A DNA stretch of 64,000 bases from Marinobacterium marinum (GTDB lineage: Bacteria > Pseudomonadota > Gammaproteobacteria > Pseudomonadales > Balneatricaceae), in NCBI RefSeq assembly GCF_013868415.1, contig NZ_JACEMT010000031.1, positions 1-64,000 on the forward strand, given 5' to 3'. A program made the position numbers and the translations under genes. The notes under the pieces were generated by a model, which was not told the origin of the DNA, did not search any database, and saw only the letters and a program-made list of their open reading frames with translations. Each line of letters begins with the position of its first letter. The stretch's first letter is position 1. Shown piece after piece: positions 1 through 64,000 of the stretch.

Positions 1-20
1 GTATCCGCCGTTAAAACGAC
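1..20. repeat. IS66 left terminal inverted repeat
   Basis: These bases match the inverted right terminus at about 14 of 20 positions, including the shared TTAAA block. This marks the outer end of the element, downstream of tnpC. Confidence 0.7.
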
Positions 21-30
21 CCACTTGCCC

Positions 31-1716
31 TTAACTGTACTGCGCCACTTTTTTTGAAGTACGTTCCAGCTCAACATTCCAGGGCAGCAGTCGCTCCAGC
101 TTTTCCAGGGTGTCAGCATCGGCGATGCGCTCCAGCACATGCCGGATGTACGCCGAGGGTTCCAGGTCGTTGGCTTTGGCCGTTTCGATCAGGGAGTAAC
201 AGGTGGCACTGGCGTGAGCGCCCTGCGGAGTATCCGCGAACAACCAGGCCTTGCGCCCCACGGCGAACGGGCGGATGGCATTCTCGGCCAGTACGTTGCT
301 GATATGCAGGTCACCCCGCTTACAGTAGCCGATCAGGGTGGGCCACTGGTTCAGGGTGTATTCCATCGCTTTGCGAGTTAGCCCGCCTTTCATCACACGC
401 CCCACGTTCGCATCCAGCCAAGACTTGAACACTTCCAGTTTGGGGAGGCTCAGCTCCTGACGGATCCGGTAGCGTTCGTTAGGGTTCAGGTCCTTGATCT
501 GACGCTCGATGGCATACAGCTTGTTGATGTGGCCAAGTGCCACATCCGCTTTGGACAGCTTGGTCTGTTTGCCTTTACCCGCCGGCTTGGCCCCTTTGGT
601 CGCTTCGATAAACTTACGGCGGGCGTGATCCCAGCAGCCGATACGGGTCAGCTCATTGGCTGAACAGATCGGCGCATAACCGGAGTAACCATCCGCCTGC
701 AGCACACCCTTGAAGTCATCAAGCAGGCGCACGGGCACCGCTCCACTTCGAGAGGGATCATAGGCGAACAGGACGGAAGGTTGGCCCGGTGGTCCGCCAC
801 GGGTCACCCACATCCATTTATCGGATTGGGCGGCTTTGCCATCCTCTTTGAGTACCTGGATCCGGGTTTCGTCAGCCTGCAGGTAGGCCGCACTGTTCTG
901 CGCTTCCCGCATCAGGTTGATCAGGGGTTTGAACACCTCATCCAGACGGATGATCCAGTGCGCCATGCGGGTGCGGCACAGCTCATGGCCCAGACGCTTG
1001 AACATCTGCTCTTGCCGATACAACGGCAGACCATCGGCATATTTGGAGGTGATCAGGTAGGCCAGCAGGGCCGGGGTGGCGATGCATTTGCCCAGCGGGT
1101 GTGTCGGGCGAGCCGCGGCCAGGATACGCTCGTCGCCGTTCTCCTCGAACACCGCTTTTTCCTGCCAGTATTCCAGTACTTTGAGCTGGGCGGGGATATA
1201 GTCCAGCTCTTCCTTGACCTTGGTGAAGAAGGTTTTGACCGCCCCGGCCTTCTCTTCATCACTCAGCTGCAGCTCGATACGCTCACGCAGCAGGTGATCG
1301 GAGAAGCCGCGCTGACGGCGCTTGGGTGCAGGCGTGACAGCAGGGGTATCACCTTCAGCGGCTTCAATATCGTCCGGGAGCTGATCCCGCAGCTGATCGA
1401 TCTCGGCTTCCAGTTCGGACTCATCGAAGAGGTGGATCTGGTGGGCCGTTTTCTCACTGCTGGCCGCGAACCGCTGGATGCGTTGCAAGCGCAGCATCTC
1501 TTCCAGCAACAGGATGTATTGCTCGCGCTGCTGGAGTTGCCGGTCACGCGCTTTGACGGCCTGATCCCGCTGCTCAAGCACTTGGTTTTGCCGTTCAAGC
1601 TCATCCTCTTTCGAGGCCAGTTGCTGCTGCAGCCCGGCCACCATCGACAGCAAGTCAGCGGTCGATAAACTGCTGATATCAGGCGTCTTTGAGGTGGTTT
1701 CGGGCTGTGTTTTCAT
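31..1716 (-). CDS. tnpC: IS66 family transposase TnpC (DDE enzyme)
   Basis: This is the catalytic transposase of the IS66 element, 561 residues when started at the ATG at 1716 (MKTQPETT). The longer frame from 1824 would overlap tnpB and adds an unrelated leader. The N-terminal part (about 40-110) is a Gln/Glu/Arg-rich coiled coil, followed by an acidic stretch and the IS66 core. Candidate catalytic acids are seen in YLQADETRIQVL, in QADGYSGY and in VLAENAIRPFAVGRKAWLF, the last being the conserved IS66 motif around the catalytic Glu. It is the last gene of tnpABC, 46 bp after tnpB. No frameshift or internal stop is seen. Confidence 0.93.
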   Translation of the reverse strand: MKTQPETTSKTPDISSLSTADLLSMVAGLQQQLASKEDELERQNQVLEQRDQAVKARDRQLQQREQYILLLEEMLRLQRIQRFAASSEKTAHQIHLFDESELEAEIDQLRDQLPDDIEAAEGDTPAVTPAPKRRQRGFSDHLLRERIELQLSDEEKAGAVKTFFTKVKEELDYIPAQLKVLEYWQEKAVFEENGDERILAAARPTHPLGKCIATPALLAYLITSKYADGLPLYRQEQMFKRLGHELCRTRMAHWIIRLDEVFKPLINLMREAQNSAAYLQADETRIQVLKEDGKAAQSDKWMWVTRGGPPGQPSVLFAYDPSRSGAVPVRLLDDFKGVLQADGYSGYAPICSANELTRIGCWDHARRKFIEATKGAKPAGKGKQTKLSKADVALGHINKLYAIERQIKDLNPNERYRIRQELSLPKLEVFKSWLDANVGRVMKGGLTRKAMEYTLNQWPTLIGYCKRGDLHISNVLAENAIRPFAVGRKAWLFADTPQGAHASATCYSLIETAKANDLEPSAYIRHVLERIADADTLEKLERLLPWNVELERTSKKVAQYS

Positions 1717-1762
1717 GGGCAAAATTATATCAAAAACAGCCAGTTGAAGCACCCAAAACCGG

Positions 1763-2131
1763 CTATCCAACGGCCTCATACTGCAAGGTTTTATGGCCTT
1801 GCAGCAGGCTGATATCATAGCCATCGAGCAGCCAGTTGATCTGCTCGCCGGTCAACGGCATGAGCTCATCAGCCGGGCTCGGCCACTTGAATTTCTCTTC
1901 GGCCAGCGCCTTGTAATAGAGGATAAAGCCGTTGTCCTCCCACATCAGGCACTTGATCTTGTTACGCTGTCGGTTGGTGAAGGCATACAGCGCACCGGTG
2001 AAGGGGTTCTGTCCCAACTCCTGTTCAATCAGCACCGCCAGACCATTGGCCTGCTTGCGAAAATCAATGGGCTCACGGTACAGATAGATCTCGGGCATGG
2101 ACCGAGAGGGACGAAGATACCGCGGTTTCAT
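1763..2131 (-). CDS. tnpB: IS66 accessory protein TnpB
   Basis: A 122-residue protein of the IS66 Orf2 family, required with TnpA and TnpC for transposition of IS66-type elements; its biochemical role is unresolved. The family signature IYLYREPIDFRKQANGLAV is present, followed by NPFTGALYAFTNRQRNKIKCLMWEDNGF. Its start overlaps the tnpA stop by one base (TGATG), which suggests translational coupling. A second in-frame Met (MPEIYLYREP) twelve codons in is the alternative start. Confidence 0.92.
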   Translation of the reverse strand: MKPRYLRPSRSMPEIYLYREPIDFRKQANGLAVLIEQELGQNPFTGALYAFTNRQRNKIKCLMWEDNGFILYYKALAEEKFKWPSPADELMPLTGEQINWLLDGYDISLLQGHKTLQYEAVG

Positions 2132-2448
2132 CAGAGCTGCCTCAGGATCGCGCCGAGCAGGTCGACATTACCGGCATGCAGCCCTGTAATGGCCATGCCG
2201 CCGGGAAGCTTCAGGGTCAGATCATCCGATAGCGGTGAAGCGGCCACCTGGGTGACGCGAGCAAAGCCGGATGTTGGTGTACGCTCGGTATCGGTCGCAT
2301 CATCTGTACCTTCGAGCTTGCGGCGCCAATAGACAAACTGGTGATAGGACAGTGACTGCTGTTTGCAGAAAGCAGCACCGGATAGCCCGGTATCACGCCA
2401 GTGTTCAATGTGCTGTTGCCAGTAGTGTGTGCGCTCGGCTGAGTTCAT
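2131..2448 (-). CDS. tnpA: IS66 accessory protein TnpA
   Basis: A 105-residue protein of the IS66 Orf1 type. The N-terminal half (HYWQQHIEHWRDTGLSGAAFCKQQSLSYHQFVYWRRKL) has the length and pattern of the small helix-turn-helix domain of this family. It is first in the three-gene element and lies about 65 bp from the right terminal repeat. The C-terminal half (about 55-105) is a short acidic and hydrophobic tail that is usually variable. Confidence 0.9.
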   Translation of the reverse strand: MNSAERTHYWQQHIEHWRDTGLSGAAFCKQQSLSYHQFVYWRRKLEGTDDATDTERTPTSGFARVTQVAASPLSDDLTLKLPGGMAITGLHAGNVDLLGAILRQL

Positions 2449-2512
2449 GCTGGATTCCTCGCGTAGGTGACGATGGAATCAGTGTGCGGCGGTCAGTGGC
2501 TGGAAAAAAGGT

Positions 2513-2532
2513 GCTGATTTAAGGGCGCTTAC
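2513..2532. repeat. IS66 right terminal inverted repeat
   Basis: Read on the minus strand this end begins GTAAGCGCCCTTAAA, the usual form of an IS66 terminus, and lies just upstream of tnpA. Confidence 0.75.
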
Positions 2533-2670
2533 ATGCAGAGCATCAGCGCTCAGCCTGATCTACCCGCTCGCACACCATCTTTTTAAGAACATCCGTTTCA
2601 GAGAACACACCAAATCCGTACCCAAAACCATACACTTAGTGTTAGAGTGGTTTTTTATAACGTCATGCTA

Positions 2671-2699
2671 TTGTCATAATAAGACGAATGGTCTAAAAC
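2671..2699 (+). promoter_or_regulatory. Candidate sigma-70 promoter for the pil-chp operon
   Basis: TTGTCA (2671-2676) and TAAAAC (2694-2699) are separated by 17 bp, about 100 bp upstream of the first gene. The rest of the interval from 2533 to 2796 holds no open frame or repeat that I recognise. The IS66 element ends only about 140 bp upstream, so the insertion may affect the control of this operon. Confidence 0.4.
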
Positions 2700-2796
2700 C
2701 GTAACCGAATTGCATTATTTACGTGCTTGAATATGCATCCATTCCTACCCTCGTCCACGGAGCTAGCCGTTTGGACCTACTGAACAGGGAAGACGC

Positions 2797-3744
2797 ATGA
2801 AGATTGGGACTCTCGGTTTCCCGGAAGATCAGCTCAAGAAGCTGGAAAAAATTCTGACACTTTCCAAAAGTAAGACACTGTCGCTCGTCGATTTTGATGC
2901 CGAGGCCTTGCCTGATGTCCTGTTGGTTTTTGGTGACGCCTTAACAGACCAGACCGAGATCACCACACTCCCCGAGTCACACCGGGAACGGTTGGTGCTG
3001 GTCAACAAGAGGAAGCCAGAGACTAACGAACAGGCACATATCAAACTCCCTTTCATCTCATCACGCGTGTTGCGAACGCTGGAAGCCTATGAGCCCCTGT
3101 CAATAGCAGAGGAAATGCCTCCGGCAGATGAGGCCGGCACCGATCTGCTCGAGCAACCGGCTGATATGGAAACGGTTGAATCAGCTGTAGTAGAAGCACT
3201 GCAGGAGCCTGCGGAAGAGACTCTGGAGCTGGCATTCGCAACAGAAGTCGCCACGGCAACAGCTGAACAGGACAATCCGTTCAGCAAGTATGATGCTCAA
3301 ATCGAGGCGGTGCGCCAACAACAGGCCGAGCAGGCTGAACAGCCAAACCAGGCCTGTTACTCGGTTCTGGTGGTAGATGACAGCCATCCCATGCAGCAGA
3401 TGCTGGCCAAAGAGCTTCAGCAGATGGACCAGCCCGTTGAAATCGACTTTGCTGATGACGGCGAAACCGCATTGGAAAAGGCCGAGCGTCACCAATACGA
3501 CTTTATTTTCCTCGATATCATGATGCCGGGCATCGACGGATTTGAAACCTGCACGCGCCTGCGTCAAATGCCGGGATTGAAAAAAACCCCCATTATCATG
3601 CTTTCGTCGAAAACATCGCCTCTGGACGAAGTAAAGGGGATAATGGCAGGATCATCCACTTATCTGACCAAACCCATCGATCACGTCGAATTCCAGAAAG
3701 TCATTAAACGCGTGTCCCGCTGGGTCAGTGAATTCAAGAAATAA
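2797..3744 (+). CDS. pilG: PilG-like response regulator with N-terminal extension
   Basis: A 315-residue protein whose C-terminal third (about 188-312) is a complete CheY-type receiver: acidic pair D194/D195, phosphoacceptor D240 (FLDIMMPG), S270/S271 and K292 (LTKP). In Pil-Chp systems PilG is the receiver that drives pilus extension and cAMP signalling. Classical PilG is about 135 residues; here some 100 residues of alpha/beta-looking sequence (VLLVFGD, LVLVN, LPFISSRVLRTLE) and an acidic Ala/Glu-rich linker (about 100-187) come first. The N-terminal part lacks receiver acids. The position ahead of pilH-pilI-pilJ-chpA supports the PilG assignment; the role of the extension is unknown. Confidence 0.78.
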   Translation: MKIGTLGFPEDQLKKLEKILTLSKSKTLSLVDFDAEALPDVLLVFGDALTDQTEITTLPESHRERLVLVNKRKPETNEQAHIKLPFISSRVLRTLEAYEPLSIAEEMPPADEAGTDLLEQPADMETVESAVVEALQEPAEETLELAFATEVATATAEQDNPFSKYDAQIEAVRQQQAEQAEQPNQACYSVLVVDDSHPMQQMLAKELQQMDQPVEIDFADDGETALEKAERHQYDFIFLDIMMPGIDGFETCTRLRQMPGLKKTPIIMLSSKTSPLDEVKGIMAGSSTYLTKPIDHVEFQKVIKRVSRWVSEFKK

Positions 3745-3781
3745 ACTGGATCAACCAAAAGAAAATACTGGATATATACAC

Positions 3782-4147
3782 ATGGCAGTCAACAAAATTT
3801 TGATCGTAGAGGATGATCCGGTACAGCAGCAGCGCCTGCGTGAGGTTCTTCAGCAGACCGGAGCAGAAATCATCGTCGGCTCCAACGGTCAACAGGGTAT
3901 CAATCTGGCCGAACAAGAGAAGCCCGATCTGATTTTCATGGATATTGTGATGCCGGAAGTCGATGGCTTTTCAGCCTGCCGTCAGATTACCAGCGGCGCC
4001 AATACCAAGGGTATACCCGTTGTTATCGTTTCCAGTAAGCATGAAGATGCCGACCGGGTATGGGCACAACTGCAAGGTGCCAGTGCCATTGTTGCCAAGC
4101 CCTATACGGACCAGGAAATTCTGGACCAGGTTCAGGCATTCAGCTAG
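3782..4147 (+). CDS. pilH: Type IV pilus response regulator PilH
   Basis: A 121-residue single-domain CheY-like receiver, starting at MAVNKILIVEDDP; an upstream in-frame Met at 3728 would overlap the previous gene. The acidic pocket is E10/D11/D12, phosphoacceptor D54 (FMDIVMPEVDGF), with S84/S85 and K106. In Pil-Chp systems PilH opposes PilG, acting as a retraction regulator or phosphate sink. It lies 37 bp after the PilG-like gene and about 15 bp before pilI, consistent with one transcript. Confidence 0.88.
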   Translation: MAVNKILIVEDDPVQQQRLREVLQQTGAEIIVGSNGQQGINLAEQEKPDLIFMDIVMPEVDGFSACRQITSGANTKGIPVVIVSSKHEDADRVWAQLQGASAIVAKPYTDQEILDQVQAFS

Positions 4148-4161
4148 GGAGCAATGCACGA

Positions 4162-4698
4162 ATGGATGACCTGATCCAGCCCGACAGCTCTGACCTGCCT
4201 GCTTCCAGCCCTATGGAAGAAGAAGGGCCGCGCTTCGATGAAATCAGACACGGCTTTGAGCTCGACGGTCAGTACTACCTGCTGACCTCCGGGATCTTCT
4301 CCGAGCTGGCGTCAAAGAGCCAAATCTGCCAGTTACCGGACAGTCCGCCCTGGTTTGCCGGCTTTATCAATCATCGCGGCCATACGGTACCTGTGTACGA
4401 TTTGCCCTACATGGCACACCAGCAGCGCACCGACCAGAAAGGGCTGTATTGGGTTTTATTACTGGATCGACAGCCACATACGGCCGGGTTTCTGCTCACC
4501 CAGATACCGAGCGTTGTCACCGACCCCGAACAGATCGAACAGAATGACCTCAACTACGATGCCCACCCGCGGCCACTACAGCCATTCCTGGGCACGGCAT
4601 ATCATGCCCAGGACAAGAGCTGGATCGAACTGGATCACCGGGCCTTGCTGAGCAAACTAAAGACAACTTTTTATCAACCGGCTGCGCTGTTCGAATAA
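4162..4698 (+). CDS. pilI: CheW-like adaptor PilI
   Basis: A 178-residue CheW-domain protein expected to couple the receptor PilJ to the kinase ChpA. The start MDDLIQPDSS is chosen because AGGGAGC lies about ten bases upstream; the open frame extends further back into pilH. CheW-like features include WFAGFINHRGHTVPVYDLPY and WVLLLDRQPHTAGFLL. The gene sits between pilH and pilJ, as in Pseudomonas. Sequence divergence is high, so the name rests partly on context. Confidence 0.8.
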   Translation: MDDLIQPDSSDLPASSPMEEEGPRFDEIRHGFELDGQYYLLTSGIFSELASKSQICQLPDSPPWFAGFINHRGHTVPVYDLPYMAHQQRTDQKGLYWVLLLDRQPHTAGFLLTQIPSVVTDPEQIEQNDLNYDAHPRPLQPFLGTAYHAQDKSWIELDHRALLSKLKTTFYQPAALFE

Positions 4699-4735
4699 CA
4701 CCTTAGTCGTCCATATTTGCTGAAAGGAATTAGAC

Positions 4736-6544
4736 ATGCCTCTTTTCTGGGAACTGCAGAACATACGAATGGGGATCAAGTTCGCGATCTCCGGTGTGCT
4801 TCTGATCGCAGGCATCATCGCAATCGCCATCGCCTACTATCAAACCATCGTAATCGATGAGCAGTCTCAGGCGGTCAGCCGCCAGACCCGACTACTGGCC
4901 GAGGACACCTCTCGCCTCGATTTTCTGCTGGTTGATGCCCAACAGGCTCTGACCGAGGCTCGCCTGTCGCCCAATGATGCAAATCTGGCCACATTTGTTC
5001 AAGCCACTGACAGCTTCAATAGCGGTCTGAAGTCGCTGCTGCAGCGCCTGCGCAGTGACGAAGACCGCCATAATATCCAGCAACGCCTGGATGCACTGGG
5101 TCTGGCTGATAAGATCGCACGACTGAACGATATTCGCACTCAAGGCGCAGCCCCGACACTCCAGGCGGCACTGATACAGCAAACATTCAACACCCTGCTG
5201 ACCGACTTACGTGAGGTCAACACCAACTTGCAGCTACTGGTCAATGTCTATGCGGACCAGGACAGTCAGGCACGTACGGCCGCCATGACCCAGATGATCA
5301 AGCTCTTTTTCGCCTCTCTGGTGATTCTGGGCTTGGCGCTGGCAATTGCACTGGCGATCACCAAGTACGGCGTACTGGACCCCGTCCAGCGTATTCAGGA
5401 CACTGTTGATGCAGTTCGTGCCGGTGACACCGAAGCCCGCACCCGCCTGGAAACCAAGGATGAGTTGGGGCAGATGGCAACGGTACTCGATACCCTGCTG
5501 GATGAAAAAGAGGAAGCCCTGGCCAAGCAGGCAGCCGAGAACAAGAAACTCAACGCCTCCATCATCGAACTGATCCAAAGCGTTTTCAAAATCAGTCAGC
5601 GAGATCTGACCGTTCGCGTGCCTGTTGCTGAAGACATCACCGGTGCAGTTGCCGACTCCATCAACCAGTTGACTAACTCGATTGAAAACGTACTGCGTGA
5701 AGTAAGTGCGGTCAGTAACGAGGTCAACAGCACATCCATCCAGGTTAAGACCCAGTCCGAAGCCGTACTGCTGCAGGCAACCAAAGAGCAGGAAGAAATC
5801 ACCGAAACGCTGGAAGGTCTGGACTCGGCTATCCATGCCATGCAGTTGATTGCCAAGCTGGCTGCCGTCACCAACAGTGCTTCTCAGAAGGCGATCAACA
5901 CCTCCGAGAACGCCAAGGAATCGGTATCGGCAACCATCGACAGTATCAACAAGATACGCCAGACCATCCACGAAGCGGAAAAGCGTATCAAGCGTTTGGG
6001 TGAACGTTCGCAGGAAATCGGCGGAATCATCAACCTGATCAACAACATTTCAGAACGTACTCATATCCTGTCACTGAACGCCAGTATGCACGCGGCATCC
6101 GCCGGTGAAGCCGGACGTGGTCTGATGGTGGTGGTAGACGAAGTACAGCGCTTGGCAGAAAACTCGCGTGAAGCAACCTCCGAGATTGAAAGCCTGGTCA
6201 ACAACATCCAGCTTGAAACCGCCGATACCATCCACGTTATCAACACGGTAATCGAAGACGTAGTCGTCGGCACGCGCCTGGCCGAGCAGGCCGGTGAGCG
6301 TATGGAAGAGACACGGAATACAACACAGTCGCTGGTTGAGTCCGTTATCCGTATCGCCCAGAGCGCTACCGGTCAGGCCAAATTGGCCCAGAACCTGCGT
6401 CAGCGCGCTGGCAGTATCAATGAGTTTACCCAGGCAACCAACACCGAGATGCTGCAGCAGAAGCAGTTGTCCGAACGCCTGGTGGGCGCTGCCGATGAGC
6501 TTCAGCGCTCCATCAGCGTATTTAAACTGCAACATGCGGAGTAA
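4736..6544 (+). CDS. pilJ: Methyl-accepting chemotaxis transducer PilJ
   Basis: A 602-residue inner-membrane receptor for the pilus chemosensory system. Transmembrane helix 1 is at about 14-34, a periplasmic helical region at about 36-188, helix 2 at about 188-208, a HAMP domain at about 210-262, and a cytoplasmic signalling domain follows. The hairpin tip is ILSLNASMHAASAGEAGRGL followed by VVVDEVQRLAEN, which matches the PilJ variant of the receptor tip. It is shorter than Pseudomonas PilJ (about 680), mainly in the periplasmic part. The GAAAGGAATT ribosome-binding site precedes the ATG. It is followed 3 bp later by chpA. Confidence 0.9.
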   Translation: MPLFWELQNIRMGIKFAISGVLLIAGIIAIAIAYYQTIVIDEQSQAVSRQTRLLAEDTSRLDFLLVDAQQALTEARLSPNDANLATFVQATDSFNSGLKSLLQRLRSDEDRHNIQQRLDALGLADKIARLNDIRTQGAAPTLQAALIQQTFNTLLTDLREVNTNLQLLVNVYADQDSQARTAAMTQMIKLFFASLVILGLALAIALAITKYGVLDPVQRIQDTVDAVRAGDTEARTRLETKDELGQMATVLDTLLDEKEEALAKQAAENKKLNASIIELIQSVFKISQRDLTVRVPVAEDITGAVADSINQLTNSIENVLREVSAVSNEVNSTSIQVKTQSEAVLLQATKEQEEITETLEGLDSAIHAMQLIAKLAAVTNSASQKAINTSENAKESVSATIDSINKIRQTIHEAEKRIKRLGERSQEIGGIINLINNISERTHILSLNASMHAASAGEAGRGLMVVVDEVQRLAENSREATSEIESLVNNIQLETADTIHVINTVIEDVVVGTRLAEQAGERMEETRNTTQSLVESVIRIAQSATGQAKLAQNLRQRAGSINEFTQATNTEMLQQKQLSERLVGAADELQRSISVFKLQHAE

Positions 6545-6547
6545 GGC

Positions 6548-9500
6548 GTGACGACCGATATGGCGCAATGCTCAGGGATGGCTGTCCTGCTTTCCACACT
6601 GGAAAGCTTACTGACGGGCAGCGACGATATTCAGCCCGTACAACTGCTGGAACAGCTGCCATCATTGGCTGACGCCTGCTTTGAAGCGGACTGCTCAGGC
6701 AGCTCGGACCTCCTGACTCTGATTGGAGAGGTACTGGAGGCGGAAGCGCCGGAGCAGCCTTTGACTGACGACCAGCAGCAACAGCTGCTGGCGCTTGTAG
6801 CCCTGTTACCGAATCCGGCACAGCAACCGCCTTCTGAAGAGCGGGTAGCCAGCGTACTGGCCGCTCTGAGCAGCGCTCATTGGCAGTCGCCTCTCGAATA
6901 CGAAGACCTGGAATCCCTTCCTGAGTTACTGCTGGCAGACTGGCAACAGCAGCCGGCGCTGACTGACGACACGATGTTCATTACCCTGTCAGAGTCTGAG
7001 GGGACTCCCCATCGCTCCATCGATGAGACCGTGCAGGATACAAGCCTCCCGGATGAAGCTCCCCTGCTGGATCTGGACGATCTGATTATCGAGTCGGAAC
7101 CCGCCGATAGCGATGATATCCACACGGAAACTCCGGACACACCTGCAGCACTGGCCGAACACCTGCAGGCCCTGGCTGCTCCCCTGTTCGAATCGGATAA
7201 CCCGCTCCCGGCCGACCTGGTCATGCTCGTCACGGAGCTGATCGACACCTGTGACGACCTCAGTCTACCCGTAATCGGGCAGGCCGAAGCTCTGATTCTC
7301 GACCTGATCAAGCAGCCTTCACGCGAAACCGCCGCAGCGGTAATCGATCTGCTCGGCATGGACAGCTGGCCTGAACCTCTCGACGCCGCGGACATTGCGG
7401 ATCAGCGTGAACTGCTGAATGAGCTGTTCGACGCAGATAATCACACGGATACACCAGAAAGCTCAGTCGTACTCGAACCCTCATCACTCCCGGAAGCCGA
7501 GGCAAAGCCCTCCTTCTGTGATATCGACATGGCCTTGCTCGAAACCCCCGGCCCTTCCGTGGACCCCGGCATTGTCACCATGCTGATCGATTCTCTGCAG
7601 GCCCTGCAAGAACAGTGGGAACATGTTGATGCCAGCCGGGCAGATGCCCTGCTGGACGCCAGCCAGGACGCCCTGACACCTCTGTCTCGAGCCTGTACAA
7701 CCATCAATTTACACGGGCTGCATCTATTGCTCACCGGGCTTACCCGTAACCTGGCCTGGTTCCAGCAACATCCCGAATGTTTCCATGATGATCAGTGCCT
7801 GCATTTTGCCGGCTGCCTGCAGGCCGTACATCAACACCTTGAAGCACTGGCCGACAAGGGCATTCGTGAAGACCTGATCGATATGATCAGTGATGACCTG
7901 CTGCCGATCCGGGCCGATTCACAGCAAGGAGCCTTCATCTCGGGACTGCTGGCACTGGCCAGCATCCAGTCGCCTGATGACATCGAGTGCGAAACGGCAA
8001 CACCGGATGATATCGACCTCACTGTCAGCGATGAAATCGACCCCCAGCTGATGGAAATGCTGTATGACGAACTGCCCATTCTCGTCGAAGAATTCCAGCA
8101 GCACCTGCAGGCTGTCGTTGTCGATCATGAAGCAGACGCTCTGCTCAGTGCGCAGCGCTCGGCCCACACAATCAAGGGCCTGGCCAACATGGCCGGTATC
8201 AAGGGGCTGGCGAACCTGACCCACCACCTTGAGGACATTCTCGAGGTACTGACCGATGCCAAAACCTTTCCCGGTAGCAAGCTGACCCATGATCTGACCG
8301 GCGCCTCGGACTGCCTGGCTCAAATGAGCGAAAGCATCACCGAAGCGGGTGGAGCACCGGACAACGCTCAATACCGACTGCAGCAGATGATGACCTGGTT
8401 TTACCGTCTGCGCACGGAAGGCGTGGAATGTGCCGCCGAAACACTGACGGAAAACGAACGAACCGCACCGCCACCAACGGCAGTACCGGCCGTCGAGAAC
8501 AAGCCTGCGGTCAACAGGTCAACAACGGGAACCGGACAGGAGGGAGACAAGGAACACGCCCACCTGCGCGTATCAGTAGGCATTCTGGACAACCTGTTCC
8601 GCATTGCCGGCGAATCCAGCACGCTGAATGCGCAGCTGGATGATACGTTGACCCAGCTGCGAAGCCTCAGCCGCTCCAACCGTGAACGACAGCGCTCCTT
8701 GCAGAAGGTCCTGTTCGAGTTGGAACAGCAGCTGCAGGACCATTTCACCCTGACCAACCCCTTGCAGGAAGGCGATAGCGGCTTTGATCCTCTGGAAATG
8801 GACCGCTATAACAGCATGCATACCACCCTGTCTCAGCTGCAGGAAGCCGTAGCCGACGTGCGTGAAGTGGATTACGAAGCAGAGCACCAGATGCGCCAGC
8901 TGGCCGAGCTTCATGTGCGCCAGAGCAACCTGCAGAAGGAATCGCTGGAGAACGTTCTGCATACGCGTCAGGTTGCGGTCAAGACTCTCAGCTCCCGCAT
9001 GCAGCGTATCATGCGTCAGGCCAGCAGTGCTGCCGGCAAGTCCGCGCGCTTGGTCATTGAAGGTGAAGACGTCATGATGGATAGCCAGATCCTGAATCAG
9101 CTGGCCGATCCCTTGATGCATATTATCCGTAATGCCGTCGATCACGGTTTGGAAACGCCGCACCTCCGCTTCGAAGCCGGCAAGGATGAAACCGGTGTAC
9201 TGACCATTCGTTTTGCTCAACACAATGGCAAGGTGCATGTCAGCTGCGAAGATGACGGTGCCGGCATCAACCTGAAGCGCGTACGCGAAATTGCCGAGCG
9301 CAAGGGGCTGATCAACTCCGACGCCGAACTGAACGAACGTGATATCCAGCGTTTGATTCTGGTACCCGGTTTCTCGACCCGTGATGAAATCAGTCAACTC
9401 TCGGGCCGTGGCATCGGCATGGATGTGGTCTACCAACAGGTTGCCCGTATGCAAGGGTCGTTAAACATCGACTCGACACCGGGACACGGCACCCGCTTCG

Positions 9501-10429
9501 AACTGTCGATGCCTGCCTCCTCACTGCTGGTCCACACCCTGCTGGTACGCTCCAGCAGCCAACGCATTTTTGCCCTGTCCAGCCACACCATTGAGCAAAG
9601 CCTGCTTTCGCTTGATGGTGAATTACATCAAACCGAAAACGGCCTGACTTTTACTACGTCCGAAGGTGAATACCCCGCCTATATGCTGGAAAGCCTGATC
9701 GGCGACCCCGTCAAGGAATACCACCATCGCAACCGTATTCATCCTGTACTGATCGTGACCCTTGACCACGACCGTAAAGCGGCCGTTCTGGTGCAGGACG
9801 TTATCGCGCATCGTGAACTGGTCTTCAAGTCCCTGAGTGAACACCTGCCCGATATTGCCGGGGTGCCCGGCGTCACCATCCTGTCCAATGGTGACGTCGC
9901 CCCGATCATCGACCTCCAGACACGTATCCTTGACCGCGCCTCCCTGCTGGCCTCGGCCTACGAAGTCCTGGAACCGACGCTTGAGCGACGCCTGCCACAT
10001 CTGCTGGTGGTAGATGACTCGCTCAGCGCCCGCAAGACTCTGGCGACATTGCTCCGCGACAGTGGCTATCAGGTGTCAACCGCTATTGACGGTCTGGATG
10101 CACTGGACAAGGTTCGAGCGGATCCTCCCGAATTGATACTGACCGACCTGGAAATGCCGCGCATGACCGGTATGGAACTGGCTGCCATTATCAGCAACAG
10201 CCCCCAGTTCAGCGACATCCCGGTATTGATGATCACTTCACGATCGACCCACAAGCACCGTGGCGAAGCCAAGGCCGCTGGCGTCTCGGCTTACCTCACC
10301 AAACCCTGGACGGAAAGCGCTGTACTGGAAACCGTTCAGTCACTGATGTTTAAAGAGATTACCCTGGCCGACGAACCAGAGGACATACCCGATGAACTGG
10401 AACTGGATCTCGGACCTCTCCTGCTATAG
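6548..10429 (+). CDS. chpA: Hybrid chemotaxis histidine kinase ChpA
   Basis: A 1293-residue CheA-type kinase, about half the length of Pseudomonas ChpA. The GTG start is chosen because GGAG lies six bases upstream; an ATG four codons later is possible. The first 480 residues are acidic and helical with only weak phosphotransfer resemblance. One clear HPt domain has H540 (AHTIKGLANMAG). A P3-like dimerisation region (about 675-800), the ATPase domain with N862 (IIRNAVDHGLE), DDGAGIN and GRGIGMDVV, a CheW-like domain (about 990-1130) and a C-terminal receiver (D1156/D1157, D1200, LTKP) follow. It is the last gene before a strong terminator; pilK, chpB and chpC are not present. Confidence 0.9.
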   Translation: MTTDMAQCSGMAVLLSTLESLLTGSDDIQPVQLLEQLPSLADACFEADCSGSSDLLTLIGEVLEAEAPEQPLTDDQQQQLLALVALLPNPAQQPPSEERVASVLAALSSAHWQSPLEYEDLESLPELLLADWQQQPALTDDTMFITLSESEGTPHRSIDETVQDTSLPDEAPLLDLDDLIIESEPADSDDIHTETPDTPAALAEHLQALAAPLFESDNPLPADLVMLVTELIDTCDDLSLPVIGQAEALILDLIKQPSRETAAAVIDLLGMDSWPEPLDAADIADQRELLNELFDADNHTDTPESSVVLEPSSLPEAEAKPSFCDIDMALLETPGPSVDPGIVTMLIDSLQALQEQWEHVDASRADALLDASQDALTPLSRACTTINLHGLHLLLTGLTRNLAWFQQHPECFHDDQCLHFAGCLQAVHQHLEALADKGIREDLIDMISDDLLPIRADSQQGAFISGLLALASIQSPDDIECETATPDDIDLTVSDEIDPQLMEMLYDELPILVEEFQQHLQAVVVDHEADALLSAQRSAHTIKGLANMAGIKGLANLTHHLEDILEVLTDAKTFPGSKLTHDLTGASDCLAQMSESITEAGGAPDNAQYRLQQMMTWFYRLRTEGVECAAETLTENERTAPPPTAVPAVENKPAVNRSTTGTGQEGDKEHAHLRVSVGILDNLFRIAGESSTLNAQLDDTLTQLRSLSRSNRERQRSLQKVLFELEQQLQDHFTLTNPLQEGDSGFDPLEMDRYNSMHTTLSQLQEAVADVREVDYEAEHQMRQLAELHVRQSNLQKESLENVLHTRQVAVKTLSSRMQRIMRQASSAAGKSARLVIEGEDVMMDSQILNQLADPLMHIIRNAVDHGLETPHLRFEAGKDETGVLTIRFAQHNGKVHVSCEDDGAGINLKRVREIAERKGLINSDAELNERDIQRLILVPGFSTRDEISQLSGRGIGMDVVYQQVARMQGSLNIDSTPGHGTRFELSMPASSLLVHTLLVRSSSQRIFALSSHTIEQSLLSLDGELHQTENGLTFTTSEGEYPAYMLESLIGDPVKEYHHRNRIHPVLIVTLDHDRKAAVLVQDVIAHRELVFKSLSEHLPDIAGVPGVTILSNGDVAPIIDLQTRILDRASLLASAYEVLEPTLERRLPHLLVVDDSLSARKTLATLLRDSGYQVSTAIDGLDALDKVRADPPELILTDLEMPRMTGMELAAIISNSPQFSDIPVLMITSRSTHKHRGEAKAAGVSAYLTKPWTESAVLETVQSLMFKEITLADEPEDIPDELELDLGPLLL

Positions 10430-10445
10430 GCATACCATCTCTGGA

Positions 10446-10487
10446 TAAAAAAAGCCTGTGCGATAGTGAGTGTCGCACAGGCTTTTT
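10446..10487 (+). terminator. Rho-independent terminator after chpA
   Basis: A stem of about 15 bp (10449-10463 with 10473-10487, core AAGCCTGTGCGA) and a 9-base loop, ending in TTTTT. It lies 17 bp after the chpA stop. The A-run before the stem makes it potentially bidirectional. Confidence 0.92.
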
Positions 10488-10544
10488 ATATAGAAAAATT
10501 GTTTATTAATTTTAATATTCCAAAAGGAACGATAATAAGCCCCC

Positions 10545-11558
10545 ATGGATAAAAACAGAATATTTTGGCCCGATTTTACTCGAGCAGTAGCCATACTACT
10601 TGTAATTATTATTCACATAAGTGCCCCTGTTGTAGTTAGCTTAAAAGAAGTTGAAACCAGTAGCTGGTTATGGGCTAATGCTTTGGACTCAATTGCAAGA
10701 ATTTCTGTTCCTTTATTTTTCATGATATCAGGATTTTTACTTCTCAATAAAGATATAGACATAATAAAATCCATAAAGCGAGCCAATAATCGAATACTGC
10801 TCCCTATGATATTTTGGTCTTTCTTCTACATCAGTTATTCAGCATATGAATACGGTATCGAATATTATTTAAATTATAATTATATGGGGCTATTAAAAAC
10901 TCCTGCCCAATATCACCTTTGGTTTTTTTATGATATGTTGATATTGTATATAACTATACCATTCATGCGCGCTATTATAGAAAGAAAATTAACCATATAT
11001 TTCATCTTTCTTTGTTTTTTAAAAGAATTATTTTTATTTTTACCTGTAGATAATTACTTCGAGTTTTCTCCTGTTTCTACGTTTGCAGGATACATGCTTG
11101 CAGGTCATTACATTGGAAATCTTAATAAAATCAAAAAATGGACATATAAAGCATCAGCTTTCATATTTTTTATTTTATTTTTTGTTACATTCGTAAGAAC
11201 ATATCAACTTTCATTCGAAGCAGGAACTCTAGTACAAGACTACTATTCTTATACATCACCAAACATTATAATCATGTCAATATGTGCTTTTTTTATAATG
11301 AGCCGTATCAAAATTGATACAAAATGGATAAAATACCCTATAATAATTATAAGTCGATATTCATTAGGAATATATGGTATCCATGTTTTCGTTATCCATT
11401 TACTTTACACCGGGAAATTTGGTTTCAAAATTTCATCTATGGAGAATAACGGACATATATTTTCATTATTGGAAACTTTTATTTTAGTTCTAATAATTTC
11501 ATTATTTACCGTTATTCTAATAAGCTTAATAAAACCAATGAGAAAAATTATAAGTTAG
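10545..11558 (+). CDS. Acyltransferase 3 family membrane protein (WecH/OafA-like)
   Basis: A 337-residue polytopic membrane protein of the acyltransferase 3 family, which moves acetyl or other acyl groups onto sugars of surface polysaccharides. The first helix carries R13 and H24 in the family's R-X10-H pattern (FTRAVAILLVIIIH), followed by the conserved RISVPLFFMISGFLL. About ten hydrophobic helices can be seen. An AAAGGA ribosome site lies upstream. Base composition is strikingly AT-rich compared with both flanks, suggesting acquisition by transfer. It lies between the chpA terminator and IS30 remains, and may serve the polysaccharide genes beyond the IS. The substrate cannot be told. Confidence 0.85.
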   Translation: MDKNRIFWPDFTRAVAILLVIIIHISAPVVVSLKEVETSSWLWANALDSIARISVPLFFMISGFLLLNKDIDIIKSIKRANNRILLPMIFWSFFYISYSAYEYGIEYYLNYNYMGLLKTPAQYHLWFFYDMLILYITIPFMRAIIERKLTIYFIFLCFLKELFLFLPVDNYFEFSPVSTFAGYMLAGHYIGNLNKIKKWTYKASAFIFFILFFVTFVRTYQLSFEAGTLVQDYYSYTSPNIIIMSICAFFIMSRIKIDTKWIKYPIIIISRYSLGIYGIHVFVIHLLYTGKFGFKISSMENNGHIFSLLETFILVLIISLFTVILISLIKPMRKIIS

Positions 11559-11577
11559 CTGTAGATACTAAGGATGT

Positions 11578-11603
11578 CGCGAATTCAACTCCGAATTGCG
11601 ACA
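11578..11603. repeat. Outer inverted repeat of the IS30 relic
   Basis: This 26-base sequence equals the inverted right end of the intact IS30 (12802-12827) at 25 of 26 positions. It marks the surviving terminal end, downstream of the transposase stop, of an older IS30-type element on the minus strand. Confidence 0.85.
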
Positions 11604-11743
11604 TCCTGAAGGTATTCATGAAAATACAATTTCAGGCTAACTGAACCCGAGGCATTTCCGAAGCCTGATATTTAACTTTTTTTCTGCCTTGCGGACACCC
11701 TCGTCAGTGATTTTCCGCAGATCCGTAGCTTTCGGAAGGTACT
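11604..11743 (-). pseudogene. IS30-type transposase relic, C-terminal fragment
   Basis: Translated on the minus strand this reads LPKATDLRKITDEG, then VRKAEKKLNIRLRKCLGF, aligning closely with the C-terminal end of the intact IS30 transposase (IPKGTDLRLITDED, VRWAEKRLNLRPRKCLGF). A TAG replaces the Gln codon after the CLGF motif and a one-base insertion follows, so it is dead. It continues in frame with the second piece at 12828-12899 once the intact IS30 and one CT duplicate are removed. Confidence 0.85.
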
Positions 11744-11769
11744 CGGGAATTCAGATAATAAGTGCGACA
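11744..11769. repeat. IS30 left inverted repeat
   Basis: Begins CGGGAATTCA and ends AAGTGCGACA. It matches the inverted right repeat at about 20 of 26 positions; most mismatches are clustered in the middle. Confidence 0.82.
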
Positions 11770-11848
11770 CTCATGGTTGAACGGCGAGAGGTGGCCAACT
11801 GCCGAAGGTGGTACGCTTCAGCTCGCCAAAGTCAAAGTAAGTATCACC

Positions 11849-12796
11849 ATGAGTTATCAGCAGTTGACCGAGGGGAAACGATACCAGATATCGGCTCTCC
11901 TTACGCAGGGATATTCGCCGGCAGCGATCGCTACTGTAGTTGAAGTTCATCGCTCCACAGTCTACCGGGAGATGAAGCGTAACAGTCATGACGGGGTGTA
12001 TGAGCCTGAGGAGGCGCATGCCAGAAGCCGCTCACGTCGAGTCATGGCACGCAAATACAGAGTGCCGGAGCAAACCGTCATGTATGTGGAGCTGGCGTTG
12101 TCCTGGCACTGGAGTCCGGAACAGGTCAGCGGTATCGGCAAGCTCATTGGTCTGCCGGTGAGCCATGAGTGGATATACCGTCATGTCGCTGCCGAGAAGG
12201 CCCGTGGCGGCAAGCTCTACAAGACATTGCGCCAAGGACACAAACGGTACCGCAAGGGCAGCAACAGCAAGCGTGCGGTCATCCCGGAGCCGATTTCGAT
12301 CGACGATCGTCCGGCCATCGTGGACACGCGGGGGCGCTTTGGTGACTGGGAGGTCGATACCGTTCTGGGCAGGCATGGTAGCGGTGCGTTGGTCACGTTG
12401 GCGGAGCGCAAGAGTCGCCTGTATCTGGTCCGCAGGGTCGACGCCAAGCGGGCTACGGATGTGCGGGATGCGATCATCGATATGCTCATGCCCTATGCCG
12501 ACCATGTGCATACAATCACGGCGGACAACGGCAGCGAGTTCGTCGAACACAAGGCCATAGCGGAAGCGCTGGGGGCGGAGTTCTACTTTGCTCACCCGTA
12601 CTCCTCATGGGAACGCGGACTGAACGAGAACTTCAATGGGCTGCTGCGGCAGTTCATCCCGAAGGGTACGGATCTGAGGCTGATTACGGATGAAGATGTG
12701 CGGTGGGCAGAGAAGAGGTTAAACCTGAGGCCGCGTAAATGCCTCGGATTCAGGCAGCCCGAAATGGTGTTCCAAGAATACCTTCAGGCTGCATAG
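11849..12796 (+). CDS. IS30 family transposase
   Basis: A 315-residue DDE transposase. The start at MSYQQLTEGKRYQIS matches the usual IS30 beginning; the frame is open 29 codons further upstream but that part overlaps the terminal repeat region. An N-terminal helix-turn-helix is seen in YSPAAIATVVEVHRSTVYREMKRN. The catalytic core shows GDWEVDTVLG (first Asp), TADNGSEF (second Asp) and SSWERGLNENFNGLLRQF (Glu). The C-terminal end, RKCLGFRQPEMVF, is typical of the family. No stop or frameshift is visible, so the enzyme may be active. Confidence 0.94.
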   Translation: MSYQQLTEGKRYQISALLTQGYSPAAIATVVEVHRSTVYREMKRNSHDGVYEPEEAHARSRSRRVMARKYRVPEQTVMYVELALSWHWSPEQVSGIGKLIGLPVSHEWIYRHVAAEKARGGKLYKTLRQGHKRYRKGSNSKRAVIPEPISIDDRPAIVDTRGRFGDWEVDTVLGRHGSGALVTLAERKSRLYLVRRVDAKRATDVRDAIIDMLMPYADHVHTITADNGSEFVEHKAIAEALGAEFYFAHPYSSWERGLNENFNGLLRQFIPKGTDLRLITDEDVRWAEKRLNLRPRKCLGFRQPEMVFQEYLQAA

Positions 12797-12801
12797 GCGG
12801 G

Positions 12802-12827
12802 TGTCGCACTTCGGAGTTGAATTCGCG
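12802..12827. repeat. IS30 right inverted repeat
   Basis: Begins TGTCGCACTT and ends GAATTCGCG, six bases after the transposase stop codon. It is nearly identical (25 of 26, inverted) to the relic's own end at 11578-11603, which shows the two elements are close relatives. Confidence 0.85.
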
Positions 12828-12899
12828 CTGGCGTAGCAGGCCGCTAAAGCTCTCGCTCAGCCCATGCTCCCAGAGGGATTGACACATAAAAATGAACAC
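12828..12899 (-). pseudogene. IS30-type transposase relic, second fragment
   Basis: On the minus strand this encodes QSLWEHGLSESFSGLLRQ, matching YSSWERGLNENFNGLLRQ around the catalytic Glu of the intact transposase; about five residues further upstream (VFIFM) also align loosely. It is the other half of the gene interrupted by the intact IS30. No remains of the N-terminal three quarters are seen, because the next gene stops 26 bp further on. Confidence 0.78.
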
Positions 12900-12924
12900 T
12901 ATCCGCAGTGTACCATTTTATGGT

Positions 12925-15102
12925 TCATATATTTTTAAAAAAGCTTCTGATTATTCTAGGAACCTTTTTACTAGCTCTTAGTTTATTATTTGTAAACTTA
13001 CAAAAATCTTTTAAAACATCCAAGTATGAACTTCCACTTCTCACAATGAGAGATCCTTGAAAAGAAAGGCCATCAGCATCTTCATTTTCTCTAGATAGTG
13101 GAAAGTAAATTTCTGACAAATTAATATCAGGGAAAAAAGCCCTGTATTCTAACAGCATACTTACACTATTTTTTCGGAGTGATCTTGAGACGTCTTCTCT
13201 TATCTTGAGTAAAGTCTGTCGGTCAGCATCAATACTGGCTAAAGTAGCCAGCATGTCGGCCCCATCCTTGGCAATCAGCCAACCGTTTTCACCCTCTTTG
13301 ATCCGATCGGCGAAAGCGCCAACATCGGTGGCTACAACAGGCAAACCGGCGGCCCAGAGTTCGCTTAGTGTATAGCTGAAAGTCTCGGGAACCTGTGACA
13401 GCAACAAACCCAGATCAGGACTGAACTGGCGCAGCAGCTCTCCCAGCTGCGCGCGTTCATAGCGCTCCACGACCGTCACGGAAGGCGAAGACTGAAAAGA
13501 CGCACCGCTGGTGCCGCAACCCAGCAACACCACATGATAATGTTCGATCAGCTCTCGCCAAACGACTTTCAGCAGCCCCCCTCCCTTATGGGCTTCCAGG
13601 CTGCCCAGAATAACGATGGTCAACTTTTCACCGGCAGGCCGCACATCGTCTATTTGGGCAATCGGAGCCAGTGAGGCCAGCAAGTCTTGGCCAAGACCAT
13701 GCTCGATCACATGAATGGGCTCGTGCATGCGGGGAAAGAGCGAATGAACCCTGTCTACAACCGATACACTGGGCGCAATCTGGATAATTTCGCCTTCGTT
13801 CAACAAAGCGGCGAAGTGATGACGAAGACGAGCCCAGTGCTCAACCCCTTCATGCAGGAAAAAACGCTCAGACGGATTTTCCTTCCAACACTGCTTTAAC
13901 CGGGTGCTGTTGCAGCTCGTACAGGGGTGCTCGAAGGTCGCCGTGATAAATGGACACACCGGATAGAAATCATGCCAAACATACAATGTCGGCACCGCCG
14001 TTCGTAAACAATCCAGCGAATGCCCAATGACTGATGAGACGATAACGGTATCGGGACACCAGTGCTGAATAATCTCGTCCATGATCGAACGGTACTGAAC
14101 ATGCGTCACCAGAGTAGACAGTATGGGCAGGTTCAAGGACCATTCACGAATCGGCACATCACTGGTAGGTGACTCGAACAACGCCAGCTTGTAGCCAAAG
14201 GCATCCCAGTCGCCAATAGGACGCAAGACCAGATTACGCACCCCCGTATCGGCAGCGGCAAAATCCTCGACCCAGCGGCCCAGCCCCCCTCCCCAATTAT
14301 GGCTGATATGTAAACGCACCGGCTGGTTAACGACAGAAGTGGCCTCGGGTTGCTGACAGCGACGGCTTAAATCGGTCAAGGCATGGCGCAACCCGGTAAA
14401 TGGATGGCGCCGCACGAGCAGCTGTTCCCAGGTTGCAGGCAGCCCGGCAGGAGCCCGCTGCGGCGGCCAGTCCGCATCATCCACATAGAGACGGTCCGTC
14501 AGGACCATGCCCACACCCTTGTCCTGCAGTACCTGATCCACAGCAACCGAATTCGCTTCTCGATATGCGCTGACCACCTCAGCATCCATCACCGCGACAT
14601 GGCCCGCCAGCACCGGTACATCCATCAGCTGTCCACTGGCATAGCTGCTGAGCCACTGGTCCATCGCCTGCACATCCAGCCCCGGTTGATGATCGGACGA
14701 CAAAAACGCACTGGTAAACGGGTGCCGGACGGAAAGAGGCAGTAGAATATTCGCTGCCGATTCTCGCTTGATACTCAACAACCGCCGCATAAAATGCGGC
14801 GGTAATCCGGCACTGGCAGGTACAAATAGATACTCCTGCCGATTCGGAACATGCTGATTCACATATTCCAGCAAGCATGACCAATAGTTATCCCGCAACG
14901 CCGCCAGAGCAACGTCCGGTGCGCTGCCCAGTCGGTGCAGCGTTACCGCCTCACAAGCCTGTACCCCGGCCTCATCAGCAGCCGAAAGTTCGGAGGCCAG
15001 CAAGAGATGCAGTTCAACATTCTGAAACCGCTCCAATCCCAGCGCGGTCAGGCACTCGCTCAGGCGTCCGGCAACGTCCGCAATAACAACAACAGCCAGC
15101 AC
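12925..15102 (-). CDS. Two-domain glycosyltransferase (GT4-type C-terminal domain)
   Basis: A 725-residue putative cytoplasmic glycosyltransferase. The C-terminal half (about 330-640) is a GT-B fold of the glycosyltransferase 1/4 group: LTIVILGSLEAHKGGGLLK, then LGLLLSQVPETFSYTLSELW and LPVVATDVGAFADRIKEGENGWL, including the nucleotide-sugar-binding glutamate region. The N-terminal 230 residues resemble a GT-A type domain but lack an obvious DXD motif that I trust. The GTG start follows GGTGA and lies 4 bp after the previous stop. The last roughly 280 bp are far more AT-rich than the rest of the gene. Donor and acceptor are unknown; the neighbours point to surface polysaccharide. Confidence 0.82.
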   Translation of the reverse strand: MLAVVVIADVAGRLSECLTALGLERFQNVELHLLLASELSAADEAGVQACEAVTLHRLGSAPDVALAALRDNYWSCLLEYVNQHVPNRQEYLFVPASAGLPPHFMRRLLSIKRESAANILLPLSVRHPFTSAFLSSDHQPGLDVQAMDQWLSSYASGQLMDVPVLAGHVAVMDAEVVSAYREANSVAVDQVLQDKGVGMVLTDRLYVDDADWPPQRAPAGLPATWEQLLVRRHPFTGLRHALTDLSRRCQQPEATSVVNQPVRLHISHNWGGGLGRWVEDFAAADTGVRNLVLRPIGDWDAFGYKLALFESPTSDVPIREWSLNLPILSTLVTHVQYRSIMDEIIQHWCPDTVIVSSVIGHSLDCLRTAVPTLYVWHDFYPVCPFITATFEHPCTSCNSTRLKQCWKENPSERFFLHEGVEHWARLRHHFAALLNEGEIIQIAPSVSVVDRVHSLFPRMHEPIHVIEHGLGQDLLASLAPIAQIDDVRPAGEKLTIVILGSLEAHKGGGLLKVVWRELIEHYHVVLLGCGTSGASFQSSPSVTVVERYERAQLGELLRQFSPDLGLLLSQVPETFSYTLSELWAAGLPVVATDVGAFADRIKEGENGWLIAKDGADMLATLASIDADRQTLLKIREDVSRSLRKNSVSMLLEYRAFFPDINLSEIYFPLSRENEDADGLSFQGSLIVRSGSSYLDVLKDFCKFTNNKLRASKKVPRIIRSFFKNI

Positions 15103-15106
15103 TCAA

Positions 15107-16318
15107 TCACCGCCGTGCGACAAAACGAAAGACCGTTGCAACGCCCTTCAGCGCCATTCGGCGCCAGGCTGCCCCCGCCTTGGGACTACACGAAAGGTAA
15201 TCAAAATAAGCGCCCATATCACCTATCACCTTGCTGACTGGCGCACTGGGGCTTATCTGAATTGAGGTAAATTCAAGCGGGTTGTCCGGACAGTTTGCCT
15301 CATACCACTGCTTGTACCCTCCCTTATCCTGAGTAGAAAAGGGATCAGGAAAGGCCTGTTGCAGGTCAATCCGGGAGCGGTACAGGAGACGTGCATTCTT
15401 GCTGATCGGCGTACCGTCATCATAGTGCGCATACTTGTACGGCAACTTGCCCAGTTGCTCCTGTCCATATCCCTGACATTGCTCTATATACCAGTTTCTC
15501 AGCGCAAAGAGCGCCTTGTTGCCGCTGGCATATTTGTTGAGCATTTTTTCCTGGTCACCACTGTCGAAACCCGAGAAATGATAAAATCCAAGAGGCTCGC
15601 CATTGACCGTAAAACCGTCCTCAAACGTGCCGTCCACCTGACGGGTTGAGATATTCCAGGTCGCCACGTTGAAGGCTGGTGAACGCAGTACTTTAAGGTC
15701 ATCAAAAAAACAAGGGGCCAGATTCACCCAGCGCTGATCCGTAAACAGACCTCGCACCAGATCATCATGGCAGAAGGTATGCAGACGACTGGTCCACCAA
15801 CGGCTGAATCGACGGCCTTCCTCGCTGTTGCGGATGCCAACGAAACCAAGGTTAAAGACACCATAAATCAGGCTGGCCATCTCATTATCCATGATCGCTT
15901 CAATGCTGGTTTCAGGTTCGGTCTGGTGCGGTGTCAAAATGACACTGGCCGAATCCAGCTCCCGGCACAACTCGTCCAAACGCGAAAAAACCGCCATATC
16001 GGGGTCAAAATAAATGACTTTATCCGCATTGAAGCGCTCAAAAATGGCTTCGGCACCAAAGCCCTTTACGGCTGTGCACAACTCAACGACCGTATGCCCG
16101 AACAGCCAGCCCGTCATATTATCCACAGGCAGGGAGTCGGCATAAATCACATTATCAAAAGGCTCATCATCCAGCGAAAAGCCTGCCGGCAAGTCATCGG
16201 ACAATAACAGATCGAAGGTGGCTTCAGGCATTACGGCCTTAACCGAGTGTGCAAGTACACGCGCTTTCGGCAGGTAGTTCGACGTTATACTCGTGTAAAC
16301 ATGCAAATTGTCAGTCAT
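15107..16318 (-). CDS. Putative glycosyltransferase (GT8-like, DXD motif)
   Basis: A 403-residue protein with the layout of a GT-A glycosyltransferase: N-terminal HVYTSITSNYLPKARVLAHS, a DXD-type metal site in VIYFDPDMAVF, and a later GFYHFSGFDSGDQ stretch. This resembles the glycosyltransferase 8 group that uses nucleotide sugars with retention of configuration. Its start overlaps the preceding gene by 8 bp and its end is 4 bp before the next one, so the three transferases form one operon with the ABC exporter. Substrate not deducible. Confidence 0.75.
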   Translation of the reverse strand: MTDNLHVYTSITSNYLPKARVLAHSVKAVMPEATFDLLLSDDLPAGFSLDDEPFDNVIYADSLPVDNMTGWLFGHTVVELCTAVKGFGAEAIFERFNADKVIYFDPDMAVFSRLDELCRELDSASVILTPHQTEPETSIEAIMDNEMASLIYGVFNLGFVGIRNSEEGRRFSRWWTSRLHTFCHDDLVRGLFTDQRWVNLAPCFFDDLKVLRSPAFNVATWNISTRQVDGTFEDGFTVNGEPLGFYHFSGFDSGDQEKMLNKYASGNKALFALRNWYIEQCQGYGQEQLGKLPYKYAHYDDGTPISKNARLLYRSRIDLQQAFPDPFSTQDKGGYKQWYEANCPDNPLEFTSIQISPSAPVSKVIGDMGAYFDYLSCSPKAGAAWRRMALKGVATVFRFVARR

Positions 16319-17522
16319 GGAATTTCCAAAATTTTCTTATGAAACGTTGTAACTTGAAGGGCCAACTGCTTTGAAGCTGCTCAAGTTGCTGATGACAAGC
16401 CACCAGGTCGCTCTGTAATTGTAACGAGTTCCGCTGCGCCTGTTGCAGTGCCTCATCCGTACGGGTAAAACTGTGCCGCACCTCATCCAATAGCCGGTCA
16501 TACTCGGCGCATCGACTATCATACTCGGCGCATCGCTTTTCATACATTGAAAGCGCATTCTTATGCTCATTGAGTTCGGCTGTATAAATACGCTCGGTAT
16601 CAAGCACTTGATGCCGCGCTTGCTCCAGCGCAACTTCCTGATACTCCAATTGCCGATCATACTCGGCCAGAACAACAGAATGTTGGTCAGAGCTACCCAG
16701 GCGGGCAACTGAAACGGATCTGCGCAAGGCTTTCAATGGGTCCTGCCGGATAAAGTCAGCCACCACCCGAGGATATTCAGGATAACGTTCGGCAAGCAAT
16801 GTCTCTGCACGCGCCATCAGCGCACGACGTTGGTCGCCGAAACTGGCTCCGCCCTGATGGTACACGAAGAGCTCGCCACATAGCAGATTACGGTACCCCG
16901 CGGCGGCGGCACGACGAGAAAAATCGTTCTCTTCGCCGTACCCCTTGCCATAGCGTTCCGCATCGAACAGACCGATCGTATCGAGGCAGTCCCGCCGGAT
17001 ATACATGCAGAACCCGACTCCGGTCGGAAGATCGACCACAAGGCCCTGATTGACCGAGGCAAAGAAACCATCCATCTGCTCCAGATCCAACCCCTCGGGC
17101 AACTCTGCACTTTCGCAGAAATACGGATAGGAGCAAATCGAGGCATTATTGGAGAAAGGCGTCACCGTCGCAACATTCGCATCCGTATAAGCCGCACGCT
17201 GCAAACGTTCCAGCCAACCTGGAGGGACCCGAGTATCGCTGTTCAACAACACGACATCCCCGCTGCCAACAGCCATTCCCCTGTTGACTGACTGGACAAA
17301 ACCCAAGTTCGTCTCATTCACCAACAGCTGGATACATGTATGCTGCTCGGCATAGTCGGACAACATGGCGGACAGCCCCGGTTCGGGAGAGGCATCATCC
17401 ACGATGATTAACCGATTGACGCGTTCAACATCCAGATGGGATAGCACCGAATCAATACAGGCTTTCGTCAGGACAGCTTCTTTGTAGACCGGAAGTACAA
17501 TATCAACTCTCTGCATGCTCAT
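16311..17522 (-). CDS. Family 2 glycosyltransferase with C-terminal coiled coil
   Basis: A 403-residue protein. Residues about 5-260 are a GT2 domain: VDIVLPVYKEAVLTKACIDS, LIIVDDASPEPG, the DXD-like LLNSDTRVPPGWLE, and GFCMYIRRDCLDTIGLFDAE followed by GYGEENDFSRRAA, as in rhamnosyltransferase-like enzymes. Residues about 285-385 form a long coiled coil rich in Glu, Gln and Tyr, containing an exact tandem duplication of a seven-residue unit (RCAEYDS/RCAEYDR). The start overlaps the wzm stop by ATGA. The coiled coil might set chain length or hold partner enzymes, as in some O-antigen systems; this is an inference. Confidence 0.82.
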   Translation of the reverse strand: MSMQRVDIVLPVYKEAVLTKACIDSVLSHLDVERVNRLIIVDDASPEPGLSAMLSDYAEQHTCIQLLVNETNLGFVQSVNRGMAVGSGDVVLLNSDTRVPPGWLERLQRAAYTDANVATVTPFSNNASICSYPYFCESAELPEGLDLEQMDGFFASVNQGLVVDLPTGVGFCMYIRRDCLDTIGLFDAERYGKGYGEENDFSRRAAAAGYRNLLCGELFVYHQGGASFGDQRRALMARAETLLAERYPEYPRVVADFIRQDPLKALRRSVSVARLGSSDQHSVVLAEYDRQLEYQEVALEQARHQVLDTERIYTAELNEHKNALSMYEKRCAEYDSRCAEYDRLLDEVRHSFTRTDEALQQAQRNSLQLQSDLVACHQQLEQLQSSWPFKLQRFIRKFWKFHD

Positions 17523-18313
17523 AAGATATCAGCAAACCCGTTCCTCAAGCGCTTGAAAACCCAGCCTCCTGCCAGGAACGACACTATCCCTGCCCCATAC
17601 ATCATGGCAAAAAGCTCACCGGGAGGAACCGATCGGCTGTTAACAATGAAACGCATGAACTCAATAAAATGTGTTAAGGGGTTTAAAGCAACGATCACCT
17701 GAAAGTCTGAAGGCAGTGTATCCATAGAGTAGAAAACAGGACTCAGGAACATCATGGCTGTTACCAAAAATCCAACAATATAGGAAACGTCACGAACATA
17801 AACCGAAACGGCACTTACAAAAAAAGAGCAGCCTGACATAAACAAAATAAATGCGGGCAATAAACAAAAAACAAAAACAATATTCCAGCCAATTCCCGTT
17901 CCAAAACAAACCTGATAGATAATCAATATTGAAAAAGAAACCATAAAATTAAAACAGGCAGAAAAAACAGAAACCAATGGGATTACATCAAGTGGAAAAA
18001 CAACCTTTTTAACCAAATTAACATTTTCATGAATCAACGAAGGTGCTTTGGATAATATTTCAGAAAAAGCAAAATAAACAATCAAACCTGTAAAAACAAA
18101 GGCCACAAAGTCCAATGGTTCAGCACCATAACGGTTTTCAAATTTCACTTGAAATACAAGCTTGAAGAAAAAATAGTAAACAAGCATCAATAAAACAGGA
18201 TTAATTATGACCCATATAAGCCCCAGGACTGACCCCTGATAACGAGCCGAAACCTCTCGAACAGTCAATATCTTTAACAAGTCAAAATGTTGCTTTATAT
18301 TAAACTGATTCAT
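17519..18313 (-). CDS. wzm: Polysaccharide ABC exporter permease (Wzm-type)
   Basis: A 264-residue ABC-2 type membrane subunit with about six hydrophobic helices. The N-terminal LTVREVSARYQGSVLGLIW and the following LIWVIINPVLLMLVYYFFF are classic for O-antigen/teichoic-acid exporters. It would form the inner-membrane channel for a lipid-linked glycan together with Wzt. The ATG at 18313 is taken as the start; a TTG two codons earlier is possible. It overlaps the wzt end by 14 bp. Composition is AT-richer than the transferases downstream. Confidence 0.9.
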   Translation of the reverse strand: MNQFNIKQHFDLLKILTVREVSARYQGSVLGLIWVIINPVLLMLVYYFFFKLVFQVKFENRYGAEPLDFVAFVFTGLIVYFAFSEILSKAPSLIHENVNLVKKVVFPLDVIPLVSVFSACFNFMVSFSILIIYQVCFGTGIGWNIVFVFCLLPAFILFMSGCSFFVSAVSVYVRDVSYIVGFLVTAMMFLSPVFYSMDTLPSDFQVIVALNPLTHFIEFMRFIVNSRSVPPGELFAMMYGAGIVSFLAGGWVFKRLRNGFADIL

Positions 18314-19682
18314 CTTCAATCAACTCAAGGCTACAAAATTCGAGAGGAACACCAAAAATACCGTGCGCTACAGGACCTTTCTCAACATAAAAAATGATTG
18401 CATTATGATTCCAGCAGTGTTGCACATGATCGGCCTGATTACCTGAAGCAACCGAAATAGAAATCGTATACTCACTGACTGCCAAATAAGGCAAGGTTAT
18501 ACCAAAGCGAGCCTCATATCGCTTACCTTTCTCAACACTGGGTGGGTTTTCATGGTGGATAATGCAGTTATTATCTCCAATAATAACCTGTCCACAGCGA
18601 TCTTTTATCAAAAATCCGACAATAACAGATTCGATATCCTGATGAGCGAAAAACGAAAAGCAAATAGCAACCTGGCTCCCACCAGTGACACCTATTAATT
18701 TCCGGCCATTGGCATCACGTATAAAAGCATCAAATATACTGACAGCCCCATCACCGAAGTTCTGTCCCTGCGCCTCAAACTTACAAATTTCAATATGGTT
18801 AGATAAGTTGCTTGTTTCTATAACATCTTTCCGGGCATCATACCAAGGCTCGTGGTTGAATAAGGCTGGCATTTCCCGTTTGGATTCATCCAAAGGCCCT
18901 AGCTGAACAGGCTGCGTTTCCTGCTGCGTCGAATAGAGAAATTCCAGATATTGATCCAAAACTGTCGCAGTATCGCCCAGCCCTTTTTGAATACCAGAAT
19001 CAATCCAGAGAACTCGGTCACACAACTGACTGATGGCACCTGAGTCATGGCTCACAAATAAAATTGAGCCGCGCTGCCTGAATTCTTTTAAAAATCGGAT
19101 ACATTTTTGTGAAAAAAGGATATCCCCTACAGCAAGGGCTTCATCTATGATTAATACATCTGCATCAACATGGACGATAACCGAAAAAGCCAGTCGTACA
19201 AACATACCACTTGAATAGTGTTTAACCGGTTGATCTATAAAATCACCGATTTCTGAAAAATCAATGATGGACTGCATCTTTGAATCTATTTCACGCTTTG
19301 TAAGCCCGTAAATAGATGCATTAATTTTTACATTCTCGCGACCTGTATATTCGGGATTAAAACCAGCTCCTAACTCAAGCAAAGCGGCAATACGACCTTC
19401 CTTATATATAGATCCAGATGTTGGAGTTATCGTCCCACATATTATTTGAAGGAGTGTTGATTTTCCTGAACCATTCCGCCCAATAATACCAACCGTCTCC
19501 CCCCTTCTAACTTCAAAACTTATCGTATCAAGTGCGACGAATCCTTCATCACTTTTTTTGAAACAATTTGGCAACAGTTGTTCCAAAAGACCTGAGAAGT
19601 GATTTGAAGATGGCGAGAATACCTTGCCCAGATCCTTAACATCAAGGACAACATGGTTAGAATTTTGCATCAGAAAACTCAT
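18300..19682 (-). CDS. wzt: Polysaccharide ABC exporter ATPase with C-terminal glycan-binding-type domain (Wzt)
   Basis: A 460-residue ATPase from the ATG at 19682; a GTG at 19700 and an ATG at 19670 are alternatives. The ABC domain shows Walker A GRNGSGKSTLL, signature YSSGMFVRLAFS, Walker B VLIIDEALAVGD and the switch His (FVSHD). After about residue 290 comes a beta-rich extension of the Wzt C-terminal type (FVDAFIRD-like and YTISISVASG segments). In O9a/O8-type systems this domain reads the capped non-reducing end of the glycan, so the exported polymer here is probably end-modified. Partner of the adjacent Wzm. Confidence 0.9.
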   Translation of the reverse strand: MSFLMQNSNHVVLDVKDLGKVFSPSSNHFSGLLEQLLPNCFKKSDEGFVALDTISFEVRRGETVGIIGRNGSGKSTLLQIICGTITPTSGSIYKEGRIAALLELGAGFNPEYTGRENVKINASIYGLTKREIDSKMQSIIDFSEIGDFIDQPVKHYSSGMFVRLAFSVIVHVDADVLIIDEALAVGDILFSQKCIRFLKEFRQRGSILFVSHDSGAISQLCDRVLWIDSGIQKGLGDTATVLDQYLEFLYSTQQETQPVQLGPLDESKREMPALFNHEPWYDARKDVIETSNLSNHIEICKFEAQGQNFGDGAVSIFDAFIRDANGRKLIGVTGGSQVAICFSFFAHQDIESVIVGFLIKDRCGQVIIGDNNCIIHHENPPSVEKGKRYEARFGITLPYLAVSEYTISISVASGNQADHVQHCWNHNAIIFYVEKGPVAHGIFGVPLEFCSLELIEDESV

Positions 19683-19687
19683 AAAAT

Positions 19688-19720
19688 GCAGCCGCACCAC
19701 CTAGTACAAGTAGCGGCTGC
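19688..19720 (-). terminator. Hairpin between ppiC and wzt
   Basis: GCAGCCGC (19688-19695) pairs with GCGGCTGC (19713-19720) around a 17-base loop. On the minus strand it follows the ppiC stop by about 12 bp and is followed by ATTTTAT. The T-run is weak, so it may be an attenuator that lets some transcription into wzt. Confidence 0.5.
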
Positions 19721-19732
19721 AATCATTCAATG

Positions 19733-20635
19733 TTATTTGCTATATTTTTCTTCAAGTTCTTTCAGCAGTTTTTCATTCAGCTTAAGACCAAAATCTTTAT
19801 CGCCTGTACTCACATCGCTAATAATGCTCTGACGAATTTCGCGCATTTTTTCAGTCTTCAGCTTATTCACAATAAAGCTTTTCACATCATCGAATTTTTT
19901 CTGACCTGCTTCCTCTTTGGCCAAAACCATGATGATATGATAGCCAAATCGAGTCTTAACAGGCTCTGAAATTTCGTTTAGATCCATCGAAAAAGCTTTT
20001 TCTTCAAATGGTTTGACCATTTGCCCACGACCAAAGAATCCAAGGGTTCCCAGATTTTTAGCAGCTGAAGGATCATCCGAATACTCAGCCACAACTTTTA
20101 CGAATTCAACACCATCCTTAAGTTTTTTGTGGGCAGCGTTGGCAATAGCCAATGCATCTTCTTCACTACGCTCAGAAGTTGAAATAAGAATGTGCTGGGC
20201 ACGAACTCTTTCCTGAATTTTAAACTCATCCGTATTGGCCTGATAATATTCTTTAGCTGAAGTTTCAAAGTTAATCTTCTCAATTTCAGCGTCAACCAAG
20301 GAGTTCAGGTGCTCTTCCATCAACAGTCGTTCACGATAAAAATCAACAGCCCAGTCGACTTTTTCCATATCAACCGTTTTGTCTTCTTTTGCTTCTGTCG
20401 CCAGTGCCCTGATAACATACAAATTCTGTACCAACTGTCTTACTTTCTGCTCCTGAGCAAGAATAGCTTCACGACCGCTCTCTGGCAGTTGAGCTTTTGA
20501 GTACTGTTCAAAATCTTCGACGGATACGTTAAAACCATCTGCTTCAAGAATATTATCGGATGCCTGTACAAAAGAAGTAAAACCAAGTGTCGGCAAAAAA
20601 ATGTACGCTGCAATTTTCTTTTTAAATGAAAACAT
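19733..20635 (-). CDS. Periplasmic PpiC-type peptidyl-prolyl isomerase
   Basis: A 300-residue exported foldase. A signal peptide (MFSFKKKIAAYIFLPTLGF, cleavage after VQA at about residue 25) is followed by a SurA/PrsA-like helical region and a parvulin rotamase domain (about 142-240): RAQHILISTS, LGFFGRGQMVKPFEEKAFSM, ISEPVKTRFGYHIIMV. It would speed proline isomerisation in envelope proteins. It lies between the polysaccharide exporter and two secreted proteins, one with a Pro-rich repeat, so it may be their dedicated chaperone. Divergent from SurA (one rotamase domain rather than two). Confidence 0.85.
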   Translation of the reverse strand: MFSFKKKIAAYIFLPTLGFTSFVQASDNILEADGFNVSVEDFEQYSKAQLPESGREAILAQEQKVRQLVQNLYVIRALATEAKEDKTVDMEKVDWAVDFYRERLLMEEHLNSLVDAEIEKINFETSAKEYYQANTDEFKIQERVRAQHILISTSERSEEDALAIANAAHKKLKDGVEFVKVVAEYSDDPSAAKNLGTLGFFGRGQMVKPFEEKAFSMDLNEISEPVKTRFGYHIIMVLAKEEAGQKKFDDVKSFIVNKLKTEKMREIRQSIISDVSTGDKDFGLKLNEKLLKELEEKYSK

Positions 20636-20682
20636 GGGTACTCACTACGTTAATACTATATTCAGAATAATATCTTCCATAT

Positions 20683-20724
20683 AAAAACAGACCCGAACAC
20701 ATAGTAATTAAATGTGTTTGGGTC
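20683..20724 (-). terminator. Terminator after the TDP-repeat protein gene
   Basis: On the minus strand GACCCAAACACAT (20712-20724) pairs with ATGTGTTCGGGTC (20690-20702) around a 9-base loop, followed by TGTTTTTAT. It lies about 55 bp after the stop of the repeat-protein gene. Confidence 0.82.
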
Positions 20725-20779
20725 ATGTTTTATAAACCGAGGAAGATATAAAACCTATATCCGTTTTACTGAAAACGAA

Positions 20780-21511
20780 TTACTTCAGGCCAGCACCACT
20801 ATTGGAAATAGAGCGGTACACACGTGTAGCAGACTGCTCAGGATCGACGTGCTGCAAGTTCAAATAGTAGGTTTTTCCTGGTGCCAAATAGCACTTGGCC
20901 AGGTCGCCCATATCCTGAGTCCAGTTCAAAGAATACACGTAGCTTCTCTTCTGGCTGCAGAACATATGATCATACGTACGTCCTTCACGATTCAACTCCC
21001 CGAGAGACGTCCCTCCTGGGGTTTCCGATAACCATGCATTCGTCACAGGGCCACTGCTTGCTGCAGCAAAGGAAATCTTGCCTGAAATCACATTGTTCGA
21101 CGGGAAACTCGAGAAACGGGTCGCGAGCGTTTTAGCCTTGGGAATCGTGACCGTCACTCGGCCATTGTAGCCAAAGTCCGTGATTTCAGCACACTGAACA
21201 GTTGCACTGTCCACGCAGTCTTCGCCAGGAGTCGGATCGGTCGGATCGGTCGGATCGGTCGGATCGGTCGGATCGGTCGGATCGGTCGGATCGGTCGGAT
21301 CGGTCGGATCGGTCGGGCCCGTAATAATTCCGATATTCTGTCCCGGCACAGTCAAGCTGACGCCATTGGTAGCACTGTACTGGACTTCAACACCAGTAAA
21401 GCTTCCCAAATTCGTTCCATTGATTTTAACAGGGATTGCTGCTGATGCTGTCGCGGCAGATAAACCCAATGCGGCTGCCACACTGGCAGTCAGTAGAAGT
21501 CGCTGTTTCAT
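20780..21511 (-). CDS. Secreted protein with nine Thr-Asp-Pro repeats
   Basis: A 243-residue exported protein of unknown family. The signal peptide is MKQRLLLTASVAAALGLSAA with cleavage after ASA at about residue 24. A short beta-rich part (25-65) is joined by a (TDP)9 linker, about residues 67-95, to a 145-residue C-terminal domain with four Cys (near CVDSATVQC and in MFCSQK and AKCYLAPG) and aromatic beta strands. The layout (small domain, Pro-rich spacer, larger domain) is like secreted carbohydrate-binding or adhesin modules, but I do not recognise it. AGGTG lies 5 bases before the ATG. It has its own terminator and lies 108 bp from the surface-layer-like gene. A likely T2SS cargo candidate by position only. 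Confidence 0.7.
   Translation of the reverse strand: MKQRLLLTASVAAALGLSAATASAAIPVKINGTNLGSFTGVEVQYSATNGVSLTVPGQNIGIITGPTDPTDPTDPTDPTDPTDPTDPTDPTDPTPGEDCVDSATVQCAEITDFGYNGRVTVTIPKAKTLATRFSSFPSNNVISGKISFAAASSGPVTNAWLSETPGGTSLGELNREGRTYDHMFCSQKRSYVYSLNWTQDMGDLAKCYLAPGKTYYLNLQHVDPEQSATRVYRSISNSGAGLK
21233..21313. repeat. Nine tandem 9-bp repeats
   Basis: Nine perfect head-to-tail copies of CGGATCGGT. In the coding direction each copy encodes Thr-Asp-Pro. Perfect identity means the array can change copy number by slippage, always in frame, altering linker length. Confidence 0.97.
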
Positions 21512-21569
21512 TTAACACCTGCTGATATTAGTTTCCGTCACATTCATTCTATGCTTTTTACTAAAACAA

Positions 21570-21595
21570 AAAAAGGCACCCTAAGGTGCCTTTTT
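21570..21595 (-). terminator. Terminator after the surface-layer-like gene
   Basis: AAAAAGGCACC and GGTGCCTTTTT form an 11-bp stem around a 4-base loop, with T-runs on both strands. It is 25 bp beyond the stop of the 527-residue gene and can work in both directions. Confidence 0.9.
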
Positions 21596-21619
21596 GACTA
21601 CAATCACACGCAATAGTTC

Positions 21620-23203
21620 TTACTGAGCGATGTTATCAGTAGTGCTCTTCAGGACAGAAGCTGAACCGTAGTTCATCACAACGCCTTCACGTACACCATC
21701 GTTGGTAACTTTCTGTACAGCAAAGCCTACTGCCGGCAGACCCTGGAAGGTCAGACCAACGCCGGACAGGGTACGGTTACCGTACGGGTTGCTAGCATCA
21801 GCTCCAACCTGGGTCGGATCATTCAGATCAGCACCGCGGAAAGACAGACGCGCCCAACCTGTTTCGTAGTCCGGAGTGAAACCGTAAGTGATACGGTCGG
21901 AGCTCTTCAGACCATTCTGACCCGCGAAGTCGATGATGCTGACTTCAGTACACAGGTTGGCATCCGGAGAAGTAGTATCAACATCCGGCATCGGAGAGAA
22001 ACCAGCGTCGATATTCGGCGCAGCGATAAACGCTTCTTCACGGTCCCAGTGAGTCATGGAAACCGGCTCACATGCCTTGGAAGCTTCAGACCAAGTTGCA
22101 GTGAACGGGTTGTCGCCGTTCTCAACATAGAAGCGCTTGGTCGGCATGGTGATAACCCAGTCCGTAGAAGCGTTCAGAGACGGATCAACAACGAAGTCGT
22201 GAGACAGGGTGTTAACCATGAACAGGGAGCTGACTGCATCGATACCGGCAGAGAACGTGGTATCAGTTGCTACAGAACCGTCGAACACAGTAGAAGTCAC
22301 TTCCGCCTGTGCCAAGCTCGGCAGAATAGTACCCGGAGCCGCATGCAGAACAGTCAGACCATCAGTCATTGAGTCGATGGCAACAGCATCCACACCGAAT
22401 GAAGTACCATCTTCAACGTTGATTACGCTGGCGTAACCATACAGACCACCGGTGTTACCGCTTACTTCTTCCAGAGCGTTCTGAGCCCAAGCACCTGCCG
22501 GGGCAGTAGCCCACGCAGAAACCAGCGCGCCACAGTCATTCGGCATGCCGTTTGCGTTGTGCTCAGCGTCATCACCGAAGCCAAAATCGGGATCCAAAGT
22601 ACCCATTTCGATGATTTCAATGTAGCCTTCGCGCGTACGATCCATGCGAGTGCTGTCACCGTTATTCACGTACTGGAAGTTGGTGAACGGCTGACGACGC
22701 ACGATAGCCCCACCGCCATTCACAACAGCTTCAGACTCGGCGTAGTTGGCAACTGCAGGAACAGTCCAGCCATCAACGTCCGCATCGCTCACGCCATAGT
22801 TGGTTTTCTGGGCAGAGGTCAGGCCACGTGCCTTACCCAGCATCGGAACTGTACAGCTGTTATCGGTAGTTACCAGTACAGCGTTTTCAGAACCTTCACG
22901 CGCGCCAGTCTGATCCAGGTAGATACTACCGGACCAGTGGTCTTCCGGAGACAGGTACAGGTTAAAGTCAAGAACCTCTTCAGAGTTCATGCCTTCGATG
23001 AAGCGAACTTTAACAGCCTTGGTCAGGTTAGTCGTGTTAACGATGTGGATGTTGGTCATGTTGCCGTTCTCAGCAGAGTAGAACGGGAAGATCAGTGCTT
23101 CACCAAGACCTTTATCGTTGATATGCATCCCAGCCTGGGCGGTACCCGCCACTGCACCGGCAAGGCCGGCAGCTACTGCGAGGGACAAGATTTTCTTTTT
23201 CAT
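21620..23203 (-). CDS. Exported surface-layer-like protein
   Basis: A 527-residue exported protein: signal peptide MKKKILSLAVAAGLAGAVAG, cleavage after AQA (about residue 24), mature chain starting GMHINDKGLGEALIFPFYS. The mature part is acidic, beta-rich and Lys-poor, and has no membrane anchor, which suits a secreted or surface-lattice protein of a marine bacterium. The opening segment (ALIFPFYS, IHIVNTTNLTKAVKVRFIEG, VLDFNLYLSPEDHW) resembles, from memory, surface proteins of marine gammaproteobacteria such as the Slr4 S-layer type; this needs a search. A consensus AGGAG lies six bases before the ATG and there is a strong terminator, implying high expression. It lies directly beside a T2SS operon. 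Confidence 0.68.
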   Translation of the reverse strand: MKKKILSLAVAAGLAGAVAGTAQAGMHINDKGLGEALIFPFYSAENGNMTNIHIVNTTNLTKAVKVRFIEGMNSEEVLDFNLYLSPEDHWSGSIYLDQTGAREGSENAVLVTTDNSCTVPMLGKARGLTSAQKTNYGVSDADVDGWTVPAVANYAESEAVVNGGGAIVRRQPFTNFQYVNNGDSTRMDRTREGYIEIIEMGTLDPDFGFGDDAEHNANGMPNDCGALVSAWATAPAGAWAQNALEEVSGNTGGLYGYASVINVEDGTSFGVDAVAIDSMTDGLTVLHAAPGTILPSLAQAEVTSTVFDGSVATDTTFSAGIDAVSSLFMVNTLSHDFVVDPSLNASTDWVITMPTKRFYVENGDNPFTATWSEASKACEPVSMTHWDREEAFIAAPNIDAGFSPMPDVDTTSPDANLCTEVSIIDFAGQNGLKSSDRITYGFTPDYETGWARLSFRGADLNDPTQVGADASNPYGNRTLSGVGLTFQGLPAVGFAVQKVTNDGVREGVVMNYGSASVLKSTTDNIAQ

Positions 23204-23250
23204 GTGTTGCTCCTAGGTTGACAACAGTCCAATTGTTGAACAAAGCAGGC

Positions 23251-23268
23251 AAATGTTTGCAAACATTT
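23251..23268. promoter_or_regulatory. Perfect 18-bp palindrome upstream of the surface-layer-like gene
   Basis: AAATGTTTGCAAACATTT is a perfect dyad about 50 bp upstream of the start codon. With no loop it looks more like an operator for a dimeric regulator than a hairpin. The interval from 23204 to 23445 holds no gene that I can support. Confidence 0.5.
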
Positions 23269-23445
23269 TTTTTCCACCAGCTTGAGAGATTATGCTACTC
23301 AAGTTTATCTGTGCATGCCAGCTTTTAAACACGTATGGCGCGAGCCAAATTAACATATAAAACCTACAGCAGGCAAGCACATCGCGGATGCCGAAATGAC
23401 ATTTTCGCTCACACCAAACCGTCTGTATATTTTTCATACACCCGT

Positions 23446-23889
23446 TTACCGAAGATACAAATACCACTGATCTTGCACATAAATCCAGGTTTCATTCAGG
23501 CTTGTTTTAACAGGCGCAGGAAGCTTCCTGTCGGTATAAGTAACAAGATAAGACACCTTGCACCGCGTGTACTCATCATCACACGTCACCGATTGAACTT
23601 TCGCAGCCTGCCAACCGGATGCTCCCAGGTAGCGAGACGTAAATTGATGCTTGCCTTTGATTTCCCGGTACCCCGGTGAAGTCAGTGCGTAGGCCGTATC
23701 AATATCCCACTCCAGAAGCGCATCCAGCTTTTGCTGTGCACGTTTATGCACCACTTCTTCCGGGCTGGTGTTCATTCCGACAGAAGCACACCCCCCCATA
23801 AAAGCACTTACCATGAAGCATACTGCCGCACGGCGCATTAGCGCTGAATTAACAGACGCATTATGAATGCACAAATGTTTCAATTTCAT
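23446..23889 (-). CDS. Putative lipoprotein or exported protein at the end of the T2SS operon
   Basis: A 147-residue protein from the ATG at 23889, preceded by AAGGTGA with 8-base spacing; the GTG at 23901 overlaps the gspD stop by GTGA and is the alternative. A hydrophobic segment ends in FMGGCAS, a loose lipobox. The remaining 110 residues (VVHKRAQQKLDALLEWDIDT, AYALTSPGYREIKG, two Cys in SVTCDDEYTRCKVSY, and LNETWIYVQDQWYLYL) have the look of an NTF2-like alpha+beta fold. I do not recognise the family. Its place directly after the secretin suggests an envelope role linked to secretion, possibly as pilotin-like helper or cargo factor. Confidence 0.6.
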   Translation of the reverse strand: MKLKHLCIHNASVNSALMRRAAVCFMVSAFMGGCASVGMNTSPEEVVHKRAQQKLDALLEWDIDTAYALTSPGYREIKGKHQFTSRYLGASGWQAAKVQSVTCDDEYTRCKVSYLVTYTDRKLPAPVKTSLNETWIYVQDQWYLYLR

Positions 23890-23897
23890 GATTAAAG

Positions 23898-26093
23898 TCA
23901 CCTTTTCGACGGCTCACTCTGCGACATCTCCAGCTCGGGCGCCACATTCGGCAAATCCTCGAAGTGGGTCAGCCCTTTCATTCTAGAGCGCATTTCACGA
24001 CTGATATCGCGTAGATCCTGCTCATCACGCATCACTCTGGGTGTAATGAAGATCAACAACTCAGTACGGCGCTCATTGCGAGTCGTTTTACTGAACAAAT
24101 TCCCAAACACTGGTATATCCTGAAGAATCGGCACACCCAGCTTACCATTGCTGCTGTTGTCACGAATCAATCCACCCAGCACAACGGACTCTCCCGTGCG
24201 CACTGCGACCTGACTGCTGACATTTCGTTCCAGAAATGCCCGCTGTTCAGTGGCGGCATCCACATTTCCCACATCAGTTACCGACTGTGAAATCGCCATA
24301 CTGACAAGACCACCCGCATTCACTTGCGGCGTCACTTCCAGCTTGACGCCGGTGTCCTTGTATTGAATCGATGTTGACGTATTACCACCATCTGTAATCG
24401 TCTGAGATGAGCGGATCGGCTGCTGATCCCCGACATGAATAGAAGCCGTATGGCTATCCTGCACCAATATGGATGGGGTTGAGATAACATTGACCAGGGA
24501 CTTGTCAGCCAAGGTATTGATCACGGCACGCATGACACCTGCTGAGTTGGTAATGCTGTATGAGAAGCCCGGAGCTTTCGGACCTATCGCTGTATTTTCG
24601 CCCAGACTCAGAATCGCTTCGCCATCATGCCCACTGCCAAAACCATTATTCAGGTGCCACTCGAGGCCATATTGCAGCTCATCCTTGAGCGTGACCTCAA
24701 TGATACTGGCCTCTATCAGCACCTGCGTCGGAATGATATCCAGCTTTTTCAGTGCAGGTTCAATCTTTGCGTACTCTTTAGGCGGCGCAAAAATAAGCAG
24801 CGAGTTGTTGGTTTCATCAGCAACAACCCTGACATTATCCCCCAAAGCAAAACCGCTGCTTTTACTTTTCTTGCCAGCCGCTCCCGCGGTTGTGCCAGTA
24901 CCTGTCCCCTCGGCAGCAGATTCAGTCAACCCAGGCGCCACCCCCGAATCAGCCGGTGCAGACGATGCTGCTTGCGCACCACTGCCTGCGTAAATCTGGC
25001 TCAACAAGGACGCCAAATGCCCCGCATTACCATTCTGAACTTCATAAACATGTAACTTGGGCTCATCCGCAGCCGCCTGTGAGAAGTCCAGTTTATCGAT
25101 CCATGAACGGATCTGCTCCAGGTAATGAGCCCTGGGAGTCACTACCAACACACTGTTCAGGCTTTCAATCGGCAAGACTCGGATCAGGGACGACAACCCC
25201 GGCACAGCCTCCCCTTCTCCACCACTGCCAAGCAAATGCCCAAGCGCCGATTGAATATCCGCAACCGTACTGTTATTCAGCGGGAAAATACCCACCGACA
25301 TACCCTGTAGCTGGTCGATGTCAAAGGTTGCAATAATGTCATTCCAACCATCCAACTGGTTCCGCGTACCTGCCAAAATCAACAGGTTGCGGCGCGTGTC
25401 GATCTTGATAAAGGCATCATCCGTGGCGACCGGCTTCAATATTTCAGCCATCTCCGTCGCGCCAATGTACTGTAAAGGCACAACAACATGAGCATAGCCA
25501 GCCCCCTTGGTATCGGCGCTGGTATAATTGGGCAGTACACTGCTGACGCTTTTGGATGCACTTACAAAATAACGATCATTAGCATCACGTACCATCAGAG
25601 CGTTATTGGCCAACAACAAACTTTCCAGTGTCGGCAGCAACTGATCACGCGGCATGGGCGTGCGTGTACGCAACGTTATTTCGCCAGACAATGGATGATC
25701 AATCACGTAATCCAACTGGAGTATTTCCCCCAGTATGACGTGCACTACTTCAGTTACCGGCGCCTCTTCAAAATTCAGGCTCACGGCTTCGCCTTCCAGC
25801 TTGACCGGAGCACGCGCCTTCGGCAAACGCACGACACGATCATTACCGGGGAACAGAATAGGCGACTGCTGCCCGATCTCGGCCTGTTCCGCACCCGAAC
25901 CGGTTTCTTGGGCTGTACCAAGCGGCGTCACTGGATTTTCTGCTGCCGGGGACAACGACCCGACTTCCGGATTAGGCAACACCTCAGGCGTGGCAGTCGG
26001 CTTTGTCAGTTGTTCACTACAGCCCGTTACCATCAGGGCTGCACCCAGACATAAACTGACTGTGTATCGGGAGTAACGGCGTTTGCTCAACAT
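23898..26093 (-). CDS. gspD: Type II secretion secretin GspD, lipid-anchored
   Basis: The 731-residue outer-membrane secretin of the T2SS. The signal peptide ends in a lipobox (LMVTGC, C25 followed by Ser), so the protein is predicted to be a lipoprotein directed to the outer membrane. Periplasmic N0-N3 domains follow from about residue 100 (VSLNFEEAPVTEVVHVILGE; VVVPLQYIGATEMAEILKPV; YEVQNGNAGHLASLLSQIYA) with a Gly/Ser/Ala-rich insert at about 360-415. The secretin core ends with VPILQDIPVFGNLFSKTTRN and ELLIFITPRVM. A self-lipidated secretin would not need a separate GspS pilotin, as known for XpsD and HxcQ. Confidence 0.93.
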   Translation of the reverse strand: MLSKRRYSRYTVSLCLGAALMVTGCSEQLTKPTATPEVLPNPEVGSLSPAAENPVTPLGTAQETGSGAEQAEIGQQSPILFPGNDRVVRLPKARAPVKLEGEAVSLNFEEAPVTEVVHVILGEILQLDYVIDHPLSGEITLRTRTPMPRDQLLPTLESLLLANNALMVRDANDRYFVSASKSVSSVLPNYTSADTKGAGYAHVVVPLQYIGATEMAEILKPVATDDAFIKIDTRRNLLILAGTRNQLDGWNDIIATFDIDQLQGMSVGIFPLNNSTVADIQSALGHLLGSGGEGEAVPGLSSLIRVLPIESLNSVLVVTPRAHYLEQIRSWIDKLDFSQAAADEPKLHVYEVQNGNAGHLASLLSQIYAGSGAQAASSAPADSGVAPGLTESAAEGTGTGTTAGAAGKKSKSSGFALGDNVRVVADETNNSLLIFAPPKEYAKIEPALKKLDIIPTQVLIEASIIEVTLKDELQYGLEWHLNNGFGSGHDGEAILSLGENTAIGPKAPGFSYSITNSAGVMRAVINTLADKSLVNVISTPSILVQDSHTASIHVGDQQPIRSSQTITDGGNTSTSIQYKDTGVKLEVTPQVNAGGLVSMAISQSVTDVGNVDAATEQRAFLERNVSSQVAVRTGESVVLGGLIRDNSSNGKLGVPILQDIPVFGNLFSKTTRNERRTELLIFITPRVMRDEQDLRDISREMRSRMKGLTHFEDLPNVAPELEMSQSEPSKR

Positions 26094-26097
26094 AAAC

Positions 26098-26688
26098 TCA
26101 TTTATCTTCTTGTGGCGATGATATAGAAGGCTCTGACTCTGCCTCGACCTTTTCCACTACTCTTGATGGCTGAGTTGGCGCAGCGACCGATACCGCTCGC
26201 ACCAGCTCCAATGTTTTTTCTTCGTAGCCCTGGCTGGATATACGGAAAAAGATTGCACGCTCCGGCGTCAAGGAGGTCAGCTCCCATTCATGCAACTGCT
26301 CCCCAAGCATCAGGCGCTCACGCTCCTGACCATTCAATAAAATAACGCCAGCTACCCCCGCATCACCTGAAAAAACCCCGCTAAGTTCGTAGTCTTCAAA
26401 GGGGTCCGGCCCCTTGCGTACAGGCTTTTCGACATCGACAACAGCCTCCGGAACATAAGGCCGCCGGCTTTCCCAAAAAAGCGGACGCTCAACAAAGGCA
26501 TTTCCCTTGACCTGACTGACTGGCTTGAAGCGTATTTTCTGTGCACTTAATGTCGCTGCTGCCGGTAATTCCGGCCCTGGCGCTTGATACTGGCTAACCG
26601 CGAAAGCCGCATAAGCAACTGCCAATAACAGCAGAGCGGTACACCCTATAGCCAAATACTGAAAACGTTGAATAAGACGATCTTTCAT
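26098..26688 (-). CDS. gspC: GspC/XpsN-type inner-membrane T2SS protein
   Basis: A 196-residue bitopic protein with one transmembrane helix (about 13-32) and a periplasmic region. Residues about 95-150 (DYELSGVFSGDAGVAGVILL, ERERLMLGEQLHEWELTSL, RAIFF) fit the HR domain of GspC, which docks to GspD. No PDZ domain follows; the tail is short and acidic. In the position between gspM and gspD this corresponds to XpsN of Xanthomonas. The start overlaps the gspM stop by ATGA. Confidence 0.75.
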   Translation of the reverse strand: MKDRLIQRFQYLAIGCTALLLLAVAYAAFAVSQYQAPGPELPAAATLSAQKIRFKPVSQVKGNAFVERPLFWESRRPYVPEAVVDVEKPVRKGPDPFEDYELSGVFSGDAGVAGVILLNGQERERLMLGEQLHEWELTSLTPERAIFFRISSQGYEEKTLELVRAVSVAAPTQPSRVVEKVEAESEPSISSPQEDK

Positions 26689-27242
26689 GAAGCTGCCTTG
26701 AACGTACTGACAGTGAGTTCCAACTGAACATTCTGAGTCAGGTCGCCTCGTCGCACCCGAGCCGGCGTTATCTCTAGCCGCTCAATCAACAATATCGGCC
26801 TCGCTGACAGTATGCCATCCAGCAGTCGCTGCACACCTTCTGCCGCAGCTGTCGCCGTGAGCTTGACCGATGCACGGCCTTGCTTCCCGCGTGCCGCCTC
26901 ATTCAATATCTGCGTCCCTGATATGCTCACTTCAGCCCTGTCAGCCAAGGACCGAACAGTCTGCTGCAAGTTGGCCTGAACAACCGACAATTCCTGTTGT
27001 GCCGGGTACACCAGACTGTCAAGGTGCCGTGCCATTTGCTCTTCCGCACTCAGCACACGTGCCTGTACACTTTCCAAACCTTTCAACCGGGCAAGTCGAG
27101 GCTCCAGCCTGTCAATTTTCGCCACATAACTCTGATAGCTACCCACTGCAGCAGCACCGATCATCAGCACCAGAACAGCCACCATCAGCAAGGCAGCAGT
27201 AAGTATGACCTCGGACCGTTTTTTGCCTCTACCGAACAGCAC
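26685..27242 (-). CDS. gspM: T2SS assembly protein GspM (PilO-like)
   Basis: A 185-residue bitopic inner-membrane protein: short basic N-terminus, one helix (about 13-35), a coiled coil (about 40-100) and a ferredoxin-like periplasmic domain (ILLIERLEITPARVRR). It would pair with GspL in the inner-membrane platform. The GTG start overlaps the gspL stop by one base (TAGTG). Confidence 0.8.
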   Translation of the reverse strand: MLFGRGKKRSEVILTAALLMVAVLVLMIGAAAVGSYQSYVAKIDRLEPRLARLKGLESVQARVLSAEEQMARHLDSLVYPAQQELSVVQANLQQTVRSLADRAEVSISGTQILNEAARGKQGRASVKLTATAAAEGVQRLLDGILSARPILLIERLEITPARVRRGDLTQNVQLELTVSTFKAAS

Positions 27243-28294
27243 TATTCCACATCCTCGGCTTGCGACAACGTCATTTCAATAACGAAACGCTCGGTTCCTG
27301 TACGCTCGTTTCTGCGAAATGCCTGCAATGCCTTAACATCAGTAAACATTTCATCCTTAATAAGAGCTTGCAGGTAGACAGACGCATCAATAGCGCTACC
27401 CGACACCTTCACCCCCCCCGAGCTTTCAATTTCCAGACTGTGTAAATAAACCTCATCCGGTGTCATTTGGGCTATATAGGCCAGAACATCCGGATATTCC
27501 GGCTGTTTGTTCACATAGTTCTGCAACTCAGCTGCTCGCTCGTTATAGCCCATCAGTGCTTGCCTGGCATTCATAGCCGGCTGAGCCATGTTTTCATATT
27601 CAGACAGCTGCTTCTCCAATGAACGCAGTTCAAAACTTTTAACAACCATCGGGAGTGCCAGTAAAAACCCGACCACCAGGACAGAATACCCACACAAAGC
27701 AGCAACATGGGCCAATTTGCGTCGATAGCGCCCGCGCCGTTGATGTTCACCAAACCCTTCAAACACCAAAGGTCGCTCACTATCTGCGGGCAAAAACCAC
27801 ACTTCTGGAGCACCCTGAAACGCACTGAACAATCCCTGATGCTCCTTCAGCAATCCCTGCACGGTACTATTTGCACAGATTGCTATTCGAACTTGCAAAC
27901 CGCTCTCGCCCGACTCCAGAGCACGCCAGCTGTAACAAGTATCATCAGCAGGAAAGGGACTCTGGGCCAACACCTCACTCGCCACTATCCGATTGACGTC
28001 GGATCTGATGGACAAGGGCAAGGAAATTGTCTTCAACAAAACTTTCTCTGACGGTAAGGCGATGGCACACAAGTCCGTCTCGGCCTTGCCCATATTTTCA
28101 GTGCGCTGCAGCACCCCCGCTTTGAAAACCTGATTGCGCCCTCCTGGCCTGAGCAACATCACAGCCGGATCAAGGCGCTGCTTCAACCAGGCATCGTCGT
28201 CATGAAACAGTTCACGCAAACCATCACGGACATATTCATAACCAGTGACCAGATTAAGCCCGAACAGGTTGAACTGATTTCTATTGATTGCCAT
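27242..28294 (-). CDS. gspL: T2SS inner-membrane protein GspL
   Basis: A 350-residue protein. The cytoplasmic actin-like half (about 60-190) includes ALPSEKVLLKTISLPLSIRS and binds GspE in known systems. One transmembrane helix lies at about 196-218, followed by a coiled coil and a PilN-like periplasmic domain (DVLAYIAQMTPDEVYLHSLE). AGGA is placed before the ATG. It is shorter than GspL of the Xcp type but similar to XpsL-like forms. Confidence 0.82.
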   Translation of the reverse strand: MAINRNQFNLFGLNLVTGYEYVRDGLRELFHDDDAWLKQRLDPAVMLLRPGGRNQVFKAGVLQRTENMGKAETDLCAIALPSEKVLLKTISLPLSIRSDVNRIVASEVLAQSPFPADDTCYSWRALESGESGLQVRIAICANSTVQGLLKEHQGLFSAFQGAPEVWFLPADSERPLVFEGFGEHQRRGRYRRKLAHVAALCGYSVLVVGFLLALPMVVKSFELRSLEKQLSEYENMAQPAMNARQALMGYNERAAELQNYVNKQPEYPDVLAYIAQMTPDEVYLHSLEIESSGGVKVSGSAIDASVYLQALIKDEMFTDVKALQAFRRNERTGTERFVIEMTLSQAEDVE

Positions 28295-28305
28295 AAAATC
28301 CTATC

Positions 28306-29205
28306 TCAATACCCTGTCCCGGATGCCGCTACCACAGGCTCGACCCGCTCTATCTGCCAGGGAAGATCGCCCGCCTCAGTAAACCGTACCCAAAAACGCT
28401 GAGACATCACCACTGATGATGGCAAGGTGACATCCACATCAACTCTGAGATTACCAAGTTCGGCCTGAACACCTGCCAACCGGCGACTATTCGAAACATC
28501 CGCCGCCATTTCAAGAGCGCCATCCTGCCTGTCGGACATTATGAGGTCAACCGCTTCTCTATCCTGATCCAGCACCAGCAACAGCACATCCGGCGGAGCA
28601 AACTGCATATTGACCGTTGCCTCACCGTCTACAAAAGCATGCACAACAGGTTGGAGCCGGTCATATATATCACGTGTAACACCAGAAATTTTCAGCAAGT
28701 CTTCAATCACTCTGAACTGCTGCCTAGCCTCCCCGGAAGAGGGTAACGCCCATCCCGATTCCGAGGTTTTGCCAGTATCGTTCTGCCTGTACGCCATGAT
28801 ACCGCGGACAATTTCCGCAGTCTGATCCTCACTACTCAAAACAGAGCCGATCATTTTATGCAACAGTTCTGCACTGGCGTGGTTCAGACTTATGAGCCCC
28901 GATGCAGGCAGCCAGCTTACCCTCATCCGAGCCCCATTCATGCGATAATGCCGCTCCATAATTGGGCCAACATCCTCTTGGCTTTCCAAACTCATCCCTT
29001 GAACTGCCAAGTCCCACATAGCCTGATTGAGTGCGCCATAAGCTAAAGCTTCAGTTTCAATTTGACTGCGGTAATGATCCACCATGCGCACATCAGTTTT
29101 CGCCTGCGACACAAGTCCCGCGACCAGCAAAGTCAAAGCCGCTACCATCCACAGGAGCATCGGCAACACGACCCCCCGCTGCGACAAGGCAGCACCCGAC
29201 CGCAT
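28306..29205 (-). CDS. gspK: T2SS minor pseudopilin GspK
   Basis: A 299-residue large pseudopilin. The start at MRSGAALSQRG is preferred because it overlaps the gspJ stop (TGATG) and has GGGAGG upstream; the open frame extends 17 codons further. The prepilin site is QRG/VVLPMLLWMVAAL, lacking Glu at +5 as is usual for GspK. The domain SASELLHKM-like region SLNHASAELLHKMIGSVLSS and the conserved FRVIEDLLKISGVT are GspK features. It sits at the tip of the pseudopilus with GspI and GspJ. Confidence 0.88.
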   Translation of the reverse strand: MRSGAALSQRGVVLPMLLWMVAALTLLVAGLVSQAKTDVRMVDHYRSQIETEALAYGALNQAMWDLAVQGMSLESQEDVGPIMERHYRMNGARMRVSWLPASGLISLNHASAELLHKMIGSVLSSEDQTAEIVRGIMAYRQNDTGKTSESGWALPSSGEARQQFRVIEDLLKISGVTRDIYDRLQPVVHAFVDGEATVNMQFAPPDVLLLVLDQDREAVDLIMSDRQDGALEMAADVSNSRRLAGVQAELGNLRVDVDVTLPSSVVMSQRFWVRFTEAGDLPWQIERVEPVVAASGTGY

Positions 29206-29801
29206 CACGAACCTCCCTTGGAAAAGTGCAAGGGGCGAATAAGCAGGTCGGGCCACTGTGATCGATCCAGCTTAACCCTCAACCGTACAAGCTCGGGTAA
29301 CTCATCACTATCCCAAATATCCAGCCACTCGCCCCCGGCCTCTGCCCGGTAGGCAAAACGTGCTTCTACTCCATCCAATAACACATGCTGCTCCAGTTCA
29401 TCCCAACGCACCTCTTCCACATCAGGAAATACCGAAAACAAAACCAGCAATCGCCCTGTTCCATCAAGCTGAAAGCGCACAACCTGCAGACCCGATACCT
29501 GGCCTGCCGAGCGTACTGGAGCCACTAACGTCAACTGCTCCTCTGCCCCTTCAAACAGCAGCATGTCGCTATTGTCTTCCGCGTGACTTGCAAGGGGAAG
29601 CGCATGCCTGACCACGTCAGTCAAAAAACCCGACACCGCCTGGAACCTCTGCGTCGCTTCCACTCTTTCATTCAGGCGCTCTTGAGTGTCTGCCAACATT
29701 CGCATGGACGCCACCAAGGCAAGCAGGATCATGGAAAGAACCGCAAGGGATACAATCACCTCAACCAGAGTGAAGCCCTTGGCATACGGTCGTTTCATCA
29801 T
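29205..29801 (-). CDS. gspJ: T2SS minor pseudopilin GspJ
   Basis: A 198-residue pseudopilin with leader MMKRPYAKG and N-methylation helix FTLVEVIVSLAVLSMILLAL, with Glu at +5. GspJ forms the tip complex with GspI and GspK. Its start overlaps gspI by ATGA, and its end overlaps gspK. Confidence 0.9.
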   Translation of the reverse strand: MMKRPYAKGFTLVEVIVSLAVLSMILLALVASMRMLADTQERLNERVEATQRFQAVSGFLTDVVRHALPLASHAEDNSDMLLFEGAEEQLTLVAPVRSAGQVSGLQVVRFQLDGTGRLLVLFSVFPDVEEVRWDELEQHVLLDGVEARFAYRAEAGGEWLDIWDSDELPELVRLRVKLDRSQWPDLLIRPLHFSKGGS

Positions 29802-30208
29802 GGCTGTTCCAACTTGAGGGGAACTCTGCTATTCAACAGAATCTGCCGCTGCACATCCCCATCCTGCCATTTCACCAGAATTTCCAACTGCGCGAGCTTG
29901 GCCGTATCTGGGGCAGTCTCAACATCGGTAGCTACTTCATCTGCGGACAACAGCCATTCATATTTTCCGTTGCTACCGGCAGACCCACTCTGTTCACCCA
30001 GCACGGTCACAACCCTGTTCTGCTCAAACAGGGAGCGCCCAATCACCAACGCCTCTGTATAACCGCTGGCCACACGAGCATTACGTGTCGCTCCCGCCGC
30101 AGCCTGATACAACACACCCAACGACATGGCCAGAATCACCATGGCAACCAACATTTCCAACAGGGAAAAACCCTGCTGCCGACCAGTATTACACTTGGGT
30201 GCGGTCAC
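29798..30208 (-). CDS. gspI: T2SS minor pseudopilin GspI
   Basis: A 136-residue pseudopilin when started at the GTG that overlaps the gspH stop (GTGA); an ATG at 30250 would add 14 residues. The cleavage site is QQG/FSLLEMLVAMVILAMSLG with Glu at +5. GspI nucleates the pseudopilus tip. The short leader supports the later start. Confidence 0.85.
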   Translation of the reverse strand: MTAPKCNTGRQQGFSLLEMLVAMVILAMSLGVLYQAAAGATRNARVASGYTEALVIGRSLFEQNRVVTVLGEQSGSAGSNGKYEWLLSADEVATDVETAPDTAKLAQLEILVKWQDGDVQRQILLNSRVPLKLEQP

Positions 30209-30738
30209 AAAACGTCCAGCCTTTCCTGAGACGCCAACCCTGTCAGCCAATCAACACGCACACGAATACCAATATTTTCGGCTCGAAGAATACTGATACT
30301 CCCCCCTGACGAACCTCCACCGGGATAAAAACGAATGATATTCCGCCCTTCCCGCGCAAGATCCGAAGCCGTCACAGCTTCCATGCCAAGCGTATCCGGG
30401 AACACCAGAACACGCCCAAACGGTAACGACTCATCTCGAGGAAGCTGCCGAGAAACCTTTACCGTCTGGAGCGAACGGGCATGTGTATCAATTACCATAT
30501 CTACAGAAACACCCTCGGAAAGGGCCATCAGGCGGGCCTTTTGCGCAGCACCGACTACGCCTCTAACCGTATCCCTGTACTGCATCGAGTCATACATTTT
30601 GATCGCCGCCGGCGTTGTCACTCCAACCAGCAACGCAGCAATCGAGAAAGCGACCATCAACTCCAGCAGGGTAAAGCCCGAGCTTCGCCCTTTCTGACCC
30701 GGTTTCAGAATGCGATCTTCACTCCCAATTGACGACAT
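30205..30738 (-). CDS. gspH: T2SS minor pseudopilin GspH
   Basis: A 177-residue pseudopilin with prepilin site SSG/FTLLELMVAFSIAALLVG and Glu at +5, joined to a GspH-type beta domain ending RVRVDWLTGLASQERL. The start (MSSIGSEDRILK) overlaps the end of gspG by 20 bp; a longer frame begins at 30774. The exact start is uncertain. Confidence 0.83.
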   Translation of the reverse strand: MSSIGSEDRILKPGQKGRSSGFTLLELMVAFSIAALLVGVTTPAAIKMYDSMQYRDTVRGVVGAAQKARLMALSEGVSVDMVIDTHARSLQTVKVSRQLPRDESLPFGRVLVFPDTLGMEAVTASDLAREGRNIIRFYPGGGSSGGSISILRAENIGIRVRVDWLTGLASQERLDVL

Positions 30739-31147
30739 CACGCGCTTCGCCATCGCCCCCAGGCGCGCCATCACTGCCCAAAGACATCAGGTCATAATCA
30801 CCATGCTGTCCCGGAAAACGATATTCATACCCCTGATTCCAAGGATCAACCGGCACTTTACGCTTTTTCAGATAAGGGCCATTCCAGCCAGTCGCACCCG
30901 TCGGCTGTTGAATCAAGGCCTGAAGTCCTTGCTCGGTTGTTGGAAAACGACCAACATCCAGCTTGTACATCTCGAGCGCCTGCTCAAAATCGCCAATCTG
31001 AACTTTCGCCGTATCACTCTTGGCGCCTCCCAACTGATTCAGAACCCTGGGCCCCACAATACCGGCCAAAAGCGCCAGAATCGCCAACACCACCAAAAGT
31101 TCTACCAGAGTAAAGCCTCGCTCCGAGCGTTTCTGCTTCAATAACAT
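30719..31147 (-). CDS. gspG: T2SS major pseudopilin GspG
   Basis: A 142-residue major pseudopilin from the ATG at 31147 (AGGTG upstream); the open frame extends to a TTG. The prepilin site is ERG/FTLVELLVVLAILALLAG. The family body is intact: VQIGDFEQALEMYKLDVGRF, PTTEQGLQAL, then GPYLKKRKVPVDPWNQGYEY and the calcium-site loop DYDLMSLGSDGAPGG. It polymerises into the pseudopilus. No prepilin peptidase gene is in the window, so a PilD elsewhere is needed. Confidence 0.95.
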   Translation of the reverse strand: MLLKQKRSERGFTLVELLVVLAILALLAGIVGPRVLNQLGGAKSDTAKVQIGDFEQALEMYKLDVGRFPTTEQGLQALIQQPTGATGWNGPYLKKRKVPVDPWNQGYEYRFPGQHGDYDLMSLGSDGAPGGDGEARDVVNWE

Positions 31148-31171
31148 GTATCTACACCTGTTCAATTATGT

Positions 31172-32401
31172 TTATCCCGCCAAACTGTTCACAGACAAAA
31201 TGCCCATCAAGATGGACAGAATAATCAATGCAATAACTCCGCCCATGATCAAAATCAACACGGGTTCGAGCAGGGTCAGTCCACGCTTCACCTGAGTCTG
31301 AACCTCTTGATCATAGACATCCGCCACTTCAGAGAGCATCTCCCCAAGCTGGCCCGATTCTTCTCCCACTCGCACCATCTGAATAATCATCGGTGTTGCA
31401 AAACGGCTTTCCTGCAAGCTTTTGGAAACACGAGTCCCCGACTTCACGGCTGACTCCAAAGAAGAAAATTCCTGTTTTATCTGGGAGTTTCCAATGGTTG
31501 CAACCGCAATTTTCAATGCATCCACCAAAGACACCCCATTATTGAGCAAAGTTCCCAGCGTCCGTGAGAAACGCCCTATTTCATATTTCAATTGGATCGC
31601 TCCCAGCACAGGTGCTCCGAGCATAAACTTATCCAGCTTCAGCTTCCCCGCAGGCGTAGCAACAGACCTTCGCACCCAGTGATATACAGCCACACAAAGC
31701 AGTACCATCAGCCACCACCAGGCCTTGACCACATCCCCTAGCGCTATAACAAAACTGGTCATTACCGGCAGTGCATCCCCCATATCCGAAAAAAGAGATT
31801 CGAACTGAGGCACAACGAAACCCAGCATAACGGCAATCGCCAGTACAGCCACAACCAGTAGAATAGCCGGATAAATCAGTGCGGAAATGATCGTTGACCT
31901 GACTTCCCTACCACGCTGCAGGTGCTCACCCAGAGCTCGCATAATGCCGGCCAGATCTCCGCTTGCCTCTCCGGCTCGCACCATATTGATGTAAAAGTCA
32001 TCAAACATGTCTCCTTCCGACTCGAACCCGTGACTCAGGCGTTTCCCGGACTTGACCATTTCCAGTAACCGGGTGTAAAGCTCGGCACATGCCTGCTTGC
32101 TGGCCATTTCAGCCTGTACCTTCAACGCCCGATCAACCGGCAGCCCGGCTTTCAGCAACACGGCCAATTCACTGGTAAACGACAACAGGTCATTTCTGTT
32201 CATCGCTCCCTTTCTGGCCTTGACAGGAGAGGAAGCCACACTGGACGAAGCAATCCCCGCTGCCGGCTCTGCCGACACCTCTATGGGTATAAGTCCCTGC
32301 CCTCGCAACTGTCGCATGGCAGCATCTTGACTGGCCGCAGTGATAACACCCGACACGACTGACCCGCTCTTTCCGGCTGCAGAGTACTGAAATTGTGGCA
32401 T
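31172..32401 (-). CDS. gspF: T2SS inner-membrane platform protein GspF
   Basis: A 409-residue polytopic protein from MPQFQYSAAGKSG, the usual GspF opening; a longer frame begins at 32425. It has two homologous T2SSF domains (about 65-190 and 265-390), with NRNDLLSFTSELAVLLKAGL and the second MVRVGEESGQLGEMLSEVAD. Membrane helices lie near 165-190, 215-240 and 375-400. It links the ATPase GspE to pseudopilus assembly. Confidence 0.93.
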   Translation of the reverse strand: MPQFQYSAAGKSGSVVSGVITAASQDAAMRQLRGQGLIPIEVSAEPAAGIASSSVASSPVKARKGAMNRNDLLSFTSELAVLLKAGLPVDRALKVQAEMASKQACAELYTRLLEMVKSGKRLSHGFESEGDMFDDFYINMVRAGEASGDLAGIMRALGEHLQRGREVRSTIISALIYPAILLVVAVLAIAVMLGFVVPQFESLFSDMGDALPVMTSFVIALGDVVKAWWWLMVLLCVAVYHWVRRSVATPAGKLKLDKFMLGAPVLGAIQLKYEIGRFSRTLGTLLNNGVSLVDALKIAVATIGNSQIKQEFSSLESAVKSGTRVSKSLQESRFATPMIIQMVRVGEESGQLGEMLSEVADVYDQEVQTQVKRGLTLLEPVLILIMGGVIALIILSILMGILSVNSLAG

Positions 32402-32437
32402 TGTCAGCTTAAGCCAAACGCACAAAATAAATTGAAT

Positions 32438-34120
32438 TTATACACCATCATCACCGTCTTGATCCTGAGTAATACGCAACAATTCCTCCAGCGAAGTCTC
32501 ACCTGCCGCCACTTTTCTCAAACCGTCCTCATACAATGTATGCATACCCTTGCGACAGGCCAATTCATGCAACTCACTGACACCCGCGCCCGATTGTATG
32601 GCTTTCTGCACATCCGAATCCAGCACGAAGAGTTCATGAATCGCCGTACGTCCCGAATATCCTGTATATTTGCAGGCTTCACAGCCGTTGGCGTTGAAAA
32701 TCTGCGCCGCCCCATCGCCAAGCCACCGCTCCAGCCCTGTATCCCGTGCAACACCCGCTTCAACTTCGACTTCGGTTTTGCAATGACTGCACAAGCGTCG
32801 CAACAACCTTTGCGCCAGGACGCCATTGACGGCAGCGGTCACCAGATAGCGCTCCACCCCCATATCTTCCAATCGCGTAATGGCGCCCGCAGCCGTATTG
32901 GTATGCAAGGTTGATAACACCAAATGCCCAGTCAAGGCTGACTGCACCGCAATTTGCGCCGTCTCGGTATCCCTCATTTCGCCGATCATGATGATATCCG
33001 GGTCCTGACGAAGAATTGAGCGCAGAGAACGAGCAAAGCTCAAGTCAATCTGAGATTGGACCTGTATCTGATTAATGCCATGCAGTTGATACTCAACAGG
33101 GTCTTCAACCGTGATAATTTTCAGCTTATCAGCATCCAAAGACGCAAGTGACGCATATAAGGTTGTGGTCTTACCCGAACCTGTAGGCCCCGTCAGCAAT
33201 AGAACGCCATGAGGCTTGTGCAACAACTGAGTGTATCGTTTTAACGTATCAGCACTGAACCCCATCTTACTTAGGCTCAAGTTGATGCTTTGCCGATCCA
33301 GAACACGCAGCACCAATCCCTCGCCATGAACAGTCGGTATCGATGATACACGCAAATCAATCTCTCGCCCCTTAACGCGCGTCATGATACGCCCATCTTG
33401 AGGCAGTCGGCGTTCGGCAATATCCATTTGCGCCAGTATCTTGATTCTGGAAACAATAGCCGCAGCCAGTGCGGACGCTGGTGCCTCATACTGTTCAATG
33501 ACACCGTCAACTCGGTACCTCAGGTGCAAGCCGTCATCAAACGGTTCCAAATGAATATCCGATGCCCCGTAATCAAGCGCTTGATGGATAATTTTGTTAA
33601 CTGCCCGTATAACCGGCGCCTCACTGGCCAGGTCCTTCAAGTGCTCAATAAAAGCACCGCCGTCAATATCCTGAGCGACTTCATCCTCGGCTTCTGCCGT
33701 ATCTGATGCCAGCGCCTTTTCCAACGCAGCCTGAATATCCGATTCAGCTCCAAGACGCAGCTCTACCGACAGCCCTGTCGCCAGCTCAAGCCCCTTGCGG
33801 ATATAGTCGCTATGCGGCATTGCGGCGGAACAAACCAGCACTCCACCTGCATTTTTCAACAGGACAACATTATTGCTGGCCAAAAAATCAGACGACAGCC
33901 CATTCAGCCTGACGGGCTCTTCGGGATATTCTTCCGCGCTGACGACAGGCACATCCAATTGTTCACTGAGCGCTTCCAGCAGGTCCTTTTCCGACACCAG
34001 CCCGAGCTTCAGCAGCACCTGACCAATCAAGCCGCCCATTTCCTCCTGGGCAACCAGCGCCCGCTCGATATCGCGAGCACTCACCTTGCCTTTGGCGACA
34101 AGCATTTCACCTATTTTCAT
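32438..34120 (-). CDS. gspE: T2SS ATPase GspE
   Basis: A 560-residue AAA+-like secretion ATPase. The N-terminal MshEN-type domain (MKIGEMLVAKGKVSARDIER) docks to GspL. Walker A is GPTGSGKTTTLYASL (about 311-325), with Asp box ITVEDPVEYQ, Walker B SILRQDPDIIMIGEMRD and His box LTGHLVLSTLHTN. The tetra-Cys zinc site is present (LCSHC and CEACKYTGYSG). Its start overlaps the upstream acyltransferase by ATGA, with AAGG upstream. Confidence 0.95.
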   Translation of the reverse strand: MKIGEMLVAKGKVSARDIERALVAQEEMGGLIGQVLLKLGLVSEKDLLEALSEQLDVPVVSAEEYPEEPVRLNGLSSDFLASNNVVLLKNAGGVLVCSAAMPHSDYIRKGLELATGLSVELRLGAESDIQAALEKALASDTAEAEDEVAQDIDGGAFIEHLKDLASEAPVIRAVNKIIHQALDYGASDIHLEPFDDGLHLRYRVDGVIEQYEAPASALAAAIVSRIKILAQMDIAERRLPQDGRIMTRVKGREIDLRVSSIPTVHGEGLVLRVLDRQSINLSLSKMGFSADTLKRYTQLLHKPHGVLLLTGPTGSGKTTTLYASLASLDADKLKIITVEDPVEYQLHGINQIQVQSQIDLSFARSLRSILRQDPDIIMIGEMRDTETAQIAVQSALTGHLVLSTLHTNTAAGAITRLEDMGVERYLVTAAVNGVLAQRLLRRLCSHCKTEVEVEAGVARDTGLERWLGDGAAQIFNANGCEACKYTGYSGRTAIHELFVLDSDVQKAIQSGAGVSELHELACRKGMHTLYEDGLRKVAAGETSLEELLRITQDQDGDDGV

Positions 34121-35259
34121 CCGACCTTACTCAACTGGAGGTTCAAATCTTTAACGTATCGAATACATGGTCTTTCAACCAGCCTGTAACTCAAATGCCC
34201 TGCAAGTACAGATGACAGCATTACCACCACCAACGCCAACAGACTCCCGTATACCCCTCGCCAAACATCCGGCCACAGCAACCCCATGCACATCAATATC
34301 GGCAAATGCCACAGATAAATACCAAAACTTATGTCTCCAAAATATACAAAAAGTTTCGATTTAACCCAGCAAAACCCTCTGGGTGGATCAAGCGTCAGGT
34401 ACAGCATGACAGTCAAAAGGAATGCAACAAAAGAATTCCAGAAAACAAGCAAAAAACTCCCATTCCAATAAAAATCGCCCACCACATCAAGCCAATACTG
34501 CATGGCAAAAATACTAAAAATAGTACAGCACAGAATAACCGCCTTATTAATATCAGAAAACCTCACCCGCCATGTCGACATATAATAACCCGAAACAAAA
34601 GCAAAAATATTTCCAGGCAACGCATCTAAAATTGGCAAATGAACAAGGTAGTTATCACCTGAATATTTATTAAAAATATAAATCCTCCACAAGACGGTCA
34701 CTAAAAGCGCAACAAAAAAAACAAAAAAACCACCCATTTTTCTTTTAAAAAAGACAATAAACGGCAGCACCATATAAAAAGCCAATTCGATAGGAAGTGT
34801 CCACCAAACGCCATTCATTGGCTTGATAAAATCAGGTGGCAAATTAATCAAAAGAAGTGCATTCATCAGCAATTGATAGTAATCATAATCGTAAACAAGT
34901 CCATTTACATACAGCGACACCAAAACCAATATTGAAATCTGCACCCATACAGCCGGATATATGCGGGCAAAGCGATTCCTGAAAAAATATAAAAGCTCGA
35001 GCCTGTCCATTTTAACAGCTTCCAGTTTCCCCCCTAAAAGGTATCCGGAAAGAACAAAAAAGATCGGCACCCCCAACCAACCAAAACTGATTTGCATCGC
35101 GAGATCCCACTGCCTTCCAAAAAAATCAAAATCAGACATGACGTTCGCCATATCTGGAAAGAATTGAGACCAATGGAATAACAAAACGGCTATAGCGGCA
35201 AACCCTCTCCACCCATGTAAAGCAGGCTTAAAAACATCATTATCAGAACTATTAACCAC
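34117..35259 (-). CDS. Acyltransferase 3 family membrane protein, first gene of the T2SS transcript
   Basis: A 380-residue polytopic O-acyltransferase of the OafA type. The first helix carries R18 and H29 in R-X10-H (WRGFAAIAVLLFH), followed by FGWLGVPIFFVLSGYLLGG and FRNRFARIYPAVW, all family hallmarks. About ten helices follow. The GTG start follows a G-rich stretch. It overlaps gspE by 4 bp, so it is translated with the secretion genes, an uncommon partner for a T2SS. It is AT-richer than its neighbours. A role in acylating surface glycan is likely by family; the link to secretion is inferred. Confidence 0.85.
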   Translation of the reverse strand: MVNSSDNDVFKPALHGWRGFAAIAVLLFHWSQFFPDMANVMSDFDFFGRQWDLAMQISFGWLGVPIFFVLSGYLLGGKLEAVKMDRLELLYFFRNRFARIYPAVWVQISILVLVSLYVNGLVYDYDYYQLLMNALLLINLPPDFIKPMNGVWWTLPIELAFYMVLPFIVFFKRKMGGFFVFFVALLVTVLWRIYIFNKYSGDNYLVHLPILDALPGNIFAFVSGYYMSTWRVRFSDINKAVILCCTIFSIFAMQYWLDVVGDFYWNGSFLLVFWNSFVAFLLTVMLYLTLDPPRGFCWVKSKLFVYFGDISFGIYLWHLPILMCMGLLWPDVWRGVYGSLLALVVVMLSSVLAGHLSYRLVERPCIRYVKDLNLQLSKVG

Positions 35260-35530
35260 CCAAAACCCCAGCCCTAAAGATCAAACATACGCTTTATAAA
35301 AAAACTAAATAAAATTCAATATAAGCCTGAGAGCACCGTCACAATAAGGCTTAAAAAACCAGAGTGCTAACTCTGAGGCCTCTTACATGAAAAGCACTCT
35401 CGAGCCGAATACACAACAGCTCCTGCCAGAACCCGTTGTCCACATCAATAGACACTACCGGTTTGGCTCTCATTTCCAATCTGTTAATATGCCACGTTAC
35501 TCTCATTTTTAACATGGGTCAGACTGTAGG
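35260..35530. other. Divergent intergenic region, acyltransferase/T2SS and mrp operons
   Basis: This 271-bp AT-rich gap must contain the promoters of both divergent operons, but I see no convincing -35/-10 pair. A short imperfect inverted repeat (AGAGTGCT near 35363 and AGCACTCT near 35387) is present, of unclear meaning. No gene or RNA is recognised. Confidence 0.4.
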
Positions 35531-38326
35531 ATGAGCTTATTCTGGATTCCGTTACTGCCATTGATCGGCACCCTGATTCCGCTGCTCAGTGGACGCTTCG
35601 GACGTAGTGCCTGCGCCCTGTTCACCGGGGTACTCCCCGCTATCGCGCTGGCGATCGTGTTTGGCCTGGCACCCCAGATTCTCGATGGTGCCACCCTGCA
35701 ACAGAGCTATAGCTGGATACCGGCCATGGGGCTGGATCTGTCGTTCCGAATGGATGGTCTGGCGCTGCTGTTCTGCATCCTGATTCTCGGTATTGGCCTG
35801 CTGGTTATTCTGTACGCACGCTATTACCTGTCCGAACAGGATTCCATGCCCCGCTTCTATGCCTACCTGATCCTGTTCATGACAGCCATGGTTGGTATCG
35901 TCACCGCCAACAACCTGATCCAGCTGTGGCTGTTCTGGGAGTTGACCAGTATCAGCTCCTTTCTGCTGATCAGTTTCTGGAACCACAAAAGCGATGCCCG
36001 CAAGGGCGCACGCATGGCACTGACCGTTACCGGTGCCGGTGGCCTTGCGCTGCTGGCAGGACTGTTGCTGATCGCGCATATTGTCGGCAGCTACGACCTC
36101 GGTACGGTATTGGCCAGCGGAGATACCCTGCGTGAACATGCCGCCTACCCGGTTGCACTGATCCTTGTACTGCTGGGTGCCTTTACCAAATCCGCCCAGT
36201 TTCCATTTCATTTCTGGCTGCCTCATGCCATGGCAGCCCCGACGCCGGTTAGTGCCTATCTGCACTCGGCCACCATGGTCAAGGCCGGTATTTTCCTGCT
36301 GGCCCGCTTTTATCCGGTCCTGTCCGGCACCGAACTCTGGTTCCTGATCGTCAGCCTGACCGGCCTTGCCACCCTGCTGCTGGGGGCCTATATCGCCCTG
36401 TTCAAGCATGACCTCAAGGGGCTGCTGGCCTATTCCACCGTCAGCCACCTGGGGCTGATCACCCTGCTTCTGGGCATGGATACCCAGTTGGCGGCCGTTG
36501 CCGCGATCTTCCATATCATCAACCACGCAACCTTCAAGGCTTCCCTGTTCATGGCAGCCGGGATTATCGACCACGAATCCGGCTCCCGTGATATGCGCAA
36601 ATTGAATGGCCTTTGGAAGTACATGCCTCATACCGCAACGCTGGCGATGGTAGCTGCAGCCTCCATGGCAGGTGTGCCGCTGCTGAACGGCTTCCTGTCC
36701 AAGGAAATGTTCTTTGCCGAAACCCTGCACCAGGTCGCACTGGGGTCCCTGTCATGGATGGTGCCTGTACTGGCGACACTGGGCAGTGTGTTTTCCGTGG
36801 CCTATTCCACCCGCTTTATTCACGACGTGTTTTTCAACGGTGAGCCGATCGACCTGCCCAAAACACCGCACGAAGCGCCGCGTTACATGCGTATCCCGGT
36901 CGAAATACTGGTCACGCTCTGTTTGCTGGTCGGTATTTTCCCGAGCTTTATCGTTGGCGGCCTGCTGGCATCCGCATCTTCAGCCGTACTGGCCGGAAGC
37001 CTGCCGGAATACAGCCTGTCGATCTGGCACGGTTTCAACCTGCCCCTGCTGATGAGTCTGATCGCCATGCTCGGCGGCCTGATGGTGTACTACAACCGTC
37101 GCCATCTGTACCACTTCCAGGCCCAGTTCCCTGAAACGGACGCCAAACTGGTCTTCGAGCGCCTGATCCAGTCACTGGTAGCCGGTGCGACCCGCATGCA
37201 CAAGTTCTTCGAAAACGGTTCGCTGCAGCGCTATATGCTGCTGTTGCTGCTGTTCGCACTTGTACTGACTGCCGGTCCCTTGATGGACTTGAACACCACG
37301 GCCGGGCTCCGCCCGCACCTGCCCATTGATGCTGTGGAAATGACTGCCGCCCTGTTGCTCTGCCTCAGCGCACTGGCAACCATGATATGGCATCGCAAGC
37401 GAATGGTTGCCTTGCTGACTCTGTCGGTAGTGGGACTGATCGTTTCGATCGCCTTTGCCCGTTTCTCGGCCCCCGACCTGGCACTGACCCAGTTGTCGGT
37501 CGAGGTCGTGACCGTCATCCTGCTGATGCTGGCACTGTTCTTCCTGCCGCAAAAAACGCCCAAGGAATCCTCCCCACGCCGTGTGGTACGTGACCTGGGT
37601 ATTGCTGCCATCATCGGCGGCATCATCGGCACCATCAACTATGCCCTGATGACCCGTCCGCTGGAGAGCATCTCCGACTTTTTCCTGGCCAACAGCAAGA
37701 CCGGTGGCGGCGGTACCAACGTGGTCAACGTGATTCTGGTCGACTTCCGTGGCTTCGATACCCTGGGCGAAATCACCGTGCTGGGCATTGCGGCCCTGGG
37801 CATTTACAAGCTGATTGCCCGAATGCGCCTGTTCATGCCGGCCGGAGACGAGAATGGCCGCCCCTGGGCACGCGATCGCCACCCGGTCATGCTGGCGGTG
37901 ATTTCACAAAGCCTGTTGCCACTGGCGTTACTGGTCTCCGTCTACATTTTCCTGCGCGGCCACAACCTGCCCGGCGGTGGCTTCATCGCTGGTCTGGTGA
38001 CATCTGTGGCGCTGGTCCAGCAGTATGTAGCGCACGGGGTGGACTGGATCAAGACGCGTCTGAAGATCGATTACCAATGGCTGATTGCCAGCGGGGTGCT
38101 GATCGCCTCCCTGACCGGGCTCGGCAGCTGGGCATTCGGCCGCCCCTTCCTGACCTCATGGTTCGATCATTTCCATCTGCCCTGGATTGGCGAATTCGAA
38201 CTGGCCAGCGCCATGCTGTTCGACCTGGGTGTCTATCTGACCGTGGTCGGGGCGACCCTGCTGATTCTTGCCAACCTGGGCAAACTCACTACCAACCATC
38301 GTGCTACTCAGCCGGAGTCTGAATAA
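35531..38326 (+). CDS. mrpA: Mrp Na+/H+ antiporter subunit A fused to B
   Basis: A 931-residue membrane protein. Residues about 60-470 are the proton-pumping NADH-dehydrogenase-like domain ([58 protein letters not shown]). The MrpA C-terminal part and then an MrpB-type domain (about 780-925: [34 protein letters not shown]) follow in one chain. This A-B fusion is typical of the six-gene Mrp/Pha/Sha operons of pseudomonads. Together with C-G it exchanges cytoplasmic Na+ for protons, aiding pH and salt tolerance. First gene of the operon. Confidence 0.95.
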
Positions 38327-38691
38327 TGGAAGCTGTTTACGCCGCCTGTGTCGGTCTGCTCACCTTCTCGGGCATATTCCTCTGCCTGCGGGGACGCACC
38401 TTTCCAGTCGTACTGGGACTGACGCTGCTGTCTTACGCAGTCAACCTGTTCCTGTTTTCCAGCGGCCGTCTAAAGCTTGAAGGCGCGGCCATTCTGGGCA
38501 CCTCATTCAGCTACACGGACCCGCTGCCCCAGGCGCTGGTCCTGACCGCTATCGTAATCGGCTTCGCCATGACCGCGTTCATTGTCATTCTGGCCATGCG
38601 TGCCCGAGCCGACCTGGGCAACGATCATGTGGATGGCCGTCTGCCGCCTCAGCCTGCCGTGAAACCGCGTCGCAAGAAGGAGCACGCATGA
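38326..38691 (+). CDS. mrpC: Mrp antiporter subunit C
   Basis: A 121-residue NuoK-like subunit with three helices (about 3-22, 26-46, 68-90), containing VVLGLTLLSYAVNLFLF and the conserved DPLPQALVLTAIVIGFAMTA. Overlaps the mrpA stop by one base and mrpD by ATGA. Confidence 0.93.
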   Translation: MEAVYAACVGLLTFSGIFLCLRGRTFPVVLGLTLLSYAVNLFLFSSGRLKLEGAAILGTSFSYTDPLPQALVLTAIVIGFAMTAFIVILAMRARADLGNDHVDGRLPPQPAVKPRRKKEHA

Positions 38692-40199
38692 GCGAACACC
38701 TTCCTCTTCTGCCCATTCTGCTGCCCTTGATCGGCGGTTTGCTGCTGCTGTTGCCGCCACTGGCCAGCACGCTGGAGCGGCAACGTTTCGGTGCCCTGAG
38801 CATTGCCACCCTGACCTTGCTCAGCAGTATTCTGTTGCTGCAGCAAAGCGCAGCCGAGGGCATTCAGTTGTACGTGCTGGGCGACTGGCAACCTCCTTAC
38901 GGTATCGTACTGGTAGCCGACCGCCTCTCCACGCTGCTGATTACGCTGACTTCTCTGCTGGGACTTGCATCTCTGCTGTATGCCTGTGCCGGCGACGACC
39001 GTACCGGCGCCTATTTCTATCCGCTGGTTCTGCTACAGGTCATGGGCATCAACGGTGCCTTTCTGACCGGTGATATTTTTAACCTGTTCGTTTTTTTCGA
39101 AGTACTGCTGATCGCGTCCTATGCCCTGCTGATTCATGGCGGCGGCAAGCAGAAAACCCAGGCCGGGTTCCATTACGTGGCCCTGAACCTGGTCGGCTCA
39201 AGCCTGTTTCTGTTTGCTCTGGGCATCCTCTACGGTACTCTCGGCACCCTGAATATCGCGGACATGTCCACCAAAGTCGCCGCCCTGTCCGAGGGCGAGA
39301 AGGTACTGGCCAAGGCCGGCGGGCTGCTGCTGCTGGCCGTTTTTGGCCTGAAGGCTGCCATGCTGCCTTTGCACTTCTGGCTGACACGTACCTATGCCTC
39401 CGCCAGCGCCCCCGTCGCGGCACTGTTCGCCATCATGACCAAGGTGGGCATTTACAGCATCTACCGTGTGCATACGGTGATTTTCGGCGCCAATGCCGGT
39501 GATCTGGCCTTTATCGCCCAGCCCTGGATCTGGCCATTGGCACTGTTGACACTGTTGGCCGGCAGCATCGGAGCCCTGGCCAGCCCCAACCTGCGTGAAC
39601 TGACCGCCAATCTGGTAATCGTATCCGTTGGCACCCTGCTGATTTCGGTCGCACTGCAAAATGAAGAAGCAACCTCTGCCGGGCTCTTCTATCTGGTACA
39701 CAGCACACTGGTCTGCGCGGCATTGTTCATGGTGGCCGATCTGATCAGTCATCAGCGCGGCAAGGCGGGTGACCGTTTTGTCATGTCACGCAAGGTGCGT
39801 CAGCCCATACTGCTGGGCAGTATGTTCCTGATCGCGGCACTGGCCGTTGCAGGGATTCCCCCGTTTTCAGGCTTTGTCGGCAAGGTTCTGCTGTTGCAGG
39901 CAGCTCAGAACGCCGCCGAAATGTTCTGGGCCTGGCCCGGAATTCTGCTCAGCAGCCTGGTAACCATCATCGCGCTTTCTCGCAGTGGCACCACGCTGTT
40001 CTGGCGCCGCAGCAACGACAAGTCTCAGGCCGATCCCGCTTCTCGCTGGCAGGTCGCCGCGATAGTACTGTTGTTGCTTGGTGCACCGCTCCTGGTCGTG
40101 CTGGGAGGCCCGATCACCGAGTACACGGCTGCTGCCGCCCAACAGTTGCACCAGGTACCGGACTCGCTCCATCTGCTGCTGCCGGGAGGTGAATCATGA
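38688..40199 (+). CDS. mrpD: Mrp antiporter subunit D
   Basis: A 503-residue NuoN/M-like membrane subunit with about 14 helices. Conserved stretches include GAFLTGDIFNLFVFFEVLLI, SYALLIHGG, LLAVFGLKAAMLPLHFWLTR and TYASASAPVAALFAIMTKVG. It is one of the two large ion-translocating-type subunits of the complex. Overlaps mrpC and mrpE by 4 bp each. Confidence 0.95.
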   Translation: MSEHLPLLPILLPLIGGLLLLLPPLASTLERQRFGALSIATLTLLSSILLLQQSAAEGIQLYVLGDWQPPYGIVLVADRLSTLLITLTSLLGLASLLYACAGDDRTGAYFYPLVLLQVMGINGAFLTGDIFNLFVFFEVLLIASYALLIHGGGKQKTQAGFHYVALNLVGSSLFLFALGILYGTLGTLNIADMSTKVAALSEGEKVLAKAGGLLLLAVFGLKAAMLPLHFWLTRTYASASAPVAALFAIMTKVGIYSIYRVHTVIFGANAGDLAFIAQPWIWPLALLTLLAGSIGALASPNLRELTANLVIVSVGTLLISVALQNEEATSAGLFYLVHSTLVCAALFMVADLISHQRGKAGDRFVMSRKVRQPILLGSMFLIAALAVAGIPPFSGFVGKVLLLQAAQNAAEMFWAWPGILLSSLVTIIALSRSGTTLFWRRSNDKSQADPASRWQVAAIVLLLLGAPLLVVLGGPITEYTAAAAQQLHQVPDSLHLLLPGGES

Positions 40200-40690
40200 A
40201 ACGTTTTCGCTGGCTGCCCATGCCGGTCCACAGCGTTCTGCTGTTTGTCGTCTGGCTGCTGCTGAACAACACACTCGCACCGGGACACCTGGTACTGGGC
40301 GCTTTTTTGGCCCTCGCCATCCCGCTGCTCTGCGCACCACTGCAAACACCCCAGCCGATCGTACACCGACCGCTGCTGGCGATTCGCTATGCCTTCCGTG
40401 TACTGGGTGATATCGTGGTCGCCAATATTGAAGTGGCACTGCTGGTTATGGGGCCGATGCGCAAACTCCGGCCGTCCTTCGTCGCCGTCCCGCTGGATAT
40501 CACCTCTGATCTGCCGCTGACCGTGCTGGCCAGTACCGTTTCGCTGACACCGGGAACCGTCAGCGCCGAACTGTCCGATGACCAGCGCTGGCTCTATGTT
40601 CACGCACTCCATCTGACCGACGAACAGGCACTGATCGAGACCATCAAAACCCGTTACGAAGCCCCTTTGAAGGAGATCTTCGCATGCTGA
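40196..40690 (+). CDS. mrpE: Mrp antiporter subunit E
   Basis: A 164-residue subunit with two or three N-terminal helices and a cytoplasmic domain (LASTVSLTPGTVSAELSDDQ, WLYVHALHLTDEQALIETIK), the MrpE hallmark. It overlaps mrpD by ATGA and mrpF by 7 bp. MrpE is required for full antiport activity but not for complex assembly in known systems. Confidence 0.93.
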   Translation: MKRFRWLPMPVHSVLLFVVWLLLNNTLAPGHLVLGAFLALAIPLLCAPLQTPQPIVHRPLLAIRYAFRVLGDIVVANIEVALLVMGPMRKLRPSFVAVPLDITSDLPLTVLASTVSLTPGTVSAELSDDQRWLYVHALHLTDEQALIETIKTRYEAPLKEIFAC

Positions 40691-40953
40691 ACACCGCTAT
40701 TCTGATTGTCAGCGGCATGCTCTGCGTAGCGCTAATCCTCAATCTCTGGCGCCTGCTGCACGGCCCCGACCTGTCGGACCGCATCCTGGCGCTGGACACC
40801 ATGTACATCAACAGCATCGCCCTGATTCTGTTGTACGGCATGCATATGGGCACCAACCTTTATTTCGAAGCCGCCTTGTTGATTGCAATGCTTGGTTTCG
40901 TCAGCACCGTGGCGCTGTGTAAATACCTGCTGCGCGGCGACATCATCGAATAG
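40684..40953 (+). CDS. mrpF: Mrp antiporter subunit F
   Basis: An 89-residue, three-helix subunit with LHGPDLSDRILALDTMYINS, the conserved MrpF loop containing the essential Asp region, and LLIAMLGFVSTVALCKYL. It follows mrpE with a 7-bp overlap. Confidence 0.93.
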   Translation: MLNTAILIVSGMLCVALILNLWRLLHGPDLSDRILALDTMYINSIALILLYGMHMGTNLYFEAALLIAMLGFVSTVALCKYLLRGDIIE

Positions 40954-40961
40954 GTCCTGAT

Positions 40962-41336
40962 ATGAATTTCTGGGTTGAACTACTCATCACCATTCTGCTC
41001 CTGATTGGCGGCGTGTTCGTACTGATCGGCTCGATTGGCTTAAGCCGCCTGCCGGACTTTTATACCCGCCTGCACGCACCCACCAAGGCCACCACTGTCG
41101 GCATGGGCGGCATTTTGATTGCATCCATGCTGATGATGTCGGTCAATCAGGGCTACCTGAGTCTGCATGAGCTTCTGATTACGCTGTTCCTGCTGATCAC
41201 CGCGCCCATTACCGCGCACATGCTGGCCAAGACGGCCTTGCACCATGAAAACCCGGCCCTGCAACGGACAAGGGCACAGCACCTGATCGCATCGGCTCGC
41301 GAGCAACAGCCACCGGCGCCTGCCGACCATGAATGA
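40962..41336 (+). CDS. mrpG: Mrp antiporter subunit G
   Basis: A 124-residue, three-helix subunit with LIGSIGLSRLPDFYTRLHAP and TKATTVGMGGIL, the MrpG hallmark. The C-terminal tail is hydrophilic. It overlaps the start of mnmC by 8 bp, so mnmC may be translated from the same transcript. Confidence 0.93.
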   Translation: MNFWVELLITILLLIGGVFVLIGSIGLSRLPDFYTRLHAPTKATTVGMGGILIASMLMMSVNQGYLSLHELLITLFLLITAPITAHMLAKTALHHENPALQRTRAQHLIASAREQQPPAPADHE

Positions 41337-43290
41337 ACGTCTCAGTACCGCTCGCCTGAACTGGCAGGAATCAATCCCTGAATCAGAACAGTTCGGGGAT
41401 ATCTATTTCAACCGGGCGGGCGGTGTCGCGGAAACCGAGCATGTGTTTCTCAACGCCAACCGCCTCGGTGAGCGCTTCTCTGCTCATAAGGGCGGCCATT
41501 TCGTCATTGCCGAAACCGGTTTTGGTACCGGTCTCAATTTTCTCTGTGCCCGGGCTCTCTGGCTGCAACAGGCACCCGCGCAAGGACAACTGCACTTCAT
41601 TTCCTGTGAAAAGTACCCACTGACAGCTGATGATCTGGCCCGTGCCTTGGCAGCCTTTCCTCAGTTCGCTGATGGGGCGGCGCAGTTGCTGAACGCCTAT
41701 CCGGCCCCGGTACCCGGTTTTTTCACTCTGCGTTTCGATGAAGGCCGTGTCCTGCTGACTCTGCTGCTCGGTGATGCACTGGACAGCCTGCCCCGACTGG
41801 ATGCTCGCGTAGATGCCTGGTTTCTGGACGGATTTGCCCCGTCTAAAAATCCGGAACTGTGGAACGAGCAACTGTTTGAACAGATCGCCCGTTTGAGCGG
41901 CCCCGGTACCAGTTGCGCGACCTTCACCGCTGCCGGCCTGGTACGGCGGGGACTTGAGGCCGCCGGTTTTGAAATTCAAAAAATCCCGGGCTTTGGCCGT
42001 AAGCGGGAGATGATCTGCGGCACCTTTACAGGCCCGTCGGGCTACAGGCCTCCTGCCGGGCAGCCCGTCTGGTTTCAACGCCCGCCCCCCATCCGAGACG
42101 ACCGCCCTGTCATCGTGATTGGCGCGGGGCTGGCCGGAGCCACAACTGCACGTGCACTGGCCGAGCAAGGCCTGCCCGTACTTGTGGTTGAACGTCATTC
42201 TGCCCCCGCTGCTGAAGGGTCCGGCAATCCGCAGGGGGCGCTTTATGCCAAGCTGCCGGCAAAACCTACGCCTCCCGGTCGCTTCCACCTGGCCGGACTC
42301 AACTACACTCGTGCACTGATCCGGCACCTCCAGGGCTTGTACCCAACACTTGGCCAGTTGTGTGGCGTTCTGCAACTGGCAACAAACGACAAGGAACGGC
42401 AACGACAACAGCAGCTGATCGAAACGGGAGCCTACCCGGACACTCTGGTGCGTCTCGTTTCAGCAACCGAGGCCTCTGAGCTGGCCGCGCAGCCCTGCCC
42501 CTCTTCCGCGCTGTTTTTCCCTGCAGCAGGCTGGGTATCACCACCGGCTCTTTGCCGTTACCTGCTGGACCACCCATTGATCCAGTGCCACTACAACATG
42601 CAGGTTGAAGCACTGCAGCCGACCGATACCGGCTGGCAGTTGGCCGGCACGGATTTCAGTGCCGCCCGGGTTGTCATCTGCTGCGCCAATGAAGCCCTGA
42701 GATTCGAACAGCTGGCGCACCTGCCCCTCAAGCCGATCCGCGGCCAAACCACGCAAACGGAACAACCATCCGGAATGCCGCCACTGAATACCGTGGTTTG
42801 CGGCGAGGGCTATATATCGCCACCACTGCAGGGGCATTACTGCTTTGGCGCCTCGTTCAAGCTCAAGGATACTCGGCTGGATATCCGTGACACCGAACAC
42901 CAGCACAATCTGGACATTTTGCACCGGGCCCTGCCGCAACTGGCCGATGCTTTGGCCTGCCAGCCCCGGCAGGGCCGTGCCGCCCTGCGCTGCAGTAGCG
43001 CCGACTACTTGCCCCTGGTCGGCCCGGTAGCCGATCAGCAGCGCTTTGTGACGACCTACGCCAAGCTGCGGGATGACGCACGCTGGCAATTCGATACACC
43101 CCCCCCTCTGCTGCCCGGACTCTTTGTCAACACCGGACACGGTTCCAAAGGCCTGATCAGCTGCCCTATCAGCGCACAGCTGCTGGCCGGACAGATCAGT
43201 GGAGCACCTCTGCCCCTGGAAGATGAACTGATCCGAATCATTCACCCGGCACGATTTACGATCAGGCATCTGATCCGACAGACGCTATAA
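41329..43290 (+). CDS. mnmC: Bifunctional tRNA modification enzyme MnmC
   Basis: A 653-residue fusion that completes mnm5s2U at the wobble base of several tRNAs. The N-terminal methyltransferase domain (about 1-240) has FVIAETGFGTGLNFLCARAL, DAWFLDGFAPSKNPELWNEQ and FGRKREMICG. The C-terminal FAD-dependent oxidase (about 260-640) has the nucleotide fold VIVIGAGLAGATTARALAEQ, VLVVERH and GNPQGALYAKL, and ends with NTGHGSKGLISCPISAQLLA. Both halves look complete. The position after mrpG appears to be chance coupling rather than pathway logic. Confidence 0.95.
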   Translation: MNERLSTARLNWQESIPESEQFGDIYFNRAGGVAETEHVFLNANRLGERFSAHKGGHFVIAETGFGTGLNFLCARALWLQQAPAQGQLHFISCEKYPLTADDLARALAAFPQFADGAAQLLNAYPAPVPGFFTLRFDEGRVLLTLLLGDALDSLPRLDARVDAWFLDGFAPSKNPELWNEQLFEQIARLSGPGTSCATFTAAGLVRRGLEAAGFEIQKIPGFGRKREMICGTFTGPSGYRPPAGQPVWFQRPPPIRDDRPVIVIGAGLAGATTARALAEQGLPVLVVERHSAPAAEGSGNPQGALYAKLPAKPTPPGRFHLAGLNYTRALIRHLQGLYPTLGQLCGVLQLATNDKERQRQQQLIETGAYPDTLVRLVSATEASELAAQPCPSSALFFPAAGWVSPPALCRYLLDHPLIQCHYNMQVEALQPTDTGWQLAGTDFSAARVVICCANEALRFEQLAHLPLKPIRGQTTQTEQPSGMPPLNTVVCGEGYISPPLQGHYCFGASFKLKDTRLDIRDTEHQHNLDILHRALPQLADALACQPRQGRAALRCSSADYLPLVGPVADQQRFVTTYAKLRDDARWQFDTPPPLLPGLFVNTGHGSKGLISCPISAQLLAGQISGAPLPLEDELIRIIHPARFTIRHLIRQTL

Positions 43291-43291
43291 T
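43286..43291 (+). promoter_or_regulatory. Possible -10 box before the CBS-domain gene
   Basis: TATAAT occurs at the very end of mnmC, 35 bp before the next start codon. I see no good -35 at the usual distance, so this is tentative. Confidence 0.25.
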
Positions 43292-43325
43292 CAGAATACC
43301 GGTGCAATTGCGGAGGTAGCAGGTT

Positions 43326-43976
43326 ATGGCACTTGTGGTATATGACCAGGGGTATCGTATCCAGACGCCGGTGGATTCGCTATTTCGTCAGCGTGGCGTC
43401 GAAGCCCTCAGTGCCGGCCAGGCCAGCGCGAGTGTCCCGGGTGGAGATGAGCCCATACGCCAGCAACAGGCACTGGAAAAGCGCTTGGAGCTGTCGCATG
43501 AGCGCTTTCAGCTCCCGTCTCGGCAGGACAGTGATTATAAAACCTATCAGAAAAGCGGTTCCGCCCCGGAAACATCCCGACATCCATCTCTTAAGGCCGG
43601 GCAGATCATGTCCAGCCCGGTGTTGACCATCCCGTTGAAAACCAGCCTGCGCCAGGCTTGGGAGATGATGCTGAATCAGGAAGTATCGCACCTGGTGGTC
43701 GTTGATGAAGACCAGCGCGCGCTGGGACTGCTGTCACGGGAAGATATCGTTCGACGCGGTACCGATTCCCCGATCAGCATCAGCCAGGCCTACCAGCGGC
43801 AGATAATCGTGGCCTCGCCCGATACCGCCGTCACCAGCTTGGCTGCCAGTTTTGTGCGCTATGCCATTACGGCCATCCCTGTCATCAGCAATGATGACAG
43901 ACTGACCGGTATCGTCTGCAGAACAGACCTGATCCGCATGTTGATCAATGAAGAAGGGCTGGATCGCTGGGCCTGA
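43326..43976 (+). CDS. CBS-domain protein
   Basis: A 216-residue soluble protein. The first 90 residues are hydrophilic and of unknown fold. Two CBS motifs follow (about 93-150 and 155-210): LKAGQIMSSPVLTIPLKTSL, QEVSHLVVVDEDQRALGLLS, REDIV, then VRYAITAIPVISNDDRLTGI and CRTDLIRMLI. A CBS pair usually binds an adenine nucleotide to sense energy state. GGAGG lies upstream. It converges with the DUF4126 gene. The target process is not evident. Confidence 0.85.
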   Translation: MALVVYDQGYRIQTPVDSLFRQRGVEALSAGQASASVPGGDEPIRQQQALEKRLELSHERFQLPSRQDSDYKTYQKSGSAPETSRHPSLKAGQIMSSPVLTIPLKTSLRQAWEMMLNQEVSHLVVVDEDQRALGLLSREDIVRRGTDSPISISQAYQRQIIVASPDTAVTSLAASFVRYAITAIPVISNDDRLTGIVCRTDLIRMLINEEGLDRWA

Positions 43977-43991
43977 CCCGGCGGTCCCGAC

Positions 43992-44672
43992 TCAGCGCGG
44001 CGGCAGCTGGCGCCCAGAAGCCCGTGCCGCCGTCTTTGCCAGATCATCCTGCTCACGACTCCCCGAGCGCCCCCTGAAAAAGCGGGCAACCGCCGTAAAT
44101 ACGCGCCGGATGGCGCGCCAGAGCCGAGGCAATAGCCAGATCAGCAACACAATGAAAGCGATCAGGCAGCCCAGAAACCAGAGCGGATGATTCAGAGCAG
44201 CCCAAAGCCCCCCGATGACCAGCAAATCCTCGCTGAAGGACGCGGTCCAATTGGTCAGCGGCTCCGGCGAGGTGTTGATCAGCACCCGTGTGCCGGATTT
44301 GAGAGCGTGGCTGCCTGCAGCCATTGAAGCTCCAGCCAACGCGGCTGCCAGCTCGACCGCCGGATTCAGATCTCCCACGGCTCCTGCCGCCAGAGCCGCA
44401 CCGGCCGGTATCCGAATAAAGGTATGCAGCCCGTCCCAACCGGTGTCGACACCGGGCGTCTTGTCGGCAAAGAATTCGACGCAGTACATGAAGCCGGCCA
44501 CCAGCAGGACCAGAGGATCCGACACGATTTCAAGTCCCGGCGGCAAGGCCAGGTGCCCCATGTTGGACAACACGCCCAGCATCAGAATCGTGGCATACAA
44601 GTTGATGCCGCTGGCCCAGGCCACCCCCATGGACAGAGCAATCATTGAACTGATCTGGTCCAGTTGGCCCAT
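43992..44672 (-). CDS. DUF4126 family membrane protein
   Basis: A 226-residue membrane protein with four or five helices and a basic C-terminal tail rich in Arg. SMGVAWASGINLYATILMLG, FMYCVEFFADKTPGVDTGWD and FIRIPAGAALAAGAVG are typical of the DUF4126 family. Function unknown. It is the last gene of the long ccm-zipA-ligA direction, starting 10 bp after yheU. Confidence 0.85.
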   Translation of the reverse strand: MGQLDQISSMIALSMGVAWASGINLYATILMLGVLSNMGHLALPPGLEIVSDPLVLLVAGFMYCVEFFADKTPGVDTGWDGLHTFIRIPAGAALAAGAVGDLNPAVELAAALAGASMAAGSHALKSGTRVLINTSPEPLTNWTASFSEDLLVIGGLWAALNHPLWFLGCLIAFIVLLIWLLPRLWRAIRRVFTAVARFFRGRSGSREQDDLAKTAARASGRQLPPR

Positions 44673-44682
44673 CCACGCTACC

Positions 44683-47270
<2,588 letters not shown>

Positions 47271-47301
47271 TCAATTCGGCTTGGTCGGGTTGAAACGAAA
47301 G

Positions 47302-47322
47302 CGGGCCTTAATTGGCCCGCCG
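47302..47322 (-). terminator. Hairpin spanning the zipA stop codon
   Basis: GCGGGCC and GGCCCGC flank AATTAA, so the zipA stop lies in the loop; on the minus strand the stem is followed by TTTCGTTT. It could terminate or attenuate transcription before ligA, but the T-run is interrupted. Confidence 0.4.
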
Positions 47323-48573
47323 TTGACGTTTGTGCATCTCATAATCACGAATGCGTTCGCGATAGTGTTCCTTGGTTTGCGGCCGCATGACCGACCGGTC
47401 TTCATCCAGCAAATCACCCTTCAGGTGCTTGGCCAGCGTTTCAGCAGTTGCCAGCATGCATTCGTACGCGGTCATTGCATCCGATGGCTCGTCCATCGAC
47501 ATGAAAAAAGTCACCGCTGGCGTTTCCAGTGCTTCCAGATTATGCGGGTCAAAGGTGCCCGGTGCCACGGCATTCGCCATACTGAACTGTATGGGTGAGT
47601 CCGGCGTATTATCTTCCGGACGGTGATAGATGGCCATTTCACCCCATTCCATACCACAGGCCGTGACAATCCTGCCCAGTACAGGGCCCGACAGCTGTTC
47701 TCCATTATGCCCGACCACTGTAATAATCAGGACATTCTCGGGGTCCGGCAGGCTTCTTGGGCCCCGTACCGCAGCGGGCTCCATGGCATCAGTCACCACC
47801 GCCGTCTCCTGCAGAGCCGGATGCCAATCATCATCGCGTTCGGGCCTCAGCTCCTCGACCGGCTTCACGGCCTCCGGTTCAGGCTCCCTGTATTCCGGCT
47901 CAGGCAACTCAACCTCCGGTTGATGACCATGAGCACTGTCTTCCGGGGCTGGTCTCATATCCGCCGCTTCAGCCAGATCGTCAAAGCGGCCATGGTGATC
48001 GACCGCGACTTCGGCCTGCTCGGCCCAGTGTTGCGTTTCGCCCCCGACAACAGGCTGCTGACAGCTGTCCGCTCTCTCTTCACGGGCATCGGACGGCACC
48101 ACTTCGTCTTTCAGCACCGGGATGGGCTGCTCCGGTTCGGTTTCGACCGGCACATCCCGACTATCCGTTACGACTGCTGCCGACTCGGGCGCCGCCGCAT
48201 GACCTGACGTCACTTCAAAAGCGGCACGCCGCGGGGCCGTGCCTACGGTCGGCGGGATATCGTCAAACAGGGGATCCATCTCCTGCAAGTTCTGTGACTC
48301 TCCTCGGTCAGCGTAGGTGTCCTCGGCAAAACCGGGTTCCACTCGTGGCCGATCCTCTAGAGGTCGTCCCTCATGATCACGCAAACGCGCGCCACCGTTG
48401 GGCAGCTCCGGATTATGGGAACTGTCTTCGTCGGGCAGGTCGGACAGGGTACTGTCGATATCAAGCCGCAAGCGGCCCCGGTTGGCGCTTACCCTGCGCC
48501 ATCCGTCCACCAGTATCAGTATTACAATCAGTATACCGCCGATGATGAGCCACTCGCGCAGACTGATATCCAT
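47308..48573 (-). CDS. zipA: Cell division protein ZipA
   Basis: A 421-residue FtsZ-anchoring protein. An N-terminal transmembrane helix (MDISLREWLIIGGILIVILI) is followed by a basic stretch, a long acidic Pro/Glu-rich linker (about 35-270) and the C-terminal FtsZ-binding domain (about 280-410: NVLIITVVGHNGEQLSGPVL, IYHRPEDN, FSMANAVAPGTFDPHNLEAL). zipA next to ligA is a conserved pairing in gammaproteobacteria. Here ccmI, rather than smc, is upstream. Confidence 0.94.
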   Translation of the reverse strand: MDISLREWLIIGGILIVILILVDGWRRVSANRGRLRLDIDSTLSDLPDEDSSHNPELPNGGARLRDHEGRPLEDRPRVEPGFAEDTYADRGESQNLQEMDPLFDDIPPTVGTAPRRAAFEVTSGHAAAPESAAVVTDSRDVPVETEPEQPIPVLKDEVVPSDAREERADSCQQPVVGGETQHWAEQAEVAVDHHGRFDDLAEAADMRPAPEDSAHGHQPEVELPEPEYREPEPEAVKPVEELRPERDDDWHPALQETAVVTDAMEPAAVRGPRSLPDPENVLIITVVGHNGEQLSGPVLGRIVTACGMEWGEMAIYHRPEDNTPDSPIQFSMANAVAPGTFDPHNLEALETPAVTFFMSMDEPSDAMTAYECMLATAETLAKHLKGDLLDEDRSVMRPQTKEHYRERIRDYEMHKRQRRAN

Positions 48574-48608
48574 GTTGTCGCCTTACCCTGTTGTTGTGTC
48601 GCCGAAGA

Positions 48609-49850
48609 TTACTGTACCACCTGATCAATGACCAGTGTAACAGGCTCATCGCCGCCAGTTGTAGCAATTGGGCTCAACAAGCCCTGCAGATCGCCGGTCT
48701 GAGGCATCGGCTGCCCTGACAAACTGACTCGTGCGCTGACCTCGACTTCTGCCTGAGACGACAGACGCGCCTGAGGCGTCATCGCCAGTGAATCGTTCAG
48801 CTCGATTTCCAGCGGCAGGTCTTTGACCTGACGCTTGACCGCTGCCAGTGGCATGCGACCACCCACCGGACGCGCAAAGATAAAGACTGTGTGCTCGGGG
48901 TCAAGCCCTTCCGCCAGTTCCGGCGCCAGCGACACCTGCAAAAGGATACGAGCTTCGGCCAGCTCAGGCAGGTCCGGCACCGGCTGCCCGGCTGCAATCA
49001 GTTCATCCCGTGCACGGCTGATACCCGCCTTCAAAGGCTCTACCGCCGCACCCTCGGCGTTTACCAGCGCCTTGCGCCAATGCTCGATCGCGGCCGCGTA
49101 ATCCTGCTGTTCATAGGCATCGATCCCCAGCAGGCCCAGAGCCGCCATTTCATAAGGGTCCAACACCAGCGTCCGGTCAATGCGCGCGCGAATCCGCTCA
49201 TCCATCTGACCATTGTTGGCAAAATACATTGCCTGCGCCAGCTGTCCCATGACACCAGGGTACTGAGGCGCATCTTCCGGCAGATACTTGAGCACCTGCT
49301 CAAACGCTTTCTCGCCGGCGGCATAATCGCCGGTGTTCATGTGTGTATTGGCCAGCAGGTACCAGCCTTCCGGGTTTTCCGGGTCATTCTCAAGCTGCAT
49401 TTTCAGCGCGGCCAGTGCCTGCTCCAGCGAGGGCTCACCTTCACCCGGCGCCGGCATTTGCAGGGCAACGGCCAGATCATCGGCACGTCCGAGATGGTTG
49501 TACAACCCCAGTGCAGCAGCCGGGATCATCAGTGCCAGCAGGGTAATTGTCACCAGCTGGGGCTGACCCACCGGGGTACGCTGAACCGGCTGTTCCGGCT
49601 TGTCTTCCGCATCGATCAGCAGGTTACGTTCCAGTTCCAGCTTCAGCGTGGCGAACTCGGCCTCGGCCAAAGTCCCCTGATCACGCTCGTTCTCCAGCTC
49701 ACTCAGGCGTTCACGGAAAATATCGATGTTCTGCTGGCGACGACCGGCGGCCTCGGCCTTCGCTTGACGACGATAGCCCAGCAGCGGCCAAAAGATAATG
49801 GCGATGGCAACCAGGGTCAGTAACCCTATGCCTATCCACAGGTTGGTCAT
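48609..49850 (-). CDS. ccmI: Cytochrome c biogenesis protein CcmI
   Basis: A 413-residue apocytochrome c chaperone. Two N-terminal membrane helices (about 5-25 and 100-118) enclose a cytoplasmic segment with a leucine-zipper-like pattern. TPR repeats (about 140-280: LENDPENPEGWYLLANTHMN, DYAAGEKAFEQVLKYLPEDA) and a C-terminal beta domain follow. It delivers apocytochrome to the CcmF/CcmH heme lyase. The start overlaps ccmH by ATGA. Confidence 0.92.
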   Translation of the reverse strand: MTNLWIGIGLLTLVAIAIIFWPLLGYRRQAKAEAAGRRQQNIDIFRERLSELENERDQGTLAEAEFATLKLELERNLLIDAEDKPEQPVQRTPVGQPQLVTITLLALMIPAAALGLYNHLGRADDLAVALQMPAPGEGEPSLEQALAALKMQLENDPENPEGWYLLANTHMNTGDYAAGEKAFEQVLKYLPEDAPQYPGVMGQLAQAMYFANNGQMDERIRARIDRTLVLDPYEMAALGLLGIDAYEQQDYAAAIEHWRKALVNAEGAAVEPLKAGISRARDELIAAGQPVPDLPELAEARILLQVSLAPELAEGLDPEHTVFIFARPVGGRMPLAAVKRQVKDLPLEIELNDSLAMTPQARLSSQAEVEVSARVSLSGQPMPQTGDLQGLLSPIATTGGDEPVTLVIDQVVQ

Positions 49851-50368
49851 TGATCAGAATCCTGTTGCAGTAACTTGTTGAGACGCGCGGACTCGTCTGC
49901 GCTCAGCTCCGCGCTGGCCTGGTACCGGCCTGACGATTCGGCGCTATTCACCTCGGCTCCGGATGCGGGAGCTGCCGTCTGCTGACGGCGCCGGTTACGG
50001 CTGATTAACACCACTACTATCAGACCGATTGCCAGCAATACGAAGGGGCCGTACCACAGCAGCCAGGTCGTGGCATTAACCTTGGGTCGGTAGAGTACGA
50101 ACTCTCCGTAGCGGGTCACCATGAAGTCGATGATGCCGTCATTGGCCTCTCCCTCTTCCAGCATGCGGTATACCTCACGGCGCAGGTCTGCCGCCAGGGG
50201 CGCATCCGAGTCGGAAATATTCTGGTTCTGACACTTGGGACAGCGCAGCACGTTGGTCAGCTCATGAAAACGCTGCTCGTTTTCCTCACTGGAAAACTCA
50301 TAAGCATCAATCGTGGCCTGAGCCGTCAACGGCAGCCACACCAGAGCCAGCAATAGCCAAAATCTCAT
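49847..50368 (-). CDS. ccmH: Cytochrome c biogenesis thiol protein CcmH
   Basis: A 173-residue membrane-anchored thioredox protein: signal peptide MRFWLLLALVWLPLTAQA, CXXC motif C43/C46 (LRCPKCQNQNI), and a transmembrane helix at about 104-123. It reduces the apocytochrome heme-binding cysteines together with CcmG. The C-terminal extension is hydrophilic. Overlaps ccmG and ccmI by 4 bp. Confidence 0.94.
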   Translation of the reverse strand: MRFWLLLALVWLPLTAQATIDAYEFSSEENEQRFHELTNVLRCPKCQNQNISDSDAPLAADLRREVYRMLEEGEANDGIIDFMVTRYGEFVLYRPKVNATTWLLWYGPFVLLAIGLIVVVLISRNRRRQQTAAPASGAEVNSAESSGRYQASAELSADESARLNKLLQQDSDQ

Positions 50369-50916
50369 TGCGCCCCCTCCTGTTCAACCTGCTGCATTAC
50401 CTGTTTCAGGGTTTTCCAGACTTCCGCATCAACCGCACCGACATGGCGGTAACGCACCGCACCGGTTTTATCCAGCACATAGGTTTCCGGTGCACCGTAT
50501 ACCCCCATGTCCAGCCCCAGAGAGCCATCGATATCCAGCACCACTTTCTGGTAGGGGTTGTAATAACGGCGCAGCCATTCCTGCGCCTTGGCGGGCTCAT
50601 CCTTGTAGTTGATCCCGTAAATGGTGACGCCCTCTTCCCGCTGCAGGCGGTTAAGAAAACCATGCTCTTCCTTACAGGTCGGGCACCAGGTCGCCCACAC
50701 ATTCAACAACGCCACTTCACCCTTCAGGTCATCCGGGGTCAGCATTTTGTCCAGCTCGGTCAGCGACGGCAGCTCAAAAGCCGGCACCGGCCGCCGCTCT
50801 TCCGCCAGCCTGGACGGCAGCTCGCGAGGATCAAGCGACAGGCCGACCCACAGAAAGACACCCAACCCGATGAAGATCAGCAGAGGGATAAAGGCCAACA
50901 ACTTGCGACTTTGCAT
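50365..50916 (-). CDS. ccmG: Periplasmic thioredoxin CcmG/DsbE
   Basis: A 183-residue membrane-tethered thioredoxin. One N-terminal helix (about 7-26) and active site C78/C81 (WATWCPTCKEEHG), followed by INYKDEPAKAQEWLRRY and VYGAPETYVLDKTGAVRYRH. It supplies reductant for apocytochrome c maturation. It lies 15 bp after ccmF. Confidence 0.95.
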   Translation of the reverse strand: MQSRKLLAFIPLLIFIGLGVFLWVGLSLDPRELPSRLAEERRPVPAFELPSLTELDKMLTPDDLKGEVALLNVWATWCPTCKEEHGFLNRLQREEGVTIYGINYKDEPAKAQEWLRRYYNPYQKVVLDIDGSLGLDMGVYGAPETYVLDKTGAVRYRHVGAVDAEVWKTLKQVMQQVEQEGAQ

Positions 50917-50931
50917 CTCAACCTCCCGGGG

Positions 50932-52884
50932 TCAGGCCGCAGCCGAACTCATACGCTTGCGGTAACGCGGATCAGATGCCGCCAGCAGACCACCCAGGGT
51001 CATCAGCAGACCACCCAGCCAGAGCCAGCGCACATACGGCTTGTACTGAATACGCACTGCCCAGGCTCCGTTTTCACGCGGTTCGCCCAGCGCAACATAG
51101 AGGTCACGTGTAAAGCCCGGATCGATGGCCGCTTCGGTCATCACGCTGCCACGTGCCGTGTACAGACGCTTTTCGGGGCGCATTTCGGTGTAGGGCTTGC
51201 CACGGTACAGCACCCGGATCTGCCCCTGATCCGAACTGTAGTTGGGACCTTCCACATGCTTGTTGCCGTCAAAGACAAAGGTGTAATCACGGAAGGTCAG
51301 CGTATCACCCGGCTGCATGCGCAGGTCACGCTGCTCACTGTAAATGGAGACCAGTGCCACGCCCACAACCAGCACGGCAACCCCGAGATGCGCCAGCACC
51401 ATGCCATAGTAGCTGCGACTCTGCTTGAGCAGCCCCGCCAGCTTTTCACGACGATGACGCAAACGGTTATAGAGATCACGCAGTCCGGCCAGCACAACCC
51501 ACCAGGCCAACACGATACCCAGTGTCACCCAGGGCTTCAGCTCACCGGCGTACAGCCAGGTGCACACGGCGCCCAGCAGAATCGCTACCAGTCCCGGCAA
51601 CCACAGCTGCTGTCCCAGCATCGTCAGCGACGTCTGTTTCCAGCGGCTGACAACCCCGGCCCCCATGAAGACCAGCATGATCGACATCAGCGGTACAAAG
51701 AGCGCGTTGAAGTACGGCGGCCCTACTGACAGTTTACCCATGCCCAACGCATCGACGATCAGCGGGTAGATGGTGCCAAGCAGAACCATGGCGCAGGACA
51801 CGACCAACAGCACGTTGTTGACCAGCAGCAGGCTTTCACGTGACAGCAGACCAAAACTGGACTCGCTGCGCATCTGACCTGCACGCAGCGCGTACAGCAC
51901 CAGAGAACCACCGATCACGACCGCCAGCATGATCAGGATAAACAGACCACGATCCGGGTCGGACGCAAAGGCATGAACCGAGGTCAAAACCCCCGAACGG
52001 ACCAGAAAGGTGCCCAGCAGACTGAGAGAAAAGGCGAAGATGGCCAGCAGCACCGTCCAGCTTTTGAAGACACCACGCTTTTCGGTCACGGCCAGGCTGT
52101 GCACCAGCGCGGTCCCCACCAGCCAGGGCATCAGTGACGCGTTTTCGACCGGATCCCAGAACCACCAGCCACCCCAGCCGAGTTCGTAGTAAGCCCACCA
52201 GCTGCCCAGCGCGATACCCAGAGTCAGAAACGCCCAGGCAACCGATGTCCACGGGCGAGACCAGCGAGCCCAGGCCGCATCCAGACGACCACTGAGCAAG
52301 GCTGCAATGGCAAATGCAAAGGCTACCGCAAAACCGACATAGCCCATGTACAGCATCGGCGGATGCACGATCAAACCGAAGTCCTGCAGCAGCGGGTTCA
52401 AGTCCGCACCCTGCTGTGGATAACCCGGCAGATAACGTTCAAACGGACTGGAGGTCAGTAGAATAAACAGGTAGAAACCGATAGAGACCCAGCCCATCAC
52501 GGCCAGTACTCGAGCAATGATATCCTGTGGCAGGTTGCGGCTTTTGATCGCCACTGCCAGCGTCCACCCGGCCAGAATCAGCACCCATAACAACAGGGAG
52601 CCCTCATGCCCTCCCCATACGGCGCTCAGGCGGAAATACCAGGGCAGTGCCGTATTGGAGTTGTTGGCCACGTAGACCACGGAGAAGTCGTTATCAAGAA
52701 ACGCCCAGCTCAGACACAAAAAACTGAACAGGGTAAACAGAAACATGCCCTTGCTCAGCGGGCGTGCGAAATCCATCCACAGGGTATTGCCGCGGCTCGC
52801 TCCGATCAATGGAACGGACGCCAGCAAGATCGCGAAACACAGTGCCAGAATGAGAGCGTATTCGCCCAACTCCGGTATGATCAT
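50932..52884 (-). CDS. ccmF: Cytochrome c heme lyase subunit CcmF
   Basis: A 650-residue polytopic protein with the tryptophan-rich heme-handling motif [20 protein letters not shown] and conserved [17 protein letters not shown], plus a soluble periplasmic part near the C-terminus ([20 protein letters not shown]). It transfers heme from holo-CcmE to apocytochrome c. The start overlaps ccmE by ATGA. Confidence 0.96.
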
Positions 52885-53342
52885 TTATTGAACTCCTGCC
52901 CCTCGGGCATCGGCATTTTGCCTGCCTTTGCCAGCGCTTCTGCCACTTCCGGCGGCATGTAGTTTTCGTCGTGCTTGGCCAGTACTTCAACGGCTTCCAG
53001 CACGCCACGCTCATTCATGGCGCCCTGCGCCACAATGCCCTGACCTTCACGGAACAGGTCAGGCAGAATGCCCCTGTACTCGACAGTCACGGTCTTGTCG
53101 TAATCGGTAATATCAAAGCTGACAAACAGGGAGTCGGGATCACGCTGGACGCTGCCGTCCACGACCATGCCACCGGCACGAATGCGGGTGCTCAGAGGTG
53201 CCTCACCGGCCGCAATCTGCGTCGGCGAATAAAACAGGTTGATGTTCTGATTCAAGGCAAACAGTGTCAGTCCTACGGCGACACTGACGCCGACTACTAT
53301 GAACAAAACCACCATCAGCCGTTGTTTCCGTTTCGGTGTCAT
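52881..53342 (-). CDS. ccmE: Heme chaperone CcmE
   Basis: A 153-residue membrane-anchored heme carrier: one helix at about 9-29, an OB-fold domain, and the covalent heme site H124 with Y128 ([14 protein letters not shown]). It accepts heme from the CcmABCD complex. Overlaps ccmD and ccmF by 4 bp. Confidence 0.96.
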
Positions 53343-53518
53343 CGTACCCCCTCCTCACGACGCAAGCGGCGCTTCTGTTCGGCCAGCAAGCGGTTGCGAC
53401 CCAGTTTTGGCACGATCAGATTAGCCGCCAGGACGGCAACTCCGAGACCGTAGCTGAGCCAGACATAGAGGCCATGCCCCCCCATGGCGAGAAATTCAGA
53501 AAAACTGTTAAAACTCAC
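53339..53518 (-). CDS. ccmD: Heme exporter protein CcmD
   Basis: A 59-residue protein with one helix ([20 protein letters not shown]) and a basic tail ([17 protein letters not shown]), the usual CcmD form. The GTG at 53518 is chosen because GAGG lies five bases upstream and it starts 5 bp after the ccmC stop; a longer frame exists inside ccmC. It helps release holo-CcmE from CcmC. Confidence 0.85.
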
Positions 53519-53525
53519 CCCAACC

Positions 53526-54281
53526 TCACTGTTTGTCCAGAAGCTCTCGCACCCAACCGGTGCGACGTTCACGCCAGATAATTTCATTTCGCAGCCGCTG
53601 CATCAGGCTAACGGCAAAGAAGCAGTAGAAGCCTATTACCATTACCAGCAGCGGAAGCCACATTTCCACCGGCATGGCCGGTTTTTCGGTCAGTTTGAAC
53701 GTAGCGGGCTGGTGCAGAGTGTTCCACCACTCCACCGAATACTTGATAATCGGGATATTCACCAGGCCGACCAGCGCCAGCACTGCCGATGCCTGCGCAG
53801 CAGTGGACTCGTTTTCAATCGCAGAGTTCAACGCCATGACGCCAAGGTAAAGGAAAAACAGGATCAGCATAGAGGTCAGGCGCGCATCCCATACCCACCA
53901 GGAGCCCCAGGTCGGCTTGCCCCAGATGGCACCGGTTGCCAGTGCCAACACGGCCATGGACGCACCAATCGGTGCTGCGGACTTGAGTACCATATCCGCC
54001 ACTTTCATTTTCCAGATCAGGCCGATGGCACCGGCCACCGCCATCAGCATATAGGCCGACTGCGCCAGAATCGCGGAAGGTACGTGAAGATAGATAATGC
54101 GAAAGCTGTTGCCTTGCTGGTAGTCTGCCGGCGCAAAGGCCAGGGCCCAGACCGACCCGCCGACCAACAGAACCAGTGCCGCAACGGCAAACCAGGGTAG
54201 CAGCTTGCCAGTGATCTGATAACACCAGCGGGGCGATGCCAGTTGATAGAACCAGCGTGGCATCCATTTTTTATCGGCCAT
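53526..54281 (-). CDS. ccmC: Heme-handling membrane protein CcmC
   Basis: A 251-residue protein with six helices and the WWD motif GKPTWGSWWVWDARLTSMLI. FRIIYLHVPSAILAQSAYML holds the first conserved His and SVEWWNTLHQP the second. It loads heme onto CcmE. The start MADKKWMPRWFYQL is chosen; an upstream frame reaches into ccmB. It lies 13 bp after ccmB. Confidence 0.95.
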   Translation of the reverse strand: MADKKWMPRWFYQLASPRWCYQITGKLLPWFAVAALVLLVGGSVWALAFAPADYQQGNSFRIIYLHVPSAILAQSAYMLMAVAGAIGLIWKMKVADMVLKSAAPIGASMAVLALATGAIWGKPTWGSWWVWDARLTSMLILFFLYLGVMALNSAIENESTAAQASAVLALVGLVNIPIIKYSVEWWNTLHQPATFKLTEKPAMPVEMWLPLLVMVIGFYCFFAVSLMQRLRNEIIWRERRTGWVRELLDKQ

Positions 54282-54294
54282 AAGCTCTCTTCTT

Positions 54295-55008
54295 TTAACT
54301 ACTGATCGATATCCGCAGTGCTGCACTGATTGCCAGTGGCGCCAAGGCAAGCGCCAGAGCCAGCAGTGCGCCCAACAGCGCCAGATACCCTCCCAACGGT
54401 AATCCGGTCACTGTCGCCTGCACCGCACTGGAACCAAAAATCAGCACCGGGATATACAGTGGCAGTACCAGCAGGGAGATCAACACCCCGCCCTTTTTCA
54501 AACCCACCGTCAGAGCCGCACCGATCGCACCGATCAGGCTCAGCGTCGGTGTTCCCAACAGCAGGCTCAACATCAGTCCCGGCATCCCCTCGGCGGGCAG
54601 AAACAGCATCACGCCCAACAGGGGCGCCATCAGCGTCAGCGCCAGACCGGTCATCATCCAGTGCGCAATGACCTTGGCCAACGCGACAACAAACAACGGC
54701 TGAGGGCTGAGCAGCAACTGCTCCAGCGAGCCGTCTTCGTAATCCGATCGAAACAAGGCATCCATCGACAGCAGTGTCGCCAGCAAAGCCGCTACCCAGA
54801 CGACGCCTGGTGCCAACTGCGCCAGAAAGCCGGATTCGGGACTGACTCCCAGCGGAAACAGCGTGGCAACCATCAAAAAGAAAATCAGCGGATTAACCAG
54901 ATCACTCTTACGCCGGAACGACAACAGAAATTCGCGGCGACAAGTCGCCATAAACAGTCCAGCCATGCCTTCAGAGGCCTGTTGCCGAGGATTAGTGTGC
55001 ATATTCAT
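54295..55008 (-). CDS. ccmB: Heme exporter permease CcmB
   Basis: A 237-residue, six-helix ABC membrane subunit with REFLLSFRRKSDLVNPLIFF, then GVSPESGFLAQLAPGVVWVA and FRSDYEDGSLEQLLLSPQPL, all typical of CcmB. It works with CcmA to release holo-CcmE. Start overlaps ccmA by ATGA. Confidence 0.95.
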   Translation of the reverse strand: MNMHTNPRQQASEGMAGLFMATCRREFLLSFRRKSDLVNPLIFFLMVATLFPLGVSPESGFLAQLAPGVVWVAALLATLLSMDALFRSDYEDGSLEQLLLSPQPLFVVALAKVIAHWMMTGLALTLMAPLLGVMLFLPAEGMPGLMLSLLLGTPTLSLIGAIGAALTVGLKKGGVLISLLVLPLYIPVLIFGSSAVQATVTGLPLGGYLALLGALLALALALAPLAISAALRISISS

Positions 55009-55646
55009 ACCGAAGTTCCCGCCAGCTGGTCCAGATTGATTTTGCGCACCGGCCCCTGGATTCCCAGTTCATGATGGGTCGTCAGCAGTACGCTGCCTCC
55101 CCGGCGCGCATGCTCCAGCAGTAACCGCTCCTTGGCAGCCACACCACGCTTATCGATGGCAGTGAAAGGTTCATCCAGAATCCACAGAGGGGCGCGACTC
55201 AAGTACAGACGCGCCAAGCTGACTCGGCGGTTCTGTCCCGCCGACAGGGAATGGCAAGGCACATCTTCAAATCCCCGCAGACCGACCTGCTGCAGTGCTT
55301 CCATAATGCCTGCAGCATCCATCAACGGACTGAGTGCCGCGTACCAGCGCAGATTTTCTTCCGGCGTCAGGACCGCCTTGACCCCGGCCTGATGACCAAA
55401 GTACAGAAGTTCACGGCAATACTGTTCACGCACTTCCGCCACAGGCTCGCCACGCCAGTAGATCGCGCCCTCGTAGTTGCGCGACAGACCGCTGAGGATA
55501 CGCAGCAGCGTTGTCTTGCCACTGCCGTTCTGGCCTTCAATCTGTACGATCTCGCCGGCATTCAGCGTAAAGCTCAACTGGCTGAACAACACGCGGTCAT
55601 CCCGCTCGCTAAACAGCTTCTGTACTTCCAACAGCGGCTCAGACAC
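55005..55646 (-). CDS. ccmA: Heme exporter ATPase CcmA
   Basis: A 213-residue ABC ATPase with Walker A EGQNGSGKTTLLRIL, signature HSLSAGQNRRVSLARL, Walker B LWILDEPFTAID and switch His (TTHHEL). The GTG start at 55646 has GAAGGG seven bases upstream; the frame remains open 60 codons further but that part is not conserved. First gene of the long ccm-zipA-ligA direction. Confidence 0.94.
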   Translation of the reverse strand: MSEPLLEVQKLFSERDDRVLFSQLSFTLNAGEIVQIEGQNGSGKTTLLRILSGLSRNYEGAIYWRGEPVAEVREQYCRELLYFGHQAGVKAVLTPEENLRWYAALSPLMDAAGIMEALQQVGLRGFEDVPCHSLSAGQNRRVSLARLYLSRAPLWILDEPFTAIDKRGVAAKERLLLEHARRGGSVLLTTHHELGIQGPVRKINLDQLAGTSV

Positions 55647-55697
55647 GCGCAAACCCTTCAAAAAACATGCAACTGGTCGATAATGAATTAAGACGCC

Positions 55698-55727
55698 ATT
55701 ATATACAGATTGGCCAACCACCGTCAG
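55698..55727 (-). promoter_or_regulatory. Candidate promoter of the ccm operon
   Basis: On the minus strand CTGACG (55722-55727) and a perfect TATAAT (55698-55703) are 18 bp apart, about 50 bp before the ccmA start. The divergent fliK-like gene starts 31 bp beyond the -35 box. Confidence 0.55.
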
Positions 55728-55758
55728 GCTCAACTTGCCACCACTATGGAGTAAACGG

Positions 55759-57681
55759 GTGTTACCCACGACCATTATCAATAATTCTGGTAATACCGGT
55801 AGCGGCACGGGCGCAACAGCCGACAAGCCTCAGGTCGCCCCACTGCTGCCCGGCGGGCAGGCGCTCATGGCCATCGTCAAACAGGTTGCTGCAGGAACCC
55901 TGGGCGACCAGGTTTTTCGAATACAGGTTGAAGCCGACAATCGCTTGCTGGAGCTGGCGACGCGAGCTCCCTTGAATCCGGGCGACCGGGTGCAGATCAG
56001 CCGCACACCCGGTGGTGAACTGCAACTGAGCCTGCCACCACCGCCCCCTGCGCCAGGCGCGCCGCAGCAACAGCCTGCCGTCCTGATACTGCAGGCAGCC
56101 GCCTCTCAACTCCCACAGATACGACAAAGTCTGCCGCTGAACAGTCCACAGACGGCTCAGGTACACAGCTCAACTCCACTCCCCTCAGCCTCCCTGGGAC
56201 CCGGCCAAGGGACCGCGCCACACTCAGTAGCAGCGCCGCCAGGTACTTCGCCCAACGCCCCCGATACATCTCTCCGGCACACCTCCGCTCCGCCCACACC
56301 ACAGCACGGGACATCACGGCCACCCGAAAGCAGCGCAACCAGCGGCTCTTCAGCCACAGCCCCAACACCCACTCGCTTGGCCACACCTCCCGCCGGCATA
56401 CAAGGCCAGACCTATTCAGCTCAGCTGCAGCAGATCAGCCAACTGGGGGCTGTACTGAACGCCGGCCGCTCCCCGGCGCCTGCACCCGCTGCCACGCCGA
56501 GCACAGCCATACCGGCAAACGCCCCTGCGGCAAACCCGGCCTCCCCCGTTCCGGGAAACGTCACACCCGCACCGCGCCCACCCGCCTCTCCCGTCACGAC
56601 ATCTGGCACTCCTGGCCCGGCTCACACAGACAACGCACCGGCACGCATCAGTCAGGCAGGCAATCACCTGCTGCAGGCGCTGGGCCAGCAGCAGCCCCGC
56701 ACGCCGGTCCAGCATCAGGTACAACTCCAGCTGGCTAACCTGTCACTGCAGCTGCTCAGTCCTCGCCCCCTGCAGGCGGGACAACAGGTTACCCTGACCC
56801 GCGTGAGTGATCAGCAGATACACTTGCAGCCAATGACACCCGCTCGCCCCCCCGAGCCACCGCCTGCCAGTCAGGCCGCGATGCAACACGCCCTGCGCGA
56901 AGCCCTGCCACAGCAAATTCCGCTGGGCGATGCCTTGAACCAGCTGCTCCAGTTGAGCCAGGCCCCGGCCGTTCGCGGCCAAAGCGCCATCGGCCAGCTG
57001 GTTCAATCAATGCTGAGCCTGTTCAGCGTGACCCCCGGCAGCGCCGATGCCGATCAGGCAATACAACGCAACCTGCAGCAGGGCGGCCTGTTCACCGAAT
57101 CCCGGCTGGCACACAGCCAAGGGGGAGACAAGCCGCCTGCCGACCTGAAACAGCACCTGGGCCAGCTATTGAAGCTGGCCGAGCAACTGCCGCCGGAACC
57201 ACGTCAACAGATGCAGCGCCTGGTTGAAGCCCTGCAGGCCCGTAGTACCAGCCAGCAGATCAGCAGTCTGGGAGCCTGGAAGGAACTGCCGGATGGCAGC
57301 CAGGAACGCGTGTTCCGCATGGATCTGCCGATTCGACAGGAGGAACGGCAAGACACGGCGGAACTGGTTATCAGCGAACACAAGCGTAACAGCGCGCAGC
57401 AGGGACCAACCTCGTTCTGGAGTGTCGCTCTGAGTTTCGATCTGCAACAGCAGGGCAGTATGGATGTGCGCCTGAGTCTGCATGAAGGCTGGCGCCTGCA
57501 ATTGCAATTCTGGACCGAAACTGAAACCACGCTAAGCCGGATTGAACAGCAGCTGGAACCCCTTGCCCAGGACCTGCACCGGAAAGGGTTTATCGTCGAC
57601 CACATTCAGGCACGTCAGGGTCGACCGCATCAACCCCAGCTGAACGATATTCAGCATCGCCTGGTGGATATACACACATGA
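55759..57681 (+). CDS. fliK: FliK-like hook-length control protein
   Basis: A 640-residue protein from the GTG at 55759 (GGAG seven bases upstream). The middle (about 85-320) is extremely rich in Pro, Ala, Ser and Thr, as in molecular-ruler proteins. The C-terminal part (about 540-630: FWSVALSFDLQQQGSMDVRL, LHEGWRLQLQFWTETETTLS) is a Flg_hook/FliK-type domain. It is paired by a 4-bp overlap with a small FlhB-like gene, the usual FliK partner. No other flagellar structural genes are in the window, so it may be the main FliK or a second copy. Confidence 0.75.
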   Translation: MLPTTIINNSGNTGSGTGATADKPQVAPLLPGGQALMAIVKQVAAGTLGDQVFRIQVEADNRLLELATRAPLNPGDRVQISRTPGGELQLSLPPPPPAPGAPQQQPAVLILQAAASQLPQIRQSLPLNSPQTAQVHSSTPLPSASLGPGQGTAPHSVAAPPGTSPNAPDTSLRHTSAPPTPQHGTSRPPESSATSGSSATAPTPTRLATPPAGIQGQTYSAQLQQISQLGAVLNAGRSPAPAPAATPSTAIPANAPAANPASPVPGNVTPAPRPPASPVTTSGTPGPAHTDNAPARISQAGNHLLQALGQQQPRTPVQHQVQLQLANLSLQLLSPRPLQAGQQVTLTRVSDQQIHLQPMTPARPPEPPPASQAAMQHALREALPQQIPLGDALNQLLQLSQAPAVRGQSAIGQLVQSMLSLFSVTPGSADADQAIQRNLQQGGLFTESRLAHSQGGDKPPADLKQHLGQLLKLAEQLPPEPRQQMQRLVEALQARSTSQQISSLGAWKELPDGSQERVFRMDLPIRQEERQDTAELVISEHKRNSAQQGPTSFWSVALSFDLQQQGSMDVRLSLHEGWRLQLQFWTETETTLSRIEQQLEPLAQDLHRKGFIVDHIQARQGRPHQPQLNDIQHRLVDIHT

Positions 57682-57968
57682 GCACATCGGAAACACCTGA
57701 CCGCCGTGCGGCCGCACTCAAGTATGATCCCGATACCCCCGGCGCACCCCGCCTGGTTGCCAAGGGACAGGGGTTGATTGCCGAACAGATTCTGGCGCTG
57801 GCCGAAGAACATGGCATCCACATTCATCAAAGCCCCGAACTGCTCGACGTGCTGGTACGACTGGAGTTGGGAGAGGAGATTCCCGAGGCCCTGTATCGGG
57901 CCATTGCCGAAGTCATCGCCTTTGCCTACAGCCTCAAGGATGAGGCGGATGCAAAGCCGCCTCAATGA
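57678..57968 (+). CDS. Small FlhB-like protein (FlhB C-terminal domain homologue)
   Basis: A 96-residue protein resembling only the cytoplasmic export-switch domain of FlhB (AAALKYDPDTPGAPRLVAKG, IAEQILALAEEHGIHIHQSP, LDVLVRLELGEEIPEALYRA, IAEVIAFAYSL). The NPTH autocleavage motif and the membrane domain are absent, so it corresponds to the part after cleavage. Such FhlB proteins can partly replace the FlhB C-terminal domain in known cases. Overlaps fliK by ATGA and the converging DUF2802 gene by 7 bp. Confidence 0.88.
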   Translation: MSTSETPDRRAAALKYDPDTPGAPRLVAKGQGLIAEQILALAEEHGIHIHQSPELLDVLVRLELGEEIPEALYRAIAEVIAFAYSLKDEADAKPPQ

Positions 57969-58381
57969 CGCTGGTGCTGCTCCGGCAACAGCTCATGACT
58001 GTGTAGCTCTCGGTGCAACAGGGCCATCAACTCAGCTTCCGGGCGGCCAATACCGCAGTTGCGCACCAGGTCGTCCACGGAAGCTCCCATTTCCATCAAT
58101 TTGGCCGCCTGATTGTAGGCCAGCACCCCTGGATCACGATTCTCCAGTTCCTGCTGCTTTTCAACCGTAATATCGAGCCGGCGTTCAATGGCCATCAGCC
58201 GCTTGCCCATCCCGATCGAGCCGTTGGTCATTGAGCGTATTTCATTGCGCAGCACGTTGATCAGTGCCTGGTGCTGCCGCTCCTGATGCTTGAGCCGTAC
58301 CAGCAGGTACAGGCAAACAGCAGCTGCCAAACAGGCAACCACGGTCAGCAACAGCATGAAAAACAATGAATACTCAGCCAC
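57962..58381 (-). CDS. DUF2802 family membrane protein
   Basis: A 139-residue protein with one N-terminal helix (about 5-28), a coiled coil (about 30-85) and the conserved C-terminal motif KLMEMGASVDDLVRNCGIGR followed by PEAELMALLHREL, typical of DUF2802 proteins found at the end of polar chemotaxis operons. The start is GTG. Function unknown; the helical tail looks like a small HTH-type fold. Confidence 0.82.
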   Translation of the reverse strand: MAEYSLFFMLLLTVVACLAAAVCLYLLVRLKHQERQHQALINVLRNEIRSMTNGSIGMGKRLMAIERRLDITVEKQQELENRDPGVLAYNQAAKLMEMGASVDDLVRNCGIGRPEAELMALLHRELHSHELLPEQHQRH

Positions 58382-58464
58382 GCGCGCATCCAGATCCGGT
58401 TAAATCTACCCCACAGCAGGGCAAAACGGCAGTGTAACCGATAGAACTGTGGGCTTCAGCGAAT

Positions 58465-59079
58465 TCATGCACAGGCCGCTTCCAGTTCCAGCAGAAGCTG
58501 CTCGATATCAAGAATCGCACAACGCTCCGGCATGTAGGTTCCCAATAGCCAGGTGCGCTGGCGCGCATCCTGATGCCGATTGATGGCAGCAACCGGAATA
58601 CGCACCGACTGCACCAGTCCGTCACAGGCCAACGCCCAGCGCCGGCCTTTAAGAATCACGACTTCCAGATAGCGGGAGTATTCGGGCTTGTAACGTTCGG
58701 GAATGAGCCAGCGTGCCGTATCGACAATACGCGTCCAGGCCGGTGCCTGCCCGAAGCGGCCAATCATCCAGTCAGGGCCCTCAAGGCTCAGCGCCAGATC
58801 GGTCAAATGCATCGAGCCTTCGACATGGTCAAAAGGTATCGCCAGCTTGAGGCCGTGCATGTCCACCAGAATGCAGTTCAGTTCTTCACCGGTTGAAGCT
58901 TCAACCGCTGGCACCTCAACCGGGGAGGGTTCGGCCACGCCGGCGACCTCCTCTGACACGGGCTCCACCGCAGACGCCGTATCAGCCACAACAGGCTCAT
59001 CCGCCACGACGCCTTCCAACAGGGGATCTTGCAGCAGCGCTTCCAGGTATTCGTATACGACTTGCTTCTGGTCGGCCAT
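58465..59079 (-). CDS. parP: CheW-like polar array protein ParP
   Basis: A 204-residue protein with an acidic Val/Pro-rich N-terminal extension (about 15-65) and a CheW-like domain (about 68-200: NCILVDMHGLKLAIPFDHVE, DTARWLIPERY, WALACDGLVQSVRIP). The extension, plus its position next to the ParA-type gene, fits ParP (PA1463-like), which links chemotaxis arrays to ParC at the pole. AGGAG precedes the ATG and the gene follows parC by 3 bp. A separate canonical CheW gene is not found here. Confidence 0.83.
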   Translation of the reverse strand: MADQKQVVYEYLEALLQDPLLEGVVADEPVVADTASAVEPVSEEVAGVAEPSPVEVPAVEASTGEELNCILVDMHGLKLAIPFDHVEGSMHLTDLALSLEGPDWMIGRFGQAPAWTRIVDTARWLIPERYKPEYSRYLEVVILKGRRWALACDGLVQSVRIPVAAINRHQDARQRTWLLGTYMPERCAILDIEQLLLELEAACA

Positions 59080-59082
59080 CAG

Positions 59083-59859
59083 TCACTCCTGTTCTTGCGG
59101 TTCCAGCAGATTACGCAACAGGCGTGCATACGCATGGACCCCGCGACTGCCTGCATCCAGTGACGAAGGCACCATACCCTTGAGACTGGCATTCCTGAAC
59201 TTGGTATCAACCGGTACAACCGCCTTGGACAGATATTCGGGGTACAGTTTATGCAACTCGCGCAAGCTGTTAACCGATGCCTGGGTGCGACGATCATAAA
59301 AAGTTGGCACCACCGTGAATGGCAACTTGTGCTTGCGTGCCCGGTTGATCATGTGGATGGTCCGCACCATGCGCTCCAGCCCCTTGAGCGCCAGAAACTC
59401 GGTCTGCACCGGCACCACCAGGTGATGGCAAGCCGCCAACGCATTGACCATCAGCACTCCCAATACGGGCGGACTATCAATGAGCACGTAATCATATTCA
59501 GCCTGCAGGTGGCGCAGTGCCCTGGCCACTTGCAGACCCATGCCTTCCTGCGTAACCGCCTTGCGCTCCAGTGTTGCCAACGCCGTCGCTGCCGGCATCA
59601 GCCTGATACTTTCGTGACTGGTTTCCAGGATCAGCTCCTGCACTCGCTCGGCCGTGACGCCCGCAGGCATGAACAGGTCATAGACACTATTGCCAAGCTC
59701 ATCCGGGTCGTAGCGAAAATAGCTGGTCATGGATCCATGCGGGTCCAGGTCGACCAGCAATACCCGATAGCCGACCTCCGCAAGAAGACCGGCCAGAGAG
59801 ATCGCCGTCGTTGTTTTGCCTACGCCCCCCTTCTGGTTGGCGACTGCCCATACCTGCAT
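59083..59859 (-). CDS. parC: ParA-like ATPase ParC for chemotaxis array placement
   Basis: A 258-residue MinD/ParA-type ATPase with deviant Walker A NQKGGVGKTTTAISLAGLL (two Lys), Walker A' LLVDLDPHGSMTSYF and Walker B YDYVLIDSPPVLG. In Vibrio and Pseudomonas this gene between cheB and parP directs polar localisation of chemotaxis arrays. Not a plasmid partition gene: no ParB or parS is beside it. Confidence 0.9.
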   Translation of the reverse strand: MQVWAVANQKGGVGKTTTAISLAGLLAEVGYRVLLVDLDPHGSMTSYFRYDPDELGNSVYDLFMPAGVTAERVQELILETSHESIRLMPAATALATLERKAVTQEGMGLQVARALRHLQAEYDYVLIDSPPVLGVLMVNALAACHHLVVPVQTEFLALKGLERMVRTIHMINRARKHKLPFTVVPTFYDRRTQASVNSLRELHKLYPEYLSKAVVPVDTKFRNASLKGMVPSSLDAGSRGVHAYARLLRNLLEPQEQE

Positions 59860-59890
59860 CTGTAAGATCCTGTTTTACGGCCGGGAGAAT

Positions 59891-61111
59891 CTAGCGCACG
59901 CCTCGCTGAGCCAGCAAGGGGCCAATATCATCCAGCTCAAGCACGGCATCCGCCAGCCCCTCATTCACTACGGCCTGCGGCATGCCATAAATGGTGCAAC
60001 TGTCCCTATTCTGCGCCCACATGGTCGAGCCTGCCTGTTTCAGCAGACGTGCGCCATCACACCCGTCGGCTCCCATGCCGGTCAAGATAACGCCCAGCAC
60101 CTTGTTGCCATAAAGCTTGGCCGCAGAGGCATAGGTCACATCCACACTGGGCTTGTACGTTAAACGCTCGTCACCCGCCAAAATCCTGACACGATCCTTC
60201 TGTCGCGGGTCCAGCATCATCTGCAAGCCACCCGGAGCCAACAGGGCCTGCCCCGGTGACAGCAGATCACCATCTTCCGCCTCCTTGACCCGGATGCGAC
60301 ACTGCTGGTTCAACCGCTCGGCAAACACCTGAGTAAAGGTTTTCGGCATGTGCTGCACCAGCAAAATCGGATAGGGGTAATCGGCCGGCAACTGCATCAG
60401 CACCTTTTGCAGCGCGGCAGGACCACCAGTCGATGCGCCGATCACTACCAACTTACAGTCGGGGAACTGAACGCGAGAGGCCAGCGTTGTCACCGGATCG
60501 CTCGCGGCCGGTCGCACCGGAGCCAGCGCGGACTGACGCTCCCGAACCGCCGTAGCCGATGGCGTGGCAGCCGTAGGCACAGCCGCCGAGGGCGCGCCGA
60601 CGGAGCGCCGGGGCGTACGCGCAGTCTCGGGACGAAAAACCATCGTCGTACCCGGCTGCCGGTCACGTCCGGGAACGCTGCGCTCCAGGGCACGGCTCGG
60701 CCGGAAGCGCCGGGAGCGTCCCAACGCAACCAGTCGGTCGATCAACTGAGAACGCACCCCGCTGTTCTTGTCCATCCAGGCACGAATATCCTTGGGCAGG
60801 TAATCGGCCGCCCCCGCCTCCAGTGCCTGCAACGTGACCCGCGCCCCTTCATGCGTGAGCGAGGACAGCATCAGTACATTGGTCGGTGCCTCTCGCATGA
60901 TGATACGAACCGCTTCAATACCGTTCATCTGCGGCATTTCCACATCCATGGTCACGACGTCCGGCTTCAGCCGCTTGACCAGGTCAACGGCCTCCTTCCC
61001 GTTGACCGCCGTACCGACCACTCGCAATCTGGCATCCGACTGCAACATCTCTTCGATACGATGACGGAAAAAACCCGAGTCATCGACAATCAGCACATTA
61101 ACCGGCATCAA
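59891..61111 (-). CDS. cheB: Protein-glutamate methylesterase CheB
   Basis: A 406-residue receptor methylesterase/deamidase. The receiver domain has D10/D11 and phosphoacceptor D56 (VVTMDVEMPQMNG). A long basic Pro/Arg/Ala-rich linker (about 140-215) leads to the catalytic domain with VIGASTGGPAALQKVL (Ser), LLVQHMPKTFTQVFAERLN (His) and ILTGMGADGCDGA (Asp). A second Met directly after the first is an equally good start. It adapts flagellar chemoreceptors and is itself activated by CheA. Confidence 0.95.
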   Translation of the reverse strand: MMPVNVLIVDDSGFFRHRIEEMLQSDARLRVVGTAVNGKEAVDLVKRLKPDVVTMDVEMPQMNGIEAVRIIMREAPTNVLMLSSLTHEGARVTLQALEAGAADYLPKDIRAWMDKNSGVRSQLIDRLVALGRSRRFRPSRALERSVPGRDRQPGTTMVFRPETARTPRRSVGAPSAAVPTAATPSATAVRERQSALAPVRPAASDPVTTLASRVQFPDCKLVVIGASTGGPAALQKVLMQLPADYPYPILLVQHMPKTFTQVFAERLNQQCRIRVKEAEDGDLLSPGQALLAPGGLQMMLDPRQKDRVRILAGDERLTYKPSVDVTYASAAKLYGNKVLGVILTGMGADGCDGARLLKQAGSTMWAQNRDSCTIYGMPQAVVNEGLADAVLELDDIGPLLAQRGVR

Positions 61112-61135
61112 GGTCCCTCATTTACGCCTGTCGCT

Positions 61136-63217
61136 TCAGGTCGATGCGTAATGTTTCAACAAGTTCGGTATATCAATAATCAGGGCAATGCGCCCGTCAC
61201 CGGTAATGGTTGCTCCGGACAGGCCCGGCGTACCGTGCAGAATGCTTCCCAGCGGTTTGATAACCACTTCTTCCTGCCCAACCAGCTGGTCCACAACAAA
61301 GCCCACTCGGCTTGTTCCCACGCTGACAATCACGACATGTCCCTGATCCGGCAGATCGGCATCCGCCTGTCCCTGTACCAGCCAACGCTTGAGGTGGAAC
61401 AGCGGCAATGCCTGGTCTCGAACGATAATGACCTGCTGCCCATCAACCACATTGGTCCTGGTCAGGTCCAGGTTGAATATTTCGTTCACGTTCACCAACG
61501 GCAGGGCAAAGGCTTGTCCTTCCAACATGACCATCAGAGTCGGCATGATTGCCAGCGTCAACGGTACCTGAATCGCAATCCGGGTACCTTGCCCCAGCAG
61601 CGAGTCAATGCTCAGCGTGCCGTTGAGCTGGGTGATCTTGGTTTTGACCACGTCCATGCCGACACCACGCCCGGACACGTCCGATACTTCGGTTTTGGTT
61701 GAAAAGCCCGCCTGAAAGATCAGGTTGAAACACTCCTGATCGGTCAGCCTGCGCGCCGCTTCCATATCCATCATGCCACGCTTGACGGCCAGACTTCTCA
61801 GGATTTCCGGGTCCATGCCCGCACCGTCGTCCTGAATAATCAACAGGATATGATCACCTTCCTGCTCAGCCGACAGCAGCACATGACCTTCCCGCGGCTT
61901 GCCAAGCGCTTCGCGCTTGTCGGGTGCTTCAATACCGTGATCAATGGCGTTGCGCACCAGGTGGATCAATGGATCAGCCAGCGCTTCCACCAGATTTTTG
62001 TCCAGATCGGTATCTTCGCCGCGCAGTTCCAGGCGCACTTCCTTCTGCAGGTTTCGCGACAAGTCTCGAATCAGGCGCGGGAAGCGTCCAAACACCTTTT
62101 TAACCGGCTGCATTCGAGTCTTCATTACCGAAGTCTGCAGATCCGCTGTCACCATATCCAGTGTGCCCAGCGCCTTGGCCATCTCTTCGTCTTCACGGGA
62201 GCCGCCCAGACGCACCAAACGATTGCGCACCAGCACCAGCTCGCCAACCATGTTCATGATCTTGTCCAGCAGGCGCGTATCCACGCGTACATTGGTCTCG
62301 GCGGCAGGCTTGCTGGCTGCCGCCGTCTTGGCCTTAGCGTCCCGTGCCACCGGCTCCCGCTCAACAGCTGGTGCAGACGCCGGGACGGGAGACGGGGCAG
62401 GAACGGGCGTCGGTGCCGATACCGCTGGCGCAGCCGGCATCACCGGAGCGCTTGTACTGTCGTCTTCCTGCAGATGGGCAAATGCCCCTTCACCCGCCGA
62501 CTGCAGTTCATCCAGCAGGGCCTCGAACTCATCATCCGTAATCAGGTCACCATCGGGTGCCGACGTTTCGGTAGCTGCCGCTGCGCCAGGTCCCTTGCCG
62601 GCCCCGTGCAATTCATCCAGCAACGCCTCGAATTCATCTTCAGTGATCAGGTCCTCTTCGTCATCGTCGCCGCCATCAGCCACGACCGGGCTCTGAGCAT
62701 GGCTGTCCGCCAGGTCGCCCAGCAGCATTTCGAAGTCGTCCAATGGTGTATTCGGGTTTACCGGCGTACCGTTTTCGACCGGTTCCGGCGAGGGTGCCGC
62801 AGGCGGAGGCGGTTCAACAGAGGCAATGCCACCCTCGGCAAGCTGCACCAGCGTCTGCAGCAGTTCGGCAGGTGCCGGCTCCGGCTCGAATCCGGCACGC
62901 ACGGATTCAAACATGGCATTAATGGTATCCAGCGCCTGTAACACCACGTCCATCAACGCCGGGTTGATGCTCAACTCGCCATTGCGCAGCAGGTCAAACA
63001 GGTTTTCGGCCTTGTGGCAGCACTCCACCATGGCGTCCAGCTGCAAAAAGCCGGCACCACCCTTGACGGTATGAAAACCGCGAAAGATGGCGTTCAACAA
63101 ATCCTTGTCATCAGGGCGCTGCTCCAGATCCACCAGCTGCCCTGAGAGTTGCTCCAGGATTTCCCCTGCTTCTACGAGAAAATCTTCCAGAATTTCCTGA
63201 TCGACACCCAAACTCAT
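61136..63217 (-). CDS. cheA: Chemotaxis histidine kinase CheA
   Basis: A 693-residue kinase. P1 has H49 (FRGFHTVKGGAGF). Instead of a clear P2 domain there is an acidic, Pro/Ala-rich linker (about 112-310) with three similar short helices: DDFEMLLGDL, EDEFEALLDEL and DDEFEALLDEL. P3 follows (TRLLDKIMNMVGELVLVRNR), then P4 with N423 (LVRNAIDHGIEAP), DDGAGMD and GRGVGMDVVK, then a CheW-like P5 to the end. It phosphorylates CheY and CheB of the flagellar-type system. It starts 12 bp after cheZ. Confidence 0.95.
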   Translation of the reverse strand: MSLGVDQEILEDFLVEAGEILEQLSGQLVDLEQRPDDKDLLNAIFRGFHTVKGGAGFLQLDAMVECCHKAENLFDLLRNGELSINPALMDVVLQALDTINAMFESVRAGFEPEPAPAELLQTLVQLAEGGIASVEPPPPAAPSPEPVENGTPVNPNTPLDDFEMLLGDLADSHAQSPVVADGGDDDEEDLITEDEFEALLDELHGAGKGPGAAAATETSAPDGDLITDDEFEALLDELQSAGEGAFAHLQEDDSTSAPVMPAAPAVSAPTPVPAPSPVPASAPAVEREPVARDAKAKTAAASKPAAETNVRVDTRLLDKIMNMVGELVLVRNRLVRLGGSREDEEMAKALGTLDMVTADLQTSVMKTRMQPVKKVFGRFPRLIRDLSRNLQKEVRLELRGEDTDLDKNLVEALADPLIHLVRNAIDHGIEAPDKREALGKPREGHVLLSAEQEGDHILLIIQDDGAGMDPEILRSLAVKRGMMDMEAARRLTDQECFNLIFQAGFSTKTEVSDVSGRGVGMDVVKTKITQLNGTLSIDSLLGQGTRIAIQVPLTLAIMPTLMVMLEGQAFALPLVNVNEIFNLDLTRTNVVDGQQVIIVRDQALPLFHLKRWLVQGQADADLPDQGHVVIVSVGTSRVGFVVDQLVGQEEVVIKPLGSILHGTPGLSGATITGDGRIALIIDIPNLLKHYAST

Positions 63218-63229
63218 AGCGAGCTCCTA

Positions 63230-64000
63230 TCAAAATCCCAGGCTGGACAGCAGGTCATCAACATCATCCTGGTTACACACCGTATCTCGATTGGCCTTTG
63301 GCAGCTGCGGTCCTTCCGCCTGCACCCTGTCTCGGTCCTGTGCGCTGGCGGTCTGCTCGGCCGCTGCGGGATTGCCTCCCGCCTCGTCCGCCGACAAGGG
63401 AGCCGTTTCCAGACTGCTCAACTGCTCAACCTTGGCCGCCATATCCATCAATTTGACCAGTTGACCTTCGACCTGAGTGACCAGGGTGATGACACGCCGG
63501 ATCAATTGACCGGTAATGTCCTGCACGCTCTGGGACACCAGAATATCGGTTAATGTGGCACGCAGCTCGGCGATGGTTGCTTCCGACTGGTTTTTCAGTT
63601 CACAGGTTCGGTCATAGGTGCCGTTCAGGGCCGAAAACTCCCCTTCCAGCTGACCGACCAGCAGCAACAGCTCCTTGAAACGCTCGCTCTGCAGGTCCAG
63701 CTTGTCCACCAGACTCAGGGAGCGATCCACACGATCCATGGTGTCATGCGCATTTTTTTCCGTCAGCTCGATCACGTAGCTCAGCCGATCCGACGCATCA
63801 CCGATGGCCGGCAGGCTTTCTTCCCCCTGCCGGGGCATTTGATCCCCCACATCGCTGGAAAACGCCTTGATCGCCTCGTGCAGACCCCGTGTCAAATGAC
63901 CAACTTCGTTGTAAAACACCTGATGACGGGCAAACTGCAGTTCGTTAATCAGCCCCATGGCGGCCGGCAGGTTACCGGCCTCCAGCTCCGCAACCAGCAT
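63230..64000 (-). CDS. cheZ: CheY-P phosphatase CheZ, 5' end outside the window
   Basis: The 256 residues seen form most of CheZ: FARHQVFYNEVGHLTRGLHE, the long four-helix bundle, the catalytic region QSVQDITGQLIRRVITLVTQ (with the conserved Asp-Gln-like pair region) and the C-terminal CheY-binding tail NQDDVDDLLSSLGF. The Met at the window edge is probably internal, because CheZ normally has about 20-30 residues before this point. It dephosphorylates CheY-P. Confidence 0.93.
   Translation of the reverse strand: MLVAELEAGNLPAAMGLINELQFARHQVFYNEVGHLTRGLHEAIKAFSSDVGDQMPRQGEESLPAIGDASDRLSYVIELTEKNAHDTMDRVDRSLSLVDKLDLQSERFKELLLLVGQLEGEFSALNGTYDRTCELKNQSEATIAELRATLTDILVSQSVQDITGQLIRRVITLVTQVEGQLVKLMDMAAKVEQLSSLETAPLSADEAGGNPAAAEQTASAQDRDRVQAEGPQLPKANRDTVCNQDDVDDLLSSLGF

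Follow-up and report, generated by a model that had tools for sequence, protein, structure and literature searches.

In Marinobacterium marinum, an intact IS30-family insertion sequence lies within the remains of an older copy from the same family. We consider it very likely that this arrangement arose by an ordinary, hot-spot-type insertion of an element of one subtype (type A) into the decayed remnant of an element of another subtype (type B), lying between two convergent genes. The DNA analysed here, which we call the window, is the 64-kb start of contig C18 (94,736 bases) in a Marinobacterium draft genome of 3.28 Mb in 55 contigs. Coordinates of the features are collected in Table 1.

Results

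Table 1. Features of the nested IS30-family locus, in window coordinates.
Feature	Position	Strand	Basis or remark
Acyltransferase-like gene	10545-11558	+	converges on relic
Relic of type B IS30-family element, distal piece	11578-11743	-	element positions 908-1084
Surviving terminal inverted repeat of relic	11578-11603	-	25/26 with intact right end
Target duplication CT, left copy	11742-11743	.	read directly and by script
Intact IS30-family element, type A, 1084 bp	11744-12827	+	end match, 2-bp duplication
Left terminal inverted repeat, intact element	11744-11769	+	end comparison
IS30-family transposase ORF, 344 aa	11762-12796	+	NCBIfam transpos_IS30
Right terminal inverted repeat, intact element	12802-12827	-	end comparison
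Target duplication CT, right copy	12828-12829	.	read directly and by script
Relic of type B element, proximal piece, 5' side lost	12828-12876	-	element positions 860-909; 12872 against uninterrupted relative
Glycosyltransferase-like gene	12925-15102	-	converges on relic from other side

An earlier note on this DNA had described an intact IS30 with a CT target duplication, and this is confirmed. The transposase ORF scores 314 bits against NCBIfam transpos_IS30 (E 8.7e-94, cut-off 80), with the Pfam domain HTH_38 over its cut-off and rve slightly under; the true start of the protein may be the ATG at 11849. The two 26-bp ends are identical at 20 of 26 positions, in keeping with the inverted repeats of about 26 bp that mark the family, and the element is bounded by the short duplication CT. 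Target duplications in the IS30 family range from 2 to 3 bp, and 28 of 33 related two-ended copies carry one of these lengths (3 bp in 19, 2 bp in nine), with a single base in one copy and no duplication in four. The 97% identical copy in M. weihaiense has 2 bp (AC). Taken alone, a 2-bp duplication says little, as it would arise by chance once in 16 and 3 bp is the length seen in most of the 33 related copies.

At the DNA level, the element is present in one full copy in its own genome, where it otherwise matches only the relic and 46 bp left over from an IS30-type right end (C38:40834-40879), with 91% identity to the intact copy. A second IS30-family ORF lies elsewhere in this genome (C17:19823-20647; 289.6 bits, above the family cut-off), and an IS66-family transposase ORF occupies positions 31-1824 of the window.

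The sequences on both sides of the intact element are adjacent parts of one IS30 copy on the opposite strand, as had been proposed, so that the intact element interrupts the 3' end of the relic in the opposite orientation. The matches of the left and right flanks on the element overlap only in the 2-bp duplication, and 0 of 500 dinucleotide shuffles reached the alignment score of either flank (the right-flank test used the 60 bases adjoining the intact element). The right piece is short, with 37 of 50 columns identical, and one might suppose that the flanks are not IS30-derived and match by chance. We give this explanation next to no credence, because the shuffles speak against it, because the right piece alone matches an IS30 transposase at the protein level (25 aa, 56%, E 1.8e-4), and because 39 of its 44 bases are identical to an uninterrupted copy in a relative, directly adjoining the match of the left piece. 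The relic belongs to the IS30 family by transposase homology and an IS30-type end, a placement that concerns a 3' fragment without a complete gene: about 210 bp remain, roughly the final fifth of its original length.

The relic's own 26-base end, reported earlier, was confirmed, as were the TAG and the frameshift (+1) in its coding sequence; the list of damage had been incomplete, however, with a further 12-bp loss across the old stop region. A restorable frame had also been described, and the two pieces do join gap-free against the uninterrupted copy, but the frame so restored is only that of a C-terminal fragment. Homology of the proximal piece had been taken to reach 12899; it stops at 12872 when compared with the uninterrupted relative, or at 12876 when compared with the intact element.

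The relic tip, together with the bases just outside it, forms a near-perfect hairpin at 11571-11607 (exact arms of 10 nt; z -6.4; 0 of 200 shuffles), and its seven mirrored outer bases are the longest such run among 115 element ends. Both the missing 12 bp and a C-to-A substitution of the relic bring the hairpin arms closer to each other in sequence, as a quasi-palindrome template switch would do. No intrinsic terminator was listed at this hairpin.

An uninterrupted type B copy is found in M. iners, a member of the same genus (G004, contig C45), and both relic pieces are contiguous there. Identity to this copy amounts to 143 of 176 columns for the left piece and 182 of 221 for the joined relic, with no gap at the junction, versus 164 of 226 columns between the joined relic and the intact element. 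As the relic is closer to the M. iners copy than to the intact element, it represents a different subtype, type B; types A and B are separated by 62 differences in 405 positions. Judged by these comparisons, the intact type A element is not simply a descendant of the type B relic. The order of events, namely an older copy, its decay and a younger insertion, is secure, because the two pieces are contiguous in an uninterrupted copy from another genome of the genus. This agrees with the order given in the earlier note, which had named a relative with non-contiguous relic pieces as grounds for refutation; that test is passed for the element, not for this locus.

The same note had called for a search of related strains for the relic and the empty site. 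An uninterrupted relative of the relic was found in M. iners; a screen of 116 family genomes turned up no strain with an empty site, as the two neighbour genes occur together in their own genome only (a protein-level search of the 116 found the glycosyltransferase in four and the acyltransferase in two). A DNA-level search with the neighbour genes recovered no syntenic locus in the genus, and the stretch 12870-12960 had only one other match in eight genus genomes, of 22 bp at E 0.07. Among 390 order genomes searched at E 1e-40, four gave a match, all previously found.

With a draft assembly in many contigs, and a 2-bp duplication that could be due to chance, the arrangement might instead stem from recombination of two IS30 copies or from an assembly join. 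We regard this as highly improbable. The element and the relic are each single in the genome at the DNA level, besides the 46-bp end remnant; the contig that carries them is long; and the relic is broken exactly at the duplicated CT, its two pieces being colinear in the relative.

As to the setting, G+C content falls to 27-33% between 10550 and 11599 (300-base windows), compared with 50-60% further out, which suggests a foreign origin for the acyltransferase region. More broadly, A+T-rich stretches of 27-39% G+C flank the relic, at 10545-11558 and from 12925 to about 13200, in surroundings of 50-60%, and are possibly foreign surface-polysaccharide DNA.

In the account given in PMC9333248, IS30 inserts either at hot spots, which are nearly palindromic, non-IR targets with a 2-bp duplication, or beside its own IRs. 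We modelled the target preference of the present group from the outer flanks of element ends. The first model used three positions and 76 unique flanks, 74 after removal of the window's two; outside the tip, these 74 favour T at -8 (42 flanks), A at -7 (39) and G at -6 (29). The half-sites of the window insertion are AAG and TAC, and its site ranks best of 212 relic positions and, among 62,874 positions across the window, within the top 0.13%. A second model, built on five positions of 111 flanks with those of a nested M. iners case also removed, again ranks the site best, here of 209 relic positions (top 0.44%). The same preference, though weaker, appears in 39 ISAs2-type flanks from two Aeromonas records outside the first model (p 7e-5). 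These figures carry the caveats that the motif positions were chosen on flanks including the window's two, that paired flanks from a single copy are not independent, and that the pooled elements extend down to about 50% protein identity. The site has the character of a hot spot, with a nearly palindromic non-IR target and a short duplication, under a model taken from this element group and not from E. coli IS30.

The note had gone further, suggesting that the insertion targeted a related element. Attraction of the element to the relic as a fellow IS30 sequence, through IR-targeting or some other recognition of related sequence, seems to us very unlikely. Insertion beside its own IRs is documented for IS30 (PMC9333248), but here the element entered the relic at a distance of 166 bp from the surviving end, and we rejected IR-targeting because, as described in that paper, it puts IS30 directly next to an IR. 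Nor is attraction needed, as ordinary preference accounts for the site.

Other nested insertions bear on attraction as well. A survey of 115 flanks against 39 IS30-family ORFs and the window transposase (one read-through ORF excluded) found protein matches outside the tip in four: two in the window, one in M. iners (C35) and a weak one in G011. In M. iners, one type-B-like element appears to have entered another close to its 3' end, making a 3-bp duplication, a case pieced together from two contig ends (C35 and C30) and not from one contiguous stretch, its C30 side being detected at the DNA level. The site ranks 23rd of 365 positions (top 4.6%) under the second model and in the top 12.5% under the first, and since this fit is only modest, the motif explains that case poorly. 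In G011 (C39, about 1677-1868), an IS30-type right end adjoins sequence similar to the N-terminal region of a distant IS30 transposase; the match to IS30 protein is weak (E 1.6e-5), the left end of the copy is missing, and no Pfam family was found for the 57-aa piece at E up to 1. An M. iners flank on C11 was rejected as a nested case, because the ORF concerned extends out of the element itself. Nesting in IS30-family sequence therefore stands at three cases among at most about 82 sampled insertions (115 flanks, 33 two-ended copies). This count can be cited for attraction, but it neither shows nor excludes it.

Also on the side of attraction, three of six elements examined, all more distant (L007/G006, L084 and L093), contain 17 to 22 target-like sites where about 10 are expected. 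Type A, with 8-9, and ISAs2, with 9-13, nevertheless come close to the 10.4 expected, as does the type B piece of 405 bp, with 2 or 6 versus 3.6, so that a general excess of such sites in elements was not established. The broader idea that IS30/ISAs2-type elements favour relatives through features of their own coding sequences rather than their ends, with younger subtypes disabling older ones, we hold to be just as improbable as attraction at this locus.

Discussion

We propose a model in which a type B IS30-family element would first have come to lie between the convergent acyltransferase-like and glycosyltransferase-like genes and would then have decayed, mostly by deletion, until only the present part of its right end was left. 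A different, still intact type A element would later have entered this remnant in the opposite orientation, at a palindromic target of the hot-spot type, duplicating 2 bp. Members of the IS30 family move by copy-out-paste-in, via a circle with joined ends, and the type A element would presumably have taken the same route. The remnant itself may have been merely a harmless place in which to insert.

The type A element also occurs elsewhere in the genus. Copies of this same element in M. weihaiense A346 and M. iners DSM 11526 are 97% identical to it, but they occupy other loci and, by flank tests, are not nested in IS30 sequence. ISAs2, an IS30-family element of Aeromonas and enterobacterial plasmids, is like type A in its length of 1084 bp, its similar ends and its DNA (about 75% identical over the whole element), and its target preference is related to that of this group but weaker. 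The two are set apart by 25% DNA divergence and by their duplications, which are mostly 3 bp in ISAs2 copies and 2 bp in the window copy. E. coli IS30 belongs to the same family and, in the account of PMC9333248, likewise duplicates 2 bp when it inserts at nearly palindromic targets other than IRs. That account also has E. coli IS30 carrying out IR-targeting, whereas the window insertion occurred without it, and the target motif reported here comes from flanks of the Marinobacterium/ISAs2 group.

The general picture of IS30 biology is unchanged by these results. The locus is a further case in which a member of a known IS family has made a nested insertion, and a clean example of an insertion sequence that landed in the remains of another. 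Beyond this, it yields a short and testable target preference for IS30 elements of the Marinobacterium/ISAs2 group.
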